Source: Pelagicoccus sp. SDUM812005 | GTDB taxonomy: Bacteria; Verrucomicrobiota; Verrucomicrobiia; Opitutales; Opitutaceae | DNA: 64,000 nucleotides | Assembly: GCF_031127875.1 (NCBI RefSeq) | Contig: NZ_JARXIA010000008.1 | Coordinates: forward strand, 186,001-250,000 | Direction of reading: 5' to 3' | In this document: positions 1-64,000 of the stretch, piece by piece | Numbering within the stretch: position 1 is the first letter of the stretch | How the letters are laid out: each line of letters starts with the position of its first letter | Translations under genes and position numbers: made by a program | Notes under the pieces: model-generated | What the model was told of the DNA's origin: nothing | What the model saw: only the letters and a program-made list of their open reading frames with translations | The model's database searches: none

Positions 1-3000
1 GGTTGAGCGTAGGTATCGAGAGCTCTTCGAGCTTCAGAACGTTCTTGGGCGTATCTGGAGTGGAGGGCTTGGGGACCACCTTCCAGAATTTGCTGATGGT
101 TTTCTGCCAATCGTCCAGGAGAGTCTTGGCGTGCGGGCTTTGCGTGTTTTCGAGGTGAGCTTCTACGACTTTCTTGAGGGCATCGATTTCACCGCTGTCG
201 CCGAGGCGCTCGATGTCTATCATGGCCGGATTGTAGTAGTTTTTGAAGGTGTTGTCCGCGTCGTAGACGAAGGCTAGTCCACCGCTCATACCCGCTCCGA
301 AGTTTGTACCCGTTTTTCCAAGACAGACCACAAGGCCGCCGGTCATGTACTCGCAAGCATGGTCCCCGACCCCTTCGACGACCGCAATGGCGCCGGAGTT
401 TCTTACTCCGAAACGCTCTCCAGCCAAGCCGGCCGCGAACAGGTTTCCGCCGGTGGCGCCGTAGAGGCAGGTGTTTCCGAGCAAGGTGTTTTGGGTCCAG
501 TCGTAGGTTTGTTCTTCGCCAGGCCGGATAATGATCTCGCCGCCGCTCATCACTTTGCCGACGTAGTCGTTGGCCTCGCCGAGAAGCGTGACCTTGATGC
601 CATGGGTGAGCAAGGTGCAGAAGCTTTGGCCAGCGGTTCCCTTGAAGACGAGATCGATGGAGCCGGGCGGCAGGTGGTTGCTGCCGCGGACGTAGGCCAC
701 TTCTCCGGATAGTTTGGTGCCTAAGCAACGGTCGGTGTTTCCGACTCGATACTTGCCGCTAAAGGAGGCTGCTCGTCCGACTACGACGTCGTGGGATTCC
801 TGGATAATGGTGTTGTCCAAGCTGCCGTCGAAGCCAAGGCGTTCGTTGCGTGGACGCGTGTGGATGCGTGGCGCTTCGCCGCTGGGGTCTGGATCGTGCA
901 GGAGCCCGCTGAGGTTTACGGTCGCGGTCTTGGGATTCTCCGGATCGTCGATCTGTTCGAGGAACTCGGTACGCCCTACGAGGTGGTCGAGCTTGCGTAC
1001 GCCGAGCTTGGCCAAGTAGTAGCGCACGTCTTCGGCCACCGCGTTGAAGAAGTTGATCACGTTTTCGGCGGTGCCCTTGTATTTCGCTCGCAGGTCGTCG
1101 CGTTGAGTGGCGACGCCAACTGGACATGTATTCAAATGGCAAACACGGAACATGGCGCAGCTGGCGGCGATCATGGCGGAGGTTCCGAAGTTGAACTCTT
1201 CCGCTCCTAGGATGGCAGCGATGATGATGTCGCGGCCGGTTTTCATGCCTCCGTCCGTGCGGAGCGTGACGCGGTTGCGCAGTCCGTTCATCATCAGGAC
1301 TTGATGGGTTTCGGCGATGCCGATTTCCCAGGAGGATCCTGCGTGCTTAACGGAGGAAAGCGGCGATGCTGCGGTACCGCCGTCGTGTCCGGAAACGAGG
1401 ATGACGTCGGCGTAGGCTTTGGCCACGCCTGCGGCTACGGTTCCGACTCCGGAGCTGGAAACCAGCTTTACGCAGACCTTGGCTCTCGGGTTTACTTCCT
1501 TGAGGTCGAAGATGAGCTGAGCCAAATCCTCGATGGAGTAGATATCGTGGTGCGGCGGAGGAGAGATGAGCGTGACTCCGGGAACGCTGAAGCGAAGCTT
1601 GGCGATGAGGGGCGAAACCTTGTGACCGGGAAGCTGGCCGCCCTCGCCCGGCTTGGCGCCCTGGGCAATCTTGATTTCGATTTCCTTGGCGGAAGCGAGG
1701 TATTCGGCGGTGACCCCGAAACGGCCCGAGGCAACTTGCTTGATGGCGGAGGATGCGTTGTCGCCGTTTTCGAGCAGCGAGTAGCGCCGCGGCTCTTCGC
1801 CGCCCTCCCCTGAATTGGACTTGCCGCCGATACGGTTCATGGCGATGGCAAGAGTTTCGTGGCACTCGGGCGAAAGCGCGCCGAGCGACATGCCAGCGGT
1901 GCAGAAGCGTCGACGGATATCCTCAACTTCTTCTACTTGGCTGATATCGACTCCAGAATCTGGATACTTGATCCGGAGTAGATCTTTGATGGCGTAAGGT
2001 TGGTGCTCGTCCGATTGCTGGCGATAGTTGTCGTAGTCTTCCTTCTTACGCGTCTTGAGGAAGCGATGCATGCCTCCGACCACCTTAGGATTCCAACCGT
2101 GAAATTCGCCGCCGTTGCGGATGACTTTGTAGTAGCCGGCGCTTTCCAGTTCGGCGGTGAGCTCTGGATCATAGGCGCGTTTGTGTCGGTCGTGGGCTTC
2201 TTGAGCGATGAGCTCGTAGCCGATACCGCCAATGGGACTGGGCGTCCCGACAAAGCAGTCGTCAATGACTTCCTGCGAGATGCCGATCGCCTCGAACATC
2301 TGGGCGCGGCAATAGGAGAAGAGCGTGCTGATGCCCATCTTGCCCATGATCTTGAGCAAGCCTTTGTCGATGGCGGTGCGATAGTTGTTGGCTGCGGTCT
2401 TTGCGTCGACTCCCTCGATTTCGCCGCGTTCGGCGAAGTTCGTCATGATCGCGAGGGCGATGTAGGGGTTGACTGCGTTGGCTCCGAAACCGAGCAAGCA
2501 GGCGATTTGGTGCACGTCGCGCGCTTCGCCGGTCTCGGCAACGAGATCGCATTTCATCCGGTATCCGGTTTTTACCAGATGCTGGTGGACGGCTCCGATT
2601 GCTAGGAGCATCGGGATGGCGATCCGGTTTTTGGATACGTTTCTATCCGATAGGATTATGAGTTTGGCGGCGTTGCTTTCGACGGCATCCTGGGCCCGCG
2701 AGATGAGATCCTTAATGGCCGTTTCGAGTCCTGCGGTGCCAAGGGAAACGTTGTAGGTCGCGTCGAGGCGAACGACTCGGTCCTTGAGGAACTTGACGTC
2801 GAAGAGCGCGTTGAGCTCGTTGTTGAAGAGAACGGGGCTGTTGGTCTTAACGAAACCGGCGGATTGCGGGAGATCTTCGAACAAGCCAAGTCGGCCGCCG
2901 AGGAACATGTTGAGCGACATGACGGATCGCTCGCGAATGGAGTCGATGGGCGGATTGGTAACCTGAGCGAAGAGCTGGCGGAAGTAGGTGTAGAGCAGAC

Positions 3001-4531
3001 GTGGCTTGCGCGATAGGAATGCGAGCGGAGTGTCGTCGCCCATGGATCCGATCGCTTCCATGGCGGATTCGGCCATTGGCTTGAAGATGATATCGTATTC
3101 ATCTTTCTCATACCCGAATGCCAGTTGGCGGTGGATATCCTCGTCTTCGGATTTCGAGATGCTACCCTGCGAGTCGGCGGAGTGATCCTGAATGTCGACG
3201 AGGTGTTCGCCGCACCACTTGTGGAAACGTTCGTCGCTGCCGATCTGAGCTTTGATTTCATCGTCGTCGAGGAAGCGATGTTCCAGCATGTCGATGGCGA
3301 GCATCTTGCCGGGGCCGAGTCGTCCGGTGCGGACCGTTTTCATATCGGTCTCGTCGATGAGTCCGAGTTCGGAAGCGAGCATGAAGGTGCCGTCTTCGTA
3401 GATCTTGTAGCGGGCGGGACGCAGTCCGTTGCGATCTAGGGAGGCGGCGACGTAGCGACCGTCGGTGAAGGCGATGGCGGCGGGCCCGTCCCAAGGCTCG
3501 AGCATGCAGGCGTGGTATTCGTGGAATCCGCGCAGGGTGTCGTCGAGCAGGGCATTGTTTTCCCAGGCGGGCGGCATCATCATGGTGACGGCTTCGAGAG
3601 CGGAGCGTCCACCGAGGGTGAGAAGCTCGAGGGTGTTGTCGAAACTGGCCGAGTCGGACATGTCCGGCTGGAGCATGGGCCGCAGGTCGGAGAAGCGTTC
3701 GCCCCAGATGCCGTGCACGTTCGAGTTCTCGCGGGCCCGCATGAGGTTGCGGTTGCCGCGGATGGTATTGATCTCGCCGTTGTGCGCCATCATGCGGAAC
3801 GGTTGGGCGAGGTGCCACTGGGGGAAGGTGTTGGTGGAGTAACGCTGGTGGAAGATGACGAAGTTCGTCGTGTAGCTGGGATCGCGCAGGTCGGGGAAGT
3901 ATTTGCGGACCTGCGGAGAATTGAGCATGCCCTTGTATATAATAGTGCGGCACGAGAAGCTGCAGATGTAGAAGTCTTGCAGCTGGGCCTTCTCTGCTTC
4001 GCGCTCTGCGGTCTTGCGAGCGAGGAAGAGCTTGCGCTCGTACTCTTCGACGCTCAGTTCGCCGGTCTTGGCAATGAGGGCCTGCACCATGTGGGGTTGG
4101 GTGCGGTCGGCCTTGCGTCCGAGGCTATTGGGATCGACTGGGATGTAGCGCCAAGCCAACAGGCTGAGGCCTTCCGCTTCGACGGCGGTCTCAATGATCT
4201 TGCGCCCGTGGGCTTGGGCGTAGTCGTCGTTGCGGGGGAGGAAGATGACGCCGACGCCGAGGTCTTCGTCGTTGAAGAGCTTTTTCCCTTGGTCTTCGAG
4301 GAAGTCGCGAAAGAGCTGGTGGGGAATCTGGGTGAGGATGCCGGCCCCGTCGCCGGTGATGGCATCGGCGTCGACGGCGCCGCGGTGGGCCAGGTTCTTG
4401 AGGGCTTGCAGCGACTTTTGCAGCAGCTCGTGGGAGCGTTCGCCATTGATGTTGGCGAGGAGGCCGACGCCGCAAGCGTCATGTTCATAGTCCTTTTTGT
4501 AAAGAAGCGGAGAAGCTTGAATCTGGTCCAT
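1..4531 (-). CDS. gltB: Glutamate synthase large subunit (3' end cut off)
   Basis: This is the large subunit of glutamate synthase, which moves the amide nitrogen of glutamine onto 2-oxoglutarate in the cytoplasm. Reading the minus strand from the ATG at 4531 gives an uninterrupted frame of about 1510 codons, close to the full family length, so only the last few residues lie outside the window. The order is an N-terminal class II amidotransferase domain whose catalytic Cys20 follows a 19-residue propeptide (KDYEHDACGVGL), a central domain, an FMN-binding TIM barrel (GGKSNSGEGGEE) and the iron-sulfur cysteines in the CHLNTCPVGVATQ segment, then a C-terminal GXGXG beta-helix. The small subunit gltD is not visible and may lie beyond the left edge. 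The glutaredoxin gene lies upstream on the same strand. Confidence 0.97.
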   Translation of the reverse strand, partial: MDQIQASPLLYKKDYEHDACGVGLLANINGERSHELLQKSLQALKNLAHRGAVDADAITGDGAGILTQIPHQLFRDFLEDQGKKLFNDEDLGVGVIFLPRNDDYAQAHGRKIIETAVEAEGLSLLAWRYIPVDPNSLGRKADRTQPHMVQALIAKTGELSVEEYERKLFLARKTAEREAEKAQLQDFYICSFSCRTIIYKGMLNSPQVRKYFPDLRDPSYTTNFVIFHQRYSTNTFPQWHLAQPFRMMAHNGEINTIRGNRNLMRARENSNVHGIWGERFSDLRPMLQPDMSDSASFDNTLELLTLGGRSALEAVTMMMPPAWENNALLDDTLRGFHEYHACMLEPWDGPAAIAFTDGRYVAASLDRNGLRPARYKIYEDGTFMLASELGLIDETDMKTVRTGRLGPGKMLAIDMLEHRFLDDDEIKAQIGSDERFHKWCGEHLVDIQDHSADSQGSISKSEDEDIHRQLAFGYEKDEYDIIFKPMAESAMEAIGSMGDDTPLAFLSRKPRLLYTYFRQLFAQVTNPPIDSIRERSVMSLNMFLGGRLGLFEDLPQSAGFVKTNSPVLFNNELNALFDVKFLKDRVVRLDATYNVSLGTAGLETAIKDLISRAQDAVESNAAKLIILSDRNVSKNRIAIPMLLAIGAVHQHLVKTGYRMKCDLVAETGEARDVHQIACLLGFGANAVNPYIALAIMTNFAERGEIEGVDAKTAANNYRTAIDKGLLKIMGKMGISTLFSYCRAQMFEAIGISQEVIDDCFVGTPSPIGGIGYELIAQEAHDRHKRAYDPELTAELESAGYYKVIRNGGEFHGWNPKVVGGMHRFLKTRKKEDYDNYRQQSDEHQPYAIKDLLRIKYPDSGVDISQVEEVEDIRRRFCTAGMSLGALSPECHETLAIAMNRIGGKSNSGEGGEEPRRYSLLENGDNASSAIKQVASGRFGVTAEYLASAKEIEIKIAQGAKPGEGGQLPGHKVSPLIAKLRFSVPGVTLISPPPHHDIYSIEDLAQLIFDLKEVNPRAKVCVKLVSSSGVGTVAAGVAKAYADVILVSGHDGGTAASPLSSVKHAGSSWEIGIAETHQVLMMNGLRNRVTLRTDGGMKTGRDIIIAAILGAEEFNFGTSAMIAASCAMFRVCHLNTCPVGVATQRDDLRAKYKGTAENVINFFNAVAEDVRYYLAKLGVRKLDHLVGRTEFLEQIDDPENPKTATVNLSGLLHDPDPSGEAPRIHTRPRNERLGFDGSLDNTIIQESHDVVVGRAASFSGKYRVGNTDRCLGTKLSGEVAYVRGSNHLPPGSIDLVFKGTAGQSFCTLLTHGIKVTLLGEANDYVGKVMSGGEIIIRPGEEQTYDWTQNTLLGNTCLYGATGGNLFAAGLAGERFGVRNSGAIAVVEGVGDHACEYMTGGLVVCLGKTGTNFGAGMSGGLAFVYDADNTFKNYYNPAMIDIERLGDSGEIDALKKVVEAHLENTQSPHAKTLLDDWQKTISKFWKVVPKPSTPDTPKNVLKLEELSIPTLN

Positions 4532-4638
4532 GGTGAAAAAATGTGGGGGCTCGTTGAGTGGAATCTATGAGGCAAAAAAAGGCCGGAAGTTTAGTCTCCG
4601 GCCCTTGGTTCGTTCGTAGCGCGCGCTCGCTGGCGAGC

Positions 4639-4980
4639 TTAGAAGAAACGGATGGGCTTGGAGGCGGAGCGCATCTTTTCGTGCTCCTCGTCCGTGCAGC
4701 CTCGATCCGTCGGGGCTGCTGCCTCCGCGTCGGTTGCCTTTACGAGATTGTTGGCGAGCATGTACTGCTCCACTTCCTCGCCGGAGACGTCGGCGAGCAT
4801 GACTCCGTCGATTTCGACGCAGGGAGAAAGCGGCTGACCGGACTTCGCGACCATTTCGGCGTAGTTGTCGGGGTTGTTGATGATGTCGATGTCTTCGTAC
4901 TCGAGCTGGTGCTTTTCCATGATGGCGCGTACGCCCATGCTCCAGCCGCAAGTTGGTTTCAGGTAAGCTTTGATCTTCAT
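4639..4980 (-). CDS. Glutaredoxin family protein with CGWS active site
   Basis: The 113-residue protein begins MKIKAYLKPTCGWSMG, a beta strand followed by a CxxS active site (Cys11, Ser14) in the position of the glutaredoxin CPYC or CGFS motif. A glutaredoxin-like fold continues with the conserved LSPCVEIDG strand carrying the cis-proline region. The single active-site cysteine suggests a monothiol mechanism, perhaps glutathione-dependent reduction or iron-sulfur handling. The frame extends upstream to 5091 but without similarity, so the ATG at 4980 is chosen. It lies 107 bases upstream of gltB on the same strand and could be co-transcribed with it. The C-terminal 25 residues are not typical of the family. 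Confidence 0.85.
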   Translation of the reverse strand: MKIKAYLKPTCGWSMGVRAIMEKHQLEYEDIDIINNPDNYAEMVAKSGQPLSPCVEIDGVMLADVSGEEVEQYMLANNLVKATDAEAAAPTDRGCTDEEHEKMRSASKPIRFF

Positions 4981-5283
4981 GACGTCAGTTTGGTGTAGGT
5001 TGTTCTGCAATATTCGCGCCGTGCACTGCGAATGTATGCGACGAAGCTGCACTTTCAAGCGGGCTCCCGTTTTTCTGCAAGAACAATTCAAATCTCACAA
5101 GTGCGTCGGCCGGCGCCGCAGGTTTGTGAAATTTAACGCTTTTCCTAGGGGTAGGACAGGGAATGTCTTAGCGCAGCCGTTATTATAGGCGGCAGATTAT
5201 CACTCGAATCTTGCCAGCCTAGTGGGGCGAAAGCAGATTTGGCTCAAACACAACGTAAACCCTAACACTTTTGGAAAAAACAC
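4981..5283. promoter_or_regulatory. Divergent intergenic region between grx and recA
   Basis: This 303-base gap must hold the promoters for the glutaredoxin gene on the left and recA on the right. I see no gene in it. The 8-mer TTCTGCAA occurs twice, at 5003-5010 and 5073-5080, the second inside an imperfect dyad TTTTC-N5-GAACA. That could be an SOS-type operator but the spacing does not match a LexA site I can name with confidence. A TATTAT hexamer at 5181-5186 is a possible -10 element without a clear -35 partner. recA itself has no strong Shine-Dalgarno sequence. Confidence 0.4.
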
Positions 5284-6345
5284 ATGGCTAAAGGCAAAAC
5301 CAACCCCCTCCCTTCTTCTGACGATCGCGAAAAGAACGTCGAACTCGCTATCTCGGCGATCACCAAGCAGTTCGGCGAGGGATCGATCATGCGACTGGGC
5401 AGCGGCTCGAAGCTGGACGTGGACGTGATCTCCACGGGTTCCATCTCGATCGACTTGGCCCTTGGGGTCGGCGGTTTGCCGCGCGGCCGCATTTGCGAAA
5501 TCTACGGTCCGGAATCTTCGGGTAAGACGACCATGTGTTTGAGCCTGATCGCGGAAGCCCAGCGCAAGGGCGGCTTGGCGGCCTTCATCGACGTGGAACA
5601 TGCCCTCGACCCGAAGTACGCTCGCAAGCTCGGCGTCAAGGTGGACGACCTTTTGGTTTCGCAGCCGGACTCCGGCGAAGACGCTCTCAACATCACCGAG
5701 ACCTTGATCCGTTCCAACGCGATCGACGTGATCGTGATCGACTCGGTGGCAGCTCTCGTTTCCAAGAACGAGCTCGATGGCCAGATGGGAGACGCGACGG
5801 TGGGCTCGCAAGCTCGCTTGATGAGCCAGGCGATGCGTCGCTTGACCGGTATAGTAAGCAAGACCAAGTGCATCTGCCTGTTTACCAACCAGATCCGTGA
5901 AAAGATCGGTGTCATGTTCGGCAGCCCCGAGACGACTCCTGGCGGTCGCGCCCTCAAGTTCTTCGCTTCCGTTCGCATGGACATTCGCCGAATCGGGCAA
6001 ATCAAGGACAACTCTGGCGTGGTGACGGGAAACCGGACACGCATCAAGTTCGTGAAGAACAAGGTTGCGGCCCCGTTCACCGAAGCGGAGTTCGACATCA
6101 TGTACAACGAAGGCATCTCCCGCACCGGATCGATCGTGGACTTAGGCATCGAGCACAAGGTGCTGGAAAAGAAGGGAGCTTGGATCTCCTACAACGGCGA
6201 TCTCATCGGCCAAGGCCGCGAAGCTGCCAAGACTTTCCTTTCCGAAAACCCGGAGGTGTTCGAGGAGATCTCGGTGAAGATTCTCGAGACGGTAAATCCA
6301 GACCTGCTGGAGAAGAAGCAACTCGAGGAATCGGCAAGCAAGTAG
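5284..6345 (+). CDS. recA: Recombinase RecA
   Basis: RecA forms ATP-dependent filaments on single-stranded DNA, drives strand exchange and triggers LexA self-cleavage. The 353-residue protein has the full family length. It carries the Walker A motif GPESSGKTT near residue 77, the L1 and L2 DNA-binding loop regions, the [15 protein letters not shown] segment, and [17 protein letters not shown]. The start is the ATG at 5284, matching the usual N-terminus. It stands alone between a divergent glutaredoxin gene and its own terminator. Confidence 0.99.
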
Positions 6346-6382
6346 GCTTGCCTCCCGCGAGGACGTCGTTCTTTTCTTTCTC

Positions 6383-6410
6383 AAAGGCCGCTTGTCAAAG
6401 CGGCCTTTTT
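6383..6410 (+). terminator. Intrinsic terminator after recA
   Basis: An 11-bp perfect stem (6383-6393 with 6398-6408) with a GTCA loop and a run of T ends the recA transcript 37 bases after its stop codon. Confidence 0.9.
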
Positions 6411-6487
6411 GTTGGATGGGTAACGGGATCAATCGAAGGGGTAGCCCTCTCGCTGGCGCCTCGGAACGGGACTTAAGAAGTTAGTGT

Positions 6488-7846
6488 ATGGAAAATACGG
6501 ATACAATAACAGCTCTAGCTACGCCTAGCGGCGAATCGGCAATTGCGTTGATACGCGTGACGGGGCCTTTGTGCGAAACGATTGCGAGGGAAGCTTTTTC
6601 CCTCGCGAAGTCCCCTGCCCCGCGCCGGGCCTGCCATGGCGGCTTTCGCGACGTCGCGGGAGAGCTTTTGGACGACGTGGTCTATATCCTCTTTCGCGGT
6701 CCCAAGTCGTACACTGGCGAAGACGTGTTGGAAATCAGCTGTCACGGCAATCCCCTGATCGCGACCCGCTTGCTGGAGGATTTGCTGGCCCGGGGCTGTC
6801 GCCAGTCGGAACCCGGCGAATTCACGCGTCGCGCTTTCCTCAATGGCCGCATGGACCTGACCCAGGCCGAAGCGGTTATGGAACTGATCCAAGCACGCAG
6901 CGACCGAGCTATCCGTGTGGCTAACAATCAGTTACGTGGAAATTTCGGCCGCCAGCTCGATCAGCTGAAAATGCGTCTGCTCGCAACGGTTGCGACGATC
7001 GAAGCTTATATAGACTTTCCCGACGAAGACCTTCCACCCGAGCAGAAAAAGGCGGAGATCGAGGCCATCCGCTCGGTGCTGGGCTTTTGCAGCCGCATCA
7101 TCGACAGCGGAAAGTACGCGGCCTTTTTGCGTGACGGGGTCAAGACCCTGATCCTCGGCGAGCCGAACGCGGGCAAGAGCTCCCTGCTCAATTGCTTGCT
7201 CGGCTTCGAGCGGGCGATCGTGAGCGACGAGCCGGGCACTACGCGGGACTTCATACGGGAGCGCGTGATGCTTGATGGGCACTGTCTCCAATTAATGGAT
7301 ACAGCAGGACTGCGTGAAGCGACCAGCGGAATCGAGCGCGAAGGAATCCGCAAGACAGTGGAGCTGACCGAGGAAGCCGACCTTTTCTTGCTGGTGATCG
7401 ACGGTACCCTCCCCTGCCCTGAGCTTCCCGAGGAAGTTTCGAAGCATATCAACGCACAGAACTGCATCGTGGTGCAAAACAAGTCGGATTTGGGAGAAAT
7501 GCGTCCCCTACCCGCTCCCTTGTCGGACTTAACTCAGGTTTCGCTGTCAGCTCTGTCGGGCACCGGCTTGGAGGACTTGAAGGCGGCTGCGGTTGCCATG
7601 ATCGATGCCCACCTTGCTCAAGATCAGGACGATTTGATTTTGGTGAATGCTCGACACAGCACGGCCCTCAAGGAATTGGCCGACTGTCTGGAGTCCGCTA
7701 TTCGGAACTTCGAGGCCGGAGAGCCGGCGGAGTTCGTAGCCAGCGAGCTTCGCGGCGCGGTGGAGGCGATTGGACGCGTTTTGGGCAGGATCGATACCGA
7801 AGACATGCTGGACGTGTTGTTTTCCAGCTTCTGCATCGGCAAATAG
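6488..7846 (+). CDS. mnmE: tRNA modification GTPase MnmE
   Basis: MnmE works with MnmG to place 5-carboxymethylaminomethyl (or related) groups on wobble uridine 34 of certain tRNAs. The 452-residue protein has the N-terminal formyl-tetrahydrofolate-binding domain, a helical domain, an inserted Ras-like G domain with G1 motif GEPNAGKSS and G3 motif DTAGLR, and the diagnostic C-terminal CIGK, whose cysteine is catalytic. The length is normal. Its partner mnmG begins 63 bases downstream on the same strand. Confidence 0.98.
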   Translation: MENTDTITALATPSGESAIALIRVTGPLCETIAREAFSLAKSPAPRRACHGGFRDVAGELLDDVVYILFRGPKSYTGEDVLEISCHGNPLIATRLLEDLLARGCRQSEPGEFTRRAFLNGRMDLTQAEAVMELIQARSDRAIRVANNQLRGNFGRQLDQLKMRLLATVATIEAYIDFPDEDLPPEQKKAEIEAIRSVLGFCSRIIDSGKYAAFLRDGVKTLILGEPNAGKSSLLNCLLGFERAIVSDEPGTTRDFIRERVMLDGHCLQLMDTAGLREATSGIEREGIRKTVELTEEADLFLLVIDGTLPCPELPEEVSKHINAQNCIVVQNKSDLGEMRPLPAPLSDLTQVSLSALSGTGLEDLKAAAVAMIDAHLAQDQDDLILVNARHSTALKELADCLESAIRNFEAGEPAEFVASELRGAVEAIGRVLGRIDTEDMLDVLFSSFCIGK

Positions 7847-7909
7847 AGCCGATTCTGGGGCGTACGAAGCTGCTTGAGCTTGTAGCCCCCTCTCCTATCG
7901 TCCCCGTCC

Positions 7910-9760
7910 ATGAGCGGAATGCTGGATGAGTACGATGTGATAGTTTGTGGGGCGGGACACGCTGGATGCGAGGCCGCTTTGGCTGCTGCCCGCATGGGGG
8001 CCCGGACCTTGGTTTTGAGCGGCAATATCGACACGATCGCTGCGATGAGCTGCAACCCCGCGATCGGCGGCGTGGCCAAAGGGCAAATTGTGCGGGAAAT
8101 TGACGCTCTCGGCGGCGAGATGGCGGTGAACGCCGACGTTTCGGGGATCCAGTTTCGTTTGCTGAACGCTTCCAAGGGCCCAGCCGTGCAGTCTCCCCGG
8201 GCTCAGTGCGACAAGAAAGTATACGCTCTGCGTATGAAACACGTGCTGGAACTGCAGGAAAACCTTTCCATCTTCCAGGCTACGGTTACGGGACTGATCT
8301 TCAAAAACGGCAAGGTGGTAGGATGCAAGACCAACTTGGACGTGGATTTCTACGGAAAGACCTTGGTGGTCACTACCGGAACCTTCCTGCGAGGCTTGAT
8401 GCACGTGGGAAAGAACAAGACCGAAGGCGGACGGATGGGCGATTATTCCGCCAAGACGCTTTCCGGAAGCTTTCTGGAGGCCGGCATCGAGCTCGAGCGC
8501 CTGAAAACCGGTACGCCGCCGCGGCTGCTCGGACGTACTATCGACTTTTCGGGACTTGAGGAACAAAAGGGCGACGAAACGCCAGCCTTGTTCGGTTTCT
8601 ACGACACGCGGGGAGAAAAGGATCTGTTCCACGTGGAACAACGCGGAGAACAATTCGCGGGCTGGAAGCCGGGAACGGACCAAGTCTCCTGTTGGATCAC
8701 TTACACGTCGAAGGAAACCCAGCAGATCGTGAACGACAACCTGCACCTGTCGGCTATGTACGGAGGCGAAATCGAAGGTACGGGCCCGCGGTATTGTCCC
8801 AGCATCGAGGACAAGTTCGTTCGTTTCGCGGAAAAGACGCGTCATATGCTGTTTTTGGAGCCGGAAGGGCGGAACACCAACGAGTATTACGTGAACGGCC
8901 TGTCCACCAGCCTGCCGTTCGGAACGCAGCTGGAGATGCTGCGTTCGATCGATGGGCTGCAAAACGTGCATCTTTTGCGTCCCGCCTACGCGGTGGAGTA
9001 CGATTTCGCTCCTCCGACCCAGCTTTATCCTCACCTCGAATCCAAGAAGGTTGAGAATCTCTTTTTTGCGGGCCAAATAAACGGAACTTCCGGCTACGAG
9101 GAAGCGGCGTGCCAGGGGCTTGTTGCCGGGGTCAATGCGGTGCTGAAGGCGAGGGGAGAGGAGCCGATGGTGCTGAAGCGTCACGACGGCTACATTGGAG
9201 TCTTGATCGACGACCTGGTGACGAAGGGAACCAAGGAGCCCTACCGCATGTTCACGAGCCGAGCGGAGTATCGCTTGCTGTTCAACCACGGCAGCGCGGA
9301 GTTGCGAATGCTGGAGCATGCGGCGGCTCACGGATTGGTCTCGGACGAGCGTCTGCAGCGAATGAAAGCCAAGAAGGCTAACGTCGAAAAGTGGGTCGAG
9401 TGGTTGGAGAAGAACCGTCGCGATACGGCCACTTGGGCGACTCATATTCGCCGTGGGCTAGGGGAGGGCGAGCTGCCTCCTGAGTTAGCGACCTTGGAGA
9501 AAAGTACGCTCGAACAGGTATTGTATCGGGCCAAGTACGCGGGCTATCTCGAGCGCGAAACCAGGCAAATCGCGAAGCTCAAGGACGTTGAAAAGATCAA
9601 GATTCCGGCCGATTTCGACTATTCGAAGCTCAATGGACTGCGTTTGGAGTCGATCGCGAAGTTGAGCGAGACCCGACCTGCAACTTTGGCCCAAGCGGGC
9701 CGAATTAGTGGTGTGAACCCGTCTGACATCAGTATTTTGATGATTGCATTAAGGTCCTAA
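7910..9760 (+). CDS. mnmG: tRNA uridine-5-carboxymethylaminomethyl enzyme MnmG
   Basis: MnmG (GidA) is the FAD-dependent partner of MnmE in wobble uridine modification. The 616-residue protein starts with an FAD dinucleotide-binding motif (VIVCGAGHAGCEAA), carries the family signature SCNPAIGGVAKGQ, a second conserved block NGTSGYEEAACQG, and the C-terminal helical domain ending near GVNPSDISIL. A second ATG nine bases downstream is an alternative start. A 16-bp parS-like palindrome lies inside the coding sequence at 8625-8640. Confidence 0.98.
   Translation: MSGMLDEYDVIVCGAGHAGCEAALAAARMGARTLVLSGNIDTIAAMSCNPAIGGVAKGQIVREIDALGGEMAVNADVSGIQFRLLNASKGPAVQSPRAQCDKKVYALRMKHVLELQENLSIFQATVTGLIFKNGKVVGCKTNLDVDFYGKTLVVTTGTFLRGLMHVGKNKTEGGRMGDYSAKTLSGSFLEAGIELERLKTGTPPRLLGRTIDFSGLEEQKGDETPALFGFYDTRGEKDLFHVEQRGEQFAGWKPGTDQVSCWITYTSKETQQIVNDNLHLSAMYGGEIEGTGPRYCPSIEDKFVRFAEKTRHMLFLEPEGRNTNEYYVNGLSTSLPFGTQLEMLRSIDGLQNVHLLRPAYAVEYDFAPPTQLYPHLESKKVENLFFAGQINGTSGYEEAACQGLVAGVNAVLKARGEEPMVLKRHDGYIGVLIDDLVTKGTKEPYRMFTSRAEYRLLFNHGSAELRMLEHAAAHGLVSDERLQRMKAKKANVEKWVEWLEKNRRDTATWATHIRRGLGEGELPPELATLEKSTLEQVLYRAKYAGYLERETRQIAKLKDVEKIKIPADFDYSKLNGLRLESIAKLSETRPATLAQAGRISGVNPSDISILMIALRS
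8625..8640. other. parS-type ParB-binding site inside mnmG
   Basis: The sequence TGTTCCACGTGGAACA is a perfect 16-bp palindrome that matches the Bacillus parS consensus TGTTnCACGTGAAACA at 15 of 16 positions. Sites of this form recruit ParB and lie near the replication origin in many bacteria. ParA and ParB genes are not in this window. It sits in frame inside mnmG. Confidence 0.75.
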
Positions 9761-9919
9761 CTTGTTGAATATAAATAAAATAAGTAAAGTTTTTACAATT
9801 GAGATTGGCGTAGAAAGTTCGTTTGCGGGGCACGGTTCGCTACGTCACTGAATTGTAACGCAGCTGCGGTTGCGCTCCGACTTTGTCTCGTAACAATCGG
9901 GTTCTTATTTATTACGCTT

Positions 9920-10618
9920 ATGGTAGCTATGGATGACTCAAAGAGAATTTTGGTGGTAGACGACGAAGTCGATGTGACTGAGTTGTTGAGCTACCATCTA
10001 CGGCAACGCGGCTATGAAGTCCGGACTTTGAACGATTCCCGTTTGGCTCTCGAGACCGCTCGGCAGTTCAGGCCCGAGCTCGTCGTGCTCGATATCATGA
10101 TGCCGGATTTCAGCGGTTTGCAGGTTTGTCGCTTGATGCGGGCCGACTCGTCCTTGAAGGAGATACCTATCATCTTCTTGAGCGCGAAGACGGAGGAGGG
10201 CGATCGGATCGATGGCTTCGAAAGCGGCGCTGACGATTATGTCTGCAAGCCTTTCAGTCCAAAGGAGCTGATGCTGCGCGTGTCGGCGATCCTGAAGCGT
10301 AGGGGAGAGACCGAGGAAGCGAAAATTCTCGAGGTGAACGGAATCCGCATGGACGTGGAACATCATCGCGTCGAAGTGGAATCCGAGGGTGTCGACTTGA
10401 CGGCTACGGAGTTTCGCTTGCTGAAGCTGCTTCTCGAGGAAAGGGGCAAGGTCCAGACCCGTGAAACGCTTCTCCAGAAAGTGTGGAACTACGAGAACGA
10501 CATCGAGACGCGCACGGTGGACACTCACATGCGTCGCTTGCGTGAAAAGCTCGGCAATGAGGCCTCTTGGCTTGAGACCGTTCGTGGGGTGGGCTACCGC
10601 TTAGTTGAAAGCCGGTAG
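9920..10618 (+). CDS. phoB: PhoB-type response regulator
   Basis: This is an OmpR/PhoB-class DNA-binding response regulator of 232 residues. The receiver domain has the acidic pocket VVDDE, phosphoacceptor Asp58 in VVLDIMMPDFSG, and the conserved Lys in CKPFSPKEL. The C-terminal winged helix carries LTATEFRLLKLL and the TRVDTHMRRLREKLG-type recognition region ending VRGVGYRL. The kinase gene follows ten bases after the stop. A second ATG at 9929 is an alternative start. The 159-base gap upstream begins with an AT-rich stretch (9762-9800) and probably holds the promoter. The name rests on similarity and on its kinase partner; no pst genes are in view. Confidence 0.87.
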   Translation: MVAMDDSKRILVVDDEVDVTELLSYHLRQRGYEVRTLNDSRLALETARQFRPELVVLDIMMPDFSGLQVCRLMRADSSLKEIPIIFLSAKTEEGDRIDGFESGADDYVCKPFSPKELMLRVSAILKRRGETEEAKILEVNGIRMDVEHHRVEVESEGVDLTATEFRLLKLLLEERGKVQTRETLLQKVWNYENDIETRTVDTHMRRLREKLGNEASWLETVRGVGYRLVESR

Positions 10619-10627
10619 TACCTTCTT

Positions 10628-11953
10628 ATGACCATTATTTTTGCCTGCGTCGCTTTAGGCTTCGCTGTCTTCTTCGCGAACAAATACTTCCGACAGAAGG
10701 TAGCGATCCGGTTGCTTGCCGAGTCCCTCACGAGCCGCACTTCGATCCTTACGCACTCTTCCGAATTCCGGGAGGTGAACGAAAATTGGGGGCTGCTGCT
10801 GGAGGAATTGAATCGGCTGATCGAGGACAACAATAGCCTGAGCCGCAAGAGCAGCGGGCAGCTTAACCAGATCGAAACGACCTTGGGAAGTCTGCAGGAA
10901 GGGGTGATGATTATCGATCGGGATAATTACATCCTGTTGGTAAACAACGCCTTGAAGAAGATTTTCCCTTCGATGTCCAACAGCGTGGGCCAGCGCATCG
11001 AGAGTGGCATGGGAAACTCCGACTTTCTCGATTTCGTTTGGGACGTGAAAAAGGGCAGGGGGCCTGCCAAGCGAGAAATCGCGTTTCGGAGCGGGCAATC
11101 CGAAGTTTGGCTCGATGTAACGGCGGCCCGTTTGTCGGAGGCCTTGGAAGGAAATGCCCCTTGGTTTCTCTTCGTGCTGCACGATACCACCCGCCAAAAG
11201 CTGTTGGCCCAAGCCCGCAAGAATTTCGTCGCCAACGCGTCGCACGAGTTGAAGACGCCGGTGGCCGTGATCAAGGGCTATTCCGAGACCTTGGTGTCGG
11301 ACCATGAAACGATGCCCCTAGCGGATCGGGCTCAGTTCATTTCCACGATTTACCGCCACTCCGAACGTTTGGCTTTGCTTATCAACGACTTGCTTAGCCT
11401 TTCCCGTTTGGAAAGCGATTCTCCCAGTTTCGATTGGTCGGAGTCGGACGTGCTGTCTTGGATCCGCGAGATAGCGGTGGACTATGGTTCGAATCCAAGG
11501 AAGTCCGGCCTGAAGGTCGAAACGGCTTTTCCTGCGGAGATGTGGGCGAAGGTTCGGTACGACGTGCTCAAGCTTCGCCAAGTTTTCGACAACCTGGTCG
11601 AAAACGCCTGCAAGTATTCGCCGGAAGGTGGGAGCGTGCGAATCGGAGCTCGGGTTCGCGGCGCGGAATTGCTTCTGTGGGTGGAGGACGAAGGGGCAGG
11701 GGTGCCGAAGGAAGACCTGAACAAGATCTTCGAGCGTTTCTATCGAGTCGACAAGGGGCGTTCCCGAGAGACGGGCGGAACCGGGCTGGGCTTGAGCATC
11801 GTGAAGCACATCATCGAATGGCATGACGGCCAGGTCTGGGCGGAAATCGCGGAGAAGGGCGGCTTGCGCGTCGTCTTCAGCTTGCCGCTGCTTGCGAGCT
11901 CCGAAGGTGCGGCCTCGCCCCGCCAGTTCCACGTGGAAACTGAAGGCAGCTGA
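10628..11953 (+). CDS. phoR: PhoR-type sensor histidine kinase
   Basis: The 441-residue membrane kinase has one N-terminal transmembrane segment (about residues 2-18), a coiled linker, a PAS domain (about 85-190), a HisKA dimerisation domain with His206 in NASHELKTPV, and an HATPase domain with the N box DNLVENACKYS and the G boxes including GGTGLGLSIVKHI. It should phosphorylate the PhoB-like regulator encoded just upstream. With a single membrane anchor and no periplasmic domain it resembles the PhoR arrangement that senses through the Pst transporter. A degenerate parS-like palindrome overlaps its last codons. Confidence 0.87.
   Translation: MTIIFACVALGFAVFFANKYFRQKVAIRLLAESLTSRTSILTHSSEFREVNENWGLLLEELNRLIEDNNSLSRKSSGQLNQIETTLGSLQEGVMIIDRDNYILLVNNALKKIFPSMSNSVGQRIESGMGNSDFLDFVWDVKKGRGPAKREIAFRSGQSEVWLDVTAARLSEALEGNAPWFLFVLHDTTRQKLLAQARKNFVANASHELKTPVAVIKGYSETLVSDHETMPLADRAQFISTIYRHSERLALLINDLLSLSRLESDSPSFDWSESDVLSWIREIAVDYGSNPRKSGLKVETAFPAEMWAKVRYDVLKLRQVFDNLVENACKYSPEGGSVRIGARVRGAELLLWVEDEGAGVPKEDLNKIFERFYRVDKGRSRETGGTGLGLSIVKHIIEWHDGQVWAEIAEKGGLRVVFSLPLLASSEGAASPRQFHVETEGS
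11924..11942. other. Degenerate parS-like palindrome at the end of phoR
   Basis: The 19-base sequence CAGTTCCACGTGGAAACTG shares the 13-base core GTTCCACGTGGAA with the perfect site in mnmG 3.3 kb away, but one arm is shifted by one base. It may be a weak second ParB site or chance in coding sequence. Confidence 0.35.
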
Positions 11954-12002
11954 GAAATACGGGTTGAAAGCTGGGGACATTCGGCGCTTAAAACCCGCTG
12001 CC

Positions 12003-12593
12003 ATGAATCCCGGTTACGAACAGCATCTCGAATGGGTTAAAAAGCGTCGCAGCGAGCTTGAGAAGAATCTTGCCGCGATGTTTCCAGAACCGGCGGAATT
12101 GAGCCTCGAAATCGGTTGCGGCCACGGGCATTGGTTGGCCGACTTTGCGGTCGCGTTCCCCGAGAAGCAGTGTCTCGGAGTCGATATTATCGGCGATCGC
12201 ATCGAGCGGGCGGAGAAGAAGGTTCGTCGAGCAGGGGCGAGCAATGCGCGCTTCGTGCGCGGCGAGGCTTTTGAAGTGCTCGACCTCATGCCTCGCCATG
12301 TCCGTTTGAACGAGGTTTTCATCCTTTTTCCCGATCCATGGCCTAAGAAGCGGCACTGGAAAAATCGCCTTTTCAGCGTGAAATTCCTCGAAGAGCTCGC
12401 CAGCCGTTGCGAGGCGGGCGTGCGTTGCCACTTCAGGACCGACCACGACCCTTATTTCGAATGGGCTGAGGAAGTGATTGCTGAACAAGACCTTTGGAAG
12501 AGAGACAGGGAAGCTCCATGGCCGTTCGAGCGAGAAACCGTCTTCCAAAACCGCGCGGACAGCTACCAGTCGCTCATTATTGTTAAGCAGTAG
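12003..12593 (+). CDS. trmB: tRNA (guanine-N7)-methyltransferase TrmB
   Basis: TrmB methylates N7 of G46 in the tRNA variable loop using S-adenosylmethionine. The 196-residue protein has the SAM-binding motif LEIGCGHGHWL, the acidic GVDIIGDRIERAEKK strand, and the family signature FPDPWPKKRHWKNRL. The frame is open upstream into phoR, but the ATG at 12003 fits the start of the homologous region. It lies 49 bases after phoR on the same strand. Confidence 0.95.
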   Translation: MNPGYEQHLEWVKKRRSELEKNLAAMFPEPAELSLEIGCGHGHWLADFAVAFPEKQCLGVDIIGDRIERAEKKVRRAGASNARFVRGEAFEVLDLMPRHVRLNEVFILFPDPWPKKRHWKNRLFSVKFLEELASRCEAGVRCHFRTDHDPYFEWAEEVIAEQDLWKRDREAPWPFERETVFQNRADSYQSLIIVKQ

Positions 12594-12667
12594 TTCGTTA
12601 GCCTTTACGAGCTGTTAGCAGCCAAGCTGCGCAACACTATTATATAGTCTTTCGATTCCCGCCGTCC

Positions 12668-12865
12668 CTAGCTGTAGACTGCGATGGCGACCAGTTGGAG
12701 ACCGATGGCCAATATCGCGAGGATGGTACAGAACAGGTAGAAAGGATCGAAGGCCTTGGGGCGGCCGCGCTTGGCTGGGCGCTTTTTCGCGGCCTTGTGG
12801 GGAGATCGTTTTTTTTCGATTTCCTTCAAGCCGCTCAGAGCGTTGGTGAGATTATCCTTAGCCAT
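12668..12865 (-). CDS. Small AT-hook-like protein with C-terminal membrane helix
   Basis: This 65-residue protein is not a family I recognise. The N-terminal half is very basic and contains KRPAKRGRPKAF, a core like an AT-hook (GRP flanked by Lys and Arg). The C-terminal half is one hydrophobic helix (about 44-64, FYLFCTILAILAIGLQLVAIAVYS). The ATG at 12865 is preferred over an upstream TTG at 12901. It is transcribed away from the atp operon. A tail-anchored protein that holds DNA or RNA near the membrane is one possible role, but this is inference. Confidence 0.65.
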   Translation of the reverse strand: MAKDNLTNALSGLKEIEKKRSPHKAAKKRPAKRGRPKAFDPFYLFCTILAILAIGLQLVAIAVYS

Positions 12866-13037
12866 GGGCTTTTTACTTTCAGATTGGTGGGGCTGAGCCA
12901 AGAACTTACGTTCAGTATTAGAATCCGTACTAGGTATGAAATGAATTACTTACAATCGACTCTAATAGGCGTAAAAAGTCTTTCCAGAGTTGACGGTTCC
13001 TCGAGGGTGGTACAACAAGTCCTCCTTCTTTCACCTA

Positions 13038-13882
13038 TGGCGGGCAAAAAGACATTTCTTCTCTCATCACTAGCGCTACTGCTTCCAGTAGCCGATGCAT
13101 CTGCTGCGGTTAGCCCTGCGGCGAATGAACTTTTTAACGTGTTCGGGCTACCAGTCACCAACTCTATGGTGACGAGTTGGGTGATTTCGATCCTGCTCAT
13201 TCTTGGGATCCGCGCCATGGTTGGCCGTCCCAAGATGGTTCCTTCCAAGGGACAAGCTCTGGTGGAATCCTTGCTTTGCTTCGTGCGCGACACCACGTCG
13301 CCGATCGTGGGCAACAAGGCTTTCAGAATGACTTTGCCCGTTATCTTGGGGCTCTTCTTCTACATCCTGATCCAAAACTGGAGCGGTCTGCTCCCGGGCG
13401 TGGGCAGTGTCGGTATGGGCTATACTGGCGAGGATGGTCATTTCCATGTTACTGAACCTTGGATACGTCCTGCTAACGCAGACTGGAACGGAACGATTGC
13501 GCTGGCCGGTGTTACCATGATCGCTTGGCTCTTCATCGTGCTCAAGTCCGACGGTCCTGCCGTCCTGATCAAGGATCTCTTTGGCAACAAGGCGGACAAG
13601 CGGGAAGTCGGCAAGTTCATGTGGATGGCGCTGTGGCCAATCTTCCTCATCGTCGGCGTTATCGAAGTGGTTTCCATCTTGATTCGTCCGCTCACTCTTT
13701 CGGTCCGACTCTTCGGCAACATCTACGGCGGCGAGAGCCTGCTGCACCAGACCGGCTTCATTTTCCCTTTCTACTTTCTCGAGCTCATTGTCGGCTTTGT
13801 CCAACCGCTGGTATTCATCCTACTGTTCAGCGTGTACGTGGGACTCATCTGCAACCATGGTGACGGAGAAGAGCACCACTAG
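13038..13882 (+). CDS. atpB: ATP synthase F0 subunit a
   Basis: Subunit a forms the proton half-channels of F0. The chosen start, ATG at 13038, gives 281 residues beginning MAGKKTFLLSS with a hydrophobic leader-like segment. The conserved channel arginine is in the segment LTLSVRLFGNIYGGE, and the C-terminal helices follow. It is the first gene of a classic atpBEFHAGDC order. No atpI gene precedes it. The leader contains CCTCCTTC at 13022-13029 and no Shine-Dalgarno sequence. Confidence 0.96.
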
Positions 13883-13960
13883 AGTAAACAATCTGTTGTC
13901 GGGACCATGTGCATAAAATGTGGGCGGCAATATAATAGCTAACAAAATAAAAAACGTATA

Positions 13961-14167
13961 ATGAACATCCTCGCGGAAATCACAGGTAACATTGGTGCAG
14001 GTATCGGTGCTCTCGGAGCAGCGGTTGGAGTAGGCCTCATCGGTCTCAAGGCTGCGGAAGCAGTCGGTCGTAACCCCGGAGCTTCCGGTAAGATCCTCGT
14101 TCAGGCGATCCTCGGTATGGCTCTCGCAGAAGGTCTCGGCATTCTCGCCATCTTCTTCATCAAGTAA
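13961..14167 (+). CDS. atpE: ATP synthase F0 subunit c
   Basis: The 68-residue hairpin protein builds the rotating c-ring. Two hydrophobic helices flank the polar loop GRNPGASG, and Glu57 in ALAEGLG is the ion-binding carboxylate. The residues usually needed for sodium binding are not seen around it, so proton coupling is the better guess. No Shine-Dalgarno sequence precedes the ATG. Confidence 0.97.
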   Translation: MNILAEITGNIGAGIGALGAAVGVGLIGLKAAEAVGRNPGASGKILVQAILGMALAEGLGILAIFFIK

Positions 14168-14255
14168 GCTCGCTTGATATTTTTGGCACCATCCGCGTTC
14201 GCGCTGGTGGTGCCTTAGCCATTTTTCTCAACTACTCTCGTATCTCTCTACGAAC

Positions 14256-14804
14256 ATGATTGACCTCATCCAAGTCCTCGCGGCGGCAGATCCTCAAGCA
14301 GCTGACTCAGCGAACCTCGTCGAAACGTTTGGTATCCATGGGAGCCACATCATCATGCAGGCGATCAGCTTCACGATCCTTGCGGTCGTGCTCTGGAAGT
14401 TCGCTTTCAAGCCAGTGATGGCTACGATGGAAGAGCGCGAAGCCAAAATCGATTCCGGACTCAAGTATGCGGAAGAGATGAAGGTCAAACTTGCTGAAGC
14501 CGAAGCGGAAAAGAAGCGTATCCTTCAGGAAGCGTCCGTCGAGGCGAAGACCATCGTTACGGAGGCGCGTCAGACCGCTGAAGCCCGTATCGAGAAGTCT
14601 GCTCAAGAAGCGATCAAGGCTGCGGAAGACATCACCAAGAAGGCAGAGCGCCAGATCGAAAACGATCGCAAGCAGATGCTCGCCGAAGCTCGCAGCGAAA
14701 TCTCCCGTCTCGTTGTCGCCACTGCTGGCAAGGTTCTCTCCAAGGAACTTTCCGCTGAAGAAAAGGCCCGCTATTCCGAGAGCGCGTCCTCAACACTCGT
14801 TTAA
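14256..14804 (+). CDS. atpF: ATP synthase F0 subunit b
   Basis: Subunit b is the peripheral stalk. The 182-residue protein has an N-terminal membrane helix (about 31-52, IIMQAISFTILAVVLWKFAF) followed by a long charged helix rich in Ala, Glu and Lys that should form the stalk coiled coil. It lies between atpE and atpH in the usual order. No clear ribosome-binding site is visible. Confidence 0.96.
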   Translation: MIDLIQVLAAADPQAADSANLVETFGIHGSHIIMQAISFTILAVVLWKFAFKPVMATMEEREAKIDSGLKYAEEMKVKLAEAEAEKKRILQEASVEAKTIVTEARQTAEARIEKSAQEAIKAAEDITKKAERQIENDRKQMLAEARSEISRLVVATAGKVLSKELSAEEKARYSESASSTLV

Positions 14805-14828
14805 GCCACGAGCTGTACCTGAATTTCA

Positions 14829-15224
14829 ATGACACGCGACAAGCAAATCATCAACTACGCGAAGGGGCTTCTCAAGATCTCTCTCGAGGACGGCCAGTTC
14901 TCCGAAGAGCGTGCTGCTGCGGTTTTGCAGTCCTTGGAAAAGAATCCACCGCGTAACTACGCTTCGGTCCTCAAGGAGTACCTGAAGCTCGTTCAGCGCG
15001 AAGTCGCGAACAGCACTGCCGCTGTGGAACACGCTGGCGAAATTGGCGACTCCGCTCTCGAAGCGATCCGTTCCAAGTTCTCCGCCCACTACGGTCGCAA
15101 CATTTCCGTCACCACTAGCCAAAACGACTCACTCATCGCGGGCATCCGCGTGCGGGTCGGCTGCGACGTTTACGACTCCTCGGTTGCCGGAGCTCTCAAA
15201 GAGCTAGAGGCGACGCTCTCTTAA
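14829..15224 (+). CDS. atpH: ATP synthase F1 subunit delta, short form
   Basis: Position between atpF and atpA identifies this as the delta subunit that links the stalk to F1. The C-terminal block VTTSQNDSLIAGIRVRVGCDVYDSSVAGAL is the most conserved part of the family. At 131 residues it is about 45 shorter than the usual 175-180, and the shortage falls in the N-terminal helical domain that binds alpha. Only 24 bases separate it from atpF, so a much longer start is not possible. Confidence 0.88.
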   Translation: MTRDKQIINYAKGLLKISLEDGQFSEERAAAVLQSLEKNPPRNYASVLKEYLKLVQREVANSTAAVEHAGEIGDSALEAIRSKFSAHYGRNISVTTSQNDSLIAGIRVRVGCDVYDSSVAGALKELEATLS

Positions 15225-15271
15225 ATCACCCTCCTTTCAGAAAACGCATACTTTCAAAACGCTAGAACACT

Positions 15272-16804
15272 ATGAGTTCCGTCATCGAGCAAATCGAACA
15301 ACAGATCGCTAATCTCCAGGCCAAGACGGTCCAGAGCAACACAGGCAAGATCGTCACCATCGCGGACGGCGTTGCCAAGATCGACGGCCTTTCCCAGGCC
15401 ATGTACAACGAAATGATCGAGTTCCCTGGCGGAACGATCGGCATCGCCCTCAACCTTGAAGAAGATTTCGTGGGTGTTGTTATCCTCGGCGAGTCGACTC
15501 ACCTCAAGGCTGGCGACGAAGCGAAGTGCACTGGCCAGCTGCTTTCCGTTCCTGTTGGCAAGGGCTTGCTCGGCCGCGTTGTCGACGCTCTCGGCAAGCC
15601 GGTTGACGGCAAGGGCCCGATCGAAAGCACCGAGACGAACCCAGTTGAAAAGATCGCTCCTGGCATCATCGAGCGTAAGTCCGTCGACCAGCCGCTCGCT
15701 ACCGGCATCATGGCGATCGACTCCATGATCCCGATCGGTCGCGGCCAGCGTGAACTCATCATCGGCGACCGCGGTACCGGCAAGACTACGATCGCGATCG
15801 ACACCATCATCAACCAGGCGAAGATCAACGACGTTGGCCTGGCTTCCGGCGATCCCGATTTCCGTCCCGTTTACTCCGTTTACGTAGCGGTCGGTCAAAA
15901 GAACTCCAACATCGCTCGTACGCTCGGCGTTCTCGAAGCGGCTGACGCGCTCAAGTACACCATCCTCGTCGTCGCTGGTGCGGCGGACGCAGCGGCCGAC
16001 CAGTACCTCGCTCCTTACTCGGGCGTGGCGATGGCCGAGTGGTTCATGTCCAACGGTATGGACGCCCTCATCGTTTACGATGACCTTTCCAAGCACGCAG
16101 CGGCTTACCGCCAGATGTCCCTCGTACTCAAGCGTCCATCCGGCCGCGAAGCGTACCCAGGTGACGTATTCTACCTGCACTCCCGCTTGCTCGAGCGTTC
16201 CGCCCGCGTAAACGAAGACAACGGAAACGGATCCATCACGGCGCTTCCTATCATCGAGACCCTCGCTGGCGACCTTTCGGCTTACATCCCAACCAACGTG
16301 ATCTCGATCACCGACGGACAGATCTTCCTCGAAACGGACCTCTTCAACCAAGGTATCCGCCCTGCGGTATCGGTGGGTCTTTCCGTTTCTCGCGTGGGAT
16401 CCGCGGCGCAGATCAAGGCCACCAAGCAGGTTGCCGGTAAGATCAAGCTGGAGCTCGCCCAGTTCCGCGAACTCGCGGCCTTCGCCCAGTTCGGTTCCGA
16501 CCTCGATGCCAAGACCAAGGCCCAGCTCGACCGCGGCGCCCGTATCGTGGAGCTCTTCAAGCAGCCTGCGTTCAACCCGCTCCCCATCGAGGAGCAGGTG
16601 GCCGTACTCTGGGGTATCCAGAACAACTACTACGACGATATCGACGTTTCCAAGATCGTGGCCGCCGCTGGTTCGATCCGCGAATTCTTCACCACTCGCA
16701 AGGAGTTTCTCCTCGTGAGCATCCGTGAGAAGGCGAAGATCGACGACGAGTTGCAAGCCGAGCTCAAGAAGGCTTACGACGAGTGGAAGCCAAGCTTCGC
16801 TTAA
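15272..16804 (+). CDS. atpA: ATP synthase F1 subunit alpha
   Basis: The alpha subunit forms the regulatory nucleotide sites of F1. The 510-residue protein has Walker [10 protein letters not shown], the conserved block [17 protein letters not shown], and normal length. A leader with CCTCCTTT (15230-15237) and an AAACGCT element precedes the ATG, with no Shine-Dalgarno sequence; a similar leader precedes atpD. Confidence 0.99.
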
Positions 16805-16843
16805 TCCTGACTCGTCTAGAATCCTCGCGAACCTCTTCCATAG

Positions 16844-17722
16844 ATGCCTAGCACTAAAGAAATCCGAGGCCGAATAAAGTCGGTCAAGAACACTCGCCAG
16901 ATCACCAAGGCGATGGAGCTTGTCGCGGCTTCGAAGATGAAGAAGGCGCAGCAAAACGCGTCTTCTGGTCAGGCCTATGCGGCGCTGCTCGCCGAAGTTT
17001 TGGCAAACGTCTCCGGACGTATTGACGAAATCGAGCATCCCTTTTTCGAGGAACGCGAAGTAAAGAAGCGCGGCATCCTCGTTGTATCCACAGACCGAGG
17101 ACTTTGCGGACCTCTCAACAGCAACGTTTTCCGCGAAGTGCTGAAGGTGAAGAGCGACGCAAAGTTCGTCACCATCGGTCGCAAGGCAGTACAGTTCGTC
17201 AGCCGTAACAAGCTGGACCTGCTCGCCGAGTTCTCCGTACCCGATGAAGTGCCTTACCTGCAGGTAAAGCAGATCGTCGAGTTCATGATCGAAAAGTACG
17301 AAGCGGGCGAGATCGACACGGTCGAGATCCTCTATCCCCGTTTCGTGAATACGTTGGTCCAGGAAGCTTCCTTCGGAAAGCTCCTCCCGATCAGCAACCT
17401 CGACGACATGATCAACGGACTTCGCGGGAAGGACGCCGAGCCGTATCAAGAAAGCTTGGACGAACGTCGGTTCAAGTTCGAGCCCAACCCTGAAGCGATT
17501 CTCTCCTCCTTGCTTCCGCTTTTCGTCAACCGCGAGGCGCATCAAGCCATTCTTTCGGCCCGCGCATCCGAGCACAGCGCTCGAATGGTTGCGATGAAGA
17601 CAGCGAAGGACAACGCATCGACCCTTCTCGATTCCCTCACGCTTCAGTTCAACAAGGCCCGTCAGGCGGCCATCACTCAAGAAATTCTCGAAATTGCCGC
17701 GGCTACATCGTCCAACGGCTAA
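16844..17722 (+). CDS. atpG: ATP synthase F1 subunit gamma
   Basis: Gamma is the central rotor shaft. The 292-residue protein starts with the coiled-coil signature RIKSVKNTRQITKAMELVAA and ends with the matching C-terminal helix containing ARASEHSARMVAMKTA and QAAITQEILEIAA. It is in the usual place between atpA and atpD. Confidence 0.98.
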   Translation: MPSTKEIRGRIKSVKNTRQITKAMELVAASKMKKAQQNASSGQAYAALLAEVLANVSGRIDEIEHPFFEEREVKKRGILVVSTDRGLCGPLNSNVFREVLKVKSDAKFVTIGRKAVQFVSRNKLDLLAEFSVPDEVPYLQVKQIVEFMIEKYEAGEIDTVEILYPRFVNTLVQEASFGKLLPISNLDDMINGLRGKDAEPYQESLDERRFKFEPNPEAILSSLLPLFVNREAHQAILSARASEHSARMVAMKTAKDNASTLLDSLTLQFNKARQAAITQEILEIAAATSSNG

Positions 17723-17736
17723 AAACCTCCTTTTAA

Positions 17737-19182
<1,446 letters not shown>

Positions 19183-19203
19183 GCCAGAGCAACCCGGTAG
19201 GAA

Positions 19204-19608
19204 ATGTCACTCCAACTAGAAATAGTAACGCCGCACGGCAAGGTATACGACGAGAGGATCGATTCCGTCGTCATGCCAACCACTTCAGGTGAAGTCGGCA
19301 TCATGCCCGGTCACATTCCGCTTCTCACTGAGATCCAGCCTGGCGACATCGCTGTATCTAAGTCGGGGACGGTTGACCACCTTGCGGTGAGCAAGGGCTT
19401 CGCGCAGTGCATCGGCGACAAGGTTTCGATCCTTGCGGAACACGCGATCAGCGAGTCCGACATCGACGAAAACGAAGTGGAAGCTGCCAAGGCTCGCGCT
19501 CAGGAAGCGCTGAAGAACGCCAAGGAAATGAGCGCTGAAGAGCTGGCTCAACTCGAGACCACCATTCAGTACGCAACCATCCAACAGCTTCTAAAGAAAA
19601 AGAAATAG
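19204..19608 (+). CDS. atpC: ATP synthase F1 subunit epsilon
   Basis: Epsilon is the rotor subunit that can inhibit ATP hydrolysis. The 134-residue protein has the N-terminal beta sandwich (MPTTSGEVGIMPGHIPLLTEI) and a C-terminal helical hairpin rich in Ala and Glu. It ends the operon; a terminator follows. AGGAA just before the ATG is the only Shine-Dalgarno-like sequence in the operon. Confidence 0.97.
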   Translation: MSLQLEIVTPHGKVYDERIDSVVMPTTSGEVGIMPGHIPLLTEIQPGDIAVSKSGTVDHLAVSKGFAQCIGDKVSILAEHAISESDIDENEVEAAKARAQEALKNAKEMSAEELAQLETTIQYATIQQLLKKKK

Positions 19609-19634
19609 TAGGTTTCGATTTCTAATACTTTCAG

Positions 19635-19665
19635 AACGCTAACCGGAAACGGTTAGCGTTTTTTT
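19635..19665 (+). terminator. Intrinsic terminator of the atp operon
   Basis: A perfect 10-bp stem (19635-19644 with 19651-19660) with a GGAAAC loop is followed by seven T residues. It lies 26 bases after atpC and may also serve the convergent glycosyltransferase gene. Confidence 0.93.
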
Positions 19666-19677
19666 GTATCCGGATTC

Positions 19678-21576
19678 TCAATCCAGCAGTTGCAGAAGAA
19701 TCTGTTTCGCGTTGGAGCGGGAGAATTTGCCGAGCAGAACCGACGCCGCGCTCTTGCGGGTGTCGTTCCACTTGCGTTCGTTCAAGTAGAGCGAGAGGCA
19801 GGATTGGGCGAAGCCAGCCGCGGTATCCTCTATGGAGGCCGCCTCTTCCAAGTTCGGAATTCCTTGGGCTCCGTAGCTCGTTGTGACGATGGGGAGCTGG
19901 TAGAAAAGAGATTCCAGCACCTTGCCTTTTACTCCAGCTCCGAAGCGTAGCGGCGCGATCGCAATCCTGCTTTTGCGGTAGCGTCCTGCGAGTTCTTCGT
20001 CGGTGAGTTCCGGGAAAATGGATACGGAATCCGACGCGTAGGAAAGAACTTCATCCGGTATGGAGGAACCGACGATGGAGAGAGGGATAGCGATCTCGTT
20101 GTCGCGAAGGAGTGGATACACATCGGAGAAAAACCAACGGAGTCCGTCGATATTGGGGGGATGGTTGAAGTTTCCCACGAAAAGAATGCCTTTCCGATCC
20201 GCGAAGTCGTTAGGGGTCGCCTCAACCGCGTCGTAAAAGTATATAGGCACTTCGACTACAGACTTTTGGCCGCATCTTTCTTTTACGTAGGCGACTTCTT
20301 CCTGCGATGGATAGAGAAGCGTATCGCAAAAACTCCAGACTTTCTCCTCTTCCGATTTTGCTACGGCAATGCTCTCCGCAAGTTCTACGTTTCCGGTCAG
20401 GTCGCGCTCGCGTTGGAGTCTTAGGTGATGGATGTCGTGGCCGAAGAATAGCGTTTTCGCATGGCTGTAGCGCTTGATCCTATCGAGGTGCTGGACCGCT
20501 ATATTAGGTCTTGAAAGGAGAATATAGTCGTAGGTGGGGAAGTGTATCTGTGCCCAGCTATCGATGTTTTCTCGATGTCGCTTTCCGTATATAACTTCGA
20601 TCCCAAGCCGCTCCAGTTCGCTCGTATAAGGTTCGGCCTGATAGAAATTGTTGGGAAGGAAGGTAACGGAGAGATCGAGTTCCTTCAGGAGCTGCAGGTA
20701 GAGATAGATACAACGAGAACCTGCGTCCTTGTCGAACGGAGGTACGTAGTGATCGATAACCAGGATCCTTTTTTTGCTTAGGCTTCGGTCTCGTGCTCTA
20801 ATGAAATCAGCTCCCGGCGCGAGGTGTTCCGCGTTGAGAACCTTCTTCCATTTTTCAACAAAAACCTTTCGGTTGACTTCTTGGTAGCGTTTGACGCCAG
20901 CGTTTTCATCGGTCCCGTTGGAAAGGCCTTCGTGGTGGATGACTATGGATTTCGGTTCTACGAGAACCTTTCTTCCCAGTTCGCGCACTTTGAAGGCAAG
21001 ATCGGTGTCTTCATAGTAGGCGGGGGCGAAACGGTAGTCGAAGAGTCCGCATTCTACAAAGAGCTCCCTTTCTATGAGTAGTGACGCCCCTGATACATAG
21101 TCTACTTCTCTTGTGTATCCATATTCCTGATTGTTTCTGTCTTCTCCGCGCCCGTAGTTACAGCCGGTTCCGTTGCTCCAAATTATTCCGCCGCACTCTT
21201 GAAGGGTCCCATCGGGGTAGATGAGTTTGGATCCGACGATCCCGACCTTGTCGAATCGGTGGAAGGTATCGAGGAGTTCGTCCAGCCAATGATCGGTGAC
21301 TTCGGTGTCGCTGTTGAGGAAGACTATGAACTGGCCCCGCGCATTGAGAGCTGCTCGGTTGCAGCTACGAAGAAAGCCAAGGTTTTCGTAGTTGCGGATG
21401 AGTCGAATCCCTTCGATTTGATCGAGTTCGTGCGCGTTTCGTGCGTCGGAGTGGTCGTCGATGACGATGATTTCGTAGCTCGTTCGATTCGCGGTGCGTT
21501 CGATGGATCGCAGGCAAGTAAGCAGGTAGCCAACGTGATTGTGGACGGGAATGACTATGGATACCAGAGGGTCCAT
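19678..21576 (-). CDS. Two-domain glycosyltransferase (GT2 + GT4-like)
   Basis: The 632-residue protein joins two transferase modules. Residues 1 to about 230 are a GT-A family 2 domain (VSIVIPVHNHVGYLLTCLRS, VFLNSDTEVTD with its metal-binding acid, and YYEDTDLAFKVRELG near the catalytic base). Residues from about 270 on are GT-B like: GILFVGNFNHPPNIDGLRWF, and the sugar-nucleotide-binding IAPLRFGAGVKGKVLESL. It probably adds two sugars to a surface polysaccharide. It is the last of four genes in the order wzm, wzt, methyltransferase, this gene; it follows the methyltransferase by 15 bases. Confidence 0.9.
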   Translation of the reverse strand: MDPLVSIVIPVHNHVGYLLTCLRSIERTANRTSYEIIVIDDHSDARNAHELDQIEGIRLIRNYENLGFLRSCNRAALNARGQFIVFLNSDTEVTDHWLDELLDTFHRFDKVGIVGSKLIYPDGTLQECGGIIWSNGTGCNYGRGEDRNNQEYGYTREVDYVSGASLLIERELFVECGLFDYRFAPAYYEDTDLAFKVRELGRKVLVEPKSIVIHHEGLSNGTDENAGVKRYQEVNRKVFVEKWKKVLNAEHLAPGADFIRARDRSLSKKRILVIDHYVPPFDKDAGSRCIYLYLQLLKELDLSVTFLPNNFYQAEPYTSELERLGIEVIYGKRHRENIDSWAQIHFPTYDYILLSRPNIAVQHLDRIKRYSHAKTLFFGHDIHHLRLQRERDLTGNVELAESIAVAKSEEEKVWSFCDTLLYPSQEEVAYVKERCGQKSVVEVPIYFYDAVEATPNDFADRKGILFVGNFNHPPNIDGLRWFFSDVYPLLRDNEIAIPLSIVGSSIPDEVLSYASDSVSIFPELTDEELAGRYRKSRIAIAPLRFGAGVKGKVLESLFYQLPIVTTSYGAQGIPNLEEAASIEDTAAGFAQSCLSLYLNERKWNDTRKSAASVLLGKFSRSNAKQILLQLLD

Positions 21577-21591
21577 CGAGGCAGAGGAGGG

Positions 21592-22674
21592 CTACTTGGA
21601 GCGTCGTTTTTCGAAGAGTCGCCGAAGGGCTCGTAGCGGAACGGTTACTTTCCAGGAGAAGGTGGAGAGGAGGTTTTGGTAGCGTTCTTGGAAGTTGTCC
21701 CGCTCGGACGTTATAGTAGCGACCTCGGTCTTAAGGTCGCTTTTCTCGCTTTCCAGTCGAGCGACGGCGGCGTGCAGTTCGCTTATTGTTTTTTCCTTTT
21801 CGGAAATGATTTCCTGGGCGAGCACATTCTGTCGTTCGATATCGGATACGAGCTTGCTGAGGGATTCGACGCTTGGTGTGGCTTCCTTGGCCGCCAGTTC
21901 TTTGGAGCTTTGGGCGAGCTTTTGAAGCGTGGGGCGATAGTTTTCGATGGCGTCCCAGGAGAAGTCGCTGTGTTGCTTGTTCTCGAATAAACCGAGGTGA
22001 ATGGCAGGCAGTGGAGCGTTGGAGCAGACGGCGAAGGAGTAGAGGCCCTGCTGTAGCTCTGTTGAAAAGCGGCTGCTTTCAGGGTCGCCGCTGTAGATGC
22101 CAGTCCTCGCTTCGCTGGATTTGTCGGCATGTATCAGGGAACCGGCTACGAGGCGTTGCTTGGAAAATTGGCAGTTTGTGAACGCGGAGGAGAGCAGCTC
22201 TTTAAACTCTTGATGGTAGAGTTCTTTGAGGTGATGGGGATTGGATATCTTGTTTACCTCGGTGTATTCCCGTTTGTCCGGGGATGATATAAAGAGCAGT
22301 CCGTTCGGCTTTAGCAGTCTCTTGAGTTCCGCTACGAAAGCGGCTGGCGAAGTCAGGTGTTCGATGGTTTCGAAGCTTACGATGGCGTCGAAGGATTGGG
22401 ACTCGAGCTGGGTGTCGCAGCAATCGGCGACATGGAAATGGACGTTCTCGGACCCGTATTTTCGCTTCGCCTGCTCGATGGCTACGGAATCGATATCGAT
22501 GCCGAGGCAGGCTGTCGCCGTTTGGGAGAGGAGAGCGGTTCCGTATCCCTCGCCGCAAGCAAGGTCTAGGACGCGGCCGCCTTGGATATGCTCTTTGGCT
22601 ACGAGGTAACGGTGAAAGTGCTCGTAGTAGAGCTGTGGATACCGGTCTTTGAGTTCTGGGTCGAAACGTTCCAT
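21592..22674 (-). CDS. SAM-dependent methyltransferase with C-terminal coiled coil
   Basis: The 360-residue protein has a class I methyltransferase domain (about 1-230: RVLDLACGEGYGTALL, ACLGIDID, FDAIVSFETIEHL). A predicted coiled coil follows (about 268-335, heptads of Leu, Ile, Glu and Lys) and the chain ends with STFSWKVTVPLRALRRLFEK, a tail typical of polysaccharide-cluster enzymes and possibly a membrane-binding amphipathic helix. This plan resembles WbdD, which caps O9-type chains and uses a coiled coil as a length ruler; the role here is inferred. Its ATG overlaps the wzt stop codon by one base (TGATG), so the two are translationally coupled. Confidence 0.88.
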   Translation of the reverse strand: MERFDPELKDRYPQLYYEHFHRYLVAKEHIQGGRVLDLACGEGYGTALLSQTATACLGIDIDSVAIEQAKRKYGSENVHFHVADCCDTQLESQSFDAIVSFETIEHLTSPAAFVAELKRLLKPNGLLFISSPDKREYTEVNKISNPHHLKELYHQEFKELLSSAFTNCQFSKQRLVAGSLIHADKSSEARTGIYSGDPESSRFSTELQQGLYSFAVCSNAPLPAIHLGLFENKQHSDFSWDAIENYRPTLQKLAQSSKELAAKEATPSVESLSKLVSDIERQNVLAQEIISEKEKTISELHAAVARLESEKSDLKTEVATITSERDNFQERYQNLLSTFSWKVTVPLRALRRLFEKRRSK

Positions 22675-24053
22675 CAGAGGGTTTCGGTAATGATCTTGTG
22701 CATGGGAATGCCGCACAGGCCTTGGTGAGTAACGGGGGACTCGGAGCGAATGACGAGGGCTTCGTGCACCCACTCGATCTGGGCGTGCGTTTCTTGGGTG
22801 CCTTTGGCGAGGGCAGCGGTGAAGGCGTATTCGCCGGGGTGCAGGATAGGCATGCGAAACTCGAAGGTCGCGGAAATCTTCTGCTCGGGCTTGAGGCTTA
22901 GACCTTGGTCGCGGTTGGCGAGAAAGGTGTTTTCGCCGAAGATGTATTGGCCGTGCCGGTCCTTCAGGTTGAAGCCGAGGATGGGCTGATCGATTTCGGT
23001 GCTGGCTTGGGCGATGATCACGAAGCGAACGATTTCTCCGCCCACCACTCCAACGAGGCGGCGGCCTTGCGTGTCCTCGAGGCGACACTCGACGATGCTG
23101 CCTTCCCCGGTTCCGAAACTTTCGGCGGGTTCGTCGAGTAGCAGGACCTCCCATTGGTTGGCCCGTTGGGCGAGGGCTTCCTCTTCGCGCTGGTCGTGGA
23201 ACTGCTTGTCGTGGTCCTTGCTCTCCAGGGCAACTCGCTTGACGGATTTGCCGGTGGACTCGCTTTCGACCTGATGGCGATTGCTGGCGGCGTGGTAGTA
23301 GGCGAGGTATTTTTCCACGGCGCCCTTGGGAGGGCCGTCGTACATGACTTCGCCGTCCTTGAGCCAGATGCAGCGTTCGCAGAGGTTTTGGACCGAGGAG
23401 AGGTCGTGGGTGACGAGGACGAGGGTCTTGTCCTTGATGAACTCGCGGATGAAGCGGGTGCATTTTTGCACGAAGTAGAAATCTCCCACCGCGAGGGCTT
23501 CGTCGATGATGAGGATTTCGGGATCGAGGTGGATGCGGACCGAGAAGGCGAGGCGGATGGTCATGCCGCTGCTGTAGGTCTTGAGCGGTTGGTCGATGAA
23601 GGTTTCCAGCTCGGAGAAGTCGATGATTTCCTGGAGCTTCTCGTTGATCGACTTGCGGCTGAATCCGAGAATGGAGGCGTAGAGGTAGATGTTTTCGCGC
23701 CCGGAGAACTCTGGGTTGAAACCGGAGCCCAGCTCCAGGAGGGCGGCGACGCGGCCTTGGGTGCTGGCGGAGCCGCGGGTGGGCTGCAGGGTGCCGGCTA
23801 GGATTTGCAGCAAGGTGCTTTTTCCGGACCCGTTGCGTCCGATGATGCCGATGGATTCGCCGCGTTTCAGCTGGAAGCTAACGTCCTTGAGGGCCGAGAA
23901 AGTGGAGTAGTAGGGATTGTCGTCCTTGCCGTTGTCGAAGGCTCTGCGGAAGAGGGCCCAGATGGGAGCTTTGAGGCGGGAGGAGGAGTCTCTCCAAATC
24001 TTGTAGTCCTTGGAGACGTTTTGGCAGTTAACGACGTATTCGCTTTCGCTCAT
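22674..24053 (-). CDS. wzt: ABC-type polysaccharide exporter ATPase (Wzt-like)
   Basis: The ATPase half of an O-antigen or teichoic-acid-type exporter. The 459-residue protein has Walker A GRNGSGKST (72-80), signature YSSGM (160-164), and Walker B LIIDEALAVGD (181-191). The region from about 290 is a beta-rich extension like the Wzt C-terminal domain that recognises the modified end of the finished chain. The true start is the ATG at 24053, which overlaps the end of the permease gene (ATGA). The long open frame upstream is a shadow of wzm. Confidence 0.94.
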   Translation of the reverse strand: MSESEYVVNCQNVSKDYKIWRDSSSRLKAPIWALFRRAFDNGKDDNPYYSTFSALKDVSFQLKRGESIGIIGRNGSGKSTLLQILAGTLQPTRGSASTQGRVAALLELGSGFNPEFSGRENIYLYASILGFSRKSINEKLQEIIDFSELETFIDQPLKTYSSGMTIRLAFSVRIHLDPEILIIDEALAVGDFYFVQKCTRFIREFIKDKTLVLVTHDLSSVQNLCERCIWLKDGEVMYDGPPKGAVEKYLAYYHAASNRHQVESESTGKSVKRVALESKDHDKQFHDQREEEALAQRANQWEVLLLDEPAESFGTGEGSIVECRLEDTQGRRLVGVVGGEIVRFVIIAQASTEIDQPILGFNLKDRHGQYIFGENTFLANRDQGLSLKPEQKISATFEFRMPILHPGEYAFTAALAKGTQETHAQIEWVHEALVIRSESPVTHQGLCGIPMHKIITETL

Positions 24054-24859
24054 AGGTAGTCGGGGAAGGAGGGCCGAAGCTTTTGGAAGACGTAGTTCCC
24101 GAGCAGGAAGATGACTACGGCCGCGATGGCGGGAGCGGTGTAGTTCTCCAGCGGCATGGCTTGGTTCCAGAGCACGATGTCGCGAATCCCGTCGATCATG
24201 TAGACGAGGGGGTTGAACTGGAGGTAGGTCCAAGCGGCGGGGGGAATCTTGTCGATCGGGTAGAAGACGGCGCTGCCGAAGAGCAGGGCCATGGACATGA
24301 ATTGCGAAGCGTTGCCCAAGTCCTTGATGACCACTCCGATGCTGGCGAAGAGCATGCCGATGCCGGTGGCCATGAGGAACATGATGGGCAGCATGGCGAA
24401 GATGCCCAGATGGGCGAGGGAGATGCCGTTGCCCATGAGAAGGGCGGCGACGACGATGAGGGCGGACTTGATGGCGAGGGTGAGCAGGGAGGCGATGAGG
24501 CGGGCGATGACGAGGGTCTCGAGGGGGAAGACGACCTTCTTGACGAAGCTGGCGTGGGATTGGATCAGGGTCGGTGTGAGTACGATGGTCTCCGCGAAGA
24601 AGTTGTGGATGGCGAGTCCCACGAAGATGCCGAGGGCGTGCTGCAAGGGCGTTTCGTTGTTGAAGGAGCCGCTGAAGACGTAGCCGAAGACGAAGGAGTA
24701 GATGCCCAGCATCATGAGCGGGGAGAGCAGGGTCCAAACGACGCCGAGGTAGCTGCCTCGGTACTGCATCTGGATGTTGCGAGTGGCCAGTTGCAGGGTG
24801 AGGTGCCAGTGCGTGACGATGGAGCGCGAAGCTTGGGCTGAAGCGGTGAAGAGTTTCAT
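24050..24859 (-). CDS. wzm: ABC-type polysaccharide exporter permease (Wzm-like)
   Basis: An ABC-2 type membrane protein of 269 residues with about six transmembrane helices. The N-terminal cytoplasmic stretch LATRNIQMQYRGSYLGVVWTLL is typical of the family, and the C-terminal part has FNPLVYMIDGIRDIVL. With Wzt it should move a lipid-linked polysaccharide across the inner membrane. It is the first gene of the minus-strand operon. Confidence 0.95.
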   Translation of the reverse strand: MKLFTASAQASRSIVTHWHLTLQLATRNIQMQYRGSYLGVVWTLLSPLMMLGIYSFVFGYVFSGSFNNETPLQHALGIFVGLAIHNFFAETIVLTPTLIQSHASFVKKVVFPLETLVIARLIASLLTLAIKSALIVVAALLMGNGISLAHLGIFAMLPIMFLMATGIGMLFASIGVVIKDLGNASQFMSMALLFGSAVFYPIDKIPPAAWTYLQFNPLVYMIDGIRDIVLWNQAMPLENYTAPAIAAVVIFLLGNYVFQKLRPSFPDYL

Positions 24860-24953
24860 CGGGAAGGCGCTTCAGCTCTGGCCGGCGGCGCGTGTTGCTG
24901 GGCGAAGTCTAGGACCTATTGACATTTTCGCCGACTATGAGTTTGGGGGTGGG

Positions 24954-26213
24954 ATGATCGAGGACAAATTGCATTCTAAGCCGTTGGTATCGGTGCTGGT
25001 CCTGGATTACAACGGGCAACGGTTTTGGCCGGAGTTGCTGGTAGCCATCGAAGGGCAGACTTTCCGCGATTTCGAGTTGGTAGTGGTGCAGAACGGCGGT
25101 CCTTTGCAGATCCCCGCAAATCTGGGCGAGATTCCGGTGCGGCTTCTGAAGGGGCAGGGAAACTTGGGCTTCGCCGGTGGCGTTAACTTCGCAGCCAGTC
25201 GCGCCCGGGGCAAGTACCTCGCGCTTTTGAACAACGACGCCGTGCCTGAGCGCGATTGGTTGCAGGAGCTGGTTAGCGCTTTGGAGGCCGACCCGAAAAC
25301 CGCGGCCGTTTGCGGCAAGGTGCTGTTCTACGATCGCTACGTGAAGGTGGAAATCGAGGCTCCCTTGTTCCGTCCGGATTTGGAGGACGGGGTAGAGGAC
25401 GATCGTTGGCTAGGGGTGCAGGTCCGGCTGGCGAAGCGCCAGGCCTCGCTTTACCAGCGCGAAGGCACGCACCGCTTGGAGCTGATCGAGGGTGAGTACT
25501 GGGTTTGGACGGAAGGGCGGGCGACCCTTTATTTTCCGGTCGCGGAGGCGGGCGAGCTGCCCTTGCAAATCGGTTCGCACCGCAGTCAGTCCGGCAAGCG
25601 GGCCCGTTTTAGGATCGAAGGTGGGGATGGCGCGATCTCGGTTGAGCTGGAGGGGGCGAGGCAAGAGCTGCGATTGGAGATACCGAACGGAGCCTCCTTC
25701 GATTTGGTGAACGGCGCCGGCAGCGAGTTTACGGAGGACTGGAGCTTGCGGGAGCTGGGGCTTTACCAGAAGGACGGTCCGGAATTTTCGCGACCCAAAG
25801 AGCTGGAGATGGGTAGCGGCTGCTCCTTGCTGCTCCGGCGCGCGGCTTTGACGGACCAGCCTTTCGACGAGGAGTTTTTCGCCTATTTCGAAGACAGCGA
25901 CCTTTGCCTGCGTCTCCGTCGCTCCGGATGGAAAGTCCTTTTTGCGCCGCGGAGCGTGGTACGGCATCACGGATCGGCGACGACGGGGGTGCTTTCAGCC
26001 ATGACCATCTTTTATTCCCTGCGAAATCGGGTTTGGTTGGTGGCGAAGTTCGCCCCGTGGCCGGTGGTTTGGCGCACGGTGCGGGAAGGATTTTCGAAAT
26101 ACGACAAGTTCGACCGTTACTTGTCGGAGCCTTACAGCCTTTCGCGTCTGAAGCGCGAAATCTGGACCGGCCTGGCTAAACGTCTGTGGCGACGCTGGTG
26201 CGACGACGATTAG
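24954..26213 (+). CDS. Family 2 glycosyltransferase with inserted beta-rich domain
   Basis: The 419-residue protein has rhamnosyltransferase-type GT2 motifs: VSVLVLDYNGQRFWPELL, NLGFAGGVNFA, LLNNDAVPE at the metal site, and EFFAYFEDSDLCLRLRRSG. Between about residues 129 and 265 there is an unusual insertion of roughly 130 residues, rich in alternating hydrophobic and charged residues and likely a beta sandwich. The ATG at 24954 is chosen because similarity starts there. It is divergent from wzm, 94 bases away, and its last 38 bases overlap the end of the convergent GT4 gene. Confidence 0.9.
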   Translation: MIEDKLHSKPLVSVLVLDYNGQRFWPELLVAIEGQTFRDFELVVVQNGGPLQIPANLGEIPVRLLKGQGNLGFAGGVNFAASRARGKYLALLNNDAVPERDWLQELVSALEADPKTAAVCGKVLFYDRYVKVEIEAPLFRPDLEDGVEDDRWLGVQVRLAKRQASLYQREGTHRLELIEGEYWVWTEGRATLYFPVAEAGELPLQIGSHRSQSGKRARFRIEGGDGAISVELEGARQELRLEIPNGASFDLVNGAGSEFTEDWSLRELGLYQKDGPEFSRPKELEMGSGCSLLLRRAALTDQPFDEEFFAYFEDSDLCLRLRRSGWKVLFAPRSVVRHHGSATTGVLSAMTIFYSLRNRVWLVAKFAPWPVVWRTVREGFSKYDKFDRYLSEPYSLSRLKREIWTGLAKRLWRRWCDDD

Positions 26214-27378
26214 CGGCTTTCTCCAGGTAGCCGAAGAGGCGGTAGTATTCGTCCCGGCGATCGAAATGGCTCAGGGTGGAGCCGTCGTCGAGGTAGTCCT
26301 TGGGGTGGGCCTGCAGTTCGCCGAGGGCTTCGGCCATGGCGTCGACGTCGGTGGTATCAACTGCTAAGGCTTTGGGCGCGAGCAAGTGGGCGTCGTAGAC
26401 GTCGCGGCTGCGCAGCACGGGCTTCTGGAAGTAGTGGGCTTCCAGCAGGGGCAGGCCGAAGCCTTCGTAGCGGCTAGGGAAGACCAAGGAATGGGCGAGC
26501 TCCCAAACCGCCTTGTAGGCGTCGAGCTCGGTGTGTCCGATCAGGTGCGCGAAGTCTTGCAAGCCGTGCTGGGCGACGGCCCGGGCGATGAGTTCCCCGC
26601 GCTCGTCCTTTTGCCCAGTAAGCACGAGATGCAGGGCCTGGGGGCCGGCCTTCCGGTGGTAGCGGGCGTAGGCTTCGAGCAGGCGCTCGTGGTTCTTGTG
26701 GGGCCAGAAGTTGGCGGGGTAGAGGAAGTACTTGTGCGGCAGGTGGGCGATGGCTGCGGGCAGGTTGCCCATCTTGACCTGGTTGAAGCGAGCGTGCAGG
26801 GGGAGGGGGATGGTGAACACTTTTTCCGGAGGGGCCTGGAAGGCTTCCACCAGCTGGGCCTTGCAGAACTCCGAGTTGGTTTGCACGAGGGTGGAGCGCT
26901 CGATGGCTTCCGCGTACCAGCGGTCGCGAAATTCCACCTCCGCAGAGGGGAGGGAGTCGGGGCAGCTTTTGTGCAGCGCGTCCACGATGAGGCTGACTTG
27001 AGGAACCTTGGGAGTGTAGAGCTGGGAAAAGCCGAAGCCCGCGTAGAGGACGTCGACCTCGAGCAAGGAAAGCAGATCTTCGGGGAGGTCGGCCCAGTAG
27101 CGAAGGATGGGCAGGGAACCGTCGCTGTTGCGTGGCTCGTAGTCTTTCCGGGGGCCGAGCACGTGGATTTGGTGGCGTCCTTCCAAGGAGAGGAAGCTCA
27201 GCTCTGGAATAATTTCCTCGCGGCAGAAAACGAAGAGCCGGATCTCGTGGGAGTGCTTGAGCACGAAGCGTTTCAAGAACTCGTAGTGGTGCACCTTGAT
27301 GCCGCCGTTGAACCCGCCGGCAGATAGGCGGGCGATGTCGTAGGCGACGTGGAGGGGGCGAGCTGCTTGATCGGTCAT
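26176..27378 (-). CDS. Family 4 glycosyltransferase
   Basis: The 400-residue protein has the GT-B fold features of family 4: an N-terminal GGFNGGIKVHHYEFL glycine-rich loop, and in the C-terminal half KYFLYPANFWPHKNHERLLEAY and SLVFPSRYEGFGLPLLEAH, the nucleotide-sugar site with its Glu. The ATG at 27378 is preceded by AAGAAGGA, which decides the start over an upstream in-frame codon. It probably acts with the other transferases in this polysaccharide locus. Confidence 0.92.
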   Translation of the reverse strand: MTDQAARPLHVAYDIARLSAGGFNGGIKVHHYEFLKRFVLKHSHEIRLFVFCREEIIPELSFLSLEGRHQIHVLGPRKDYEPRNSDGSLPILRYWADLPEDLLSLLEVDVLYAGFGFSQLYTPKVPQVSLIVDALHKSCPDSLPSAEVEFRDRWYAEAIERSTLVQTNSEFCKAQLVEAFQAPPEKVFTIPLPLHARFNQVKMGNLPAAIAHLPHKYFLYPANFWPHKNHERLLEAYARYHRKAGPQALHLVLTGQKDERGELIARAVAQHGLQDFAHLIGHTELDAYKAVWELAHSLVFPSRYEGFGLPLLEAHYFQKPVLRSRDVYDAHLLAPKALAVDTTDVDAMAEALGELQAHPKDYLDDGSTLSHFDRRDEYYRLFGYLEKAANRRRTSVATDV

Positions 27379-27562
27379 CGTCCTTCTTTGCTGCAGGCGA
27401 TGGATCCGATGGCGAGCCATTTGCGAGGACGGCTGCGATTTACGCGGCTAATAGGTTTCTTACATTTTTTTTATAATTAGCTTGATCCGTAAATTTACCA
27501 ACTTATACCTGCTGCATACTCGGTGTTTCAGGTTTCCGAGCTTATCCTATTTCCATTGTGTC

Positions 27563-27772
27563 ATGAAAGCCGTAGTCGCAGTTATCTTGTTAGTTGGAGT
27601 GAGTCAGTTTGCCTTGGCGAATTCGGTCATTTCCGAATTGCTGCCCAGCGACGTGAACTTGGAGGTGCTGGAAACGTCCGTTTTTGGAAGCATCCAAGGT
27701 TCGTACGGCTTGGTAGGGGCCGTGTTTTTCGGCTTGGTGGTGCTCTTGCGCCTGAAGCGTCCGGGCCGCTGA
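27563..27772 (+). CDS. Small exported or membrane protein, unknown
   Basis: The 69-residue protein starts with a signal-like hydrophobic stretch (MKAVVAVILLVGVSQFALAN, likely cut after ALA), has a short polar middle, and ends with a second hydrophobic segment followed by RLKRPGR. This signal, short linker, membrane helix, basic tail plan is like a C-terminal sorting signal, but no known sorting motif is visible. It is not a family I recognise. Confidence 0.55.
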   Translation: MKAVVAVILLVGVSQFALANSVISELLPSDVNLEVLETSVFGSIQGSYGLVGAVFFGLVVLLRLKRPGR

Positions 27773-27859
27773 GGACTTCTTGATTTTGCCTTCGTTTCAT
27801 CCTTGTGCGGGAAGCGGGGCAGGGCTTTTCTAGGCGATTCTTGCCGAGGAGGCGAATCG

Positions 27860-28462
27860 ATGAAGGACAAGCGAACAGTTGATATGCGGGTGATGAGCGA
27901 GTGGGTGGAACCCGGCTCGCGCGTGCTGGATCTCGGGTGCGGTCGCGGCGTCTTGCTCGAGTATCTGAAGCAGAAGCTCGGGGTAGAGGCGGTCGGGGTA
28001 GACCTCGATCCGGAAAAGGCCCGTTCCTGCGTGAAGCGGGGCTTGAGCATCTACATGGGAGACATGATGGATTTCATGGGCTCCTTCCCGGACAAGCATT
28101 TCGACTACGTGATCTGCTCGCGCACCTTGCAGGAGCTCAGTTCGCCGGCTTTGGTGATCGAGGAAGCCTTGCGGGTTTCCAACCATATGCTGGTGGGCTT
28201 CGTGAACTACGGCTACTGGCGCAATCGCCTGAGCATGCTTTTCAATGGGCGGATCATCCGCAACGAGGTCTATCCGACCCCGTGGTCGAAGTCGCGTCCC
28301 AGCAACCCGCTTTCAGTGAAGCAGTTCGAGGTTTTCTGCCAGAAGCGGGGCATCCAGGTGGCCCGCCACCTTTGTCTTGGCGGTAACTGGGAGTCGGAGA
28401 AGCGCCTCCTGCCGAATTTGCTCAGCGGCTACGCCCTCTACGACTTGAAGGCCAAGGCCTAG
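27860..28462 (+). CDS. metW: MetW family methyltransferase-like protein
   Basis: The 200-residue protein matches Met[42 protein letters not shown], and [26 protein letters not shown] in order, then [17 protein letters not shown]. MetW usually sits beside metX and is needed for full homoserine acetylation in several bacteria. The ATG at 27860 has GAGGAGG seven bases upstream. metX is nearby but on the other strand, with the H-NOX-like gene between. Confidence 0.92.
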
Positions 28463-28572
28463 CCGATCGCCGGCTACCTTTAAAAATTGGACTAAACGTT
28501 CCGCTTGGGCGCCGCGAAGTGCGGTTTTGGCTAGGATCGGCGGTGGCTTTTACTCAGGTTGGCGGGAGTACT

Positions 28573-29091
28573 ATGACCCCGTTTCTCGACCTTGCTACCC
28601 AAGACGTTTCCCCAAGCGCTCGCGCCGAAATCTACCGCGAGTTCGCGCCCAAGCTCGAATCCGTCCGGGACGAGATCGAGTTTGACCTGAGCCTTTGGTC
28701 CCTTGCCCAGCGACTGGCGGTGGATACGGAGGAGCTGCTGCGTCAGATCGGGGCTCGCTGGTTGGCGCGTTCGGGCTTGCGGGAGGAGCTTGTTGCGGAA
28801 ACGGAAGCAGGCGGCCCCTTGGTGGCGCTGGATGCTTTGTTTTCCCGTTTTAAATCGTTCAGCGAGGAGCCGCCGCTTCCGGGCATCGCTGCCTTTTCGG
28901 TGGAAGTAACGGGTTCGGGGGAGGATCGTCTCAAGGTTGCCTGCCGTGGAGCTCGCCGCTGCTGTTCCTTTCTGGAAGGCATGGCTCGAGCCTTGTGCGA
29001 AGCCTTTGGCGTTTCGGTGCGCTATCTCCGGCAGCCCAAGAAGGCGACCCAGGTGCTGATCACCTTCAGCTGCCTCGCAGTGTCGGCCTAG
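28573..29091 (+). CDS. Degenerate H-NOX-like protein without heme ligand
   Basis: The 172-residue protein has no obvious annotation, but its layout follows the H-NOX (heme NO-binding) family. [10 protein letters not shown] (55-64), [15 protein letters not shown] (81-95), a proline-containing link, then [31 protein letters not shown] (119-149) line up with the helix, the proximal-His helix, and the heme-cradle strand plus helix of H-NOX proteins. Phe90 stands where the heme-ligating His is expected, and the Tyr-x-Ser-x-Arg motif is lost, so heme binding is unlikely. It could be a sensor of another ligand or a protein-interaction module. Its stop overlaps metX tail to tail by four bases. Confidence 0.55.
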
Positions 29092-30227
29092 GCGAGGAAG
29101 GCTCGGGTGAGCTCGAAGAGCTCTTCGGAGTCGACGAGGAAGGAGTCGTGGCCGAGGTCCATGTCGATTTGCAGGTAGGAGGCTTCCTTGCCCTGGCGGA
29201 GCATGGCGAGCACCACTTCCCGGTTTTGGGCGGGAGGGAAGAGCCAGTCGGAGGTGAAGCCGACCACTAGGGCGCGGCATTTCATGTTGGCCACGGCCTT
29301 GTCCAAGCTGCCGTAGTCGCCCGCCAGGTCGAAATAGCCGAGGGCTCGAGTGAAGTAGAGATAGGTGTTGGCGTCGAAGCGATTGGTGAAGCTTTCGCCC
29401 TGGTAGCGCAGGTAGCTCTCCACCTCGAATTCGATGTCGAAGGTGTACTTGCTGTTGTAGCCTTCCTGGCGGCGCCGGCCGAACTTGCGGTCCATGCTGG
29501 TATCCGAGAGGTAAGTGATGTGGGCCATCATGCGGGCGATGGCTAGGCCCATGTTGGGGCCCTTGTCCGGGTCGTAATTGCCTTCGCGCCACTCGGGATC
29601 TTGCATGATGGCCTGGCGTCCGACCTCGTCGAAGGCGATGGCTTGGGACTTTTGGCGCCAGGTGGTGGCCATGGGCAGGATTCGCTCCACGAAGTCCGGG
29701 TATTCGATCGCCCACTGCAGGACTTGCATGCCGCCCATGGAACCGCCGACGGCGGCGTGCAGTTTCTTGACGCCAATGCTGTCGAGCAGGATCTTCTGGG
29801 TTCTCACCATGTCGACGATGTTGACGAAGGGGAAGGTGAGGTTGTAGGGGGCGCCGGTTTCCGGGTTGATGGACTTGGGCCCAGTGGAGCCTTGGCAGCC
29901 GCCGATGCAGTTGGAGCAGATGACGAAGAAGCGCTTGGTGTCGATGGGCTTGCCGGGGCCGATCATGTTGTTCCACCAGCCCGGCTTGCGGTCGCGGAGG
30001 CTGTGGATGCCGGCGCAGTGGTGGTCGCCGGTGAGGGCGTGGGCCACGAGGATGACGTTGGTGCCTTCGGCGTTGAGGCGGCCGTAGGTTTCGTAGCGCA
30101 GGGTGAACTCCGGGATGCTTTGACCGCTTTCGAACTTATAGGGGTGCGGGTAGTGGAAATCGATCGGCTCGACGAGTCCTACCTCGCCGGCTTCGTCCAG
30201 CCCTAGATCCTCTTCGGTTGCGTTCAT
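29088..30227 (-). CDS. metX: Homoserine O-acetyltransferase
   Basis: MetX transfers an acetyl group from acetyl-CoA to homoserine, the first dedicated step to methionine. The 379-residue alpha/beta hydrolase has the oxyanion region [31 protein letters not shown], the nucleophile elbow Gly-Gly-Ser-Met-Gly-Gly, and the catalytic His in [10 protein letters not shown]. The ATG at 30227 starts the conserved region. No SAM riboswitch could be recognised upstream. Confidence 0.96.
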
Positions 30228-30423
30228 GTAGGGAGTTTTTGTGGGGCCGTGGGCAGGTGTCGAGAGCGAAGAAGGGGACTTGCGGGGCTGGAGTCCGGAG
30301 GCGGGCGGATTTTTTCTTTGAATGAGGCCCGCTTTGATTAGAAATTGAATCCGCGTCTCCTCCCGCGACGAACCCACTTGCGAGGGGCAGCGATTGTCGT
30401 TTCGCCCTCCTTTGAGTGAACCC

Positions 30424-30990
30424 ATGAAAATCGCCATTCTCCTATCGTGTTTCTTGACGCTTGCGTGTCTTGGCAGCGCCCGGCCCAAGAAGGACGTTCC
30501 CTATATCTACCTGAGATCGACGGATACGCTCTACATCCAGGTGATGGACAGCGTTTACGTGAATGGGAGCAGCTTGGGCGAGAACGACCGATTCCACCGG
30601 GTCGAGAAAATCCTGGAGGACGTGCTGGAGGACATCAAATTTCCGCTGGCCTACAAGATCGAGCGCTTTGGGGCGCAGCGTACGCCGCCCAACCAGCCCC
30701 GATTGGACCTGACGATCTTTAAGTGGGGAAACAACGGCTTGAGCGAGGTGGAGGCCCGTTTCAGCGCCAGCATCAAGCGCGACTACGCCAGGAACAAGTT
30801 TGGGACCTACTTTACCCGCACGCCGGCTCCTTTCGGCGGCTACGATCGCGTGATGCGCGCCCATAACGAAGTCATGGAAGAAGCCGTCGCGGAGATGGTC
30901 ATGGAGCTTAACACGAGACTGTCTGTCGGACTGCTGGAGGAGGAAAAAGGCGAAGCGGAAGGCGAGAATGACGTCTCAGAAAGCGAGTAG
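30424..30990 (+). CDS. Exported protein of unknown function
   Basis: The 188-residue protein starts with a signal peptide (MKIAILLSCFLTLACLGSA) and has a mixed alpha/beta body with the dyad VYVNGSSLGENDRFHRVEKILEDVLEDI and a long final helix ending in an acidic tail (about 168-188). I do not recognise the family. Its last 23 bases overlap the sigma factor gene, so the two are probably co-transcribed and could share a stress response. Confidence 0.75.
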   Translation: MKIAILLSCFLTLACLGSARPKKDVPYIYLRSTDTLYIQVMDSVYVNGSSLGENDRFHRVEKILEDVLEDIKFPLAYKIERFGAQRTPPNQPRLDLTIFKWGNNGLSEVEARFSASIKRDYARNKFGTYFTRTPAPFGGYDRVMRAHNEVMEEAVAEMVMELNTRLSVGLLEEEKGEAEGENDVSESE

Positions 30991-31597
30991 AGAGTCTTCG
31001 ATTCGTATGGGTGGAGAGACATCTCAGTCAATGGACGACGCCAGTATCGAGGCGGAGTTGATACGACGGATCGCGCGCGGGGAGCGGGCGGCCTTCGACG
31101 AGCTGTACGCTCGCTACTCCCGTCCGCTCTATTCCTATATCACGAAGTTCCTGCGCGACCGCGGCCTGGCCGAAGAGGTGCTGCAAGACGCTTTCGTGAA
31201 AATCTGGCGTTCGGCGCCGCGCTACGACCGCAGCCTCTCGCGCCCGTTCAGCTGGTGCGTGTTGATTACCAAGCGGCTTTGCATCGACCGGATACGGGCC
31301 ATGAAGCCAGTAACCGTGACCGACGACCCCGTGGCCCTCCAGCCGGTTGAGGAGCAGCGCCAGCCCGAGACGAATCCGTCCGAGCGAGTGGAGCTCGACG
31401 ATCAGCTCAGCATTTTGGGCGAGATGGTCGAGCGCCTGCCGGATTCCCAGCGCCTGAGCCTGCAGCTCGCCATGAACAAGGGGCTCACCCAGCAAGAAAT
31501 TTCAGATCAGCTCAATATGCCGCTCGGCACGGTGAAAACCGCTATGCGCCGCGGCATGCAACGACTCAAAACCATGATGGCATCCAGCTATGAATAA
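30968..31597 (+). CDS. ECF-type RNA polymerase sigma factor
   Basis: The protein has a sigma region 2 (AFDELYARYSRPLYSYITKFL, then LAEEVLQDAFVKIWRSAPRYD) and a region 4 helix-turn-helix (LPDSQRLSLQLAMNKGLTQQEISDQLNMPLGTVKTAMRRGMQRLK). This is the ECF group layout. Two starts are possible: the ATG at 30968, with AAGG upstream and overlapping the previous gene, or the ATG at 31031, which gives 188 residues and is nearer the usual N-terminus. The anti-sigma gene overlaps its end by eight bases. Confidence 0.93.
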   Translation: MTSQKASRESSIRMGGETSQSMDDASIEAELIRRIARGERAAFDELYARYSRPLYSYITKFLRDRGLAEEVLQDAFVKIWRSAPRYDRSLSRPFSWCVLITKRLCIDRIRAMKPVTVTDDPVALQPVEEQRQPETNPSERVELDDQLSILGEMVERLPDSQRLSLQLAMNKGLTQQEISDQLNMPLGTVKTAMRRGMQRLKTMMASSYE

Positions 31598-32435
31598 CGA
31601 ACTCATAGAAGAAAAAGCCCAACTCTACGCCCTCGGCATCTTGCCGGAGTCCGAACAGGAGGAATTCGAAAACCAAGTCCGCGAGGATCGCGAGCTGCAA
31701 GCCCTGGTGCACGGCTACCAGAAGCTTGGCGAGCTCGACGCAGTGCCAGGGCGCCGGGAGCCACCGTTCCAAGCCTACGCCAGCATCATGGAGCAGATCG
31801 ACGCTCCGGCGCGGAGCCGGCAAGGCAAGCGTCCGTCGGGATCGAAATTGGCGTCCTTCGTGACGTGGGGAGGCTGGGCGACGGCGGCCTGCGCCGCATT
31901 GGCCTTCGGGCTCAGCATCTTCAGCGAGCAAGAGGGTGCCGCCGCGAAGTCGGACATCGTGCTCAACAACCTCGCCAATCCGCGCATCGTAGCGGTGCAG
32001 ACTCCCTCCGAGGACATTACCGTCGAGGATCGCATGTTGGAGTTGGCTGGCTTGGCGGAAGCCTACTGGTTCGCTCGGGAGGGCATTCCTTCGGGGCAAT
32101 TCCTTGACGGACAGGCGGATGCCGAAGTGGCGGAGATGTCGGGCGGCTTCACCATCTACGACCGGCGCTACAACATCGGCTTCATCGCGGTGGAGAACCT
32201 GCCGCGCGAGGCTCCCAACAAGAGCTACCACGTTTGGGCCAAGACCAAACCCACCGCCGCTCCCGTACGAGCGGGGACCTTGCCGATCGGGGACGAGTCG
32301 CGAGGCCTCTTCTTTTTCGACCTGTCTACCCTTCCAGCAGGGGCATCCCTCGATTCGCTGAGCTTTTTCGTGACCGAGGAGGAAAGCGAGAACCCCGTTT
32401 CGCCCAGCGGTATGGTGGTCCTGAGCGACGTCTAG
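31590..32435 (+). CDS. RskA-type anti-sigma factor
   Basis: The 281-residue protein has an N-terminal anti-sigma domain (ELIEEKAQLYALGILPESEQEEFENQ), one membrane helix (about 92-111, WGGWATAACAALAFGLSIF), and a periplasmic domain resembling RskA, with YHVWAKTKP and GTLPIGDES. It should bind and hold the ECF sigma factor encoded just upstream. The overlap of the two genes supports pairing and fixed stoichiometry. Confidence 0.9.
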   Translation: MNNELIEEKAQLYALGILPESEQEEFENQVREDRELQALVHGYQKLGELDAVPGRREPPFQAYASIMEQIDAPARSRQGKRPSGSKLASFVTWGGWATAACAALAFGLSIFSEQEGAAAKSDIVLNNLANPRIVAVQTPSEDITVEDRMLELAGLAEAYWFAREGIPSGQFLDGQADAEVAEMSGGFTIYDRRYNIGFIAVENLPREAPNKSYHVWAKTKPTAAPVRAGTLPIGDESRGLFFFDLSTLPAGASLDSLSFFVTEEESENPVSPSGMVVLSDV

Positions 32436-32495
32436 CTTGCTTAACCGGAAGGTTAAAACGTTCCTGCCTTTACGTATTCCTTACATTTTAACATT

Positions 32496-32521
32496 GCCGC
32501 CTTTCGGGCGGCTTTTTTTTC
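32496..32521 (+). terminator. Intrinsic terminator after the sigma/anti-sigma operon
   Basis: A GC-only six-base stem GCCGCC/GGCGGC with TTTCG loop is followed by eight T residues, 60 bases after the anti-sigma stop. Confidence 0.9.
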
Positions 32522-32569
32522 TCTACGGAGTCGGCAACTTTCGCTGATCAGTCCCCAGAGTCATAGAAA

Positions 32570-33871
32570 ATGAAACGTTTACTCCCCTTCCTCCCCGTAA
32601 CTTTCCTTCTAATGCTTCCAACCTTCGCACATGCGGATGAAGGAACCCCAGTTCTCGATTCAGGCGATACCGCTTGGATGATCGTGGCGACTGCCTTGGT
32701 GCTCTTCATGACCTTGCCGGGGCTGGCGCTTTTTTACGGCGGTTTGGTCCGAGCCAAGAACGTGCTCTCCATCCTGATGCAGTGTTTCTCCATTTGCGCC
32801 ATCATGTCGGTGCTATGGGTGATCTTCGGCTACAGCTTGGCCTATACCGGCTCGAATCCCTTTATCGGCGGCTTCGACTATGTTTTTCTGAAGCATATGT
32901 CCGCTGACACGGTTTCCGGAGCGGGAGCGATTCCCGAATCGGTTTTCGTGACCTTCCAGATGACCTTTGCGATCATCACGCCAGCTCTCATCATCGGAGC
33001 CTTCGCGGAACGCGTGAAGTTCTCTGCGGTGGTGGTCTTTTCCATCCTCTGGTTCATCTTTTCCTATATTCCGGTCTGGCACATGGCCTGGTCCGAGCAC
33101 GGCTTCTTCCATAACTGGAGCGTGATGGACTTCGCCGGCGGCACGGTGGTGCACATCAACGCAGCGATGGCCGGCCTGGTCGGCTGCTTGATGGTCGGCA
33201 AGCGCAAGAAGGCTTTCGAAGAGCCCATCAAGCCGCACAATCTTCCTCTCACCGTGATCGGCGCCTCCATGCTTTGGGTAGGCTGGTTCGGCTTCAACGC
33301 AGGCAGCGCGGTGGCGGCGGACGGCACCGCTGGCATGGCCATGCTCGTGACCCAAATCGCCTGCGCGACTTGCGCCGTGACTTGGATGCTTATCGAATTC
33401 TTCGTGCACGGGAAGGCTTCGGCCCTGGGCGTCGCGACCGGCGCGGTGGCGGGATTGGTCGCCATCACCCCCGCTTCCGGCAATGCGGGTCCCATGGGGG
33501 CAATCATCATCGGCATTTGCTCGGCGATCTGCTGTTACCTGGTCGCGGTTAAGCTGAAGTTCATCCTCAAGATCGACGACTCCCTGGACGTCTTCGGCGT
33601 GCACGGCATCGGCGGCATCGTGGGGGCCATCCTCACGGGCGTAGTAGCCTCCGAGTCGCTCGGCGGTACGGGGTACGGCGAAGGAATCACCATGGGCGCC
33701 CAGGTTTGGGGGCAGCTCGTGAGCGTGCTGATCACCATCGCCTGGAGCGGCATCGTATCCTTTGTCCTCTTCTTCATCATCGACAAGGCGATCGGGCTAC
33801 GCGTGGAGTCGGACGACGAGCTCCGCGGCCTCGACCTGAGCGACCACGACGAGCAGGCCTACGAGCTCTAG
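32570..33871 (+). CDS. amtB: Ammonium transporter
   Basis: This is an Amt channel that conducts ammonium or ammonia across the inner membrane. The 433-residue protein has a signal peptide (MKRLLPFLPVTFLLMLPTFAHA) and eleven transmembrane helices, including LALFYGGLVRAKNVLS, the first pore histidine in GGTVVHINAAMAGLVG, and the second in DVFGVHGIGGIVGAIL. Length is normal. A glnK (P-II) gene, which often follows amtB, is absent; a strong terminator comes directly after. Confidence 0.97.
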   Translation: MKRLLPFLPVTFLLMLPTFAHADEGTPVLDSGDTAWMIVATALVLFMTLPGLALFYGGLVRAKNVLSILMQCFSICAIMSVLWVIFGYSLAYTGSNPFIGGFDYVFLKHMSADTVSGAGAIPESVFVTFQMTFAIITPALIIGAFAERVKFSAVVVFSILWFIFSYIPVWHMAWSEHGFFHNWSVMDFAGGTVVHINAAMAGLVGCLMVGKRKKAFEEPIKPHNLPLTVIGASMLWVGWFGFNAGSAVAADGTAGMAMLVTQIACATCAVTWMLIEFFVHGKASALGVATGAVAGLVAITPASGNAGPMGAIIIGICSAICCYLVAVKLKFILKIDDSLDVFGVHGIGGIVGAILTGVVASESLGGTGYGEGITMGAQVWGQLVSVLITIAWSGIVSFVLFFIIDKAIGLRVESDDELRGLDLSDHDEQAYEL

Positions 33872-33898
33872 GGCTCCGGAACAGCTCAACAGTTTCCC

Positions 33899-33931
33899 AG
33901 CCCGGGCGCCATTTGCGCGCCCGGGCTTTTT
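33899..33931 (+). terminator. Intrinsic terminator after amtB
   Basis: A perfect 11-bp GC-rich stem (33899-33909 with 33917-33927), CATTTGC loop and a run of T lie 28 bases after the amtB stop. Confidence 0.92.
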
Positions 33932-33984
33932 GTGGGCGGGTGCGGACTTGAAAACCGGCCTCAAGGCTCTAGCGTTCGCGCACT

Positions 33985-34896
33985 ATGATATCCCGTCGCT
34001 TTCTCTGTATCCAACTCGCATTGGCGAGCCTGCTGCTTGGCGGTTGCTCGGTCAAAAAGCTGGCCATGAACCAGCTCGGGGATGCCCTTTCGGGCGGAGG
34101 CGACGTTTTCGCCTCGGACGAGGACCCGGAACTGGTGGGCGACGCGCTTCCCTTCAGCCTCAAGCTGATGGAGAGCATCTTGGCGGAGACGCCTGAGCAT
34201 GTCGGCCTGCTTACCTCGCTCTCGAGCGGTTTTACCCAGTACGCCTACGGCTGGGTGCAGCTCGACGCCGACGAGATCGAGGACGAGGACTACGATCGCG
34301 CGGAAGAGCTGCGGGATCGCGCCATCAAACTTTACCAAAGAGCTAATCGTTACGGCATGCGCGGCCTGGAGGTGAAGTACCCCGGACTCGGCGAAGCCCT
34401 GAAGGAGAACGCTAAGGCGGCCCTGCAGCGGGTGAAGAAGGAAGACGTGGAAACGCTTTACTGGGCGGCTTTGTCTTGGGCGGGAGCGATTTCGCTCTCG
34501 CTGGACAATATGGACTTGGTGGGAGACCTCGCTTACGTGGAGGCCATGATGCTGCGTTGCTTGGAGCTTGATCCGGATTGGGAGATGGGCTCGATCCAGA
34601 GCTTCTTCATTACCTACGAAATGAGCCGCATGAACGGGGAAGGCGATCCGGTCGAGAACGCCACTCGTTACTTCAAGCGGGCCCTAGAGCTGTCGGAGGG
34701 CAAGCTGGCCTCCGTCTACGTGGCGTACGCGGAGTCGGTGGCGGTGGAGCAGCAGGATAAGGAGCTTTTCCTAGCCATGCTCAACAAGGCGCTGGAGATC
34801 GACGTAGACGCGAACCCGTCCTTGCGCCTCAACAACTTGCTCTACCAGCGTCGGGCCGAATGGCTGCTGACGCGTCTGGATTGGCTGTTTTTGTAG
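33985..34896 (+). CDS. TRAP transporter-associated TatT lipoprotein
   Basis: The 303-residue protein is a lipoprotein (lipobox LLLGGC, Cys21) built of helical TPR-like pairs, for example SILAETPEHVGLLTSLSSGFTQYAYGWV and ATRYFKRALELSEGKLASVYVAYAESVA. This layout matches the TatT component described with TRAP transporters in Treponema, where a trimer binds the substrate receptor. The receptor gene follows 118 bases later. The genes for the membrane subunits are missing here. Confidence 0.86.
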   Translation: MISRRFLCIQLALASLLLGGCSVKKLAMNQLGDALSGGGDVFASDEDPELVGDALPFSLKLMESILAETPEHVGLLTSLSSGFTQYAYGWVQLDADEIEDEDYDRAEELRDRAIKLYQRANRYGMRGLEVKYPGLGEALKENAKAALQRVKKEDVETLYWAALSWAGAISLSLDNMDLVGDLAYVEAMMLRCLELDPDWEMGSIQSFFITYEMSRMNGEGDPVENATRYFKRALELSEGKLASVYVAYAESVAVEQQDKELFLAMLNKALEIDVDANPSLRLNNLLYQRRAEWLLTRLDWLFL

Positions 34897-35014
34897 GCGG
34901 AAACTTCAGTCGGGATGAAACGTTTACGCGTCGCTCCTGTATAAAACATTGAAGCTTCTGGGGGCTTTGTCCGTCTTAGGGACCCAAAGAGCCTCTCAAC
35001 CCCTCTCTCGCAAG

Positions 35015-36043
35015 ATGACGATATTTTCCAAGTTTACACGTTTGCTCGCTTTCGGCGCCGTTGCTGCAGCGACCTTTTCGATCACTCCCGACGCCGAGGC
35101 GCGTCGCATGAACATCCGCTTGAGCACGCTCGCTCCCAAGGATTCCTCCTTCGACAAGTCCCTGCGCAAGATGGGGCAGGAGTGGAAGGACGAAACGAGG
35201 GGACAGGTCAACCTGATCGTTTTCTCCGGCGGCGTGCAGGGGGGCGAAACCGCCATGATCGACCGTATGCGGGTAAACCAGCTGCAAGCGGCCCTTATCT
35301 CCGGCGTCGGACTCTCCGAGATCGACCCTGGCGTGGCGGGATTGCAGCAGATTCCCATGATGTTCCACACCTACGATGAGCTCGAGTACGTGATGGAGCG
35401 GCTCGGTCCCAAGCTGGAGGAGCGCATCAAGGAAAAGGGCTTCATCGTGCTTAGCTGGGTCGATTCCGGTTGGGTCAAGATTTTCAGTAAGCAGGAGCTC
35501 GCTACGCCCGACGACATGAAGAAGGGCAAGCTCTACACGTGGGCGGGCGACAACAAGCAGACCGACTTGCTCAAGAACATGGGCTTCCGCCCGGTGCCGA
35601 TCGACGCGACGGAGGTCACCTCCAGCTTGCAGACAGGTTTGGTCGACATCGTGCCGCTGCCCCCATTTTTCGCTCTCGCTACTCAGAGCTACCGTCCTGC
35701 CCCCAACATGCTCGACATTCGCTACACGCCGATCGTGGGCGCCATCGTCGTCTCGGAGCAGGCTTGGAGCCGGATTTCGCCGGAAGACCAAGCGGTCATG
35801 TTGGAGTCGGCCCGTCGCCACGGTCGTGAAATGACTCTCGCAGGCCGCGCCGAAAACGAAGAGGCGATCAAGGTGATGAAGGAGAAGTGGGGCCTCAAGA
35901 TCCGCGACGCCGACGATGCGGTCACGGAGTCCTGGGAGAAGGCCTCGGAAAAGGCTTACTCGCTCATCCGCGACAACACTGTCCCAGCCGACATCTTCGA
36001 CGAAGTCGTTCGCCTGCTCAAAGAGTACCGCTCGCAGCAATAG
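35015..36043 (+). CDS. TRAP transporter substrate-binding protein (DctP family)
   Basis: The 342-residue protein has a signal peptide ending near TPDAEARR, then the DctP fold: IRLSTLAPKDSSFDKSLRKMGQEW, GGVQGGETAMIDRMRVNQLQAALISG, and a C-terminal lobe with SWEKASEKAYSLIRDN. The ATG at 35015 gives the full signal peptide. With the TatT lipoprotein gene upstream it forms a TatP-TatT pair; DctQ and DctM subunits are not next to it. The ligand is unknown. Confidence 0.9.
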   Translation: MTIFSKFTRLLAFGAVAAATFSITPDAEARRMNIRLSTLAPKDSSFDKSLRKMGQEWKDETRGQVNLIVFSGGVQGGETAMIDRMRVNQLQAALISGVGLSEIDPGVAGLQQIPMMFHTYDELEYVMERLGPKLEERIKEKGFIVLSWVDSGWVKIFSKQELATPDDMKKGKLYTWAGDNKQTDLLKNMGFRPVPIDATEVTSSLQTGLVDIVPLPPFFALATQSYRPAPNMLDIRYTPIVGAIVVSEQAWSRISPEDQAVMLESARRHGREMTLAGRAENEEAIKVMKEKWGLKIRDADDAVTESWEKASEKAYSLIRDNTVPADIFDEVVRLLKEYRSQQ

Positions 36044-36072
36044 CTGCCTGTATAGGCTTTTTGAATACCGTT

Positions 36073-36102
36073 GGCCGTCTCGGATACAGAGACGGCCTTT
36101 CT
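36073..36102 (+). terminator. Intrinsic terminator after the TRAP receptor gene
   Basis: A nine-base stem GGCCGTCTC/GAGACGGCC (36073-36081 with 36089-36097) closes a seven-base loop and is followed by a short T-rich tract. Confidence 0.85.
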
Positions 36103-36389
36103 ATTGTAATTGGCTTTCTAGGAGAAAAATAGTGCACGCGAAGCAGGCCGATCAGCGCAAGGCGGCGCAGGGTAGGGACGCAGCTCTTTCACTTAGTAGA
36201 TATCCTGTAAACGGTAAGCAGTCAGTTAGTAAATGGGGTCTGTATATTTTATAGGTATTTATAACTTGCACTGGGATTAACCTAATTGGGATAAGTAGAG
36301 GTGTCCGCGGTATGTGTTAACTGCGGCAGCTAATCCTGAGCCGGCCATTGCCAGAGCTCTTTCGCAAAAATAACCCCCTGTATCCCCCC
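36103..36389. other. Intergenic region upstream of the HAF-repeat gene
   Basis: No gene or RNA is recognised here. The sequence becomes AT-rich around 36220-36260 and probably holds the promoter of the HAF-repeat gene. Its base composition is more like that gene than like the GC-rich genes on the left. Confidence 0.4.
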
Positions 36390-37688
36390 ATGATAAAGTC
36401 TAAGTCGTTTAGTCTTATGTTCCTAGCCAGCTTGGCTTTGCTTACCGCGTCTGCCTCTCCGGACAAGAATCTTCGTTTTAAGGCGAAGTTGATAGGCTCA
36501 CCTTATATAAATTCGGAGAGTGGTTTAGGCGGCAACATTCCCACTAGCATCAACGAAGGTGGCAAGGTCGCCGGTTATTATCCGATCTTCGACGATCTAG
36601 GGAACGTTGAAGGATTGGCTAGTTTTGCTTGGAGCGATCGAGATGGCTTCGAGGATTTGGGATTGGGGCCGAGCGTCGACCAAGAGACTGGGTTTAGGAG
36701 GTCGTTCGTGGCGATGGGCATCAACGACCAAGGTGACATTGCAGGTACCCTGAGGATCGTCGAACCTCTGGGCGATGGTAGGAATCGAGTATGGGAGACG
36801 TTCGCTTTCGTGCTGCGAGCGGACGGAAACCTCGACATCTTTGCTCCGCAGTCACCCTTCCCTGGTCGCGATGGCTATTACGATGCGTATGGAAATGCGA
36901 TAAACAACTTTGGCGAGGTAGTCGGGCACGAGCGTTTCTTCGAAGCGAATGGCCGTCTGTCGGAAACTCCTCCCATTATTTGGAGTGCGGACGGTGCGAC
37001 GTTGGTCGATCTGAATCCAGCGGAACCGGTCGTTCGTAGGTCGAACGCAGTCGGCGCAGATATCAATGACCAAGGAACGATCGCAGGCAGGGCCACATAC
37101 TATGTCGATGGCCGCCCACTCGGAAACGAGGCTTTTATCTGGAATTACGATATTGGCTTGGTACGTCTCGGCGCCTTGGCTGAATCGGCTTCCGGTGGAC
37201 GCTCCTCGACGGCGAACGCTCTCAACGAGAACGAAGAGGTAGTTGGGTCCAGTTTGATTTATTCGCCAGAAAATACGTATAACGTCAGTGTGCCCTTCTA
37301 CTGGTCAGCGGCCACCGGCATGGTAGAGCTTCCGCTTCTAGATCTAGAAGTCGTATCGGAAAACCAATTCGTTTTTGGCAATGCAAATGACATAAACGAA
37401 AGTGGAGTCGTCGTCGGCTTTTCGCGTGCGATTGAGGTCGATCCTAGCGGCCCGAATACTCCGCTTGAGAGCAGAGCTACCATCTGGGTAGAAGGAGAAG
37501 CGATGGATTTGAACGATCTGGTGATCAACCTAGATCTCGAGTTGATCGGAGCGACATCGATCAATGATAGAGGCCAAATCGCTGCGGTTGCGCTAGGCGA
37601 AACGGGTCAAGTCGGCGTTTTGCTTACGCCGGTCTATCAGAGCGGCCAGAAGAAAGGGCACAAAGATGGACATCCAGGATTGAAATGA
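36390..37688 (+). CDS. Exported HAF-repeat protein
   Basis: The 432-residue protein begins with a signal peptide (KSFSLMFLASLALLTASAS) and contains at least seven short repeats of the HAF type at roughly 40-60 residue spacing: INEGGKVAGYY, INDQGDIAGT, INNFGEVVGH, INDQGTIAGRA, LNENEEVVGSS, INESGVVVGFS and INDRGQIAAVA. Such repeats form a beta-propeller-like or solenoid extracellular domain of unknown function. The gene uses A/T-ending codons more than its neighbours, which hints at a different history. The ATG at 36390 is preferred over an upstream TTG. Confidence 0.86.
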   Translation: MIKSKSFSLMFLASLALLTASASPDKNLRFKAKLIGSPYINSESGLGGNIPTSINEGGKVAGYYPIFDDLGNVEGLASFAWSDRDGFEDLGLGPSVDQETGFRRSFVAMGINDQGDIAGTLRIVEPLGDGRNRVWETFAFVLRADGNLDIFAPQSPFPGRDGYYDAYGNAINNFGEVVGHERFFEANGRLSETPPIIWSADGATLVDLNPAEPVVRRSNAVGADINDQGTIAGRATYYVDGRPLGNEAFIWNYDIGLVRLGALAESASGGRSSTANALNENEEVVGSSLIYSPENTYNVSVPFYWSAATGMVELPLLDLEVVSENQFVFGNANDINESGVVVGFSRAIEVDPSGPNTPLESRATIWVEGEAMDLNDLVINLDLELIGATSINDRGQIAAVALGETGQVGVLLTPVYQSGQKKGHKDGHPGLK

Positions 37689-37733
37689 TGCCTTCCCCAA
37701 AGGCAGCAGATCGATGTTAGAATTTCAGAAATA

Positions 37734-37764
37734 AAAAGGCCGCCCCTCTGAGGGGCGGCCTTTT
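37734..37764. terminator. Bidirectional terminator between HAF gene and yebC
   Basis: A 14-bp perfect stem (37734-37747 with 37751-37764) with a CTG loop has A residues on the left and T residues on the right, so it can end transcripts from both convergent genes. Confidence 0.93.
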
Positions 37765-37787
37765 GGTTTTGAAATGAGGGTCTCGCT

Positions 37788-38534
37788 TTACTCTTCGTCG
37801 AGGATGCCGTCGGCGAAGTCGGCGTTGTGGAAGACGTTTTGCACGTCGTCCAGGTCGTCGAGGGCTTCTACGAGCGTCATGATCGACTTGGCTTCGGCCG
37901 GGTCGCTGATGGGAGTGAGCGTCTCGGGCAGGTAGGCGAGCTCGGAGCTGGCGACTTCGATGCCGGCGTCGGCGAGGGCTTGGGAGACGGAGTCGTACTC
38001 GGTGATGGGCGCGAGCACTTCGAAGCCTTCTTCTTCGACCTTGATGTCTTCGGCTCCGGCTTCGAGGGCGATGTCCATGAGCTTTTCCTCGTCGGTTTGG
38101 TCCTTGGCGATGAGGAACTGTCCGCAGCGGTTGAACATGAAGGCGACGGCGTTGGCTCCGGCGAGGTTGCCGCCGCGCTTGGTGAAGGTGGAGCGGATCT
38201 CGGAGGCGGCCCGGTTCTTGTTGTCGGTGGTGACTTCCACCACCACGGCGACTCCGTGGGGAGCGTAGCCTTCGTAGACGAATTCTTCGTAGACGACGCC
38301 GGGGAGCTCGCCGGTGCCCTTCTTGACGGCGCGGTCGATATTGTCGGCCGGCATGTTGGCGGCGCGGGCCTTGAGGAGGAGGGTGCGCAGCTTGGCATTG
38401 GCGTCGGGGTCGCCGCCTCCGGCCTTGGCGGCCATGGTGATGTCCTTCGAGAGGCGGCTGAAGATTTTACCGCGCTTGGCGTCGACGGCCGCTTTGCGGT
38501 GCTTGGTGTTGGCCCATTTACTATGTCCTGCCAT
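37788..38534 (-). CDS. yebC: YebC/PmpR family regulatory protein
   Basis: The 248-residue protein starts with the family signature MAGHSKWANTKHRKAAVDAKRGKIFSRLSKDI and continues with the KARAANMPADNIDRAVKKGTGE and YEGYAPHGVAVVVEV blocks. Members of this family bind DNA as regulators or act as translation factors that help ribosomes through proline-rich stretches. It lies 57 bases downstream of yidC on the same strand. Confidence 0.96.
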   Translation of the reverse strand: MAGHSKWANTKHRKAAVDAKRGKIFSRLSKDITMAAKAGGGDPDANAKLRTLLLKARAANMPADNIDRAVKKGTGELPGVVYEEFVYEGYAPHGVAVVVEVTTDNKNRAASEIRSTFTKRGGNLAGANAVAFMFNRCGQFLIAKDQTDEEKLMDIALEAGAEDIKVEEEGFEVLAPITEYDSVSQALADAGIEVASSELAYLPETLTPISDPAEAKSIMTLVEALDDLDDVQNVFHNADFADGILDEE

Positions 38535-38591
38535 GTTCTTCTGGGTTAGTGGTCCGAGGTGCTAGGTTAATTGGCTTGAATGCGGCGCCGC

Positions 38592-40412
38592 TTACTTCTT
38601 GCGGTGGCGCTTTTTCTTGTCGCCTCCGTCGAGGGCCTTCTTGAGGGCGGGAGGGAGGATGACTTCGAACTCTTCGCCGCCGCGCTTCACGAGCCATTGT
38701 TGGCCGATGGTGAATACGTTGCTCACGGTCCAGTAGAGGACGAGTCCGGAGGAGAAGGTGTAGGTGAAGGGGAAGAAGATGAAGGGCATGAACTTCATCA
38801 TCTTGGCCTGGGCATTGTCGACCGACGGGGTGGGCATGGTCCACATCTGGTAGGCGAGGGAGACGAGCCAGACGAAGGGGAGCAGGTTGATCGCGAAGTC
38901 GCCGAAGAAGGGCATGTTCGGGATGGTGGCTACGGTGTCGGGCTTGGAGAGGTCGGCAATCCAAAGGAAGTCGGCGAAGCGGAGCTCCGCGGCGCTGCGC
39001 AGCATGTAGAAGAGGGCGAAGAAGATGGGGATCTGCATGAGCATGGGCAAGCAGCCGGCCACGGGGTTGATCTTGTTGAGCTTGTAGAGCTCCATCATCA
39101 TCTGCTGCTGCTTCTGCTGGTCGTCGGGGAACTTCTCCTTGAGGGCCTTCATGGGCTCGGAGATCTTGGACATCTTCTTCATCGACTTCATGCTCATGAG
39201 CGTGATGGGCAGCAGGGAGCCGCGCACGATGAGGGTGAGCAGGATGATGGCGACGCCCCAGTTGCCGACCATGCCGTGCAGCCAGTTCATGACTTGGAGG
39301 AGGAGCTTGGAGATGAATCCGAAGAAGCCGAACTGCATAGCTTGCTCCTGGCCTTGCTTGAGCTTGGCGATGCGATTGTGCTCCTTGGGGCCGGCGTAGA
39401 AGTCGAAGGTCTTGGTGACGCTGGCGCCGGCGGGCAGGTTGATGGCTTCGAGCTTTACGTCAGCGGTGATGCCGGTTTTGGGCTCGCCGTCCTTGTCGCC
39501 AGGGAAGTCGACGGGGCGGGCGACGTAGCCGGCGGCGGGTTCGCCTGGGGTGAGCAGGGTGATGAAGAATTGGTTCTTGATGGAGGCCCAGACGATGCGG
39601 TCGCTCACTTGCTCGAGGTCCTTGGGGTCGCTGCTGAACATGAGGAAGCCGCCGCCCATGAAGTCGCTCTGTTCGGTGAACTCGATGTCCTCGCCGTTGG
39701 AGTAGCCGAAGGTCTGCAGGAAACGGTCCTGGGAGCCGGAAGGGGCTGCGGTGCCGATGTTGAGCAGGAGTTCGCCGAGGGGGAGGAGTCCGTCGGTGAG
39801 ATTGCGAACGGTGAGCTCGTGGGAAACGGTGTAAGGGGAGGGGCCGCTGAGATCCTGGGAAATGCGGTAGCTGCGGGTGACTTCCAGCTGGCCGTTGAGG
39901 ACGCCGCGGTAGGTGATGCTGTCGGCGGTGGAGGAGATTTGCTCGAAGGCTACGTGGCGGGCGTCGCCGATGAGCGGGTTGCTCAAGTTGAGGGCCGGCG
40001 CGTAGCGGAGGCGGTTCATGATGTACGGCTCGTCGCTGTCGAGGGACTTACGCTGGTCCTTGAGCACGATTTCGCGCACGGCGCCGCCGTAGTTGGTGAA
40101 GCGGAACTCGGCGAGACCGTTCTCGAGGGTGGAGATGACTTCGCCGGTCTTCTCGTCGTTGACTTCGATCTGGGCGTGGCCGTTAGCCACGATGGTGGTG
40201 GGGGCCGCGGCTCCGTTGGCCGGGGCGGCGGAGTTTGCTGGGTCGCCGTTGGCGGCGTCTGCGGGGGCGGACTGGGAGGCGGTCTGGGCGGCTTCGCGGG
40301 CTGCTTGTTCCTCGAGGAGGCGTTGCTTTTGGGCCTCTTGGCCGTTCTTGAACATGAGGATCGTGCCTACGATCAGCAGCGATACCCCTATTATAGTGTT
40401 CTTCTTGTCCAT
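38592..40412 (-). CDS. yidC: Membrane protein insertase YidC
   Basis: YidC inserts proteins into the inner membrane, with or without the Sec machinery. The 606-residue protein has an N-terminal helix (NTIIGVSLLIVGTILMFK), an Ala-rich linker, the large periplasmic beta domain (about 90-360), and the five-helix insertase core with NWGVAIILLTLIVRGSLLPIT, whose Arg is the conserved groove residue, and CLPMLMQIPIFFALFYML. The C-terminus is basic (KKKRHRKK), useful for ribosome contact. It is the normal Gram-negative type. Confidence 0.97.
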   Translation of the reverse strand: MDKKNTIIGVSLLIVGTILMFKNGQEAQKQRLLEEQAAREAAQTASQSAPADAANGDPANSAAPANGAAAPTTIVANGHAQIEVNDEKTGEVISTLENGLAEFRFTNYGGAVREIVLKDQRKSLDSDEPYIMNRLRYAPALNLSNPLIGDARHVAFEQISSTADSITYRGVLNGQLEVTRSYRISQDLSGPSPYTVSHELTVRNLTDGLLPLGELLLNIGTAAPSGSQDRFLQTFGYSNGEDIEFTEQSDFMGGGFLMFSSDPKDLEQVSDRIVWASIKNQFFITLLTPGEPAAGYVARPVDFPGDKDGEPKTGITADVKLEAINLPAGASVTKTFDFYAGPKEHNRIAKLKQGQEQAMQFGFFGFISKLLLQVMNWLHGMVGNWGVAIILLTLIVRGSLLPITLMSMKSMKKMSKISEPMKALKEKFPDDQQKQQQMMMELYKLNKINPVAGCLPMLMQIPIFFALFYMLRSAAELRFADFLWIADLSKPDTVATIPNMPFFGDFAINLLPFVWLVSLAYQMWTMPTPSVDNAQAKMMKFMPFIFFPFTYTFSSGLVLYWTVSNVFTIGQQWLVKRGGEEFEVILPPALKKALDGGDKKKRHRKK

Positions 40413-40496
40413 CGATGTGCTGGGAAATTTCGGGTTTCCGACGGGCTTCCGTCAGAGGAAAGGGCTCATAAAAGGCTCGGCTTGGGAGCTAGCAAG

Positions 40497-40904
40497 CTAT
40501 TCCGCGCCGCGGGAGGGCTCCTCGGGCTCCGGGGGCCGCTTGAGGAGTTTCTTGTACTTCAAGGCGTGCAGGAAGCGTTGCTCCAGATCCTCGTAGCTGG
40601 CCTTGCCGGCGGGCTGGCGCAGGCTGAGCACGATGTCGGCCTCGGGGCGGAGCTCGTGCTGGTGCAGGCGGAAGAGTTCGCGGAAGCGCCGCTTGATCTT
40701 GTTGCGGGTGACCGCGTTGCCTACGCGCCGCGCGGCGGAGATGCCGATACGCGGACACAAAACATCCGTGCCTTCGTCAGCACGGATGCGGGAAAATAGG
40801 GCGAAGTACTGGCAGCGGTAAGGCTTGCCAAGACTGCGAATTTGCAGGAAGTCGGCGTTACGGCGCAAGCGGCTAACAGGACGGAGTCTAAATCTCCTGA
40901 CCAT
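40497..40904 (-). CDS. rnpA: Ribonuclease P protein component
   Basis: RnpA binds the RNase P RNA and helps it mature tRNA 5' ends. The 135-residue protein has RLRPVSRLRRNADFLQI at the start and the signature RRVGNAVTRNKIKRRFRELFR. An extra acidic, Pro-rich tail (PPEPEEPSRGAE) follows the usual end. It lies 32 bases downstream of rpmH. No yidD gene separates it from yidC. Confidence 0.95.
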   Translation of the reverse strand: MVRRFRLRPVSRLRRNADFLQIRSLGKPYRCQYFALFSRIRADEGTDVLCPRIGISAARRVGNAVTRNKIKRRFRELFRLHQHELRPEADIVLSLRQPAGKASYEDLEQRFLHALKYKKLLKRPPEPEEPSRGAE

Positions 40905-40936
40905 GGCGAAGCCGATTGGGCGTTAAGACGCCGCGT

Positions 40937-41074
40937 TTACGCGACGGAGAGACGGGCGCGGCCCTTCTTGCGGCGTGCTTTGATGACTGCACGTCCACCG
41001 CGGGTGGCCATGCGGGCACGGAAGCCGATCTTGCGTACTCTCTTGAGGCGATGTGGTCTGAATGTAGGTCTCAT
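40937..41074 (-). CDS. rpmH: 50S ribosomal protein L34
   Basis: The 45-residue, highly basic protein begins [22 protein letters not shown], continues with [20 protein letters not shown], and matches L34 throughout. It heads the rpmH-rnpA-yidC-yebC minus-strand run, a group that commonly flanks the replication origin. The longer open frame upstream is not used. Confidence 0.96.
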
Positions 41075-41270
41075 GACGTGAAAATTGGAAAAAGAGCGAG
41101 AAAATGGTCGTCGCCTCGTGGCGCTGTCAAGCCCGTATGCCGCGAAATGGGCCCGACTTTCGAGAAATAAGGAGGATTCCTCGGGTTTTATTCGATTTTG
41201 ATTGATCAAAGTAGAGTTTGACAGGTCATCAAAGAACTTGGCAGTAATCGTGCTCTTAATTTGCAAATCC

Positions 41271-42194
41271 ATGAAGTCGCTCCTTTCACGTTTCCTTATC
41301 CTGTTCTCAGCTCTGTCCGTTTGCGCGGCAAGCCATGCGAAACTGCGGGTGGTGGTGAGCACCTCGCAGATCGCGGATATCGTACGCGCCGTCGGCGGCG
41401 AGGAAGTAGACCTGACGGTCTTGATGGGGCCCGGGGTGGACCCTCACCTTTACAAGGCCACGGCCCGCGACGTGGTTGCGATGCAGCGGGCGGACCTGAT
41501 CCTCTACAACGGGCTTCACCTGGAAGGGCGTTTGGCGGAGACCTTTTCCAAGGTCAACAACCAGGGCCGCAAGGTGATCGCGGTGGGGGAATCGATCCCG
41601 AAGGAGCGCTTGCTGGCGTCCGCCGACTACGAGGACGCCCACGATCCGCACGTCTGGTTCGATCCTGAGCTCTGGGTTTACGTGGTCGCAGCGGTTGGGA
41701 ACGCCTTGGCCGAGGCGGATCCCGCCCAGGCCGCGCTTTTCGCGGAGCGCGCTTCTTTATATACAAGCAAGGTGGAAGCTTTGGCGGTTTGGGCGAAGCG
41801 GAAGATCGCAAGCTTGCCGGAGGAGCGTCGCGTCTTGGTGACGAGCCACGACGCCTATAACTATTTCGGGCGGGCCTTCGGATTTCAGGTCGTAGGGGTG
41901 CAGGGAGTCTCGACCGCATCCGAGGCCGGGATCGCTGACATCACCAATACGGCGGACTTTATTAAGAAGCGGAAGATCCCAGCCATCTTCGTGGAAAGCA
42001 GCGTTTCGCCCGCGACCATCGAGCGCATCAGCCGCGACTCGGGGGCCAAGGTGGGCGGCGAGTTGTTTTCCGATGCCTTGGGCGCCCGCGGCGAGTTGCA
42101 TACGGGAGCGGACGGGGAGAAGTACGACGTGGGCACTTACCTCGGCATGTTCAAATACAACGTGGACACGATCGTGAACGCTTTGGGCCGCTAG
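41271..42194 (+). CDS. Metal-binding ABC transporter receptor (Mn/Zn type)
   Basis: The 307-residue protein has a signal peptide (SHA cut near residue 23) and the cluster A-I fold. Likely metal ligands are His59 in DPHLYKA, His127 in HDPHVWFDP, Glu242 in FVESSVSP and Asp268 in LFSDALG; two His plus Glu and Asp fits manganese or iron better than zinc, and the His-rich loop of ZnuA is absent. ATPase and permease genes do not follow, so the receptor is alone here, next to alkaline phosphatase. Confidence 0.9.
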
Positions 42195-42267
42195 GGCCTT
42201 TTCGGCGGCGGCGCGGTTTACGGGTTGCGGCTCAGGGGTGGCGGGCTTGTATGGAGTCCCTACTACC

Positions 42268-43869
42268 ATGAGCATAACCCCCTTTTCGCTCTCACTCTCC
42301 CTCCTAACGCTTGCCGCAACGAGCCTCGTCCACGCTGCGGAAGAGACGCCCGAACGTTGGGCTTCCGATGGCAAGGCCGCGATCCAGGCGGCCCTCGATC
42401 GCCGGCCGATCGAGAAGCAGGCCCGCAATGTCATCCTCTTCGTGGGCGACGGCATGGGCATTTCCACCGTAACGGCCAGCCGCATCTACGAAGGGCAGCG
42501 TCGCGGCGAGACTGGGGAAGAGAATTGGCTGAGCTTTGAGACGCTTCCCTATACGGCTCTTGCCAAAACCTATAACGTAGACCTGCAAACTCCGGACTCG
42601 GCGGGAACGATGTCTGCCATGGTGACGGGGATTAAAACGAATGCAGGCGTCCTTTCGGTTAACCAGTATTCAGTTCGTGGCGACGCGGATTCGGTGGCTG
42701 GCAACGAAGTCGTAACCCTGCTGGAAAAGGCTGAGATCGCGGGGAAGGCGACCGGGATCGTGACGACGGCGCGAGTCACTCACGCGACTCCAGGGGCTTG
42801 TTATGCGCACTCCTCGAACCGGAATTGGGAGTGCGACGCGAACATGCCGGAAGGGGCGCCGATTTCGGATATCGCAGCCCAGCTGATCGAGATGCCAGCC
42901 CGCATGCAAGCGGCGGGCTTTGCCCAGGTGGACGGGCCGGAGTTGGTTTGGGGTGGCGGCAGGCGTTTCTTCTTTCCCGAAGGCGAGATCGATGCCCAAT
43001 ATTCGGTCGAAGGGGATAGTGGCAGGCGGAAGGATGGTCGCAATCTTGTGCAGGAGTGGATCGATACCCGAGAAGGCGGATCGTATATCCATAATCTAGA
43101 TACGTTTGAATCTATCGATGTGAATGCTGATAGCAAGATACTGGGCCTATTCGAATCCTCGCACATGCAATTCGAAGCGGATCGCGAAAAGGACGCAGGC
43201 GGGGAACCGTCGCTGGCTGAAATGACGCGCAAGGCGATCGCCCTTTTGGAAAGGGACGAGGACGGCTATTTCCTGATGGTGGAAGGCGGACGCATCGACC
43301 ATGCCCACCACGCCGGCAACGCTTATCGCGCTTTGGCGGATACGGTTGCTCTTTCCGATGCGGTACGGGTGGCGCGGGAAGCGACAAGCGAAGAGGACAC
43401 GCTTATCATCGTAACGGCGGACCATAGCCATGTCTTCACGATGGCGGGCTATCCGGCCCGCGGAAACAATATCCTTGGCCTCGTTGCGAACGCCGATGGC
43501 AAGCTCGCCGAAGACGCGATGGATCTTCCGTATACAACGCTTGGATACCAAAATGGACCGGGGTACTTAGGAGCGAGCGACGCTCAGCCGGAAGGGCCCA
43601 AGGTCTTTCCGCACAGTCCTACCGGAGCGAAGGGTATCCGGGAAGGCAGGCATGATCTGAGCGAGCATTTGCATGGAGAGTTGGAAGACGGTTGCGACGC
43701 GTTCTTCTCCCATCTGCAGGAGTCGGCTTACCCGATGTCTTCGGAAACGCACGGCGGCGAGGATGTGGGAGTGTGGGCCTCGGGTCCCTATGCTCACTTG
43801 CTCGGCGGTACCATCGAGCAACACGTACTGTTTCACCTCATGGAATTCGCATTCGGCTTTAGCGAATAG
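42268..43869 (+). CDS. phoA: Alkaline phosphatase
   Basis: This is a PhoA-superfamily phosphomonoesterase that releases phosphate from organic esters in the periplasm. The 533-residue protein has a signal peptide (to VHAAE), the first metal Asp in ILFVGDGMGIS, the nucleophile Ser111 in TPDSAGTMSAMVTG, and metal ligands in MVEGGRIDHAHHAGN, VTADHSHVF and SSETHGGEDVGVWASGP. Length is normal for the bacterial/animal type. The PhoB/PhoR pair in this window is a possible regulator, but no Pho box could be recognised upstream. Confidence 0.95.
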   Translation: MSITPFSLSLSLLTLAATSLVHAAEETPERWASDGKAAIQAALDRRPIEKQARNVILFVGDGMGISTVTASRIYEGQRRGETGEENWLSFETLPYTALAKTYNVDLQTPDSAGTMSAMVTGIKTNAGVLSVNQYSVRGDADSVAGNEVVTLLEKAEIAGKATGIVTTARVTHATPGACYAHSSNRNWECDANMPEGAPISDIAAQLIEMPARMQAAGFAQVDGPELVWGGGRRFFFPEGEIDAQYSVEGDSGRRKDGRNLVQEWIDTREGGSYIHNLDTFESIDVNADSKILGLFESSHMQFEADREKDAGGEPSLAEMTRKAIALLERDEDGYFLMVEGGRIDHAHHAGNAYRALADTVALSDAVRVAREATSEEDTLIIVTADHSHVFTMAGYPARGNNILGLVANADGKLAEDAMDLPYTTLGYQNGPGYLGASDAQPEGPKVFPHSPTGAKGIREGRHDLSEHLHGELEDGCDAFFSHLQESAYPMSSETHGGEDVGVWASGPYAHLLGGTIEQHVLFHLMEFAFGFSE

Positions 43870-43915
43870 CGAGTGTCCGATTCTTGGATACGACGCCTGC
43901 AGTTCGCTTAGCCCT

Positions 43916-44899
43916 CTAGTCGAGCCCCGCCTTCTTGCGGAGGATGGTTCGGGTGGCTTGGGCGGATTCCTTGAGGTCCTTCTCGCTCCAGCCGCCTTTT
44001 GAGGAGGCGCTCGGGTAGAGGAAGGAACAGGTTTCGTCCTTGTCGGAGATGGACCAGGTTATCCAGCTGATCTTGCGTTCTTCGGCCCAGTCCTGCCACG
44101 TTTGCCAAGCTTCGTAGTCCATGGGGCCGTCGCCGGAGGCTTCCATGCCGGCGGATTCGGAGATAAAGATGGGAGCGCCCTTGCTGAGGGCGTAGTCGCC
44201 TCGTTCGCGCAGGTAGTCTCCATGGGTGGCTGCGTAGTAGTGCAGCGTATACATGATATTCGAGACACCTTCGATTTGGTTGTCCGCTACGATGTGCAGG
44301 TCTTGGTCCCAATGTGGATTGCCGACGAGTATTATGTTGTCCGGATCGATGGCGCGGATGGTGGCGATGACTTCTTCGGAATAGGCTTTCACTTCCTCCC
44401 AGGAGTCGTCGACCGGCTCGTTGTAGATTTCGTATATGATGTTTGGATACTTTCCGTAGCGGGTAGCCATGTCGGCGAAGAAGGTTTTGGCCAGATCCGA
44501 TTCGAGGTGGTGGCTGTGGAAGTCGATGATGACGTAGACGCCGCTTTCGATGGCCCCGTCGATGACTTTGGAAATGATTTCGACAGCCTTTTTCGGTTCT
44601 TCGTTGTAGGTGAGTTCCGGCTCCTCGTAGTGGATGCCCATGGCGGCGCGAACGACGTCCACGCCCCAGTCTTCCTTCAGCCACTTTACGCTGTCCTTGT
44701 TGTAGAAGCGCGGCCACCAGTTGTGCCAGCCGTAGCTTACCCCGCGCAGCACTACGGCCTCGCCGGCCTCGTTTACCAGTTGGGTCCCCTCCACGCGGAG
44801 CTGCGGAACGGAGGGCGGAGGGGTGGTTTCGGTGCGCTGGCAAGCGGAGCTCATAGCGAGAATGGCAAGGAGAGTGAGGAGATTTGTCGCGAGTTTCAT
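43916..44899 (-). CDS. GH5 family glycoside hydrolase, lipoprotein
   Basis: The 327-residue protein begins with a lipoprotein-type signal (MSSAC, Cys20) and a short Pro-rich linker, then a GH5 TIM barrel. LRGVSYGWHNWW and IIDFHSH are typical, Glu161 in YEIYNEP is the acid/base and Glu248 in IFISESAG the nucleophile. This is the layout of cellulases and related endo-beta-glucanases or mannanases of the outer surface. No carbohydrate-binding module is attached. Confidence 0.93.
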   Translation of the reverse strand: MKLATNLLTLLAILAMSSACQRTETTPPPSVPQLRVEGTQLVNEAGEAVVLRGVSYGWHNWWPRFYNKDSVKWLKEDWGVDVVRAAMGIHYEEPELTYNEEPKKAVEIISKVIDGAIESGVYVIIDFHSHHLESDLAKTFFADMATRYGKYPNIIYEIYNEPVDDSWEEVKAYSEEVIATIRAIDPDNIILVGNPHWDQDLHIVADNQIEGVSNIMYTLHYYAATHGDYLRERGDYALSKGAPIFISESAGMEASGDGPMDYEAWQTWQDWAEERKISWITWSISDKDETCSFLYPSASSKGGWSEKDLKESAQATRTILRKKAGLD

Positions 44900-45231
44900 C
44901 TGGCAGTTTGCGGAATGGCGGATCGTATGGATCCAGCAAAGGGCTGAACTCTCCGAGGTCGAATATCCCTGCAGCCGGCGATCCTCTTCCAGAAGAGTGA
45001 GGCCCCGTTGCCCAGGGGCAGCGCGGCGGGCGCTTGCATCGGAAGGGTGTACATCCGAGGTTGGGCTTGTGTGGGCAGTATTTGCAGGTTTGAGGAAGAG
45101 GCGCGAATTTGATCGTTTCTTAAGTCGCTGGGGATTATTAGCTTAAGGTATTAAAAGGGGCTTTGGCGCAGACGATGCCATGGTAGGGGCATGGTCGAAC
45201 GAAACAATGTTAACCCAAGGCTCTGCTACTC
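44900..45231. promoter_or_regulatory. Divergent intergenic region before the ketosynthase cluster
   Basis: This 332-base gap has no gene that I can support. A short inverted repeat CTCTTCCAGAAGAG lies at about 44984-44997. Two copies of CTTAAG (45119-45124 and 45142-45147) and a TATTAA hexamer lie about 80-110 bases before the ketosynthase ATG and may be part of the promoter of the five-gene cluster. Confidence 0.35.
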
Positions 45232-46257
45232 ATGAAAATACGAAGCGAAAACGCACCAGCCGGAGACCGCAGCTCGGGCCGGTTCAAAATTTGCGGAACA
45301 GGAATTTGTTTGCCGCAGAAGGTGGTGACAGCCTCCGAACTGGACCGTTTGATCGGCAAGCCTGATGGCTGGACGGCGCGGCATACCGGAGTGTTGGAGC
45401 GGCGTTGGGTCGAGGGAGAATTGCAGTCGGAGTTGGGCGCGGCTGCGGCTCGAGCCGCGTTGCAGGAGGCGGGACTCGATTTGGGAGCGGTGGATGTGTT
45501 GATCGGCGCGAGTGGCGTACCGGAACAGCCTATTCCTTGCACGGCGGCAAGGATCCTCGCGGAGCTCGATCCAGCTGCGACGGAGGTAGCGGCTTATGAC
45601 CTGAACGCGACCTGCCTTTCCTTTCTGGTGGCATTCGATCATGCGGCTCAGTTGATCGAGACAGGGCGAGCAAACTGCGTTTTGGTGGTTTCTTCTGAGA
45701 TTGCCTCGCTGGGTTTGGATTTCTCGGAAGCCGAAAGCGCAGCCTTGATGGGGGATGGTGCGGCGGCGGTTTTGTTGCGCAGGGAAGAGGACGGGGGGCG
45801 TGTATTGGCTTCGCGGATGCAAACCTTTCCGGAAGGCATAGCGTTTGCGGAATTGAAGGGAGGGGGCACGCGACACCATCCGACGCGTTGTACCTTTCGC
45901 AAAGAGGATCATCTGTTCCACATGAAGGGGAAGGAGCTTTTTCGCTTGGTCTCGCAGCATTTGGGGCGGCAGGTCGCAGCTCTGATGGACGCGGAAGGGA
46001 TTTCTTGGAGCGGCATCAAGGCGGTGCTGGCCCATCAAGCCTCGGGCCCTGCCGTGGAGCTGCTGGGCAATCGGCTTGGCATACCAGAGGAGAAGCTGGT
46101 CCGAATCTATCCCCGTTGCGGGAACACGATTGCTGCCAGCTTGCCGATGTGCTTGCACGAGCTTCGACAGAGTACGGCTCTGGAGTCGGGAGACCGGGTT
46201 CTCTTCATAGGAACGTCGGCGGGCGTATCCATTGCTTCCTTGCTTCTAGAGGTTTAG
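45232..46257 (+). CDS. Ketoacyl-ACP synthase III-like enzyme
   Basis: The 341-residue protein is a FabH-type thiolase-fold condensing enzyme. The catalytic triad is intact: Cys128 in DLNATCLSFL, His268 in VLAHQASG and Asn298 in PRCGNTIAASLP. It should join an acyl-CoA or acyl-ACP to a malonyl or second acyl unit. Its place as first gene of a five-gene cluster with a reductase, a hydrolase, an ATP-grasp ligase and an acyltransferase, and not with fatty-acid genes, argues for a secondary product. The family also holds OleA-like and quinolone-type enzymes, so the substrate is open. Confidence 0.88.
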   Translation: MKIRSENAPAGDRSSGRFKICGTGICLPQKVVTASELDRLIGKPDGWTARHTGVLERRWVEGELQSELGAAAARAALQEAGLDLGAVDVLIGASGVPEQPIPCTAARILAELDPAATEVAAYDLNATCLSFLVAFDHAAQLIETGRANCVLVVSSEIASLGLDFSEAESAALMGDGAAAVLLRREEDGGRVLASRMQTFPEGIAFAELKGGGTRHHPTRCTFRKEDHLFHMKGKELFRLVSQHLGRQVAALMDAEGISWSGIKAVLAHQASGPAVELLGNRLGIPEEKLVRIYPRCGNTIAASLPMCLHELRQSTALESGDRVLFIGTSAGVSIASLLLEV

Positions 46258-46268
46258 AGGAATTGCTT

Positions 46269-47255
46269 ATGAAAATCGGAATCACGGGAGCGACCGGTTT
46301 CTTGGGGAGCCACTTGTGCGCTGTATTGGGAAAGGCAGGACATGAGGTGCGGGCTTTCGGCAGGAACCGCGGCAAGGGAATGGCGCTTGAGGGAGGCGGG
46401 GCATGTTTTGTCGCGGTTGACTTGCGGGATGCGGATGGGCTGGCTGCTGCCTTTCGCGGCCTAGACCTGGTAATCCATGCTGCGGCGCTTTCGGCGGTTT
46501 GGGGCAAGTACGAGAGTTTCTACGAGAGCAATGTCGTGGGAACGGAAAACGTGTTGGCGGCCTGTCGGAAGTGCGGAGTGGGAAAGCTGGTCTACGTTTC
46601 CTCGTCGAGCGTGTATTTCGATTTTAAGGACAGGTTTTCGATAAGAGAGGAAGATGCGGTAGCCAAGCCATCTCCTTCGGCCTATACGCGTTCCAAGCTG
46701 GAGGCGGAACGGAGAATCCAGGCCGCGACGGGCATCGATTGGATCATTCTGCGGCCTCGAGGAATCTTCGGCCCGGGTGATACTTCCATCATCCCGCGGG
46801 TCCTGAGGATCGCCCAGCGGGGTTGGTTTCCCTTGGCGAGGAAAGGAGAGGTGTTGGTTGACCTCACCTATGTAGGCAATCTGGTTCGGGTGGTGGAGCT
46901 CTGCTTGACCGCCAAGGCCGGCGCTTGGAATCAAGTCTACAACGTTTCGAATGGTGAGCCGGTGGCGACGGGGGACTTTTTCGACCAGTTAGTAGAAGGT
47001 TTAGGCTTAAAGGTTCGAAAAGTGGATACAGCCGCTTTCTTGATCCGTGGCGCAGCGACTTTGGTGGAGCTCGCGGCGAAGGGCTTGCGGCTGGGAGAGC
47101 CATCCATTACGCGTTACACGGCAGGTTTGCTTTGCTGCCATCAAACCTTGGATATTGCCAAAGCTCGAAACTTGTTGGGGTACGCGCCGGAGATTTCGAT
47201 CTCGGAAGGTTTACGGCGAACAGTCCGAGCTATGAAAGGGGATGCGGATGCATAA
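46269..47255 (+). CDS. NAD-dependent epimerase/dehydratase family protein
   Basis: The 328-residue extended short-chain dehydrogenase has the Rossmann motif GITGATGFLGSHL, the active-site Ser near SSSSVYF, and the Tyr139-x3-Lys143 pair in AYTRSKLEAE. The overall form is that of 3-beta-hydroxysteroid dehydrogenase or OleD-like reductases, so it may reduce the keto group made by the ketosynthase. GAGGA upstream of the ATG at 46269 fits a ribosome-binding site, 11 bases after the ketosynthase stop. Confidence 0.88.
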   Translation: MKIGITGATGFLGSHLCAVLGKAGHEVRAFGRNRGKGMALEGGGACFVAVDLRDADGLAAAFRGLDLVIHAAALSAVWGKYESFYESNVVGTENVLAACRKCGVGKLVYVSSSSVYFDFKDRFSIREEDAVAKPSPSAYTRSKLEAERRIQAATGIDWIILRPRGIFGPGDTSIIPRVLRIAQRGWFPLARKGEVLVDLTYVGNLVRVVELCLTAKAGAWNQVYNVSNGEPVATGDFFDQLVEGLGLKVRKVDTAAFLIRGAATLVELAAKGLRLGEPSITRYTAGLLCCHQTLDIAKARNLLGYAPEISISEGLRRTVRAMKGDADA

Positions 47256-48081
47256 GATCGACACGGTTCGCTTCTTTGCGGCGGGAAGTTGTTTTCAAAA
47301 GGAGGGGCTTAGCTTGCGCGGAGGAGCTTGGCGAGATGTCGAGTTTCCGGCGGTTTGCGCGGTGTTTCGGCATCCCCAGATCGGTTGGGTTCTCTATGAT
47401 ACGGGGTATGATCCTTGTATTTATGCGTCGAATACGAAGCTCTCACTGAAATGGTATGCGAAATTCATGAAGGTGAAAGTATCGCAGCGCTCAAGCGTGG
47501 TTGCGGGGCTGAAGCGCTTGGGCCTGGCTCCGGACGACATTGCGTTGGTGGTGCTCTCTCATTTTCACCCCGATCATATCGGTGGAGCTCGATCCTTTTC
47601 GAAGGCAAGGTTTCTGTGTTCACGCGCGGGATACATCGCTGCGTGCACGAAGCCGAAACGACTGGGCTTTCATCGGGAGTTGCTTCCGGACGATTTCGAG
47701 GAGCGTTGCGAATTCGTCGAAGACAGGTCGCCGAGCAGCGAGCACGTTTTGCGGGGGCTGGGCGGTGTGTATGACGTTTTTGGTGACGGGCTTGTTTTGG
47801 GCGTGCTGTTGGACGGGCATGCTCCGCGTCAGCTTGCTTTGTTGGTTCGAGGGAATGCTCGGAGTTGCTTCTTGGTGTCGGATGCGGCCTGGAGCACTCG
47901 GGCGATTCTCGAGAACCGACCTCCGCATTCGATCACCCGTTTGATACAGGATGATTGGCAAACCCTATTGAGAAATTTAAAGCAGCTAAATCGCTTGGCT
48001 TGCGAAAACCCTACTTGGCGTTTCGCTCCTTCTCACTGTAGGGAAAATTTGGCGACAGGGGAGTGTCGTTTGCAGGATTGA
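47248..48081 (+). CDS. MBL-fold metallo-hydrolase
   Basis: The protein has the metallo-beta-lactamase-fold zinc site: HFHPDHIGG, a downstream DGHAPRQL, an Asp in SDAAWSTRAI and a final His in APSHCREN. The set resembles the quorum-quenching lactonase and related hydrolases, so lactone or thioester hydrolysis is plausible. The start may be the ATG at 47248, with GGGG about seven bases upstream, or the one at 47242; either overlaps the previous gene. Its stop overlaps the ATP-grasp start by one base. Confidence 0.87.
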   Translation: MHKIDTVRFFAAGSCFQKEGLSLRGGAWRDVEFPAVCAVFRHPQIGWVLYDTGYDPCIYASNTKLSLKWYAKFMKVKVSQRSSVVAGLKRLGLAPDDIALVVLSHFHPDHIGGARSFSKARFLCSRAGYIAACTKPKRLGFHRELLPDDFEERCEFVEDRSPSSEHVLRGLGGVYDVFGDGLVLGVLLDGHAPRQLALLVRGNARSCFLVSDAAWSTRAILENRPPHSITRLIQDDWQTLLRNLKQLNRLACENPTWRFAPSHCRENLATGECRLQD

Positions 48082-49193
48082 TGAAAGCGGGGGATGAGTT
48101 CGTTGTTTTGATCACGGGTGGTCGTTCGCCGGTGGCCTTGGAGATGTGTCGCATATTCGGTAGGGAGGGAGCTCGAGTGATCGTTGCGGAGAGTAGCGGC
48201 GGTTTTTTGTGTCAGGCGAGTCGCTTCGTGGCTGCGTTTCATAAGGTTCCCTCGCCCCGCTTTCAGACTGAAGCGTATGTCTCGGCCTTGCTCGAGATCA
48301 TGAGAGAGGAAGGGGTGGATCTCCTGGTTCCGACTTGCGAGGAGGTTTTCTATATCTCGAGGTTTCGGGAAAGGCTAACCGAGGCGGGGCGTGTTTTTGC
48401 CCCGGACTTTGCGTGTATCGAAGCCTTGCACCGCAAGGATTGCTTCGTGGAGTGGGCCGCGGAGATCGGATTGCCGGTTCCGTGGACGGCGCTGTGTGGC
48501 GAGGCGGTATTGGGAGGATTGAGCAAGGTGGATCGTTTTGTGCTGAAGCCGGTGTATTCAAGATTTGGTTGCGAAACGATATTGCGGCAGGGAAGCGATA
48601 TCGCCCTGGCGAACGACGGTCGGGCTTGGGTCGTGCAGGAGTTTCTAGAAGGAGAGGAGCTGCATAGCTACGCGATCGCTCAGGATGGCCGCATCTTGCA
48701 GAGCGTGTTTTATCGCGGCCTGGCCAAGGAAGGGGCAATGGGGCCGAGCCTCGCTTTCGAGGAGGTGGATTGCCCTGCTGGCGACGCTTGGGTGAGGCGG
48801 TTCGTGGAGGAAATCGGTTTCACGGGCCAGATCGCCTTCGACTTCATACTAGGCGTGGATGGAGTGGCGCGAGCGATCGAATGTAATCCTAGGGCGACCA
48901 GCGGCTTGCATCTATTGTCGGAGGGCTCTGGCGTCTACGATGCGATCGTAGTGGGGATTTCCGGTGAGACCAGGAAGCGGAAGCTTCCCAACAAGGGCTT
49001 GCTCCTGCCGAGTCTGTTGTCAGGGGCGAAGGGGGACTTTGAGGATGTCGTCTTTCGATGGGACGATCCCTTGCCTGCAATGGCTCAGTTTCTGACGCTG
49101 GCGTATTTTGGAGGGCTAGCACTGCGGAGTCGGAGGTCGCTGGCTGCGGAGATGGTTCATGACTTTTGTTGGAACGGAGGGGCGATTGAGTAA
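48081..49193 (+). CDS. ATP-grasp ligase
   Basis: The 370-residue protein has the three-domain ATP-grasp layout: N-terminal VLITGGRSPVALEMCRIFG, then FVLKPVYSRFGCET with the ATP-binding Lys156, VVQEFLEGEELHS, and the metal-binding AIECNPRATSGLHLL with Glu267 and Asn269. These enzymes make acyl-phosphates and join the acid to an amine or thiol. The ATG at 48081 overlaps the upstream stop as TGATG and is chosen over a GTG at 48063. It ends inside the next gene. Confidence 0.9.
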   Translation: MKAGDEFVVLITGGRSPVALEMCRIFGREGARVIVAESSGGFLCQASRFVAAFHKVPSPRFQTEAYVSALLEIMREEGVDLLVPTCEEVFYISRFRERLTEAGRVFAPDFACIEALHRKDCFVEWAAEIGLPVPWTALCGEAVLGGLSKVDRFVLKPVYSRFGCETILRQGSDIALANDGRAWVVQEFLEGEELHSYAIAQDGRILQSVFYRGLAKEGAMGPSLAFEEVDCPAGDAWVRRFVEEIGFTGQIAFDFILGVDGVARAIECNPRATSGLHLLSEGSGVYDAIVVGISGETRKRKLPNKGLLLPSLLSGAKGDFEDVVFRWDDPLPAMAQFLTLAYFGGLALRSRRSLAAEMVHDFCWNGGAIE

Positions 49194-50283
49194 GCGGGTA
49201 GAGGGCGAGGAGGCGTGGTCCGAGTTTCTGGAGCGGCTTAGCGAGCGGGGGGCGCCGGCTTACGTTGCTAACTTGAAAGCGGAGGTTCGTTCGCTAGAAG
49301 TGGGGAGCCTACGGCTTTCGATCGTGTATCCGGAACGCGGTTACGCAAATTGCTACGTCGGGTCGGTGCGGGCTCAGTATGTGGATTACGCTCGGTATGA
49401 GATCGATTCGAGGAAGCTTGGTATTTTGGGGACGATTCTGAAGGGGTTCCTCAAGGGAGTCGATGCGTTGATGAGGCTTGCCGCGAGCGAGCGGACGGTG
49501 TTCGTGAACAATCGCTTGCTTTCGACCAACCTCTATCCTGCCGGCGTGGAAAGGGAGCTTGCAGCGATTCGCGATCGCCTGCTGGGGGAAGGGGGAGAGC
49601 GGGCGATCCTGTTTCGCTCTCTGGCTGGGAGCTGCAACGCTGCTTTAATCGCTGCGTTGAGGGAGGCGGGCTTTCGGGCGCTGGCGAGCCGGGAGGTTTA
49701 CCTTTTGGATACGTCTTCCGGAGAGCATCGCCGTCGCTCGAATTTTTTGAAGGATCTGGCGTTGCTGGAAGGGTCCGGGCTGGAGCGGGTACCCGGAAGC
49801 CAATTTTCGTCAGCGGATTTCGATCGGGCGCGAGAACTTTACGGGAAGCTCTACTTGGAGAAGTATACGGCCTTGAATCCGCGGTTTACGGAAGCGTTCC
49901 TGCGGGAGGGAGTGGAGACGGGGTTCTTGCAGCTAGTGGGCTTGCGCGGCGAGAAGGGGCTGCTCGGCGTGCTCGGCTACTATCGTTGCGGCGATTGGAT
50001 CACGGCTCCGATTCTTGGATACGATACGGAATTGCCGGTAGAGCTTGGATTGTATCGACAGCTGACGGCCTTGCTCACGTTGGAAGGGGAGCGCCTCGGC
50101 TGCCGGATTCATCGCAGTTCCGGGGCGGCGGCTTTCAAGCGCTCGCGCGGGGCGAAGCGCGAAATCGAGTACAGCTACGTTTACGTGGAGCACTTGCCTT
50201 GGTGGCGGCGTTGGGCGTGGCGGACGTTTTTGGCCTTGGTGAACCGCGTGGGACGTTTCGCCTTGGATCGAATCGATGCCTAG
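49159..50283 (+). CDS. GNAT/FemAB-like putative acyltransferase
   Basis: The 374-residue protein has no clear single-family match. The C-terminal half resembles GNAT or FemAB-type acyltransferases: FLREGVETGFLQLVGLRGEKGLLGVLGYY and a following TAPILGYD strand. The end is amphipathic and basic with Trp and Arg. A TTG at 49186 with GGAGGGG just upstream is a second possible start and would cut the overlap with the ATP-grasp gene from 35 to 8 bases. As fifth gene of the cluster it may transfer an acyl group to the ligase product. Confidence 0.72.
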   Translation: MTFVGTEGRLSKRVEGEEAWSEFLERLSERGAPAYVANLKAEVRSLEVGSLRLSIVYPERGYANCYVGSVRAQYVDYARYEIDSRKLGILGTILKGFLKGVDALMRLAASERTVFVNNRLLSTNLYPAGVERELAAIRDRLLGEGGERAILFRSLAGSCNAALIAALREAGFRALASREVYLLDTSSGEHRRRSNFLKDLALLEGSGLERVPGSQFSSADFDRARELYGKLYLEKYTALNPRFTEAFLREGVETGFLQLVGLRGEKGLLGVLGYYRCGDWITAPILGYDTELPVELGLYRQLTALLTLEGERLGCRIHRSSGAAAFKRSRGAKREIEYSYVYVEHLPWWRRWAWRTFLALVNRVGRFALDRIDA

Positions 50284-50392
50284 GGGCGTGTTCTTTTGTG
50301 TGAGTGGAAGAAAGCGGGGTAAATTGGCTGGGGCGGCCGCAAATCGGTGTTTGTGACTTGGCATACCCTTTTTTGTGGGGATGTTGCGAATT

Positions 50393-51778
50393 ATGAAGAC
50401 TTTTCCAGACGGATTCCTGTGGGGCACGGCTACGGCCGCCTACCAAATCGAAGGCGCGGCCGCGACCGATGGGCGTGGGCCCAGCATTTGGGACGCCTTT
50501 TCCCACATCCCGGGCAAGACGGCCGAGGGCCACACCGGCGACGTCGCTTGCGACCACTACCATCGCTGGGAGGAGGATATCGAGCTGATGAAGCGAATGG
50601 GAGTGGGCTGCTACCGTTTCTCGATTTCCTGGTCGCGCATCCAGCCGCAGGGCAAGGGCGAAGTCAACGAGACGGGCATCGCTTTCTACAACAAGCTGAT
50701 CGACGGGCTGGTAGCGGCGGGCATCACGCCTTGGGTGACACTCTTCCACTGGGACTTGCCTTTGGCCTTGCAAATGGAGCACGACGGATTGCTCAACCCC
50801 GAGATCGCCGATCGCTTCGCCCAGTACAGCCGGATCTGCTTCGAGCGTTTCGGGGATCGGGTGAAGAATTGGATCACGCTCAACGAGCCTTGGTGCAGCT
50901 CATTTCTCGGGCATGGCAACGCTTACTTCGCCCCCGGGCGCGCCTCCGCGGACGAACCTTATGTGGCAGCCCACAACTTGCTGCGGGCCCACGCCTATAT
51001 CGTGGACGTGTATCGTCGCGAGTTCCAAGCCGAGCAAAAGGGACAGATCGGCATCACCAACAACTGCGATTGGCGGGAGCCGGCTAGCGACTCCGAGGGG
51101 GACAAGGCCGCGGCGCAGCGGGCTCTCGAATTCTTCCTCGGATGGTTCGCGGATCCGGTTTACTTCGGCGACTACCCGGCGGTCATGCGGGAGCGCGTGG
51201 GCGAGCGGCTGCCTCAGTTCACCCCTGAAGACGCCAAGCTGCTGAAAGGGTCGTCCGACTTCTTTGGCCTCAACCACTACACGACCATGATCGCCTCCGA
51301 GCCGAAGCAGGAAGTGAGCGGCACGGGGGACATCAAGGGCAATGGCGGCATGATGGAGGACCAGCAAGTCGAGCTGGCGGGGGACCCCTCTTGGGAGCAG
51401 ACCGATATGGGCTGGAACATCGTGCCTTGGGGATGCCGCAAGCTCTTGGAGTGGATCGATGCCCGCTACGGCCATCCGCCCATCTACATCACGGAAAACG
51501 GCTGCGCCATGCCCGGCGAGGACGACCGCGAGACGGCGCTCAACGACACCCGTCGCGTGGAGTTCCTCAAGGGCTATATCGGAGCCTGCCACGAGGCCAT
51601 CCAGAACGGCGTCGACCTGCGTGGATACATGTGCTGGAGCATGATGGACAATTTCGAATGGGCGCTGGGATACACGCGTCGCTTCGGCCTGCATTGGGTC
51701 GACTACGAAACGGGCGAGCGCCAGCCCAAGGCTTCGGCCAAGTGGTACGCGGAAACGGTTAAGAACAACGGCTTCTAG
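50393..51778 (+). CDS. GH1 family beta-glucosidase
   Basis: The 461-residue enzyme cleaves beta-glycosides. It starts with the family signature FPDGFLWGTATAAYQIEGA, has acid/base Glu165 in TLNEP and nucleophile Glu368 in YITENG, and ends with GYMCWSMMDNFEWALGYTRRFGL. There is no signal peptide, so it should act in the cytoplasm on imported disaccharides. Earlier in-frame starts at 50375 (GTG) and 50381 (ATG) exist, but the family start favours 50393. Confidence 0.96.
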   Translation: MKTFPDGFLWGTATAAYQIEGAAATDGRGPSIWDAFSHIPGKTAEGHTGDVACDHYHRWEEDIELMKRMGVGCYRFSISWSRIQPQGKGEVNETGIAFYNKLIDGLVAAGITPWVTLFHWDLPLALQMEHDGLLNPEIADRFAQYSRICFERFGDRVKNWITLNEPWCSSFLGHGNAYFAPGRASADEPYVAAHNLLRAHAYIVDVYRREFQAEQKGQIGITNNCDWREPASDSEGDKAAAQRALEFFLGWFADPVYFGDYPAVMRERVGERLPQFTPEDAKLLKGSSDFFGLNHYTTMIASEPKQEVSGTGDIKGNGGMMEDQQVELAGDPSWEQTDMGWNIVPWGCRKLLEWIDARYGHPPIYITENGCAMPGEDDRETALNDTRRVEFLKGYIGACHEAIQNGVDLRGYMCWSMMDNFEWALGYTRRFGLHWVDYETGERQPKASAKWYAETVKNNGF

Positions 51779-51802
51779 TCGCCGCCTCCAAGGGCGATGG
51801 CG

Positions 51803-51862
51803 GCGAGCTTGTAGCTCGCTGTCGCGCCTCAGCGAGGGGGAGGTAGCCTTCTTGCGAAGGCG
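51803..51862. repeat. Two hairpins after the GH1 gene
   Basis: A seven-base stem GCGAGCT/AGCTCGC (51803-51819) and a six-base stem GCCTTC/GAAGGC with TTGC loop lie close together without T-runs. They look more like REP-type palindromes than terminators. Confidence 0.4.
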
Positions 51863-51940
51863 GCTGCGTTCTCGGGTACTATTTAGGCGCATGGGATAGA
51901 GTTGCGTCGGAGGCGGGCGCCGTTTGGGTTCGTTTTCGCT

Positions 51941-53050
51941 ATGATGTTACGTACCCTTCCACCCACCCTGTTCGCTATTTGTTTCTCCTGTGCGGCAACG
52001 CTGCTTTGTGCGGAAACTGCCACGGAGCCGGAGATCGTCTGGCACGACGTGTCGGAGTGGGGTGTGGAGGGCAGGGCTTGGGAAGACGAGCAGCGTTCCA
52101 ACTACTTCGACCGCTTTCCGGCAGCCGGCGAGAAAACGTTGCGCGAGCCGGTGTGGAGCCTCAGCCAGTCGCCTACGGGCATGGTGGCGCGCTTCGAGAC
52201 GAATGCATCCGAAATCTGGGTACGCTACGACTTGCGCAAGGAGAACCTCAGCATGGCGCATTCTCCGGCGACGGGGATGAGCGGGGTGGACCTCTACGCT
52301 CGGGACGAGGAAGGCACCTGGCGCTGGGTGGAGGTGACCCGACCTCGGACGCAGCAAATCGAGACCAAGATGGTCGAGGGCTTGGCTCCCGGTTCGCGGG
52401 AGTACGCGGCCTACCTGCCCAATCGAAATCCGGTCAACGGGCTGGAAATCGGCGTGCCCGCGGGGAGCGAGTTTCGCGGTCTCTCGCCGCGGCGAGAGCG
52501 GCCTATCGTGTTTTACGGTACGTCGATCAACCACGGGTCAGGCGCGTCGCGGCCAGGGATGATTCACACGGCCATTTTAGGGCGGCACTTCGATCGCCCG
52601 GTGGTGAACTTGGGCTTCAGCGGAAACGGGCGGATGGAGAAGGAAGTGGGCGATTTCCTCGAGCGCTTGGATGCGGCGGTTTTCGTGATCGATTGCCTGC
52701 CCAACATGGGGCCCGAGTTGGTGCAGGAGCGTTGCGAGCCGCTGGTCAAGCAGCTGCGTAGGGCTTGGCCGGATACGCCTATCGTATTGGTAGAGGACCG
52801 CCGCTACGCCAACGCTTGGATACGGCCGGCCAAGGATGACTTTCATGATCGGAATCAGGCGGCCTTGAAGGAGTCTTACCAGGCCTTGCTGCAAGAGGGG
52901 GTCGAGGGGCTCTTCTACATCGAAGGGGACCATTTGTTTGGCGATGACAACGAGGGCACGGTGGACGGCTCGCATCCGACCGACCTAGGCTTTTGGCGGC
53001 AGGCGGAGATCTTCAAGCCGGCGTTGGCCAAGGCCCTGGAGGGGCGTTAG
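51941..53050 (+). CDS. SGNH hydrolase with GxDLY N-terminal domain
   Basis: The protein (about 369 residues) has a signal peptide (TLFAICFSCAATLLCAE), an N-terminal beta domain with SGVDLYARDEEGTW, the GxDLY motif of bacterial SGNH esterases, and a C-terminal SGNH fold: nucleophile Ser in FYGTSINHG, NLGFSGNGRME with the oxyanion Gly and Asn, and the catalytic Asp-His in GSHPTDLG. It probably removes acetyl or other esters from carbohydrates in the periplasm. The ATG at 51941 or 51944 starts it. Confidence 0.92.
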   Translation: MMLRTLPPTLFAICFSCAATLLCAETATEPEIVWHDVSEWGVEGRAWEDEQRSNYFDRFPAAGEKTLREPVWSLSQSPTGMVARFETNASEIWVRYDLRKENLSMAHSPATGMSGVDLYARDEEGTWRWVEVTRPRTQQIETKMVEGLAPGSREYAAYLPNRNPVNGLEIGVPAGSEFRGLSPRRERPIVFYGTSINHGSGASRPGMIHTAILGRHFDRPVVNLGFSGNGRMEKEVGDFLERLDAAVFVIDCLPNMGPELVQERCEPLVKQLRRAWPDTPIVLVEDRRYANAWIRPAKDDFHDRNQAALKESYQALLQEGVEGLFYIEGDHLFGDDNEGTVDGSHPTDLGFWRQAEIFKPALAKALEGR

Positions 53051-53229
53051 GCCTCGGCATCGCTGATGGCTGCTTATTTGACTGTACGCATGCGCCTGAG
53101 CGTGTGTCGTTGACTCGGTAAGGGCGGCGCCTTTTTACTGGGAGCTGTCTTTCCTGCGTGTCCCTTGTACCCCGCTGGTGCCATCGTACCAGCTTGCGCG
53201 GACCCGCTAGCAACTAACCCCAAAAGAGA

Positions 53230-54936
53230 TTGAATATACAAAGCAAAGGAACTGCGGCGAATACCTTCGACGCGATCGTTATCGGATCCGGAATCAGTGG
53301 CGGTTGGGCCGCCAAGGAGCTTTGCGAGAAGGGGCTCAAGACCCTCGTGCTCGAGCGTGGCCGGGACGTGAAGCACGGCGAGTATCCGACGGCGATGATG
53401 GAAACCTTCGAGTTCGAGGGCCGCGGGAAGGTCACGAAGGAGAGCCGGGAGCGTCAGGCCAAGCAAGGGCGTACGGGATACACGACGCACCCGCAGTGCG
53501 CCCATTGGTTCGTGGACGACATCGAGCATCCGTACAACGAGACGAAGCGCTTCGATTGGATGCGCGGCTACCATGTGGGGGGCCGGTCTTTGCTTTGGGG
53601 ACGTCAGTCCTACCGCTTGGGCGATTTGGACTTTACGGCGAACGCGAAGGATGGGCACGGTGTGGATTGGCCGGTGCGCTACAAGGATATCGCCCCTTGG
53701 TACGACTATGTGGAGGAGTTCGCGGGCATCAGCGGCCGGGCCGAGGGCTTGGCCCATTTGCCGGACGGCAAGTTTCTTCCGCCTTGGGACTTCAATTGCG
53801 TGGAGGAACATGCCGCGGAGCAGGTCCGCAAGAAGTTCGGCGACCGCATCATCACGATCGGGCGTACCACGAACCTGACGGTTCCGCACAAGGGCCGTGG
53901 GCCTTGCCAAGCCCGCAACCGCTGCATTCGCGGGTGTCCGTATGCTGGATACTTCAGCAGCAACGCGGCGACTTTGCCTGCGGCCTACGCGACCGGAAAC
54001 CTTTCCCTGCGTCCTTTCTCGATCGCGAGCGAGCTGATCTACGACAAGGAAAAGGGCAGGGCGATCGGCGTGCGTATCATCGATGCGGAGACGAGCGAGT
54101 CGATCGAGTACTTCGCGAAGGTGATCTTCTGCTGCGCCTCGGCGGTGGCCTCGACCTATATCCTGATGAACTCCAAGTCGGACCGCTTCCCGGAGGGCTT
54201 CGGCAACGATAGCGGCGAACTCGGGCATAATTTGATGGACCACCATTTCAAGGTGGGGGCTAGCGGAGTGATCGACGGATTCGAGGACAAGTACTATACC
54301 GGCCGCCGTCCCAACGGGATCTACATTCCGCGTTTCCGCAACGTAAGCAAGGAAACGACTCGCAGCGATTTTGTCAGAGGATATGGATACCAAGGTGGCG
54401 CTAGCCGTACCAACTGGGCTCGGGGGATCGGCGAGTTCGATCGCTTGGGCGCAGACTTCAAGGCGGACCTGGTAGCTCCGGGCCCTTGGCGCATGGGAAT
54501 GGGGGCTTGGGGCGAGCACCTGCCGTACCACGACAACAAGATGACTCTCGACTACGAGAATACCGATAAGTGGGGCTTGCCCACGGTAACCTTCGATTGT
54601 GATTACAAGGAAAACGAGATGGCGATGCGTAAGGATGCCCAGGAGTCCGCGAAGGAGATTCTCGACGCGGCCGGTTTTAAGGACATCCGAGGCTACGATT
54701 CCTTGTCGGCCCCCGGGCAGTGTATTCACGAGATGGGCACGGCTCGTATGGGTCGCGATCCTAAGACCTCGGTTCTCAATGGATTTAACCAGGTGCATGC
54801 TTCGCCCAACGTTTTCGTGACGGACGGAGCCTTCATGACGTCTTCCGCCTGCCAAAACCCGTCTCTCACTTACATGGCGTTCACGGCCCGCGCGGCGGAC
54901 CATGCGGTGAGCGAACTAAAGAAAGGAAACCTTTAA
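53230..54936 (+). CDS. GMC-type oxidoreductase with iron-sulfur-type cysteines
   Basis: The 568-residue flavoprotein has FAD motif VIGSGISGGWAAKELCEKG, catalytic His in CIHEMGTARMG, and the C-terminal NPSLTYMAFTARAADH. Cys226, Cys232 and Cys236 (spacing x5, x3) match the triplet that binds a 3Fe-4S cluster in FAD-dependent glucose dehydrogenase. It is preceded by an in-frame stop at 53215, and no ATG lies before the FAD motif, so TTG at 53230 is the start. The next gene, two bases later, is the Tat-signal small subunit, which may carry it to the periplasm. The sugar or alcohol substrate is unknown. Confidence 0.92.
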   Translation: MNIQSKGTAANTFDAIVIGSGISGGWAAKELCEKGLKTLVLERGRDVKHGEYPTAMMETFEFEGRGKVTKESRERQAKQGRTGYTTHPQCAHWFVDDIEHPYNETKRFDWMRGYHVGGRSLLWGRQSYRLGDLDFTANAKDGHGVDWPVRYKDIAPWYDYVEEFAGISGRAEGLAHLPDGKFLPPWDFNCVEEHAAEQVRKKFGDRIITIGRTTNLTVPHKGRGPCQARNRCIRGCPYAGYFSSNAATLPAAYATGNLSLRPFSIASELIYDKEKGRAIGVRIIDAETSESIEYFAKVIFCCASAVASTYILMNSKSDRFPEGFGNDSGELGHNLMDHHFKVGASGVIDGFEDKYYTGRRPNGIYIPRFRNVSKETTRSDFVRGYGYQGGASRTNWARGIGEFDRLGADFKADLVAPGPWRMGMGAWGEHLPYHDNKMTLDYENTDKWGLPTVTFDCDYKENEMAMRKDAQESAKEILDAAGFKDIRGYDSLSAPGQCIHEMGTARMGRDPKTSVLNGFNQVHASPNVFVTDGAFMTSSACQNPSLTYMAFTARAADHAVSELKKGNL

Positions 54937-54937
54937 G

Positions 54938-55507
54938 ATGAGCGCTTCAGAAAGAGATCAGAAAAACGGATACGGAATCGATCGTCGCGAAGCGATCAAG
55001 CGGGCGGCCATGATTTTGGGCGCGGCTGTATCGGCCACGACCTTTGCAGGGGGCTTGTACGCGGACCGGGCCAAGCTCGGAACGGGCGCGGATTGGACTC
55101 CGCGTCACTTGAGTTCGAGCGAGGCGAAGATTGTCAGCTTGGCCTCGGAGTTGATCTTGCCAAAGAGCGACACTCCCGGCGCTCAGGACGTAGGAGTGCC
55201 TCAGTTTATCGATCTGATCTACGGCGAATACATGACGGACGAGGAGAAGGAGCGTTTCGAGGAAGGGCTGGCGGCCTGGAGGCGAGCCGGGTTCGAGTCG
55301 GCCTCGCCAAAGGAGCAAGTCGCTTTGCTAAAGTCGCCGGAGCAGAGCTCGCGCGGGTTTATCCGTCATCTGCGGGAGTTGACCATCACTGGCTATTTTA
55401 CCTCGGAGGAAGTTGCCAAGACCGTATTGCGATTCGTGCCGGTTCCCGGTCGCTATGACGGCTGCGTTCCGATCGAAGAGACGGGACGGGTGCTGGCCAG
55501 CGAGTGA
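54938..55507 (+). CDS. Gluconate 2-dehydrogenase subunit 3 family protein
   Basis: The 189-residue protein has a twin-arginine signal (DRREAIKRAAMILGAAVSATTFAGG) and a body like the small (gamma) subunit of gluconate or glucose dehydrogenases, with LSSSEAKIVSLASELILPKSDTPGA and the final GRYDGCVPIE. It probably carries the folded flavoprotein subunit through the Tat system by hitch-hiking. A cytochrome subunit is not seen in the window. Confidence 0.9.
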   Translation: MSASERDQKNGYGIDRREAIKRAAMILGAAVSATTFAGGLYADRAKLGTGADWTPRHLSSSEAKIVSLASELILPKSDTPGAQDVGVPQFIDLIYGEYMTDEEKERFEEGLAAWRRAGFESASPKEQVALLKSPEQSSRGFIRHLRELTITGYFTSEEVAKTVLRFVPVPGRYDGCVPIEETGRVLASE

Positions 55508-55681
55508 CAGCTCCCAGCCTTGGCGTTCAAGGAAGCGGGTTGTGGAGAGTGGTGGGACGCTCGGATCGCTATGCCTTCCTACGTGGCGCGAACTCCTGTC
55601 TATTAAGCGAGAGCAGCGTTATTTTTCCGCATCCGTTTTAGATAGCAAGTGGGCCAAACGCGCTGCATTGTCGGCGCTTGT

Positions 55682-55744
55682 ATGAAGGTAAACCTTTCGC
55701 TGAAAACCTTCCGCTTGTCGGAGAGCGCCTTTGCGGATTTGTAG
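55682..55744 (+). CDS. Possible 20-residue leader peptide upstream of the exchanger
   Basis: A short frame from ATG at 55682 encodes MKVNLSLKTFRLSESAFADL and its TAG stop overlaps the Shine-Dalgarno GGAGG of the exchanger gene. This is a suitable place for a leader peptide or for coupling, but no regulatory motif is recognised and it may be chance. Confidence 0.25.
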   Translation: MKVNLSLKTFRLSESAFADL

Positions 55745-55753
55745 GAGGTAGCT

Positions 55754-56692
55754 ATGACGATTCTCGCGGTTTTGCTCGCTCTCGGTCTGCTCTTTCTGGG
55801 GGCGGAGCTTTTGGTGAAGGGTGCGTCCTCCTTCGCTTTTCGTTTCGGCCTATCGCCCTTGGCGGTGGGCTTGACGGTGGTGGCCTACGGGACGAGCGCC
55901 CCGGAACTGGTGGTGAGCGTACAGGCGGCTTTAGCCGGGACCTCGGATATTGCGGTAGGCAACGTGGTGGGCTCCAACACGTTTAACATCGGAGTGATCT
56001 TGGGGCTGACGGCTTTGATTTGTCCGATTGGAGTCGAGCGGCGTATCGTGAAAGTGGATGCGCCGGTGATGTTGTTGGTGGCCTTGCTCGCCTGCTGGTT
56101 TCTTTGGAATGGGAGCCTTGTCCGTTGGGAGGCGGCGTTGTTTCTGGGAGCGTGCTTGGTGTACACGATCGTGAATCTCAGGCAAGCGGATGCGGGGGCC
56201 GTTGTAGACGCTCCTGCGAAAGCGACCGAGAACAGCGTCGCGGGGAAACGTTCGGTTTGGGCGGATCTCGCCTTTTTCCTAGCAGGTCTAGCCCTTTCTA
56301 TCGGAGGATCGAAGCTGCTGGTCTGGAGCGCAACGGACCTGGCCAGGAGTTGGGGAGTGAGCGAAGCGGTGATCGGCCTGACCATCGTGTCGGCAGGCAC
56401 GAGCATGCCGGAGCTGGTCACCTCCATCACGGCTGCCTTGAAGCGTCAGCCGGATATCGCGATCGGGAACGTCATCGGTTCGAACGTATTCAATATCTTG
56501 GGAATCCTAGGCGTTTCTGCGATGGTGAGCCCCATTTCCGGGTCGAGCGTGCGCTTGCTGGACCTAGGCGTGATGGCGCTTTTTTCCTTGGGGATGTTGC
56601 CGCTGATCTGGAGCGGCTACGTTTTGCGGCGCTTGGAGGGGCTGCTGCTGATGGCAGCCTACGGAGCGTACTTGTGGGTGCTGTGGCCCTAG
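55754..56692 (+). CDS. Sodium/calcium exchanger family protein (CaCA)
   Basis: The 312-residue membrane protein has about ten helices in two homologous halves. The alpha repeats are YGTSAPELVVSVQAAL and AGTSMPELVTSITAAL, each followed by GNVVGSNTFN or GNVIGSNVFN; these carry the ion-binding acids. It probably exports calcium in exchange for sodium or protons. The ATG at 55754 has GGAGG upstream. YrbG is the E. coli relative. Confidence 0.94.
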   Translation: MTILAVLLALGLLFLGAELLVKGASSFAFRFGLSPLAVGLTVVAYGTSAPELVVSVQAALAGTSDIAVGNVVGSNTFNIGVILGLTALICPIGVERRIVKVDAPVMLLVALLACWFLWNGSLVRWEAALFLGACLVYTIVNLRQADAGAVVDAPAKATENSVAGKRSVWADLAFFLAGLALSIGGSKLLVWSATDLARSWGVSEAVIGLTIVSAGTSMPELVTSITAALKRQPDIAIGNVIGSNVFNILGILGVSAMVSPISGSSVRLLDLGVMALFSLGMLPLIWSGYVLRRLEGLLLMAAYGAYLWVLWP

Positions 56693-56697
56693 GAAGG

Positions 56698-57336
56698 CTA
56701 GCGAACGATGAACAGCTCCGCGGCGCGAACGCCGTTGAAGATGAATTGCACGGCGAGGGCTGCCAGCAGGAGCCCCATCAGTCGAGTAGTCAGCCGCAGA
56801 ACCAAGGGGGAAAGCCATTTCGCGCCTTGGGAGGCGAGCCGTAGGATTCCGTAGGACACGAGGGCGACGAGCGTGATGGACAGGCAAAGCACGGCTTTGT
56901 GCGGCCACGTTTCCGCTTGTTGGTAGAGGAGAATCGAGGTGGATATGGCGCCCGGCCCGGCCAGTAACGGGATCGCTAAGGGGCTGATCGCGATGTCGTC
57001 CTTGACCCGTCCGGCTGCGGTTTCGCTAGGGGTAATGCGCTCGGGCGCCTCGGCTTTGGCTTGCAGCATTTGCAGGGCGATCAAGAGGAGTAGGATGCCT
57101 CCCGCTGCTTGGAAGGCGGAGATCGTGATGCCGAGAAAGGACAGCAGGGCATTGCCGGTCAGAGCGAACACCAGGAGGACGCCGGCGGCGGTCAGGCAGG
57201 CGATGCGGACCATGCGGAGGCGCGAGGCGACGGTATCGTGCGGCGTCATGGCGAGCAGCACCGGGGCGATGGTGATGGGCTCGACGATTACGAAGAGCGA
57301 AACGAAGCTGTAGAGTCCGTATTCGATGAGGCTCAT
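56698..57336 (-). CDS. MarC family membrane protein
   Basis: The 212-residue protein has six predicted helices and the family blocks FVSLFVIVEPITIAPVLLAMTP, ISAFQAAGGILLLLIALQML, and ISPLAIPLLAGPGAIST. The role of MarC is not settled; transport of small metabolites is often suggested. It converges on the exchanger gene, with five bases between them. Confidence 0.93.
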   Translation of the reverse strand: MSLIEYGLYSFVSLFVIVEPITIAPVLLAMTPHDTVASRLRMVRIACLTAAGVLLVFALTGNALLSFLGITISAFQAAGGILLLLIALQMLQAKAEAPERITPSETAAGRVKDDIAISPLAIPLLAGPGAISTSILLYQQAETWPHKAVLCLSITLVALVSYGILRLASQGAKWLSPLVLRLTTRLMGLLLAALAVQFIFNGVRAAELFIVR

Positions 57337-57388
57337 GGTGCGGGTGGGAGTGGAAACGTCTTTTCGCGGCTTGCGACCTTACTGTCGG

Positions 57389-58426
57389 TCAATGCTGCAG
57401 GCCGCGCACCCTCGTTTCGATGCGGAGCAGCTTGTCGGCGGCAGTGATGTAGAGGGTGGTGCCTTGGGGGCCGCCGAAAGCGCAGTTGGCGAGGCGTCCA
57501 TCGGTGTGGAGGTAGCCAATCAGTTCACCATCGGGTTTAATGATGTAGACGCCGCCGGGGCCGGTGGTCCAGATGGTGCCGCGTTCGTCGATGGCCATGC
57601 CGTCGCAGCCGCCCTTGCGGGTGTCGCTGCGGTAGACGGTGGCATCGAAGAGGAGACTTGGGGATCCAGTGGGATTGCCTTGGCTGTCCAAGGGGAAGGC
57701 GTGCACGGCCGGGGAACGACCGTCGGAGCTGGCGATGTAGAGGGTGTCGCCGTCGGGAGAGAGGCCGATCCCGTTGGGATAGGGGATGGAGTCGATGAGC
57801 TGGTGCACGCTGCCGTCGCGGTCGAGTCGGTAGACGTAGTGGGTGTCGATCGCGCGTTGCCGTTCGCGAGGCAGTCCGTAGGGCGGGTCGGTGAAGAAGA
57901 GGGCTCCGCTGGCGGAGTAGACGAGATCGTTGGGGCTGTAGAAGCGACGCTCGCCGAAGCGGTCGACGAGCGGGATGAAGGTTTGCTCGGCTTCGTCGAG
58001 GAGGGCGATTTGCTGGTTGCCGTGTTGGCAGAGAACGAGTTGTCCCTCGGGTGAAAAGGCGAGTCCGTTGGCTCCGGGCGAAGCGATGCCTTCGGGCTTC
58101 ATCTCCGCGTGGCCGCTGGGCTGGAGGAAAATGGATACGCCCTCTGCCTCGGTCCAGCGATAGGCGGTGTTTTCCGGAACGTCGGTGAAGAGGAGGCGGG
58201 AGCGTTTCGAGTCCCAGACGGGCCCCTCCGACCAGCGGAACCCTGTGGCGAGGATCTCCAGCTGGGCATCGGGGGCGATTAGTTCGTCGAGCTCCGGAGA
58301 GTAGCGTTCGATGTGGCCCTGAGCCTGGAAGGGAGCCGTGAAGGATTGGATCGGCTCCGCGGAAACGAGGGTTCCGAGGGCTAGGGCCAGGGAGCAGAAG
58401 GGGCGTATGGCGGGCATGGGGCTCAT
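57389..58426 (-). CDS. SMP-30/gluconolactonase family protein
   Basis: The 345-residue protein has a signal peptide (LALALGTLVSA) and a six-bladed beta-propeller: FRWSEGPVWDSKRSRLLFTDVP with the first metal Glu, SPNDLVYSASGALFFTDPPYGL, YPNGIGLSPDGDTLYI, and GGCDGMAIDERGTIWTTGPGGVYI. These fit SMP-30 lactonases, which open sugar lactones using one divalent metal. A periplasmic lactonase near a GMC sugar dehydrogenase suggests a joint path, but the link is inference. An ATG at 58417 is a possible start. Confidence 0.92.
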   Translation of the reverse strand: MSPMPAIRPFCSLALALGTLVSAEPIQSFTAPFQAQGHIERYSPELDELIAPDAQLEILATGFRWSEGPVWDSKRSRLLFTDVPENTAYRWTEAEGVSIFLQPSGHAEMKPEGIASPGANGLAFSPEGQLVLCQHGNQQIALLDEAEQTFIPLVDRFGERRFYSPNDLVYSASGALFFTDPPYGLPRERQRAIDTHYVYRLDRDGSVHQLIDSIPYPNGIGLSPDGDTLYIASSDGRSPAVHAFPLDSQGNPTGSPSLLFDATVYRSDTRKGGCDGMAIDERGTIWTTGPGGVYIIKPDGELIGYLHTDGRLANCAFGGPQGTTLYITAADKLLRIETRVRGLQH

Positions 58427-58433
58427 GGGCGTG

Positions 58434-58790
58434 TTAGTTTTGGGAGGCCTTTTTCGCCAGTTCGTCGCGTAGGGTGCGAGCGTTCAGCTGGTTGGAACGA
58501 TAGGCGACGTCGAAGAGGTCGCCGAGCAGGGGGATGGAGCCGACGAGGAGGTCGAGAAGCTGGCGACCGATCATGAGCAGGAGCTTGCTTTTTGGGATGC
58601 CGTGCCGCCAGCCGAGGAAGAGGAAGTAGAAGAGGGGCAAGGCGGTGAGGGTGTCGCCGGCGCCGGGGACGAGCCCGATCAAGGCGTCCCAGCCGAGCTT
58701 GATTTGAGTTCCGGGAATGCGGAAGGCCGCGTCCATAAGGGTCGCGATGCGATCGGCGATTTGCAGGTCTTTTTCGAGTTGGGTGGGCAT
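58434..58790 (-). CDS. DUF4112 family membrane protein
   Basis: The 118-residue protein has the domain signature LMDAAFRIPGTQIKLGWDALIGLVPGAGDTLTALP, then two or three short hydrophobic segments (LPLFYFLFLGW and LLDLLVGSIPLLGDLFDVAY). The function of the family is unknown. The ATG at 58790 gives the usual start. It lies seven bases from the lactonase gene on the same strand. Confidence 0.9.
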   Translation of the reverse strand: MPTQLEKDLQIADRIATLMDAAFRIPGTQIKLGWDALIGLVPGAGDTLTALPLFYFLFLGWRHGIPKSKLLLMIGRQLLDLLVGSIPLLGDLFDVAYRSNQLNARTLRDELAKKASQN

Positions 58791-58905
58791 GGGGCGTCGA
58801 GCACCGAAAACTAGTTGGTTTCCGACGATTGGCAACGCGGAATGGCGGGACTGGATGTCACGCAGGTGGTTGACTTTGTTTATGGGGTGGGAGTTGAATA
58901 ACTGT

Positions 58906-59313
58906 ATGGTTAACGAAGATGTTTTGGATGCGGTTTTTCATGCTTTGGCGGATGCCACGCGGCGGGGGATTTTGAGGATGGTGGCGGAGGGGAGTCCGAG
59001 CGTGGGGGAGCTGGGCGAGCCTTTCGCGATGTCGGCGCCGGCTATTTCCAAGCATTTGAAGGTTCTGGAACGGGCCGGCCTGCTGACGCGGGTCAAGGAG
59101 GGAAAGGTGAATCGCTTTCGTTTGAATCCGGAGCTGCTGGAGGAAGCGGGCGTTTTTGTGGCGGAGTTGTCAGGCCTTTGGCAGCGTCGTGCGGAGGCGG
59201 AGCGTGGGTCGGCTGCGAGCGAGGAGGCGCGAGGTGGATCTGGGCTGGAGCCAGAGAGCGCTGGGAGAAAGCCGACGGAATCCGACGAGGTTTTGGAGGA
59301 CTACCTTTTGTAG
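58906..59313 (+). CDS. ArsR family transcriptional regulator
   Basis: The 135-residue protein has a winged helix-turn-helix: DAVFHALADATRRGILRMVAEGSPSVGELGEPFAMSAPAISKHLKVLERAGLLTRVKEGKVNRFRLNP. No metal-binding Cys pair is seen in the alpha-3 or alpha-5 positions, so it may sense something other than a metal. The C-terminal 40 residues are polar and disordered. The SRPBCC partner gene often found beside this subtype is absent. Confidence 0.92.
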   Translation: MVNEDVLDAVFHALADATRRGILRMVAEGSPSVGELGEPFAMSAPAISKHLKVLERAGLLTRVKEGKVNRFRLNPELLEEAGVFVAELSGLWQRRAEAERGSAASEEARGGSGLEPESAGRKPTESDEVLEDYLL

Positions 59314-59364
59314 TCTGGCCGGGCTCGCCTAGGGAGCGTGAAGTGAGCTATTCGGCTTTGCTTA

Positions 59365-59814
59365 TCAGCCTTGGCGGGACGGTAGAGGCGTTGGCTGGCA
59401 GCGAGCGGAACGGGTAAAGGTTTCGAGCGTGCTTTCGGTGAGGAAGTCGACGAGTTGCTGGTCGAGGTCGAGCAGCTTGTAATGGAGGGGGCAGGGAGCC
59501 TCGGAATCGCAGGCTCCGGTGCCGAAGGGGCAGGCGATAGGGTCGCCGACCTTTTCGAAGGTGGAGACGATGTCCAGCAGGCTGATCGCGGCGGGGCTCT
59601 TGGCGAGCCAGTAGCCGCCTTTGGGCCCGGGGGCTCCGTCCACGAGGCCGGCTTGGGAGAGGGTGACGAGGAGCTTGGCGACGATGGGTTGCGGCAATTG
59701 GCGCTGGGTGGCGATGTCTCGGGAACTGAGACGAGTGGCCCCGCCGTCGTAGACTTCGGCGAGGTAGCTGATCGCCATGATGGCGTGCTGTGCGGTCTTG
59801 CCGTACTTGAGCAT
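59365..59814 (-). CDS. Rrf2 family regulator with Fe-S cysteines
   Basis: The 149-residue protein starts with MLKYGKTAQHAIMAISYLAEVYDGG, has the winged-helix recognition segment LSSRDIATQRQLPQPIVAKLLVTL and GPKGGYWLAKSP, then the cysteine triplet Cys-x6-Cys-x5-Cys in CPFGTGACDSEAPCPLH. Such a triplet binds an iron-sulfur cluster in IscR, NsrR and RirA, so redox, NO or iron sensing is likely. ATG at 59814 is preferred over an upstream TTG. The divergent yecH gene may be its target. Confidence 0.92.
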   Translation of the reverse strand: MLKYGKTAQHAIMAISYLAEVYDGGATRLSSRDIATQRQLPQPIVAKLLVTLSQAGLVDGAPGPKGGYWLAKSPAAISLLDIVSTFEKVGDPIACPFGTGACDSEAPCPLHYKLLDLDQQLVDFLTESTLETFTRSARCQPTPLPSRQG

Positions 59815-60004
59815 GGGCGTCTTTTTTCGCTTAGGAAGCGGAGCGGGGGCGACCGATTCGGGGGTGGCGATCGAATCCAAGGGGGCCGAGGGAGTGTTTT
59901 TGCTGTCCCATCACGAAGCTATCATGCGGGCGTTTTTATTAAAAACAATACAAAAAGGTAATTATATATTGAAAGAGTCCCGGTTCTTCGAATAGTTCGT
60001 GCCA

Positions 60005-60268
60005 ATGAGCAAGTTTGTAGATTTGAGAAAGCCGGACATCCACGCCCACGAGATCCTCGAGATGATGATCCGCGCGGGGAAGACATATTCGAACGAGAGC
60101 CTTTCGGCCGCGGTAGTGGAGGAGTTTGGCGAGGACGCCACCTTCCACACCTGTTCAGGGCATGGATTGGATCCCTACGACATCGTGCAGCACCTTTGGG
60201 CGAAGGGGAAGTTCACCGGCGATCCGGACGCCTTCGTTTTCGAGGCGGGCAATCGCTGCGACCACTAG
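60005..60268 (+). CDS. yecH: YecH family metal-binding protein
   Basis: The 87-residue protein is rich in His and Cys, with the family blocks DIHAHEILEMMIRAGKTYS, ATFHTCSGHGLDP and the C-terminal NRCDH. A metal, perhaps iron or zinc, is probably bound. It is divergent from the Fe-S regulator gene, 190 bases away, and the AT-rich stretch 59940-59970 fits a promoter. The ATG at 60005 is preferred to a GTG six bases before. Confidence 0.9.
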   Translation: MSKFVDLRKPDIHAHEILEMMIRAGKTYSNESLSAAVVEEFGEDATFHTCSGHGLDPYDIVQHLWAKGKFTGDPDAFVFEAGNRCDH

Positions 60269-60298
60269 CGGCCGCAACGGGCGGTATCGGGCAGTTGC

Positions 60299-61225
60299 CT
60301 AGCTGGCGACGTTGACGAGTTTCGTGTAGACCTCGAGGTAGCGGGACTGGGCCTTTTGTACGATCTCGGGCGGGAGCTCGGGGCCGGGGGCGGTCTTGTT
60401 CCAGTCCTTGAGGGTCTCCAGGTAGTCGCGGATGATTTGCTTGTCGAAGCTGGCTGGGCTGGAGCCAACCTGGTACTCGGCCGCGTCCCAATAGCGGGAG
60501 GAGTCGGGGGTGAGCACTTCGTCGATGAGATAGATGGTGCCGTCTTCGTCGGTGCCGAACTCGAACTTGGTGTCGGCGAGGATGATGCCGGCTTGGGCGG
60601 CGAGCTTGCTGCCGAAGTCGTAGAGCTCGAGGCTGATGGCCTTGACCTTGTCGAAGACCTCTTGGCCGACGATGGCAGCGGCTTCGCTTGGGGTGACGGG
60701 CATGTCGTGGCCTTCGCTGGCTTTGGTGGTGGGGGTAAAGATGGGCTCGGGCAGCTTGGAGGCGAGCTGCAGGCCTTCGGGCAAGGAGATGCCGCAAACG
60801 GTGCGGTCTTTCTTGTAGGATTCCCAGCCGGAGCCGGCGATGTAGCCGCGCACGACGCACTCGATCTCGAGGGGCTTGAGCTTGCGCACGGCCATGGAGC
60901 GGAGTTGGGAGTCGCGGGAGAGCTTGAGGGTGTCGCGGAGGATTTCTTCCTCGTTGGGGATGATGTGGTTGGGGGCGATGCCTTTGGTTTGCTCGAACCA
61001 GAAGTGGCTGAGCTGGGTGAGGATGAGGCCGCGGCCGGGGATGCCGCCGGGGAGCACGACGTCGAAGGCGGAGATGCGGTCGGTGGCGACCAGCAGCACG
61101 GAGTCGTTGAGGTCGTAGATCTCGCGCACCTTGCCGGAGGCGATCTTGGGCGCGTCGATCGTCTCGACGAGGTCGCGCACGGGCTCGGTTGGGAGGGCTG
61201 CTTTTAGGTCTTCGCCAGAAATCAT
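60299..61225 (-). CDS. purC: SAICAR synthetase
   Basis: PurC joins aspartate to CAIR in de novo purine synthesis, with ATP. The 308-residue enzyme has KIASGKVREIYDL with the ATP-binding loop, LLVATDRISAFDVVLPGGIPGRG, IECVVRGYIAGSGW and the final FGTDEDGTIYLIDEVLTPDSSRYW. It is of the longer type of about 300 residues found in many bacteria and in yeast. Confidence 0.97.
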   Translation of the reverse strand: MISGEDLKAALPTEPVRDLVETIDAPKIASGKVREIYDLNDSVLLVATDRISAFDVVLPGGIPGRGLILTQLSHFWFEQTKGIAPNHIIPNEEEILRDTLKLSRDSQLRSMAVRKLKPLEIECVVRGYIAGSGWESYKKDRTVCGISLPEGLQLASKLPEPIFTPTTKASEGHDMPVTPSEAAAIVGQEVFDKVKAISLELYDFGSKLAAQAGIILADTKFEFGTDEDGTIYLIDEVLTPDSSRYWDAAEYQVGSSPASFDKQIIRDYLETLKDWNKTAPGPELPPEIVQKAQSRYLEVYTKLVNVAS

Positions 61226-61307
61226 GCGGGGACTGTAGCGGGCGGCCTTTCGGAGGAAAGGATTTTGTGCGCGGGAGTTTTTGGAGGGACGCGAGCGAGG
61301 TTGCGGT

Positions 61308-61823
61308 CTAGGCGTCGAGGATGGTTTGCCAGTAGCCGACGTCGAGCCATTTGCCGAACTTGCGGCCGACCTCGCGGTAGTGGGCGACCTTTTGCATGCC
61401 GAATTTTTGGTGGAGGGCTTCGCTGGCGGGGTTGGGCAGGGTGACTCCGCCGATGGCGACGTGGACGTTCTTGGCGCGGAGGGTTTGGAGGAGCTCTTGG
61501 TAGAGCAGGCTGCCGAGCCCGCGGCCGGTGGCGTCGGGAGCGAGGTAGACGGAGACTTCAGCGGTACGGCGGTAGGCGGCCCGGGGGTGCCATGGGGAGG
61601 CGTAGGCGTAGCCGGAGACTTGCCCGTCCTCCTCGGCGACGAGCCAGGGGAGGTTGCAGGAGCGGACCTTGGCGATGCGGGCCCCGATCTCGGCGCCTTC
61701 GATGGGCGTTTCTTCGAAGGTGACGACCGTCTTTTCGATGTAGTGGTTGTAGATGGCGGCGATGGCGTGGCTGTCGCGATCGGTGGCGGGACGGATTTGA
61801 GCGGTGGGGTTGCTATGGGTCAT
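61308..61823 (-). CDS. GNAT family N-acetyltransferase
   Basis: The 171-residue enzyme resembles phosphinothricin/methionine sulfone acetyltransferases: IRPATDRDSHAIAAIYNHYIEKTVVTFEETP, EVSVYLAPDATGRGLGSLLYQELL with the acetyl-CoA loop RGxGxG-like, NPASEALHQKFGMQKVAHYREVGRKFGKWLDVGYW. It probably acetylates an amino acid analogue. It follows the MCP/PilJ-like gene by 20 bases on the same strand. Confidence 0.92.
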   Translation of the reverse strand: MTHSNPTAQIRPATDRDSHAIAAIYNHYIEKTVVTFEETPIEGAEIGARIAKVRSCNLPWLVAEEDGQVSGYAYASPWHPRAAYRRTAEVSVYLAPDATGRGLGSLLYQELLQTLRAKNVHVAIGGVTLPNPASEALHQKFGMQKVAHYREVGRKFGKWLDVGYWQTILDA

Positions 61824-61843
61824 GGGGGTGGGGCGAAGGGAAT

Positions 61844-62539
61844 CTATTTGTTGTGCACCAGTTTTTCGTAGAGGACGACTGCTTTGTTCATCTCGGTGAG
61901 GACGGTTTCGTTCTTTTGGGTAGCCGCTTCGAAGTCGTTTTCCTCGATGCTTGCGATGAAGGAGTCCCAGCTTGTCTGGGCCTGCTGAAGCTGCCCGGTG
62001 ATGGACGGGGTATTGAGCGGGCAGCTCTGCAGTTCGCGCAGGCTCGATTCGAAGAGCTGCTTGAGGGCGGATTGCTCGTCGGAGCTGGTTTGGTCTCCGG
62101 AGAGTTTGGCGGCGAGAGCGAGCTTCATGTAGCGTTGGGAGAGCATGCGTTGGCGGCCGGCTTTGTTGATGATGGAGGTGAGGCTGTCCATCTCTCGAAG
62201 AATCTCGCGCAGGCCTTCGATGCGGTTGAGCGAGGCTTCGCTGATGTCCATGATTTGGGAGGCGACCGCTTCGAAGGCGAAGGCTTCGCTGGAGTCGGTG
62301 CGGCTGCGCACGGCGATGACGCTGGCGTTCATGGAGACCATCTTGGCCATCTTGGCGGAGCGCTCGATTTCTGCGATGAGGGTTTCGAGGCGCTTGGAGA
62401 GGGATTCGGTTCGTGTATCGAGCAGCTGCATGGCGAGGCGTTTGTGGCATGTCTCTAGCAGCGCTCGCGCCGGATGGGGGACGGAGGGTGGCTTCGCAGT
62501 TTTTTGACGGGTGAAGCCGAAGCTATCGATTTCGTTCAT
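61844..62539 (-). CDS. Soluble protein with MCP-type hairpin and PilJ/NIT-like motif
   Basis: The 231-residue protein has no membrane segment. Residues 55-115 look like the tip of a chemoreceptor hairpin: NASVIAVRSRTDSSEAFAFE and VASQIMDISEAS align with [20 protein letters not shown] and EVRNLAQRSA. Next comes INKAGRQRMLSQRYMKLALA (124-143), the signature of PilJ/NIT sensor helices that bind nitrate in NarX-like proteins. The usual order is sensor first, receptor tip last; here it is reversed and cytoplasmic. Residues from 150 on are helical. The ATG at 62539 fits. Two copies of a 12-bp palindrome lie 100 and 200 bases upstream. Confidence 0.7.
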   Translation of the reverse strand: MNEIDSFGFTRQKTAKPPSVPHPARALLETCHKRLAMQLLDTRTESLSKRLETLIAEIERSAKMAKMVSMNASVIAVRSRTDSSEAFAFEAVASQIMDISEASLNRIEGLREILREMDSLTSIINKAGRQRMLSQRYMKLALAAKLSGDQTSSDEQSALKQLFESSLRELQSCPLNTPSITGQLQQAQTSWDSFIASIEENDFEAATQKNETVLTEMNKAVVLYEKLVHNK

Positions 62540-62639
62540 GCAAAGGAACGATTGCAGGACCGCTGGGGAGAGCTTTTTAAGCCTGCAGGTCAAAGGCAGG
62601 CCTCCGGCGAAGGAGAGGAAACGGGTGCGCCGTTTTGAT

Positions 62640-62651
62640 ATCAACGTTGAT
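62640..62651. promoter_or_regulatory. Palindromic operator-like site 1
   Basis: ATCAACGTTGAT is a perfect 12-bp palindrome with a central CG, the form of LacI-family operators. It is identical to the copy 98 bases to the right; the flanks match in inverted orientation to give 15 shared bases. Confidence 0.6.
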
Positions 62652-62737
62652 GCTCAGATTGCGCGAGCGGGGCGTCCGCGGTTCCGTGGGGACCCAGGAG
62701 CTGCAGGCAGCGGGGCGGAGGGGCGTGCGCTTTTGTC

Positions 62738-62749
62738 ATCAACGTTGAT
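62738..62749. promoter_or_regulatory. Palindromic operator-like site 2
   Basis: This is the second exact copy of ATCAACGTTGAT. Two sites about nine helical turns apart would suit looping by a tetrameric LacI-type repressor. No LacI-type gene is in the window. Confidence 0.6.
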
Positions 62750-62791
62750 ATGTTTATTGCACGGGTGGAGCGAGGGTGTGAGTGGGTGGTT

Positions 62792-62845
62792 GGGGCGCGG
62801 GCGAGAGGGGCGCGGGCGAGAGGGGCGCGGGCGAGAGGGGCGCGG
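62792..62845. repeat. 15-base tandem repeat, 3.6 copies
   Basis: The unit GGGGCGCGGGCGAGA repeats exactly three times (62792-62836) followed by nine bases of a fourth. It is a GC-rich minisatellite in non-coding sequence. Confidence 0.85.
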
Positions 62846-63065
62846 ATGGGTTTGGGAGCCTTTTTTGGTTCATCGCCCTTTTGCGGGGAGACTTTCTCGA
62901 TTGTAGATGGGTTGGCGCTCGTGCCACGCTGTCATGCAGGACATTGGAGCAGGGATCTGCGGCACGTCGCAAGCAGCTTTCGCTCTTTGAGCTTCGTCTC
63001 CCACGGCCACGGCCCTACGGGGAGATGGCAATCCCACTGCTTTTGGTGATGAACCTTTTTGGGGG

Positions 63066-64000
63066 CTACTGGTAGAGGGGGGGGAGGAGGGAGGCGTAGG
63101 GGGGCTCGGCGAGCTTGAGGCCGGAGGCGAAGGTGGCTTTTTCGAGTTGCTTCTGCGGGGTGTCGCCGCCGGGGAGGGTGTAGACGAGTATGGGGGCGTA
63201 GGGGGTGAGCTTTTGGCCGGGCTGGATGCGGTCGATGTTGCCGGTGAGGGCGTTTACGCTCCAGAGGTTGGCTTTGGGGTTGGTCTCTTTGAGGAGATCG
63301 GGCTTGCCGTCCGCGAGCACGTATCCGGCTAGCTGATACTGTCCGTTGGCGGCGTTTTGGTAGAGCTTGGAGAGGGCTGCGATTTCTTTGCGGGGGAGTT
63401 CGCCGAGCTCTTTTTTGGCGAGGATGCTGATGTCGGGCGAGGGGACGGTTTGCTCGATGATGGAGAGCCAGAGGCGTTGGTTTTCTTCGCCGCTGGGGAG
63501 CTTGTCGAGCTGGGCGGCGTGCTTCTTGAGGCTGGGGCTGAGGGCGAGTCCCCATTTCCAGGGGTGGAGTTGGGCGAACTGGATGAATTGTTGTTGCCAG
63601 TAGACGCGGAAGGCGGGGCTGAGCTGGCTTTGCTTTTCGAGGTCGGCGAGCTGGTCTAGGATGGCGAGGCGGTTGGCTCCGGCGAGGAGGTGGCTGAGGG
63701 TGTTGGAGATGGAGCGTTGGTAGTATTCGGATTCTGGTGACAGGGTGGATGGCTTATAGAAGAAGCCCCAGAAGGAGCCGTCGGCGCGGCTGATGAACTG
63801 GATTTCGCGGGGGCTGGGCTCGGGGTTTCCGAATTCGTCGAAGCCGCGGACCTTGAAGCTGAAGGCGACGCTGGATTCGTTTTCTTGGGAGTCGGACTTG
63901 GAGATGGGTTCGACGAGGTAGATGCGGTATTCGTTTTGGGGCTCGGCGGAGCCTTCGAAGTATTGAACGGTGGATTGGTAAACGTTGGCGAAGCTTTCGA
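63066..64000 (-). CDS. Unknown protein, N-terminus cut off by the window edge
   Basis: An uninterrupted minus-strand frame runs from the window edge to the TAG at 63066, giving the last 310 residues. The visible start region has a fibronectin-like strand pattern (YRIYLVEPISKSDSQENESS and VAFSFKVRGFDEFGNPEPSP), then a helical middle with many Leu, Gln and Glu, and a final ITALTG-like beta part (SVNALTGNIDRIQPGQKLTPYAPILVYTLPGG). I do not recognise the family. Codons end in C far more than in neighbouring genes, which supports real coding in this frame. Confidence 0.7.
   Translation of the reverse strand, partial: ESFANVYQSTVQYFEGSAEPQNEYRIYLVEPISKSDSQENESSVAFSFKVRGFDEFGNPEPSPREIQFISRADGSFWGFFYKPSTLSPESEYYQRSISNTLSHLLAGANRLAILDQLADLEKQSQLSPAFRVYWQQQFIQFAQLHPWKWGLALSPSLKKHAAQLDKLPSGEENQRLWLSIIEQTVPSPDISILAKKELGELPRKEIAALSKLYQNAANGQYQLAGYVLADGKPDLLKETNPKANLWSVNALTGNIDRIQPGQKLTPYAPILVYTLPGGDTPQKQLEKATFASGLKLAEPPYASLLPPLYQ

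Follow-up and report, generated by a model that had tools for sequence, protein, structure and literature searches.

A conserved biosynthetic operon of five genes is present in the window, the whole stretch of 64,000 nucleotides analysed here (G000:C107:186001-250000, from a genome of 6.65 Mb in 118 contigs); the kinds of enzyme that it encodes are known, but their combination was not found described in the literature searched. The gene content and its conservation, the enzyme families, the predicted folds, the catalytic residues and where the ketosynthase (KS) falls in a tree are direct observations. The operon is tentatively read, at a probability slightly short of even, as making an amino-acid-bearing, lipid-like small molecule, with the reactions, their order, the substrates and the product all inferred. 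A first-pass annotation of this DNA had proposed a compact pathway to an acylated, perhaps amino-acid-conjugated or lactone-derived small molecule, and could name no known pathway with this gene set. A compact route to an acyl-derived, probably amino-acid-conjugated molecule is supported here; no known pathway with the set was found in the literature searched, nor was a published description or a named product of the cluster (preprints lay outside the search and subscription journals were thinly covered).

The open reading frames at 45232-50283 are five, intact and on one strand, with junctions as first described: an 11-base gap between the KS and the short-chain reductase (SDR), an overlap of 14 or 8 bases between the SDR and the MBL-fold hydrolase (MBL; ATG at 47242 or 47248), a one-base overlap in TGATG between the MBL and the ATP-grasp ligase, and a 35-base overlap between the ATP-grasp and GNAT-fold genes that would be smaller if the latter starts later. 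The ATP-grasp gene has an alternative GTG start at 48063. The catalytic motifs given for the first four enzymes were likewise borne out by aligned columns. The two flanking glycosyl hydrolase genes look unrelated to the cluster.

Table 1. Genes of the operon and of its flanks, in window coordinates.
Gene	Position	Strand	Features
Glycosyl hydrolase 5 gene, divergent flank	43916-44899	-	Pfam
KS (ketosynthase III)	45232-46257	+	341 aa; Cys128 (codon 45613-45615); His268; Asn298; Ile101
SDR, OleD-like short-chain reductase	46269-47255	+	328 aa; Tyr139, Lys143; Pfam Epimerase/3Beta_HSD
MBL-fold hydrolase, AHL-lactonase/4-pyridoxolactonase branch	47242-48081	+	279 aa; family profiles, metal ligands
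ATP-grasp ligase, PRK06849/MysC superfamily	48081-49193	+	370 aa; Lys156, Glu267, ECNPR
Double-GNAT-fold protein, candidate aminoacyl-tRNA-dependent transferase	49159-50283	+	374 aa; Phe326-Lys327; Lys codon 50137-50139
GH1 gene, flank	50375-51778	+	Pfam

The cluster is accessory, as few genomes of the phylum, family or genus carry its proteins. With the window genome included in each count, the ATP-grasp protein turned up in three of the 288 genomes searched for the phylum (E 1e-10) and in five of the 200 for the family (E 1e-20). The fifth protein was present in 3 of 57 relatives (E 1e-5), and two of eight genus genomes had the KS at E 1e-60. One genome of the same genus (G294) holds all five genes in an order identical to that of the window, its proteins being 60–68% identical to the window's, with dN of 0.26–0.34 and dS of 1.3–4.8, the latter near or past saturation, which speaks against a chance grouping of the genes. 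Elsewhere the five genes lie on one strand in a different order (G181) or are arranged divergently (G010, and G363 with an additional Rieske gene).

Clusters of the same gene families were found, through their ATP-grasp and GNAT proteins, in plasmid records of Paenibacillus, Roseateles, Pontibacillus (without the GNAT gene), Paraburkholderia and Shinella; the Paenibacillus, Paraburkholderia and Roseateles counterparts are 31–45% identical to the window proteins. A Deinococcus plasmid carries the ATP-grasp/GNAT pair only, and two Pseudomonas megaplasmids carry a diverged ATP-grasp gene and a gene for TIGR02304, an adenylate-forming, F390-synthetase-related enzyme, one of them with an MBL and neither with a KS or SDR. 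Genome contigs were then scanned with a profile of the ATP-grasp alignment and the best 80 of 574 relatives were analysed, genes being called at profile thresholds set by the analyst; these loci represent the nearest kin of the window ATP-grasp, not a whole-family rate. The KS, SDR, MBL and ATP-grasp genes occur together in 63 of the best 80 of 574 loci, in several phyla, and record titles of such loci name Bacillota, Chloroflexota, Pseudomonadota, Verrucomicrobiota, Chlamydiota and Bdellovibrionota. Among these 63, 32 have both TIGR02304 and GNAT genes, 19 TIGR02304 only, 11 GNAT only (by title, ten Chloroflexota and one Opitutaceae) and one neither (L057, a contig of 4.3 kb). The other 17 of the best 80 comprise four loci with ATP-grasp and GNAT genes but no core, seven with ATP-grasp alone, three of them truncated by the end of a contig, and partial sets in L029, L036, L051, L061, L076 and L078. 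The gene set, which by the first-pass annotation might have proved not to be co-conserved, thus recurs in several phyla.

The five-gene form without TIGR02304 is genuine and is found in two phyla, because no TIGR02304 match above the cut-off was found in the genomes tested, including the near-complete G010 (100% completeness) and G181 (99%). No TIGR02304 match was present at E 0.001 in the whole window genome, and none lay above the cut-off in 12 other five-gene genomes, several of them MAGs: ten had no match at all, and G010 and G333 (L046) reached 52.5 and 50.8 of the 251.9 bits required. Both six-gene control genomes scored above the cut-off. The absence of an AMP-ligase noted at first holds for the five proteins, among which Pfam found no carrier protein, AMP-ligase, or OleB- or OleC-like protein, but it is peculiar to the five-gene form, as most relatives have TIGR02304.

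Six plasmid-collection records (L021, L022, L023, L026, L027 and L028) show, within the stretch analysed, a KS-SDR-MBL-TIGR02304 core with no ATP-grasp or GNAT gene; in the two Escherichia coli ones, L021 and L022, it has nar genes on one side and purU on the other. Of the 5426 complete E. coli genomes searched, 672 match this 4.1 kb core at the DNA level over at least 80% of its length, with 670 matches chromosomal and 2 plasmid-borne; a strain recorded as EcN, presumably Nissle 1917, is among them. In L021 the core is followed by PAP2, weakly OlsE-like (66.6 of 475 bits) and acyl-CoA desaturase genes, and since these adjoin it the product of this core is probably a lipid. ATP-grasp and GNAT genes are present and the core is lacking in Deinococcus (L013), in three Nonomuraea loci and in one Ktedonobacterales MAG, and the ATP-grasp gene lies on the strand opposite to the KS in L012, L019, L025, L069, L070, L072, L101, L102 and L118. 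These separate loci and opposite-strand placements suggest two modules, one for chain making (KS, SDR, MBL and often TIGR02304) and one for amino acids (ATP-grasp, the GNAT-fold protein and sometimes a Rieske protein). An AMP-binding ligase gene was also seen after the ATP-grasp and GNAT genes in L058 and L063, and an SHMT-like gene in L086.

The KS matches the Pfam ACP_syn_III family and its _C domain, and its Cys128, His268 and Asn298 are present in all 81 aligned cluster KS rows; L022 (split), L036 (short) and L105 (over-long) were left out of these counts, as was the fused KS of the window genome (L002). It scores below the cut-offs of NCBIfam PRK07204.1 (333 of 402 bits) and of the curated FabH model TIGR00747 (191.1 of 292.1 bits). 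Its best solved relatives are 4v2p (225 bits), deposited as 'ketosynthase' and taken here to be MxnB, and CorB (212 bits), against at most 163 bits for FabH, 81 for PqsD and at most 59 for chains that we take by their names to be OleA-type. MxnB (myxopyronin) and CorB (corallopyronin) are pyrone ketosynthases that fuse two acyl chains. In the column of the OleA glutamate, the cluster KSs have Ile (53 of 81, including Ile101 of the window KS) or Leu (28 of 81), MxnB and CorB have Val, three FabHs have Phe, and Glu is found in L004, a separate OleA-type KS of the window genome (442 bits to PRK09258). This glutamate (E117 in OleA, E105 in PpyS) is a base supplied by the partner subunit, and MxnB and CorB carry Val94 in its place, according to an excerpt of PMC4578411.

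The KS tree suggested by the first-pass annotation was run with FabH and OleA-type rows, in all 37: 31 of the 81 cluster KSs, MxnB, CorB, three FabHs and one OleA-type sequence. The cluster KSs lie with MxnB and CorB on one side of a 99/99 branch, away from the four outgroup rows; MxnB and CorB join five KSs of Chloroflexota five-gene clusters at 100/99, and the KSs of two genomes of the window's family and of a named Opitutaceae bacterium group at 100/100, which suggests that the window comes from a Verrucomicrobiota (Opitutaceae-like) source. On the sequence evidence, the window KS groups with MxnB and CorB, and because the outgroups are few the claim is limited to this grouping and does not extend to how deeply it parts from FabH. 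The earlier comparison with FabH/OleA enzymes gives way to this grouping, and the KS is not OleA-like, with the OleA glutamate missing and PqsD and OleA-type structures scoring far lower. A FabH-like role, in which malonyl-ACP would extend a single starter, the SDR would yield a 3-hydroxyacyl chain and the MBL would release it for addition of amino acids, with no chain fusion, is unlikely, though it keeps an appreciable share of the probability. The Cys-His-Asn triad is of the FabH type with no OleA/PpyS glutamate, FabH-type models reach 191–223 bits, and in the excerpted text of PMC4578411 a tree of 284 KSs puts MxnB and CorB inside the FabH clade, while that of PMC5724707 places MxnB between FabH-like and chalcone-synthase-type enzymes; however, 4v2p and CorB outscore the best FabH structure, the Phe and Ser of FabH at positions 101 and 300 are replaced by Ile/Leu and Ile/Val/Met, and the 99/99 branch lies between. 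Chain fusion of the MxnB/CorB kind is the preferred reading. The MxnB reaction is reported in vitro by PMC5724707.

The best NCBIfam model of the SDR is OleD (NF042422), at 215 bits of a cut-off of 580. The MBL carries HxHxDH, His193 and Asp214 in all 22 rows and His265 in 20, with the dinuclear metal ligands of the AHL-lactonase type; its profile is closest to AHL lactonases and 4-pyridoxolactonase, and it falls below curated AHL-lactonase cut-offs (AttM, 60 of 390 bits). Its substrate is likely a lactone or a thioester. A KS, an OleD-like SDR and a hydrolase in one cluster recall the OleABCD olefin/beta-lactone pathway, and the TIGR02304 enzyme of most relatives could substitute for OleC; yet that the operon is a variant of it is extremely improbable, with a KS that lacks the OleA glutamate, no TIGR02304 enzyme in the genome (the AMP-ligase search being for TIGR02304 alone), an OleA-type KS with the glutamate elsewhere in that genome, and an MBL as hydrolase, unlike OleB, which is of the alpha/beta-hydrolase kind.

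In the ATP-grasp protein, Lys156 and Glu267 are conserved in all 34 rows, and the best model is NF005315 (MysC/PRK06849) at 281 bits, under its curated cut-off of 406. A Nostoc plasmid protein in MysC context reaches 560 bits with this model; its gene comes after 3-dehydroquinate-synthase-like and O-methyltransferase genes and has a D-Ala-D-Ala-ligase-like gene on its 3' side with one opposite-strand gene between, a series that we take to be the mysABCD order. Aligned by hhalign, the cluster ATP-grasp family matches this cyanobacterial protein with a probability of 100% (E 2e-58, 27% identity). Profile comparison gives 2pn1 as its best solved relative, and in Foldseek PylC, 2pn1 and L-amino acid ligases have the folds nearest to that of the AlphaFold2 model (pLDDT 88.4). 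By sequence comparison the window protein is distantly homologous to MysC, which sits on a long branch of uncertain placement in a 34-row tree. A MysC-like route, in which a 1,3-diketone made by the KS would be coupled at its enol to an amino acid by the ATP-grasp enzyme, giving a UV-absorbing enaminone, is very improbable: the homology to the MysC-context protein fits it, as do KS kin that build pyrones from beta-ketoacyl chains (excerpts of PMC4578411 and PMC5724707), but the NF005315 cut-off is missed and the SDR would take away a ketone.

The fifth protein had been called an acyltransferase, a view revised by its predicted fold, which resembles tRNA-dependent aminoacyltransferases more closely than it does acyl-CoA acyltransferases. 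Its AlphaFold2 model (pLDDT 91.5) has, by Foldseek and VIA-align, a double-GNAT fold as in the tRNA-dependent aminoacyltransferases Sbb17, MprF and FemX. Phe326-Lys327 is invariant in all 35 rows of the family and may correspond to the pair of these enzymes, with Lys327 as the putative counterpart of FemX Lys305; the Asn of DhpH-C is not conserved. No FemAB or LPG_synthase_C Pfam match was found at E 0.1, and hhalign against two templates of the FemABX/MprF type, of 3 and 2 sequences, gave probabilities of 1.1% and 0.4%. The protein is a candidate aminoacyl-tRNA-dependent transferase on its modelled fold. The likeness to MprF lipid aminoacyltransferases, together with the PAP2, OlsE-like and desaturase genes beside the E. 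coli core, would also suit an amino-acid-modified envelope lipid in place of a secreted signal or antibiotic; this is improbable, given that none of the five proteins has a Pfam match to a membrane enzyme family and that so patchy a distribution in the family would be unusual for a structural lipid.

In the preferred pathway, the KS would load an acyl chain from primary metabolism on Cys128 and condense this with another thioester, acyl or beta-ketoacyl, in the manner of MxnB/CorB chain fusion. The OleD-like SDR would reduce the beta-keto group to an alcohol, and the lactonase-like MBL would free the product by thioester or lactone hydrolysis. Phosphorylation of a carboxylate or a vinylogous acid, the latter being the kind of substrate on which MysC acts, and its coupling to an amino acid may be the work of the ATP-grasp enzyme, and the fifth enzyme may use aminoacyl-tRNA to aminoacylate the product at an amine or hydroxyl. 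It is fairly plausible, if somewhat less likely than not, that a widespread, undescribed class of pathways is seen here, without carrier proteins or megasynthases of its own, combining an MxnB/CorB-type KS with ATP-grasp and tRNA-dependent decoration, and that the myxobacterial pyrone KSs were recruited from the family near the five-gene Chloroflexota branch. If true, head-to-head chain fusion and tRNA-dependent aminoacylation, both of them rare chemistries, would be joined in one five-gene system, the size of which permits its expression as a whole, and the origin of the MxnB/CorB ketosynthases would be explained.

Among known systems, MxnB and CorB are 38% identical to the window KS and share with it a hydrophobic residue at the OleA-glutamate position and Ile at position 300; they join chains made by megasynthases, whereas the five window genes encode none. 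FabH also lacks the OleA glutamate. The OleABCD system has a KS and an OleD-like reductase in common with the window cluster and differs in the OleA glutamate, OleB and OleC, all wanting in the five. MysC clusters share a homologous ATP-grasp protein, but the dehydroquinate-synthase-like and O-methyltransferase genes of mycosporine-like amino acid clusters are absent from the five. With FemABX, MprF and Sbb17 the predicted double-GNAT fold is common, and the Phe-Lys pair may be, while similarity of sequence profiles is undetectable. The six-gene KS-ATP-grasp-SDR-MBL-TIGR02304-GNAT cluster of a Paenibacillus urinalis plasmid (L011) contains homologues of all five window genes at 36–45% identity, and such six-gene clusters differ in the TIGR02304 enzyme that they carry and the window genome lacks.

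The core formed by the ketosynthase III (KS), short-chain dehydrogenase (SDR), metallo-β-lactamase-fold (MBL) hydrolase and adenylate-forming enzyme (TIGR02304) genes also occurs in E. coli: of 5426 complete genomes, 672 carry a DNA-level match to the L021 copy. Genes for PAP2, a weakly OlsE-like protein and an acyl-CoA desaturase lie after the core in L021. The literature searched yielded no product for this E. coli core. On the E. coli plasmid pBone4_5 (L022), the copy looks broken, as two ORFs share the KS match and another two the TIGR02304 match.

The ATP-grasp and GNAT-fold pair is found without the KS core in three Nonomuraea loci (L058, L063 and L106), a Ktedonobacterales MAG (L086) and Deinococcus (L013). 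In L058 and L063 the pair is accompanied by a gene for an AMP-binding ligase, in L086 by an SHMT-like gene.

Beyond the cluster, the window genome encodes a protein joining a lipoyl/E2-like N-terminal part and a FabH-like ketosynthase in one chain (L002), as well as an MprF-like protein (L112) in which an LPG_synthase_C domain is present. Rfam at its gathering threshold gave no matches within the window, the tRNA-Ile call included; this call is perhaps false or unusual.

Features located in the window, the window genome and E. coli
Feature	Location	Strand	Source or context
KS fusion protein, 529 aa	L002 184-1773		window genome, contig C32 near 54933
tRNA-Ile call, 90 bases	window 4416-4505	+	ARAGORN
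KS-SDR-MBL-TIGR02304 core	L021 6191-10278		E. coli, flanked by narI and purU

A Rieske oxygenase gene is part of some of the clusters, namely L012, L025, L066, L070, L072, L080, L101, L102 and L118; the proteins scanned, those of L012 and L118, bear a weak likeness to 4beta-methylsterol monooxygenase.
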